Source: Chloroflexota bacterium (lineage in GTDB: Bacteria; Chloroflexota; UBA5177; JANWHV01). Taken from it: DNA of 11,456 bases. The position numbers were made by a program, and so were the translations under genes. Under the pieces are notes generated by a model. It saw nothing but the letters and a program-made list of their open reading frames with translations, did not search any database and was not told the origin of the DNA. Positions 1 through 11,456 of this stretch are shown here, piece by piece. Location of the stretch: assembly GCA_025450375.1 (NCBI GenBank), contig JANWHO010000121.1:1-11456 (forward strand), written 5' to 3'. Position 1 is the first letter of the stretch; each line of letters starts with the position of its first letter.

Positions 1-3000
1 CGCCAGATCGCGGGCAGCGTCGGGCAACCAATGGCGCCGGTGGTTCGGCGGATGATGGAAAGAGCGCTCGGGGCGACCTTTGCCGATGTGCGCGTTCACA
101 CTGGGAGCACGGCGGGCGGAGCCGCCCAGGCGTTGGGAGCGCAAGCCTTTACCATGGGAAGCGATATCTATTTTGCTTCCGGCAAGTTCGATCCAGAGGC
201 GCCCGCCGGTCTGGCTCTCCTGGCACACGAGTTGACCCATACGCGCCAACGAGCCGCCGTCCCCTTACGGAAAGCGGCTCCCGGTGCTCAGGCGCTGGGG
301 GCGGGCGAGGGCGAGCCCGCGCACCTGGAAGCGGAGGCCATGGGGACGGAGGCCGCTGTTTTGCGGGCCTTCTCGGGGCCGGCGCCGATCCCAATGCTGT
401 CCAGGATGGTTGCCGGGAACTACGAGGCGCTCGCCTCGGATCGCGAACCGGGGTCGGAAAGCATTTGGTCCGGATTCACCCAACGGCCGGCTCTGAGCGG
501 TGGCGGGGCACATCCGGCCATGGCGGAAGGCTTGGCTGCCTGGACCGCACGGGCCGCCGGCGCATCGGCCAGCCAGGGCGGCGCTTCCGTGCAGCGGCAA
601 GCCACGGTCGTGGGCTTATCCAGTTCCTCGGCCGCCGGTTCCTCAACCGCTGGTTCCTCAATCGCCGATCCGTCCCCCATTGCGGCGGCCATTCCGGCTG
701 CCGGACCAACTTCAGTAGCCCAGGGCGCCACGCTCACTTCGTCAAGCCCATCTCAGACCACCGCGCCGATTTTCGCGGTCACTCCGGCTTCCGCCCTGAG
801 CGGGCCAGCCGCCAGTGGAGCGGCAAGCGCCGCCGGGCCATCAGTGCAGCGGCAAGCGGCCACGGGTCTTCCCAGTGCCGGAGTGGCTGGCCTCGCCGGC
901 CTGCCGGTGGGGGCATCCTCGGCATTCGCGGCCCGACCGCTGGGAGAAGCTAGCGGAGTTGGTCAGTTCGTACAGCGATTCGCGACCGGCAGCACCTTGC
1001 TCGGCGATCTCGCGCGCCGGAGGGAGGCGCGGGTGTCGCCGGGGGCGATCACCTTGTCTCCGATTTTTAACCCGTCCAGCCCCGAGGGAACGCCACGAGT
1101 GCAGCGCCGGGCTTTGGCGTCCTACACCCTGGGCGCCGGGGCACCAGGGTTGGCGGCCTTCGCGGGCGGTATGGCGGCTCGGGCAGCGGAGGGATCGCGA
1201 TCCGGGTTTGCGAGCGGGCCGAGTTCCACGGCCCCTTCGGTGCAGCGAGCAGCGACCCCTGGGGCGCCAAGTCAAGCTGGGCGGGGCGAGCCGGCGGCGG
1301 CTGGGTCTCCGGCGCCAGGGATGACCGGCGGCGCTTCCGGTGTTTTTCCGATTCAACGCATGGGCTCGGTGGCGGGGACGCTGACAGCAGCATCTGGCCC
1401 GCCGCATGGTTCGGGCACGGCATCGCAGGCAACGGGATCCGCGTGGACGCATACGAGTGGCGCCCCGTCGGTTAGCAGTCCTCCGACAATCCCGATCCTG
1501 GACGGACTGGCGGCGCGCGGCTTTCAGGCCCCGGCCTTTACCGCGGGGGCCGAATCATTTTCGCTCCCCGTGCTGGCTCGCATGAGTACGGCGGAGTTCG
1601 GCTTGCTCGGCGGTTCCGCCTCATTGGGCGGTGGTGAAATGTGGACCGGGGGCGGCTCAGGCGCGTTCGCGGCACAGGGTGGGGCGGGCTGGGCCGCGGC
1701 GGGCGGGATGCTGCACCAGGTACAGCGTTCCACGCGCGGATCATCCACGCGCGGGTCAATGGATCTCGGTGCTCCAGTGGGCGCTTCTCTCCCGGCATCG
1801 GGTATGGCGATTTCGCCGGTACAGGCTACCACGGGCGGCGCTGTTCAGGGAGCGGCATTTGGCGGGTTCAACCAGCCGGCAACCTTTGGATCCAGTCCGC
1901 CGGCCAGCTTGGGGCCGGGCTGGTCGCCAAGCTTCGGGTTGGGGGCCGGCGCCACGGCATCGGTGCAACGCGCCACCGCCTATTCGGCCGCCGCGCCTGG
2001 GGTCATGTCCTGGAGTGGACAGGGCCATGGCCTGGCGGCCATGACCGGAGGTCTGGCCGCGCGGGCCCTGGGAACAGCCGTGATTCAGCGCCTGGCTAGC
2101 GGCGGATCAGTCGGATCGGTCGGATCGGAGCGATCCGCCGCCGGAGCTTTGCCGGCGGCGCGGGATATCGGCGCGATGGGTGGCGTGGCCGGAGCATTGG
2201 CGTTACAGCGGTTCACCGCCGGGGAGTCCGGCGGCGCGGCCCAGGCGGTACCCATTCTGGCCAGAATGGCCCCTGGGAGTGATGATGTCTCCACCTGGAG
2301 CGGGTCCAGGCTGGCCGGCACGCTCGCGGGCGCGGCAGGCGGCCTGGGCGGCGCGGCCAGTGGGTTGGCTTCCCAGGTCCAGCGAATGACCATGGGCGGT
2401 GAGTTCGGGGAATCGGTCGGATCTGTCCGATCCAACCGATCCGACCGATCCGACGGATTCGCGACCCTGGGGAACTGGCCGGCCCCCATGGCCATGGATG
2501 GAGGGCTGGCCAGCCGCGCCCTTGGGGCGGCCGGCGGCGTGCTTGGCCGAATCCAATTGGCAGCTGGGGCGGCGCCGGCCGTGCAGCGGCAGGCGGGGAG
2601 CACGGCCAGCCTGGTCAATCGGTTCGCCACCTCGGCCGCGATAGGCCAGGCGGCTGCCGGAGCCTCCGAGCGATGGCTGTCTACCGCGAACCTGATCCGA
2701 GGCGCTCGGGCAGGAGGAGCGGAGCTTGCCTCCGGGCCGGGCGCGGTGATGGTAAGCAGGATGTGGAGCGGGCAGCCAATGGGCGGCGCCATGACGAGCG
2801 ATCAAACGCCGGGCGCGGCGGGGCCCCTGGGTACCCCGGTTCCCGGCTTGCCCGACATGACGCAACGCGCGACGGCGGCCTCAAGCATGATGGTGTTCGG
2901 TGGTCTCGCCGAAACCGACGCCGCTCCATCGCGGACCTGGAGCGGGAGTGCTCCTACCGTACAGGTTAGCCGCGCGGTGGCGCTGCCCCCCAACATGCCT

Positions 3001-3303
3001 GCCCTGGCTCCCGCCTCGGGGCCCGTGGTGGCCCAAAGAAGCACGGCCTCGCTTGCCGCGCCTAACGGGGGATCGACTACGCTGGCCGGACGTGGGATGG
3101 TAGTGACTCCAAGCGTGCCGGTGCAGCGGGAGGTTACCGAGGCGAGCGCTCCCGCCAACGTGGCCGCGGCGCCGGTGGAATCGGGGAGTACGGTTCCCAC
3201 TGATATCGAGGCGCTGGTTGATACCGTGATTACGAGGCTCAAGCGGCAGCTCGCGCTCGACCATGAACGGGCCGGCGGATTCCGTACCAGTCTGTTGCGA
3301 TAG
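1..3303 (+). CDS. DUF4157 (eCIS core domain) protein with long VQR-repeat tail, 5' partial
   Basis: The frame is open through base 1. The ATG at 31 lies inside the conserved start of the DUF4157 domain (GQP(M/L)..VRR.ME...G..FADVRVH), so the true start is almost certainly upstream; residues here are counted from that ATG. DUF4157 covers about residues 1-75 and ends in HELTH (66-70), an HExxH zinc-protease-type motif. DUF4157 proteins are the commonest eCIS-associated family, and this one sits directly upstream of the hub genes. Residues 80-1050 are low-complexity Gly/Ala/Ser with no Cys, three Lys and four Tyr in the whole visible protein. They carry about 22 [VIL]QR-like motifs (strict copies at 187, 272, 314, 357, 404, 441, 564, 645, 685, 725, 783, 851, 1031), often about 40 residues apart, plus (L/V)(S/A)RM and WSG motifs. 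Residues 1056-1090 look like a charged helix (IEALVDTVITRLKRQLALDHER). The role is uncertain: cargo, lumen filler or length-determining protein are all possible. Confidence 0.85.
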   Translation, partial: RQIAGSVGQPMAPVVRRMMERALGATFADVRVHTGSTAGGAAQALGAQAFTMGSDIYFASGKFDPEAPAGLALLAHELTHTRQRAAVPLRKAAPGAQALGAGEGEPAHLEAEAMGTEAAVLRAFSGPAPIPMLSRMVAGNYEALASDREPGSESIWSGFTQRPALSGGGAHPAMAEGLAAWTARAAGASASQGGASVQRQATVVGLSSSSAAGSSTAGSSIADPSPIAAAIPAAGPTSVAQGATLTSSSPSQTTAPIFAVTPASALSGPAASGAASAAGPSVQRQAATGLPSAGVAGLAGLPVGASSAFAARPLGEASGVGQFVQRFATGSTLLGDLARRREARVSPGAITLSPIFNPSSPEGTPRVQRRALASYTLGAGAPGLAAFAGGMAARAAEGSRSGFASGPSSTAPSVQRAATPGAPSQAGRGEPAAAGSPAPGMTGGASGVFPIQRMGSVAGTLTAASGPPHGSGTASQATGSAWTHTSGAPSVSSPPTIPILDGLAARGFQAPAFTAGAESFSLPVLARMSTAEFGLLGGSASLGGGEMWTGGGSGAFAAQGGAGWAAAGGMLHQVQRSTRGSSTRGSMDLGAPVGASLPASGMAISPVQATTGGAVQGAAFGGFNQPATFGSSPPASLGPGWSPSFGLGAGATASVQRATAYSAAAPGVMSWSGQGHGLAAMTGGLAARALGTAVIQRLASGGSVGSVGSERSAAGALPAARDIGAMGGVAGALALQRFTAGESGGAAQAVPILARMAPGSDDVSTWSGSRLAGTLAGAAGGLGGAASGLASQVQRMTMGGEFGESVGSVRSNRSDRSDGFATLGNWPAPMAMDGGLASRALGAAGGVLGRIQLAAGAAPAVQRQAGSTASLVNRFATSAAIGQAAAGASERWLSTANLIRGARAGGAELASGPGAVMVSRMWSGQPMGGAMTSDQTPGAAGPLGTPVPGLPDMTQRATAASSMMVFGGLAETDAAPSRTWSGSAPTVQVSRAVALPPNMPALAPASGPVVAQRSTASLAAPNGGSTTLAGRGMVVTPSVPVQREVTEASAPANVAAAPVESGSTVPTDIEALVDTVITRLKRQLALDHERAGGFRTSLLR
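622..666 (+). repeat. Three in-frame 15-base units (SSSAA/GSSTA/GSSIA)
   Basis: Units at 622-636, 637-651 and 652-666 all contain the core GTTCCTC and encode a five-residue Ser/Ala unit. The second and third units share GGTTCCTCA exactly. This looks like local tandem duplication in multiples of three bases within the DUF4157 gene, in the longest stretch that lacks VQR motifs. Confidence 0.7.
1729..1758 (+). repeat. 15-base tandem duplication encoding STRGS twice
   Basis: Bases 1729-1743 and 1744-1758 agree at 14 of 15 positions (TCCACGCGCGG[A/G]TCA) and encode STRGS-STRGS directly after the VQR motif at residue 564. The near identity suggests a recent in-frame duplication. Confidence 0.85.
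2099..2141. repeat. CGGATCGGT-type repeat cluster 1 with 10-base inverted arms
   Basis: TCGGATCGG occurs twice in tandem at 2111-2128 (9-base unit, in frame, encoding GSVGSVGS with its flanks). The cluster is flanked by perfect inverted arms GCGGCGGATC (2099-2108) and GATCCGCCGC (2132-2141). Bases 2110-2128 are the exact reverse complement of 2436-2454 in cluster 2. Confidence 0.8.
2410..2460. repeat. CGGATCGGT-type repeat cluster 2 with 12-base inverted repeat
   Basis: Perfect inverted arms ATCGGTCGGATC (2412-2423) and GATCCGACCGAT (2438-2449) enclose a 14-base loop. An outer imperfect pair (2410-2420 with 2450-2460, 10 of 11) nests around them. The cluster encodes a Ser/Arg/Asp-rich stretch (GSVRSNRSDRSDG) unlike the surrounding Gly/Ala sequence. 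Bases 2436-2454 are the reverse complement of 2110-2128. Confidence 0.85.
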
Positions 3304-3330
3304 AGAAAGTCTTGGGAAGGGATCGGGACC

Positions 3331-3999
3331 ATGCCCACGCAATTGCAGAAAGCCTACATTCTCAATAATGAGACACAGGCGCAAGTGTCGTGCCTGTTCA
3401 ATCCGACCGATTATTCGTTCACCAAGGCCAATACCTGGACGGCCACCCCGCTGACTGGGGCGGACGTTCCCGCGCCTCAATTCGGTGGCGGCGGCAACTT
3501 GAAGATGACCTGTGAGCTCTTCTTCGACACCTACAAGGGCGACGAGGCGAGCATGACCGATGTACGCACCTATACCGAGAAGTTGCTCAACCTGATGAAA
3601 ATCGACCCCTCGACCTTGAACGCGGATACCAACGCCAAGAAGGGTCGCCCACCAGTCTGCACCTTCCATTGGGGCAACTATTGGAGCTTTAAGGGCGTGA
3701 TCGAGAATATCACGATCAAGTTCACCCTCTTTACCAGCCAGGGCCTGCCGGTCCGGGCCACTGCCTCGATGAGTATGCTGCAAGTGAAGGATGACGGCAC
3801 CTATCCAGCCCAGAATCCGACCTCCGGCGGGGAGGGGATGCGGGCCGCGCGTACCGTGGAATGGGGCGATACCCTCGACCTGATCGCCTTCCGCGAATAT
3901 GGAGATGCCACCAAGTGGCGGCCGCTGGCCCAAGCGAATAACCTGGAGGATCCCAGGGCCTTGCGTCCTGGCCAGAAGTTAGTGGTGCCGGATATTTAA
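3331..3999 (+). CDS. CIS tube/spike adapter with C-terminal LysM domain (Afp7/Pvc7-like)
   Basis: A 222-residue protein of the CIS tube-adapter type. The N-terminal part (about 1-165) starts MPTQLQKAYI and carries the typical 'vsClFNPTDYSFTKANTW' segment, followed by a beta-rich tube-like body. Residues 175-220 form a LysM module (VEWGDTLDLIAFREYGDATKW ending LRPGQKLVVP). In AFP and PVC particles this protein sits between the tube initiator and the spike, and the LysM part helps join hub and baseplate. The ATG is supported by GGGAAGGGA at 3313-3321. The gene lies 27 bases after the DUF4157 gene and 18 bases before the spike gene, the usual Afp7-Afp8 order. Function is inferred from family and context and is quite secure. 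Confidence 0.92.
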   Translation: MPTQLQKAYILNNETQAQVSCLFNPTDYSFTKANTWTATPLTGADVPAPQFGGGGNLKMTCELFFDTYKGDEASMTDVRTYTEKLLNLMKIDPSTLNADTNAKKGRPPVCTFHWGNYWSFKGVIENITIKFTLFTSQGLPVRATASMSMLQVKDDGTYPAQNPTSGGEGMRAARTVEWGDTLDLIAFREYGDATKWRPLAQANNLEDPRALRPGQKLVVPDI

Positions 4000-4017
4000 G
4001 CGGGAGGCCACCAGCGC

Positions 4018-5943
4018 ATGTCAGCTCCCAGCCCGCGCGACTTCTACGCAAGTTATATCATCAAGGTAGATGGATCCCCGCTGCCTGGGACCAAGGCCGA
4101 CAGTATCTTGTCGGTCGAGGTGGAGCGGAACCTGTACCTGCCCGCGTCCTTTTGCATCCGATTCTCCGATGGCGGCGTGGCGGTATCGGGCGCCAATCCA
4201 AGTCTGGCGCTGGCCAATGACACCAGTTTCGCCCAGATTGGCGCCGCGGTGGAGATTTTGGCCGGCTACGGAGAAACCCCGGCCTCGGTATTCAAGGGCG
4301 AGGTTACCTCGGTCGAGTTGGACATCTCGGGAACCGGGAACATGCCGTGCTTCCTGATCCGCGGCTACGATAAAGGACATCGCCTGCAGCGGGGACGGGT
4401 GAGCAAGACCTATCTGAACGTGAAAGACACGGATGTTGTCTCCACCATTGCCGGCGCCGCCGGGCTTTCCGCGAGTACGGACGCAACCACCGAGGTTTTC
4501 GATACGATCTCGCAGAACAACCAGACCAATTGGGAATTCCTGGCCGAGCGGGCGCAGCGGATCGGCTACGAGATGTTCGTCGACGACCGGACGCTTCATT
4601 TTCGCAAGCCGGCCCTTACCGGCAGCCCGGTGGCGACGTCTACCCTCTGGGAGGATCTGATCTGGCTCAATCTGCGCCTGACCAGCAGCGGCCAGGTGGC
4701 CACGGTCAACGTACAGGCATGGGATCCGCAGCAGAAGCAAGCGATCGTCGGTACCGCGTCCAGTCCCGATCAGCTGGTGAGTGTCAGTGACTTACAGGGG
4801 GGCAGTACGCTCAGCCAGCCCTTCGGGACCGCGAACATGGTGATCTCCAACCGACTGGTACATTCGCAGGGAGACGCCACGACTATTGCCCAGGCTACCC
4901 TCGACGAACTGACCGACAACTCCCTCCAGATTGAGGGAGAAATGAAGGGCAATCCGGCGCTGAAGCCCGGCACCCTCCTGACCCTCGCCAACCTGGGGGC
5001 TCGCTTCAACGGCAATTATTATGTCACGAGCGTCACCCACCGGGTCAGCCAGGGCGGGCAGTATACGACCCGGTTCACGGTAACCGGCCGGCGGGCCAAT
5101 ACCCTGGGCGAGTTGGTGGGAATGGCGGCGGGCGCGACCTGGAACGGGAACGGCCATGGCGCCAACCAGGCTCCGGTGATCGGCGTGGTGACCGACAATA
5201 CGGACCCGGATAAAAAGCAGGGCCGGGTCAAGGTCAAGCTCCCGTACATCGTGGGCGCCAGCGCCGAGTCGGGGGGCATCGTCACGGACTGGGCGCGGAT
5301 GGTCGTGCCGGGGGGCGGCGCGACCCGTGGAATGTACTATTTGCCCGAGGTCAACGACGAAGTGCTGGTGGCCTTCGAGCAAGGCGACATCAACCGCCCC
5401 TATATTCTGGGCGGCCTGTGGAATGGGACCGACGCTCCCCCCAAGGGGAACGACAAGGTGGCGACCGCCGCCGGGGTCAACCAGCGGATCATTCAATCGC
5501 GTACCGGCCACATTATCACCCTGGACGATACCGACGCCAAGCAAATGATCACCATTGTCACCCAGGGTGGACACAAACTAACCATGGATGACACGAGCGG
5601 CTCGCCGAATATCACGATCCTGGACAGCTCGGGGAACAACAAGATCGTGATCGACACCACCTCGAACAAGATCACGGTCACGGCCCAGGGTAATATCGAA
5701 TTGAACGCCACCCAGGATGTCAAGATCACCGGGCAGAACATTACCATGACCGCCCAGCAGGCGCTGACGGCCGAGGCCCAGGGAGGCGCGGCCACCATGA
5801 AGGGCGTGTCCACCTCGATCCAGGCCCAGGCGAGTGGCGAGATGAAGGCGAACGCGCAGATTTCCATCTCGGGCGAGGCGGGCGTGCAGATTTCCACCCC
5901 CGCCGTGGCTCAGGTGAGCGGCAACCCGATTATGCTCAATTAG
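4018..5943 (+). CDS. VgrG-like spike protein (Afp8/Pvc8-like)
   Basis: A 641-residue spike, expected to form a trimer at the centre of the baseplate. Residues about 10-370 match the gpD/gp27-like hub part. Residues about 388-470 form the gp5-type OB-fold (IGVVTDNTDPDKKQGRVKVKLPY, then WARMVVPGGGATRGMYYLPEVNDEVLVAFEQGD, ending YILGGLWNG). Residues about 485-641 are short alternating hydrophobic/polar strands rich in Thr, Asn, Gln and Gly (ITLDDT, LTMDDT, ITILD, KIVIDT, KITVTAQGNIELNA), consistent with a triple beta-helix needle. The protein ends VSGNPIMLN, a blunt end suited to a PAAR tip, and no toxic C-terminal extension is visible. The start has GGGAGG at 4002-4007. The family is secure; the exact fold of the needle is inferred. 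Confidence 0.93.
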   Translation: MSAPSPRDFYASYIIKVDGSPLPGTKADSILSVEVERNLYLPASFCIRFSDGGVAVSGANPSLALANDTSFAQIGAAVEILAGYGETPASVFKGEVTSVELDISGTGNMPCFLIRGYDKGHRLQRGRVSKTYLNVKDTDVVSTIAGAAGLSASTDATTEVFDTISQNNQTNWEFLAERAQRIGYEMFVDDRTLHFRKPALTGSPVATSTLWEDLIWLNLRLTSSGQVATVNVQAWDPQQKQAIVGTASSPDQLVSVSDLQGGSTLSQPFGTANMVISNRLVHSQGDATTIAQATLDELTDNSLQIEGEMKGNPALKPGTLLTLANLGARFNGNYYVTSVTHRVSQGGQYTTRFTVTGRRANTLGELVGMAAGATWNGNGHGANQAPVIGVVTDNTDPDKKQGRVKVKLPYIVGASAESGGIVTDWARMVVPGGGATRGMYYLPEVNDEVLVAFEQGDINRPYILGGLWNGTDAPPKGNDKVATAAGVNQRIIQSRTGHIITLDDTDAKQMITIVTQGGHKLTMDDTSGSPNITILDSSGNNKIVIDTTSNKITVTAQGNIELNATQDVKITGQNITMTAQQALTAEAQGGAATMKGVSTSIQAQASGEMKANAQISISGEAGVQISTPAVAQVSGNPIMLN

Positions 5944-5985
5944 CGGTCGCGGGTCGGGCTGGAACGCAGGGCACGATGCGAACAA

Positions 5986-5994
5986 GGGAAGGGA
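5986..5994 (+). promoter_or_regulatory. Ribosome binding site fixing the GTG start of the gp25-like gene
   Basis: GGGAAGGGA ends 10 bases before the GTG at 6005. The same purine run precedes the LysM adapter gene (3313-3321). It supports GTG 6005 over the in-frame internal ATG at 6050. The 61-base gap upstream holds no other gene or clear hairpin. Confidence 0.65.
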
Positions 5995-6004
5995 TACGGC
6001 TGGA

Positions 6005-6409
6005 GTGGCGGTAAACGACGATATCATCGGGGTGGGTTTGGGCTTCCCCATGGGGGTGGACGCCCGAGGCGGTATCCGCATGGCGCGGAGCGAGACCGAC
6101 ATCGAGGAAGCGATCCGCGTTATTCTGGGCACCGCGCGGGGGGAACGGCGCATGCGCCCTGAGTTCGGCTGCGCCATTCACGAGTACGTCTTCGCGCCCA
6201 TGGACCCCACAACCAGTGGCCTGGTCAGTTACCATGTGACCGAGGCTCTTGGCCGCTGGGAGCCGCGGATCAAGGTGGAGTCGGTGACGGCCCGCCCCGA
6301 TACGGTTTTCGACGGCTGCATGCTGGTGGAGGTGAACTACAGGATCCGCGCCACCGGCGACAAGCGCAATCTGGTCTATCCCTTCTATACGATTCCCGAA
6401 GAGCGTTAA
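6005..6409 (+). CDS. gp25-like baseplate wedge protein (Afp9-like)
   Basis: A 134-residue protein with the full gp25/GPW lysozyme-like baseplate signature: VGLGFPMGVDARGGI, ETDIEEAIRVILGTARGER, MRPEFGCAIHEYVFAP and the C-terminal ALGRWEPRIKVESV. The family has a lysozyme-like name but acts structurally: T4 gp25 and Afp9 help join the baseplate wedge to the first sheath ring. The start is GTG, chosen because an upstream ATG at 5977 is out of frame and the internal ATG at 6050 would cut the conserved GxGFP segment. Length is normal for the family. It lies between spike and wedge genes as in other CIS operons, although no PAAR gene accompanies it. Identification is secure. Confidence 0.93.
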   Translation: MAVNDDIIGVGLGFPMGVDARGGIRMARSETDIEEAIRVILGTARGERRMRPEFGCAIHEYVFAPMDPTTSGLVSYHVTEALGRWEPRIKVESVTARPDTVFDGCMLVEVNYRIRATGDKRNLVYPFYTIPEER

Positions 6410-6450
6410 ACCATGGAAAGAATCGCCCGCCGAAGAATGGAGCATTCTCG

Positions 6451-8412
6451 ATGAGCTTGCCCGTCCCCGTCCTCGATGACCGCAAGTTTCAGGATCTGGT
6501 GGATGAGTGCAAGCGGATGATTCCGCATTTCACTCCCGAGTGGACGGATCATAACGTCTCCGATCCCGGCGTGACCCTGATCGAGTTGTTCGCCTGGATG
6601 ACCGAGTTACTCCTCTACCGGGTCAACCAGGTCCCGAGGCGGAACTACATCAAGTTCCTGGAACTGATTGGCATCTCCCTGGAATCGCCCCAGCCCGCGC
6701 GGGCGGAGGTCCTTTTCCGCCTGGCGGCGCCCTTGCAGGCATCAGTGCTGATTCCAGCCGGGACCGAGGTGGCTACCCTCCGCACCACCAGCCAGGCATC
6801 GATCATCTTCGCGACCGAGCAACCGTTGGAGATTCAGGTGCCGAGCCTGGCCCATGTGCTGGTCTCCCGCGACGAGTTCGCCTATCGCGACTATATGCTG
6901 GCCCTGCGAAATCCAACCTTGAGGGTGCCGATCTTCGAGGAGCCGCCCAAGCCTGATAACGCCTTCTATCTCGGTTTCGCCGGGGATCTGGCGGGGCATA
7001 CCCTGATGATCGACCTGGATTGCGAAATCGAGGGGATCGGGGTCGATCCCAAGAACCCGCCATTGGCCTGGGAATATTATGACGGCTCGTTGCGTAACTG
7101 GCGTCAAGTGGCCCTGGAGTCGGACGGTACCGGCGGCCTGAACAAGAGCGGCCAGGTGCTCCTGCACATCCCGCTCACCAGTCGCCCCCGCGAGTTGGAT
7201 CGCCGCCGGGCCACCTGGATCCGCTGCCGGATCATCCCATCGCCTCCCGGCCGCCGCGGCTACTCGTCATCGCCCCGCATCCTGGCTGCCTCGGCTCGGG
7301 CTCTGGGCGGATCGACGATGGCCAGCCATAGCGAGGTGATTCCTCTCGACCTGGTCGGGCGATCCGACGGCAATCCTGGCCAGTCATTCTTTCTTTCCTC
7401 GCCACCCATCCTTCCCCGCCGGGAGGGCGAAACAGTGGAAGTGGAGCGGGAGACTCCGGGCATCTTCGATCCCTGGCAGGAAATTACCGACTTCTCCGCC
7501 TCCGGTCCCAACGATCTTCACTTCACCTGCGACAGCGTGCAAGGGAAAATTCAGTTCGGGCCCGCCATCCGTCTGGCCACCGGGATCGAGCGCCAATACG
7601 GCGCCGTGCCTCCCCGTGGACGGTCCATCCGCTTCACCCGCTACCGGGTGGGGGGTGGAAGAGTAGGGAACGTGGGAGCGCAGACGCTGACCCAACTGAA
7701 AACATCGATCCCGTACGTCGCCTGGGTCACCAATCCTCAACCCGCCGTGGGCGGCACCGAGGCCGAGACCCTGGACGCGGCGCTGATGCGCGGCCCGCTG
7801 GTTCTGCGGAGCAGCCCCCGAGCGGTGACGGCCGAGGATTTCGAGCGGCTGGCCCGCGAGGGTAGCCCGGATGTGGCGCGCTGCCGCTGCAAATACGCGA
7901 AAGAACAGGACGACGGGATGGCGGGCAGCGTCCATCTGGTGCTGGTACCGAAAATGCCGACCACCGAAAGCGTGGTCCCCCCAGAGGAACTGGCGCTCTC
8001 CGACACGCTGCGCACGACCGTGCAGGACTTCCTGGACGCACGCCGGATGATCACCATTCGCATGGTGCTCAGTCCGCCGCAATATCAGGCGGTCTCGGTT
8101 CGCCTGGAGGTGTTCGCCAAGCCGAAAGCCAATAAGGCCCTGGTGAAAACCGAGGTGGAGAAGGCGCTCTACCGCTTTGTCCATCCCACGGTGGGGGGCG
8201 AGGATGGAACCGGCTGGCCATTCGAGCGTGGCCTCTTCATCTCGGATATTTATGGGCTCCTGCAATCGATGCCCAATGTGGATCACCTCAGTTCAGTGCA
8301 TTTCGTGGTCATTGACGCGAACGGCGCCGAACGGCCGATCACGGGAGACATGGCCGCCGTCTCCCCGGACACTTTGTTGTGCAGCGCCGCGCATGTGGTA
8401 TCGGTGAAATGA
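6451..8412 (+). CDS. Baseplate J-like wedge protein (Afp11-like)
   Basis: A 653-residue baseplate protein. The N-terminus carries the signature WTDHNVSDPGVTLIELFAW (31-49), then YRVNQVPRRNYIKFLELIGI, typical of 'putative baseplate assembly protein' in CIS and tail-like loci. The middle contains WQEITDFSASGPNDLHF and the RYRVGGGRVGNVGAQTLTQL stretch (397-416) of the baseplate J fold. GGTEAETLDAAL (434-445) and AVTAEDFERLAREGSPDVARCRC follow. The C-terminal part resembles the lower J-like domains. In particles it pairs with the P2 gpI or Afp12-type protein to form the wedge. The start has a modest GGAG at 6439-6442. It is shorter than AFP's Afp11 but normal, as I recall, for actinobacterial-type systems. 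The family is secure. Confidence 0.92.
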   Translation: MSLPVPVLDDRKFQDLVDECKRMIPHFTPEWTDHNVSDPGVTLIELFAWMTELLLYRVNQVPRRNYIKFLELIGISLESPQPARAEVLFRLAAPLQASVLIPAGTEVATLRTTSQASIIFATEQPLEIQVPSLAHVLVSRDEFAYRDYMLALRNPTLRVPIFEEPPKPDNAFYLGFAGDLAGHTLMIDLDCEIEGIGVDPKNPPLAWEYYDGSLRNWRQVALESDGTGGLNKSGQVLLHIPLTSRPRELDRRRATWIRCRIIPSPPGRRGYSSSPRILAASARALGGSTMASHSEVIPLDLVGRSDGNPGQSFFLSSPPILPRREGETVEVERETPGIFDPWQEITDFSASGPNDLHFTCDSVQGKIQFGPAIRLATGIERQYGAVPPRGRSIRFTRYRVGGGRVGNVGAQTLTQLKTSIPYVAWVTNPQPAVGGTEAETLDAALMRGPLVLRSSPRAVTAEDFERLAREGSPDVARCRCKYAKEQDDGMAGSVHLVLVPKMPTTESVVPPEELALSDTLRTTVQDFLDARRMITIRMVLSPPQYQAVSVRLEVFAKPKANKALVKTEVEKALYRFVHPTVGGEDGTGWPFERGLFISDIYGLLQSMPNVDHLSSVHFVVIDANGAERPITGDMAAVSPDTLLCSAAHVVSVK

Positions 8413-8440
8413 TAGGTCTCAAACGCATGAGAGGAAACTG

Positions 8441-9172
8441 ATGGCGACCAGCCAACTCGCGCCCGGCCAGATTATGGCCAAGGCTCTCGGGGCTACCCCA
8501 CGTTCTCGCGCCAACGGCGCCGGGGGAGCCGGGGGGATAGCAGCGCAGGAAAGCATGTACCTGCGGTTCCTGCCGGGTATGTATCAAGAGGATCCGTTCC
8601 TGAAACGGTTTCTGATGATCTTTGAATCGGTGCTCGGCCCGATCGACCGCTCGATCGCGAATTTGCCGATCTACACCGAGCCGGAACTGGCCCCGGAGCA
8701 GTTTCTCCCCTGGCTGGCTCAATGGGTGGCCGTGACACTCGACAGCGCCTGGCCGCTGGAGCGGCAGCGCGCCCTGATCGCCAACGCGGTGGAAATCTAC
8801 CGCTGGCGCGGGACCAAATACGGCCTCAAACTGCATATTCAATCCTATACGGGACATGAACCGCTGATTGCCGAATACCGCTCCGGTTTCGTGCTGGGGA
8901 AGGAAAGCGGGATGGGCTGGACCACGCAATTGCTCAGTACGCCGCCCAATCCCTTGCTCTTCGTGGTCACTGCCCCGGTCGACAATCCGCGGGCGATTAA
9001 TGCCGCTATCCTGCGCCAGATTATCGAGGAGGACAAGCCCGCGCACACCACTTATCGCTTGCGCGTGGTTCTGGCCGGCGCGGCGCGCGCGGGCGAGGGC
9101 CGGACAGTTCAGGATCGGCGCTCGGCAAGCCCGGCCGCCGGCCAGCCAACGGGGGGGAAGGCAGGCGAATGA
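8441..9172 (+). CDS. Phage tail protein, P2 gpI-like (Afp12 position)
   Basis: A 243-residue protein. Residues 39-205 match the 'phage tail protein' domain of P2 gpI type (TIGR02242-like): MYLRFLPGMYQED, FLKRFLMIFESVLGPIDRSIANL, PEQFLPWLAQWVAVTLDSAWPLERQR, YRWRGTKYGLKLHI and a C-terminal VVTAPVD...IIEEDKPAHTTYRLRVV. In tails this protein joins the J-like protein to complete the wedge and can receive tail fibres. Residues 1-38 and about 212-243 are low-complexity and probably disordered. ATG 8441 has GAGAGG at 8429-8434; a second possible start, ATG 8555 at residue 39, also has AGGAA just upstream, so a shorter product cannot be excluded. The stop overlaps the next start (ATGA). The family is fairly secure. 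Confidence 0.88.
   Translation: MATSQLAPGQIMAKALGATPRSRANGAGGAGGIAAQESMYLRFLPGMYQEDPFLKRFLMIFESVLGPIDRSIANLPIYTEPELAPEQFLPWLAQWVAVTLDSAWPLERQRALIANAVEIYRWRGTKYGLKLHIQSYTGHEPLIAEYRSGFVLGKESGMGWTTQLLSTPPNPLLFVVTAPVDNPRAINAAILRQIIEEDKPAHTTYRLRVVLAGAARAGEGRTVQDRRSASPAAGQPTGGKAGE
9151..9172 (+). promoter_or_regulatory. RBS and ATGA stop/start overlap
   Basis: A purine-rich GGGGGGGAAGG (9151-9161) lies 7 bases before ATG 9169. The ATG overlaps the TGA (9170-9172) of the gpI-like gene. This arrangement favours translational coupling of the two genes. Confidence 0.65.
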
Positions 9173-10356
9173 ATATTGAGGAATTGGCGGCGTTCACCCT
9201 GCAACGGGTGACGGCCTATGACGGATTGGCGATCGACGCGGCCACCTGGACCGATGCCCATACCTATCACCAGGCGACGCAACGCCTCCACCTGCGCGCC
9301 TTGCATGGCTGGGGCATTATCAGCGGCCTCCGGGTGCAGCCCGTCGATCCCCCGACTCGGGGGGTGATCGTGCAGCCCGGCGTGGCCCTGGATGCCGACG
9401 GCAATTTGATCCGCGTCCCCCAGCCGGTGCGTATCGCTCTACCGCAACCGGCGGGCGGCACCGCTTGCGTGGTGCTTCGTTTTTCCGAGACCCCGGTGGA
9501 TTCGGGAAGCGGGGCGCCGGCCAGTCGGGTCAACGAGAATTTCAGTCTCCTGGTGAGCGAGCCGCCCCTGCGCCCCACCGATATCGAGGTGGCGCGGGTG
9601 CGGATGGCGGAAACGGCGGCGCCTATCGTGGCGGCGACAAGCGATTGGGCCCCTGGGCCGTACCAGATCGACCAGCGCTTCCGGCGCCAACTGCGGGAGG
9701 CGCCGATAGAGACGCTGACGATCGGCCAACTGACCCTGGCCGACGAGGCCACGAACGGCCAGCATCATCAAGGTTTGGTCAATCTGGTCCGTGAGTTGCG
9801 TTTAAGCGCTCCCTTCCTGGTCCACTATCTGGGCGAAGTGCGGATCGAACAAGCAGTGGGCCAATGTGACCTGCTCTATTTCAGCGGCGCCGGGGCCCCC
9901 CGTCTCACGCCACGCGAGGGCGCCCAACTGCTCGCCTTTTTGCGGGGGGGCGGGATCCTGTTCGCCGAGCCGTCCACGCAACAAGAACTCCAGCAGAAGG
10001 AAGGCGGCCGCTTCGCGGCCAGCTTCCAACGGTTGCTGACCGATCTCAAGCATGAGCTGGAGCCCATTGGATCCGAGCACCCTTTGTTCAACGCGCGCCA
10101 TCTGTTTGCCGCGCCACCCGAGGGACTGGGGGGGAGCGCGCCTATTCTGGCCAGGGACAACGTATTTTTGAGCCCGAACGACTACGGAGGCTGCTGGCAG
10201 GGCGGCCTGCCCGGTAAGCCCCTGGCGCGGGAGGTCATCCGGTCCGCCATGGAATTCGGAGTGAACATTGCCTGGCATGCCGCCGTTCGGGCGGCGGCGA
10301 CCCCGGCGGGCGCGGTGTCCGCGCCTCGGGTCGCCGAGCCGGTAGGTCAATCCTGA
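9169..10356 (+). CDS. Tail-associated N-terminal domain fused to a DUF4159-like domain
   Basis: A 395-residue protein with two parts. Residues about 10-130 (TDAHTYHQATQRLHLRALHGWGIISGL..V, then VIVQPGVALDADGNLIRVP) resemble N-terminal segments of proteins in tail and CIS loci with the 'Y...R.R.HLR.LHG.GI..GL.V' pattern. Residues about 185-375 look like DUF4159, a glutamine-amidotransferase-like fold: CDLLYFSGAGAPRLTPREGAQLLAFLRGGGILFAE (GGG at 260-262), EHPLF (303-307) and the closing EFGVNIAWHAA (362-372). DUF4159 proteins are known mainly beside MoxR/VWA membrane clusters; catalytic activity is not established for them, and I see no amidotransferase nucleophile motif here. There is no signal peptide or membrane segment. 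Translation is probably coupled to the gpI-like gene through ATGA, with GGGGGGGAAGG at 9151-9161. The DUF4159 call comes from motif memory and the role is unknown. Confidence 0.72.
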   Translation: MNIEELAAFTLQRVTAYDGLAIDAATWTDAHTYHQATQRLHLRALHGWGIISGLRVQPVDPPTRGVIVQPGVALDADGNLIRVPQPVRIALPQPAGGTACVVLRFSETPVDSGSGAPASRVNENFSLLVSEPPLRPTDIEVARVRMAETAAPIVAATSDWAPGPYQIDQRFRRQLREAPIETLTIGQLTLADEATNGQHHQGLVNLVRELRLSAPFLVHYLGEVRIEQAVGQCDLLYFSGAGAPRLTPREGAQLLAFLRGGGILFAEPSTQQELQQKEGGRFAASFQRLLTDLKHELEPIGSEHPLFNARHLFAAPPEGLGGSAPILARDNVFLSPNDYGGCWQGGLPGKPLAREVIRSAMEFGVNIAWHAAVRAAATPAGAVSAPRVAEPVGQS

Positions 10357-11456
10357 TGGCCGATGCGATTCGCGTCACTCTGAGCCCCGATCGGCTGGTG
10401 GTGCAGCCGGACAGCGACCCGATCGAGACCACGATTACGATTCAGAATAATGGAGCCACGGTCGATCAGTACGCGGTCGAACTGGACCAACTGCCCACTA
10501 CCTGGTATACGCTCTCCAATACCAGCGTCGCGCTGTTCCCCCAGGACAAGGAAGAAGCAAAGCTGGTGGTGCACCCGCCGAAAGGGGCAGCGGCCAAGGC
10601 GGGCAATTATCCCTTCAGCGTGACCGTGCTCTCACGGGCCGACTCCACCCAAACCACGCGAGTGGATGGGATGCTGCAGGTCGGTTCGGTGGGCGCCTTC
10701 GATACGGTGATCGCGCCCAGCAAGCTGGTGGGCCGGCGCGGCAAGTACATGCTGCATCTCAACAACGGCGGGAACGCCGATGTTAACGTCGAGCTTTCCG
10801 CCACCGACCCCGGGAACAAGTGCCGTTTTCAATTTCAGCCGCAAAAGGTCACGCTGGTGGCGGGGATGCGGAGCACCGTGCCCGTGACCGTGAAACCGCG
10901 ACGGAATTGGCTGGTTGGGGCGCGGAAGAACTTCGACTTCCAGGTCAAGGCGGCGCCCGATCATGGGGCGGCGAAAATGGTGACCGGGGTGCTGGTGCAT
11001 AAACCGATGTTCCGCACCTTACGTCCGCTCCGCAACATCTTCATTCTCCTGGTTCTGTTGATTCTGGTCCTGGTTGGGCTCCGCGCGTTGAACGGCAGCG
11101 GAGGCGTCGATGGGGCCACGTTGAAGAATAACGCGGTGACCTACAGCTGCAAGCATCTCAATCTGCTCTGCAATCAAGTGGCGACCGCGACTCCCGCGCC
11201 CTCGCCGACTCCCACTCCTAAACCTCGGGTGGTGGTCAAGCCGAAGCCCAAGCCGATCAAGACCTATCCCTTTGTCGGCGCCTTCAAGGAGTTCCATAAG
11301 CTGGCCCCTACCCTGGTCGGCCAGGGGCTCGAATATGAAAGCACGAACAGTAGGGTCGCGTCGCAGCGGACCACGAACGGCGAACTGCTCTTCGACCGGA
11401 AGGATGGTCACACGTTCCTGGTGCGAACCGACCATACGATCTGGCTCTTTTACCAG
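10356..11456 (+). CDS. CIS-associated single-pass membrane protein with two Ig-like domains, 3' partial
   Basis: The frame is open from ATG 10356 to the window edge (367 codons, no stop). The ATG overlaps the previous TGA (TGATG). Residues about 1-105 and 110-220 are two Ig-like beta-sandwiches (VTLSPDRLVVQPDSDPIETTITIQNNG, then a second with GKYMLHLNNGGNADVNVEL), similar to NEW3/CARDB folds. They resemble the membrane proteins labelled 'hydrolytic protein' in actinobacterial CIS clusters; I see no catalytic motif to support that label. A membrane segment at 228-245 (IFILLVLLILVLVGLRAL) follows RTLRPLRN, so by the positive-inside rule the Ig-like part is cytoplasmic and the rest outside. After the membrane come two Cys, a Pro/Thr/Lys linker (TPAPSPTPTPKP...KPKPKPIK) and a domain with GQGLEYES..., Q.TTNGELLFDRKDG. 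The architecture fits a membrane anchor or sensor for the injection system; that role is inferred. Confidence 0.85.
   Translation, partial: MADAIRVTLSPDRLVVQPDSDPIETTITIQNNGATVDQYAVELDQLPTTWYTLSNTSVALFPQDKEEAKLVVHPPKGAAAKAGNYPFSVTVLSRADSTQTTRVDGMLQVGSVGAFDTVIAPSKLVGRRGKYMLHLNNGGNADVNVELSATDPGNKCRFQFQPQKVTLVAGMRSTVPVTVKPRRNWLVGARKNFDFQVKAAPDHGAAKMVTGVLVHKPMFRTLRPLRNIFILLVLLILVLVGLRALNGSGGVDGATLKNNAVTYSCKHLNLLCNQVATATPAPSPTPTPKPRVVVKPKPKPIKTYPFVGAFKEFHKLAPTLVGQGLEYESTNSRVASQRTTNGELLFDRKDGHTFLVRTDHTIWLFYQ

Follow-up and report, generated by a model that had tools for sequence, protein, structure and literature searches.

A giant PhiQR-rich protein in the spike-plug slot of a Chloroflexota CIS locus

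Layout of the locus

The window, by which we mean the whole 11,456-nucleotide stretch analysed here (Chloroflexota bacterium, contig JANWHO010000121.1), opens on a giant frame that is followed on the same strand by a series of CIS genes:

1..3303, + strand: giant plug-slot protein, open frame without a stop; 1,100 residues visible, 5' end beyond the window
31..255, + strand: DUF4157/eCIS_core domain, residues 11-85 (PF13699, E=1.4e-26)
226-240, + strand: HELTH (HExxH motif), residues 76-80, intact
331..3198, + strand: Gly/Ala/Ser-rich chain, residues 111-1066, predicted disordered
3202..3300, + strand: conserved helix at the C-terminus (residues 1068-1090, followed by the tail), a proposed anchor in the hub
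3331..3999, + strand: CIS_tube and LysM protein, Cis7/Afp7 type (PF19266, E=5.3e-28; LysM, 2.2e-6)
4018..5943, + strand: VgrG-related spike, Cis8/Afp8 type (PF04717; NF033848)
6005..6409, + strand: gp25 baseplate protein, Cis9 (PF04965)
6451..8412, + strand: Baseplate J-like protein, Cis11 (PF04865)
8441..9172, + strand: Tail_P2_I protein, Cis12-like (PF09684; TIGR02242)

The giant frame is open throughout, as the original prediction had it, and a composition count confirmed the absence of Cys and the presence of only three Lys, alongside 65 Arg, in the 1,100 visible residues. The HELTH-bearing DUF4157 domain that had been proposed is also there (PF13699 score 92.9 bits, cut-off 22), and AlphaFold gave pLDDT values of 83-92 for blocks in residues 11-80. 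Its HExxH lies at residue 76 versus 551 and 418 in the relatives P0001 and P0002, in keeping with an N-terminus cut off by the window edge. Across residues 111-1066 pLDDT falls below 50 with the exception of three residues. Searches with Pfam, NCBIfam and PHROGs found no domain besides DUF4157, the latter two giving no matches, and neither a hydrophobic (transmembrane) segment nor a nuclease domain was detected in the visible part by hydropathy, Pfam or NCBIfam (maximum 19-mer hydropathy 1.40). A fold search with the model returned nothing at E <= 0.001, as is expected of a largely disordered model.

The PhiQR array and the related giants

The chain carries the following PhiQR motifs, each recovered by the motif scan and in the alignment of relatives unless stated otherwise:

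589..597, + strand: PhiQR motif 1, VQR, residue 197
844..852, + strand: PhiQR motif 2, VQR, residue 282; retained in P0002 only
970..978, + strand: PhiQR motif 3, VQR, residue 324
1099..1107, + strand: PhiQR motif 4, VQR, residue 367
1240..1248, + strand: PhiQR motif 5, VQR, residue 414
1351..1359, + strand: PhiQR motif 6, IQR, residue 451; absent from aligned relatives
1720..1728, + strand: PhiQR motif 7, VQR, residue 574
1963..1971, + strand: PhiQR motif 8, VQR, residue 655
2083..2091, + strand: PhiQR motif 9, IQR, residue 695
2203..2211, + strand: PhiQR motif 10, LQR, residue 735
2377..2385, + strand: PhiQR motif 11, VQR, residue 793
2581..2589, + strand: PhiQR motif 12, VQR, residue 861; absent from aligned relatives
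3121..3129, + strand: PhiQR motif 13, VQR, residue 1041

These 13 [VIL]QR motifs far exceed the 0.32 +/- 0.56 obtained by chance when residues 96-1100 were shuffled 2,000 times (maximum 4), but the figure of about 22 modules was not reproduced: we counted 13 [VIL]QR and 17 QR in all, or 21 sites when four looser [LIV][AS]RM motifs are added to the 17. The array had also been called unusually long, which is a relative matter, as related genes reach 73 motifs ([VILMF]Q[RK] in L058). A spacing of about 40 residues had been suggested as well. Six of the 12 [VIL]QR spacings (85, 42, 43, 47, 37, 123, 81, 40, 40, 58, 68 and 180) do fall at 37-47 residues, yet the best period of 42.0 residues has p=0.057 and evenness p=0.0505. 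In the window's close relatives, motif residues are 73% identical, compared with 45% for the remainder of the array and 35% for the stretches flanking the motifs (permutation p=0.0012).

Giants with the same slot and tail recur in Chloroflexota, Cyanobacteria and Armatimonadota, with complete lengths of 270 to 2,628 residues, and similar proteins occur in Actinomycetota (complete ORFs, 749-1,332 aa). Of the 69 ORFs called upstream of LysM, 58 entered the motif and composition analysis. Ten were dropped by name after viewing: L027, L033, L037, L039, L040, L047, L076 and L086 (no tail, or another gene), L082 (a duplicate of L081) and L065 (158 aa); L053, a genuine giant with 14 motifs, was left out by the pattern alone. 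The window protein, P0001, P0246 and P0247 bring the set to 62. Of the 58, 18 are 5'-cut and some are close kin, so that counts of giants are not independent. On a scan of the 62 sequences that was unbiased as to tripeptide, IQR (351 observed, 12.3 expected) and VQR (186 and 13.7) came out on top; the figure for PhiQR in the baseplate genes of the same loci was 0.69-fold. Linker composition differs between phyla, the PhiQR tripeptide being the shared element. DUF4157 was not seen in 50 of the 58 locus giants (17 of them 5'-cut, 33 complete), and it occurs as a separate gene in some loci. Judged on these sequences, PhiQR is the hallmark of the giants and DUF4157 is optional. In Oscillatoria, Laspinema and L046 the proteins have 0-1 motif but still end in the C-terminal tail.

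Several further ideas were set aside. A universal 40-residue pitch matched to the tube rings was rejected on the spacings seen elsewhere (54 in L022; 36/43/50 in L015; 19-22 and 35 in L041), and the idea that Arg motifs dock by charge to a negatively charged lumen was dropped because net charge is above zero in only 20 of the 62 giants, a count that also stands against the lumen-chain reading given below. Transmembrane segments in giants came down to one marginal case among the 62. A single-protein scan of viral contigs found nothing; an alignment scan gave eight loci.

The C-terminal helix and the plug slot

The window giant lies immediately 5' of the LysM-tube (Cis7) gene and then VgrG (Cis8), which is the slot of the DUF5908 plug (Cis6) in canonical loci (L090 and all five of the further loci L128-L132). 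The giant shares with Cis6/Alg6/Afp6 (DUF5908, PF19265) a position between the tube and LysM/VgrG genes, and its predicted C-terminal helix (pLDDT 86 for residues 1071-1080 and 82 for 1081-1090), conserved in an alignment of 40 tails, may be of similar pattern to that of the plug. Neither this helix nor the slot was mentioned in the original prediction. The DUF5908 plugs examined otherwise differ, being only 50-58 aa long (roughly 50-60 residues), with an N-terminal MPxEIREL strand and without DUF4157, long chain or PhiQR array. The window protein's own N-terminus lies outside the window; its relatives that begin with Met (P0001, P0006) start differently from MPxEIREL. The plug has relatives in solved particles, namely 7b5h_AL (Asl3322) and 7aef_t (Algo6), and the Anabaena Cis6 is described as having a flexible loop that extends into the lumen (PMC8894136).

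A tail model was built from 32 giants, of which 31 have titles naming Chloroflexota or one of its classes and one (L029) is titled only 'bacterium'. The window tail matched it at E=1.7e-5; with the close relative L001 left out, E was 0.005. Run on 11,805 frame tails from other loci, the model gave 35 matches. In Cyanobacteria it matched 22 of 35 loci, always in the ORF called 5' of LysM. Scored with the giants' model, 96% of 110 DUF5908 tails outscore 95% of 5,000 frame tails, and for 66 of 80 distinct DUF5908 tails at most two of 50 own shuffles reach the real score. The scores of the DUF5908 tails are suggestive of homology with the giant's tail.

A number of observations run against reading the giant as a plug that extends into a lumen chain. 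Profile-profile comparison of tail and DUF5908 (hhalign) is weak, with a probability of 4%; PF19265 matched neither the whole window protein (E up to 0.001) nor its C-terminal 100 residues alone (E up to 10); the window tail had no match among solved chains; and the best structural matches of the 40-tail alignment were designed helical proteins. Only 4 of 14 giants in Actinomycetota are recovered by the tail model, and motif spacing varies among relatives. Anaerolineae loci encode, in addition, a small protein whose end helix is similar and which could be the true plug, and the nine-protein cryo-EM model of the S. coelicolor particle, as described, has no visible plug. In favour of the reading, DUF5908 itself was above cut-off in 0 of 24 tested; one match (G029, locus L089) was judged spurious, being below cut-off and within a 345-residue frame.

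A proposed lumen chain and its alternatives

The explanation that best joins these observations, which we put forward tentatively as possible rather than probable on the strength of sequence and models, is that the giant is a hub-anchored lumen chain which replaces both plug and tape measure. By analogy with Cis6/Alg6 in solved particles, the C-terminal helix would anchor the protein in the spike/tube-initiator hub, from which the chain would extend into the lumen of the tube. As short docking sites, the PhiQR motifs would hold the chain in the lumen, load it there, or both, and DUF4157 would be an optional add-on. The giant could thus take over tube seeding and lumen occupancy from the DUF5908 plug and CIS_TMP, and would leave the particle upon firing. 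The original prediction had already proposed, more generally, a scaffold or a chain in the lumen that docks through regularly placed motifs. This fits the conserved motifs, the predicted disorder, the slot by the spike/tube-initiator genes and the lack of a recognisable CIS_TMP; the presence of the protein in the particle is the inferred part. Against the lumen reading, deletion of three other proteins, Sco4256-4258, is reported to leave S. coelicolor particles wild-type-like and mostly empty (~85%) (PMC10066040), such that any giant there would not be the main lumen density.

Could the giant instead be a true tape measure, its chain length setting tube length, and so the missing ruler of Afp14-less CIS clusters? 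It resembles Afp14/Cis14 (CIS_TMP, PF19268) in being a long protein expected in a contractile tube lumen, but differs in that its visible part has no Pfam match to PF19268. No CIS_TMP above cut-off turned up in the 54 genomes or records that bear a giant (all of a first set of 30, 10 of the 13 besides G131 and 14 of 19 actinobacterial genomes). It was not found either in the eight tested that have this CIS type without a visible giant (three from the set of 13, five actinobacterial), and the positive controls were both detected in the actinobacterial set whereas none was in the set of 30, so that the absence may reflect only lineage or model reach. Unlike the giants' systems, DUF5908 and CIS_TMP go together in the one cyanobacterial family tested (118 genomes; DUF5908 in nine, CIS_TMP in 9/9 of those). 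In favour of a ruler, besides the lack of CIS_TMP in giant-bearing genomes, S. coelicolor particles are reported to be uniformly 268 nm although the cluster holds no tape measure gene, a published open puzzle (PMC12237407), other actinobacterial clusters do encode giants, and some close pairs agree in length (L024/L058, 2509/2489; L048/L073, 2071/1988; L018/L019, 872/904). Length nevertheless speaks against a strict ruler: at about 59% VgrG identity (55-60%) the chain is 270 residues in L044 versus 2,489 in L058, and L022 and L050, with 75% identical VgrG, differ 1.74-fold, L050 containing masked bases. The tail-bearing proteins with 0-1 motif, the systems with neither giant nor CIS_TMP (e.g. 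L121, L124), the haloarchaeal plasmid locus L098, in which no giant was seen, and the lack of a hydrophobic segment above threshold in 61 of 62 giants point the same way, and we consider a true tape measure unlikely.

A bolder version, which we find similarly doubtful, is that a large CIS branch uses a single protein as both plug and tape measure, the helix seeding the hub and the PhiQR chain governing tube growth by docking to the wall, as a ruler by motif number rather than a rigid helix. If true, this would explain how Streptomyces particles of identical length arise without a tape measure gene. The giants bear on the assembly of such particles and offer a concrete, deletable candidate, with a specific motif, for the missing assembly protein of these clusters; the family also ties together many 'hypothetical proteins' of Chloroflexota, cyanobacterial and actinobacterial CIS loci.

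Alternatively, the giant may be primarily cargo, a Tme-like effector chain with DUF4157 that the particle takes up and ejects; PhiQR would then be a loading tag and the slot incidental. DUF4157 is described as an effector marker (PMC11297309), and [VIL]Q[RK] is at 4.95-fold in 23 non-giant DUF4157 ORFs. A close likeness is to Tme, the tape-measure-related effector of Streptomyces davawensis, reported as a large, mostly disordered protein with DUF4157 near its N-terminus, encoded by the largest ORF directly upstream of the baseplate genes and co-eluting with spike and tube-initiator proteins (PMC11126660); the window giant is likewise the largest ORF of its window, with DUF4157 present and baseplate genes downstream. 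Tme, however, is described as having predicted transmembrane helices, coiled coils and a C-terminal endonuclease, whereas the visible window protein has DUF4157 as its sole detected domain and ends in a conserved helix rather than an effector domain. Cgo1 and Cgo2 of AlgoCIS also combine a disordered N-terminal part with DUF4157, and their loss is reported to empty the tube lumen, but the description is of cargo encoded by separate genes rather than of a plug (PMC8894135). Most locus giants show no DUF4157, and we regard a primary cargo role as improbable.

Neutral low-complexity repeat expansion would account for the free variation of copy number and spacing, for near-perfect tandem repeats in some arrays (54-residue units in L022) and for short versions without an array, but it is hard to square with a tripeptide common to phyla of differing linker composition and conserved above its surroundings among the window's close relatives, and is in our view very unlikely. 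Least credible is the suggestion that the motifs are protease sites at which the chain is cut, whether by its own HExxH domain or some other protease: although HELTH is intact in the window, the 33 giants that are complete and lack both DUF4157 and HExxH show the same enrichment (11.3-fold), which disfavours self-cleavage. The chain may still be cleaved in trans; some loci carry separate DUF4157 genes, and the Alg7 linker is reported to be cleaved in AlgoCIS particles (PMC8894135).

Gene neighbourhood and the spike-plug slot

The window carries a partial contractile injection system (CIS) cluster in the following order:

1..3303 (+): giant DUF4157 protein, 1,100 residues visible
LysM-tube protein (Cis7)
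VgrG-like spike (Cis8)
gp25
baseplate J protein
tail P2_I protein
CIS13-like protein
further ORF

The last visible ORF (10356-11456), truncated by the window end, shows weak matches to Ig-like domains and has a hydrophobic and then a Pro/Lys-rich stretch. The 5′ end of the giant lies beyond the window edge; its HExxH motif falls at visible residue 76, versus 551 in relative P0001 (1,781 residues) and 418 in P0002.

According to two published reports, a trimer of Cis6/Alg6 plugs the spike cavity in solved particles, and AlgoCIS does not assemble when Alg6 is lost (PMC8894135, PMC8894136). This plug is of the DUF5908 family: the cyanobacterial DUF5908 protein of locus L090 matches 7b5h_AL (Asl3322) at 2.5e-13 and 7aef_t (Algo6) at 5.7e-7. 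The gene directly preceding the LysM-type gene is DUF5908 in L090 and in 5/5 further loci, a position occupied by the giant in the window. We tentatively propose that the giant is anchored at the hub in this plug slot, that its chain would extend into the lumen, and that it may substitute for both plug and tape measure. No description of this arrangement was found among the titles, abstracts and passages that searches of the open-licence PMC literature listed.

CIS_TMP (PF19268), the Afp14-type tape measure, was matched in none of 30 giant-bearing genomes, a set in which no control matched and which by itself is therefore no proof of absence. In a second set of 14 genomes or records, nothing exceeded the cut-off in the 13 besides plug-bearing G131 (5e-90), and ten of these 13 contain a giant. 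It was likewise absent from 19/19 actinobacterial CIS genomes, 14 of them with a giant, where both positive controls matched. Altogether, 54 giant-bearing genomes or records lack a match, but so equally do eight tested ones in which no giant was seen. DUF5908 exceeded the cut-off in 0 of 24 genomes, mostly giant-bearing; genome incompleteness may play a part for both families, and a divergent tape measure could evade the model. Within G131's family, DUF5908 occurs in 9 of 118 genomes, all nine with CIS_TMP over cut-off; one further genome has CIS_TMP alone, and the giant-bearing G031 has neither. Among 146 cyanobacteria, the one genome with DUF5908 is also the sole genome with CIS_TMP over cut-off, a second giving a weak CIS_TMP match.

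A conserved tail on chains of variable length

An alignment of 21 spike proteins yielded at least 80 genome loci and 8 viral-collection loci. Among the matches listed, an ORF was called upstream of the LysM gene in 69 of 88 loci, and 58 of these ORFs share an end-helix pattern (as, in addition, do L053, L065 and L082), with the consensus ExLAxxVYxxLKxRLxIExERxG over 40 tails. Complete ORFs among the 58 span 270 to 2,628 residues. AlphaFold (8 sequences) predicts the corresponding helix at residues 1068-1090 of the window giant. A tail model built solely from 32 Chloroflexota-type giants and scanned independently over 11,805 frame tails taken from other loci gave 35 matches: in 22/35 cyanobacterial loci, every one in the called gene upstream of LysM; in 7/15 other loci (five in that gene, with L034 and L085 lacking a called gene); and in 5/18 actinobacterial regions. 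The window tail scored E=1.7e-5; with its close relative L001 excluded from training, the value was 0.005. Thirteen cyanobacterial loci had no tail match, among them Nostoc loci with a different gene in the slot, so the giant is not universal.

This tail is a possible homologue of the DUF5908 plug helix, to which hhalign gave a probability of 4%. Scored against the tail model of the giants, DUF5908 proteins reached a median of 4.0 bits, whereas the 99th percentile of 5,000 frame tails was 1.9. In 66 of the 80 distinct DUF5908 tails, no more than 2 of 50 shuffles of that tail matched the real score. These scores are only suggestive, because the 80 tails are mutually related and the control frames include spurious ones. 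In twelve loci (L010, L013, L018, L019, L023, L025, L029, L042, L051, L053, L070, L075), a second small protein of about 50-140 residues upstream of the giant ends in a giant-like helix, and could be the true plug.

That the giant is a true ruler, its chain length setting tube length, we consider unlikely. Length is kept in some close pairs (2,509/2,489 and 872/904 residues), but chains span 270 to 2,489 residues among systems whose VgrG proteins are 55-60% identical. Short slot proteins of 270-325 residues (Oscillatoria L030, Laspinema L044, L052, L061, and L046), natural versions without the array, also speak against it: they keep the tail with 0-1 hydrophobic-Gln-Arg (PhiQR) motif, and their N-termini resemble those of longer giants by eye. 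A strict ruler is thus doubtful, unless particles of short-chain systems differ greatly in length.

In Actinomycetota, 20/296 genomes encode a protein related to the LysM protein of Streptomyces, and 14 of 18 regions examined contain a giant (749-1,332 residues for complete ORFs; 0-1 Cys, 1-9 Lys and 2-24 motifs); none was found in L121 or L124, while L122 and L123 end prematurely. The Chloroflexota tail model detects only four of the 14, the remainder being assigned by slot, composition and by-eye end helix. Where readable, the giant precedes a second tube gene (L109, L114, L115, L116, L118, L125 and plasmid locus L093); it adjoins LysM in L119 and L120. In Streptomyces L093, a DUF6760 gene precedes the giant. 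Published work describes S. coelicolor particles as all of one length, 268 nm or 60 tube layers, with no tape measure gene in the cluster (PMC12237407, PMC10066040). It also reports that without Sco4256-4258 about 85% of particles are empty but otherwise wild-type-like (PMC10066040), which counts against any lumen-filling giant in that species.

The PhiQR array and its composition

The window giant is cysteine-free and lysine-poor, as originally noted (Cys 0, Lys 3, Arg 65 in the visible part). Giants shun Cys and favour Arg over Lys relative to their own baseplate genes: 51/62 are Cys-free and, among the matches listed, Cys is scarcer in 56/58 loci, while Lys makes up a smaller fraction of Lys+Arg in 51/58. 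The absolute number of Lys differs greatly between giants (129 in L051 against 1 in L068), so the window's three are an extreme of a trend. Only 20/62 giants carry positive net charge, and any docking must therefore be more specific than mere attraction to a negative lumen.

The estimate of about 22 VQR modules was too high, as we counted 13 [VIL]QR and 17 QR; the 13 nevertheless compare with a shuffle mean of 0.32 and maximum of 4 (2,000 shuffles). A 42-residue tendency partly bears out the noted spacing of about 40 but reaches only p=0.057. Some giants have regular arrays (54-residue units in L022; 36/43/50 in L015; 19-22 and 35 in L041), with a pitch that varies from protein to protein.

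An unbiased tripeptide scan of 62 giants ranks IQR first together with VQR (351 observed vs 12.3 expected; 186 vs 13.7). Lineages differ in their linkers, which are rich in Ser/Asn/Asp in Pseudanabaena, in Ser/Pro/Val in L015 and in Gly/Ala in the window, with PhiQR common to all. [VIL]Q[RK] is enriched 10.7-fold in giants and 11.1-fold in the 50 giants that have no DUF4157 domain, versus 4.95-fold in 23 other DUF4157 ORFs and 0.69-fold in 461 baseplate genes. A role as cargo like Tme, the DUF4157 effector of Streptomyces davawensis, also seems unlikely to us.

Neutral repeats are a rather improbable account of the array. Identity between the window giant and P0001-P0005 is 73% at motif residues, 35% in their flanks and 45% in the remaining array (permutation p=0.0012), and most relatives spanning them keep a hydrophobic-Q-R triplet at 10 of 13 sites, those at residues 282, 451 and 861 excepted. 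That PhiQR marks protease sites is very improbable: 33 of the DUF4157-less giants are complete, with 11.3-fold enrichment and no HExxH.

In the AlphaFold model of the window giant, built with 8 sequences, the DUF4157 domain is well defined, and residues 111-1066, three excepted, have values below 50. Other short blocks are conserved besides the motif, e.g. GHGLAAMTGGLA and RFATSAAIGQAA. Within the coding array, GATCGGTCG-type repeats of 9-bp units occur at 2100-2137 and 2418-2455, stretches mutually complementary at 87%; they translate to SVGSVGS / SVRSNRSDRSDG, and relative P0004 has a similar GSDGSDRSVGS run. In L074 (1-2241), a giant without DUF4157 carries an array mostly of a TI[HR]RKA-type motif in place of PhiQR.
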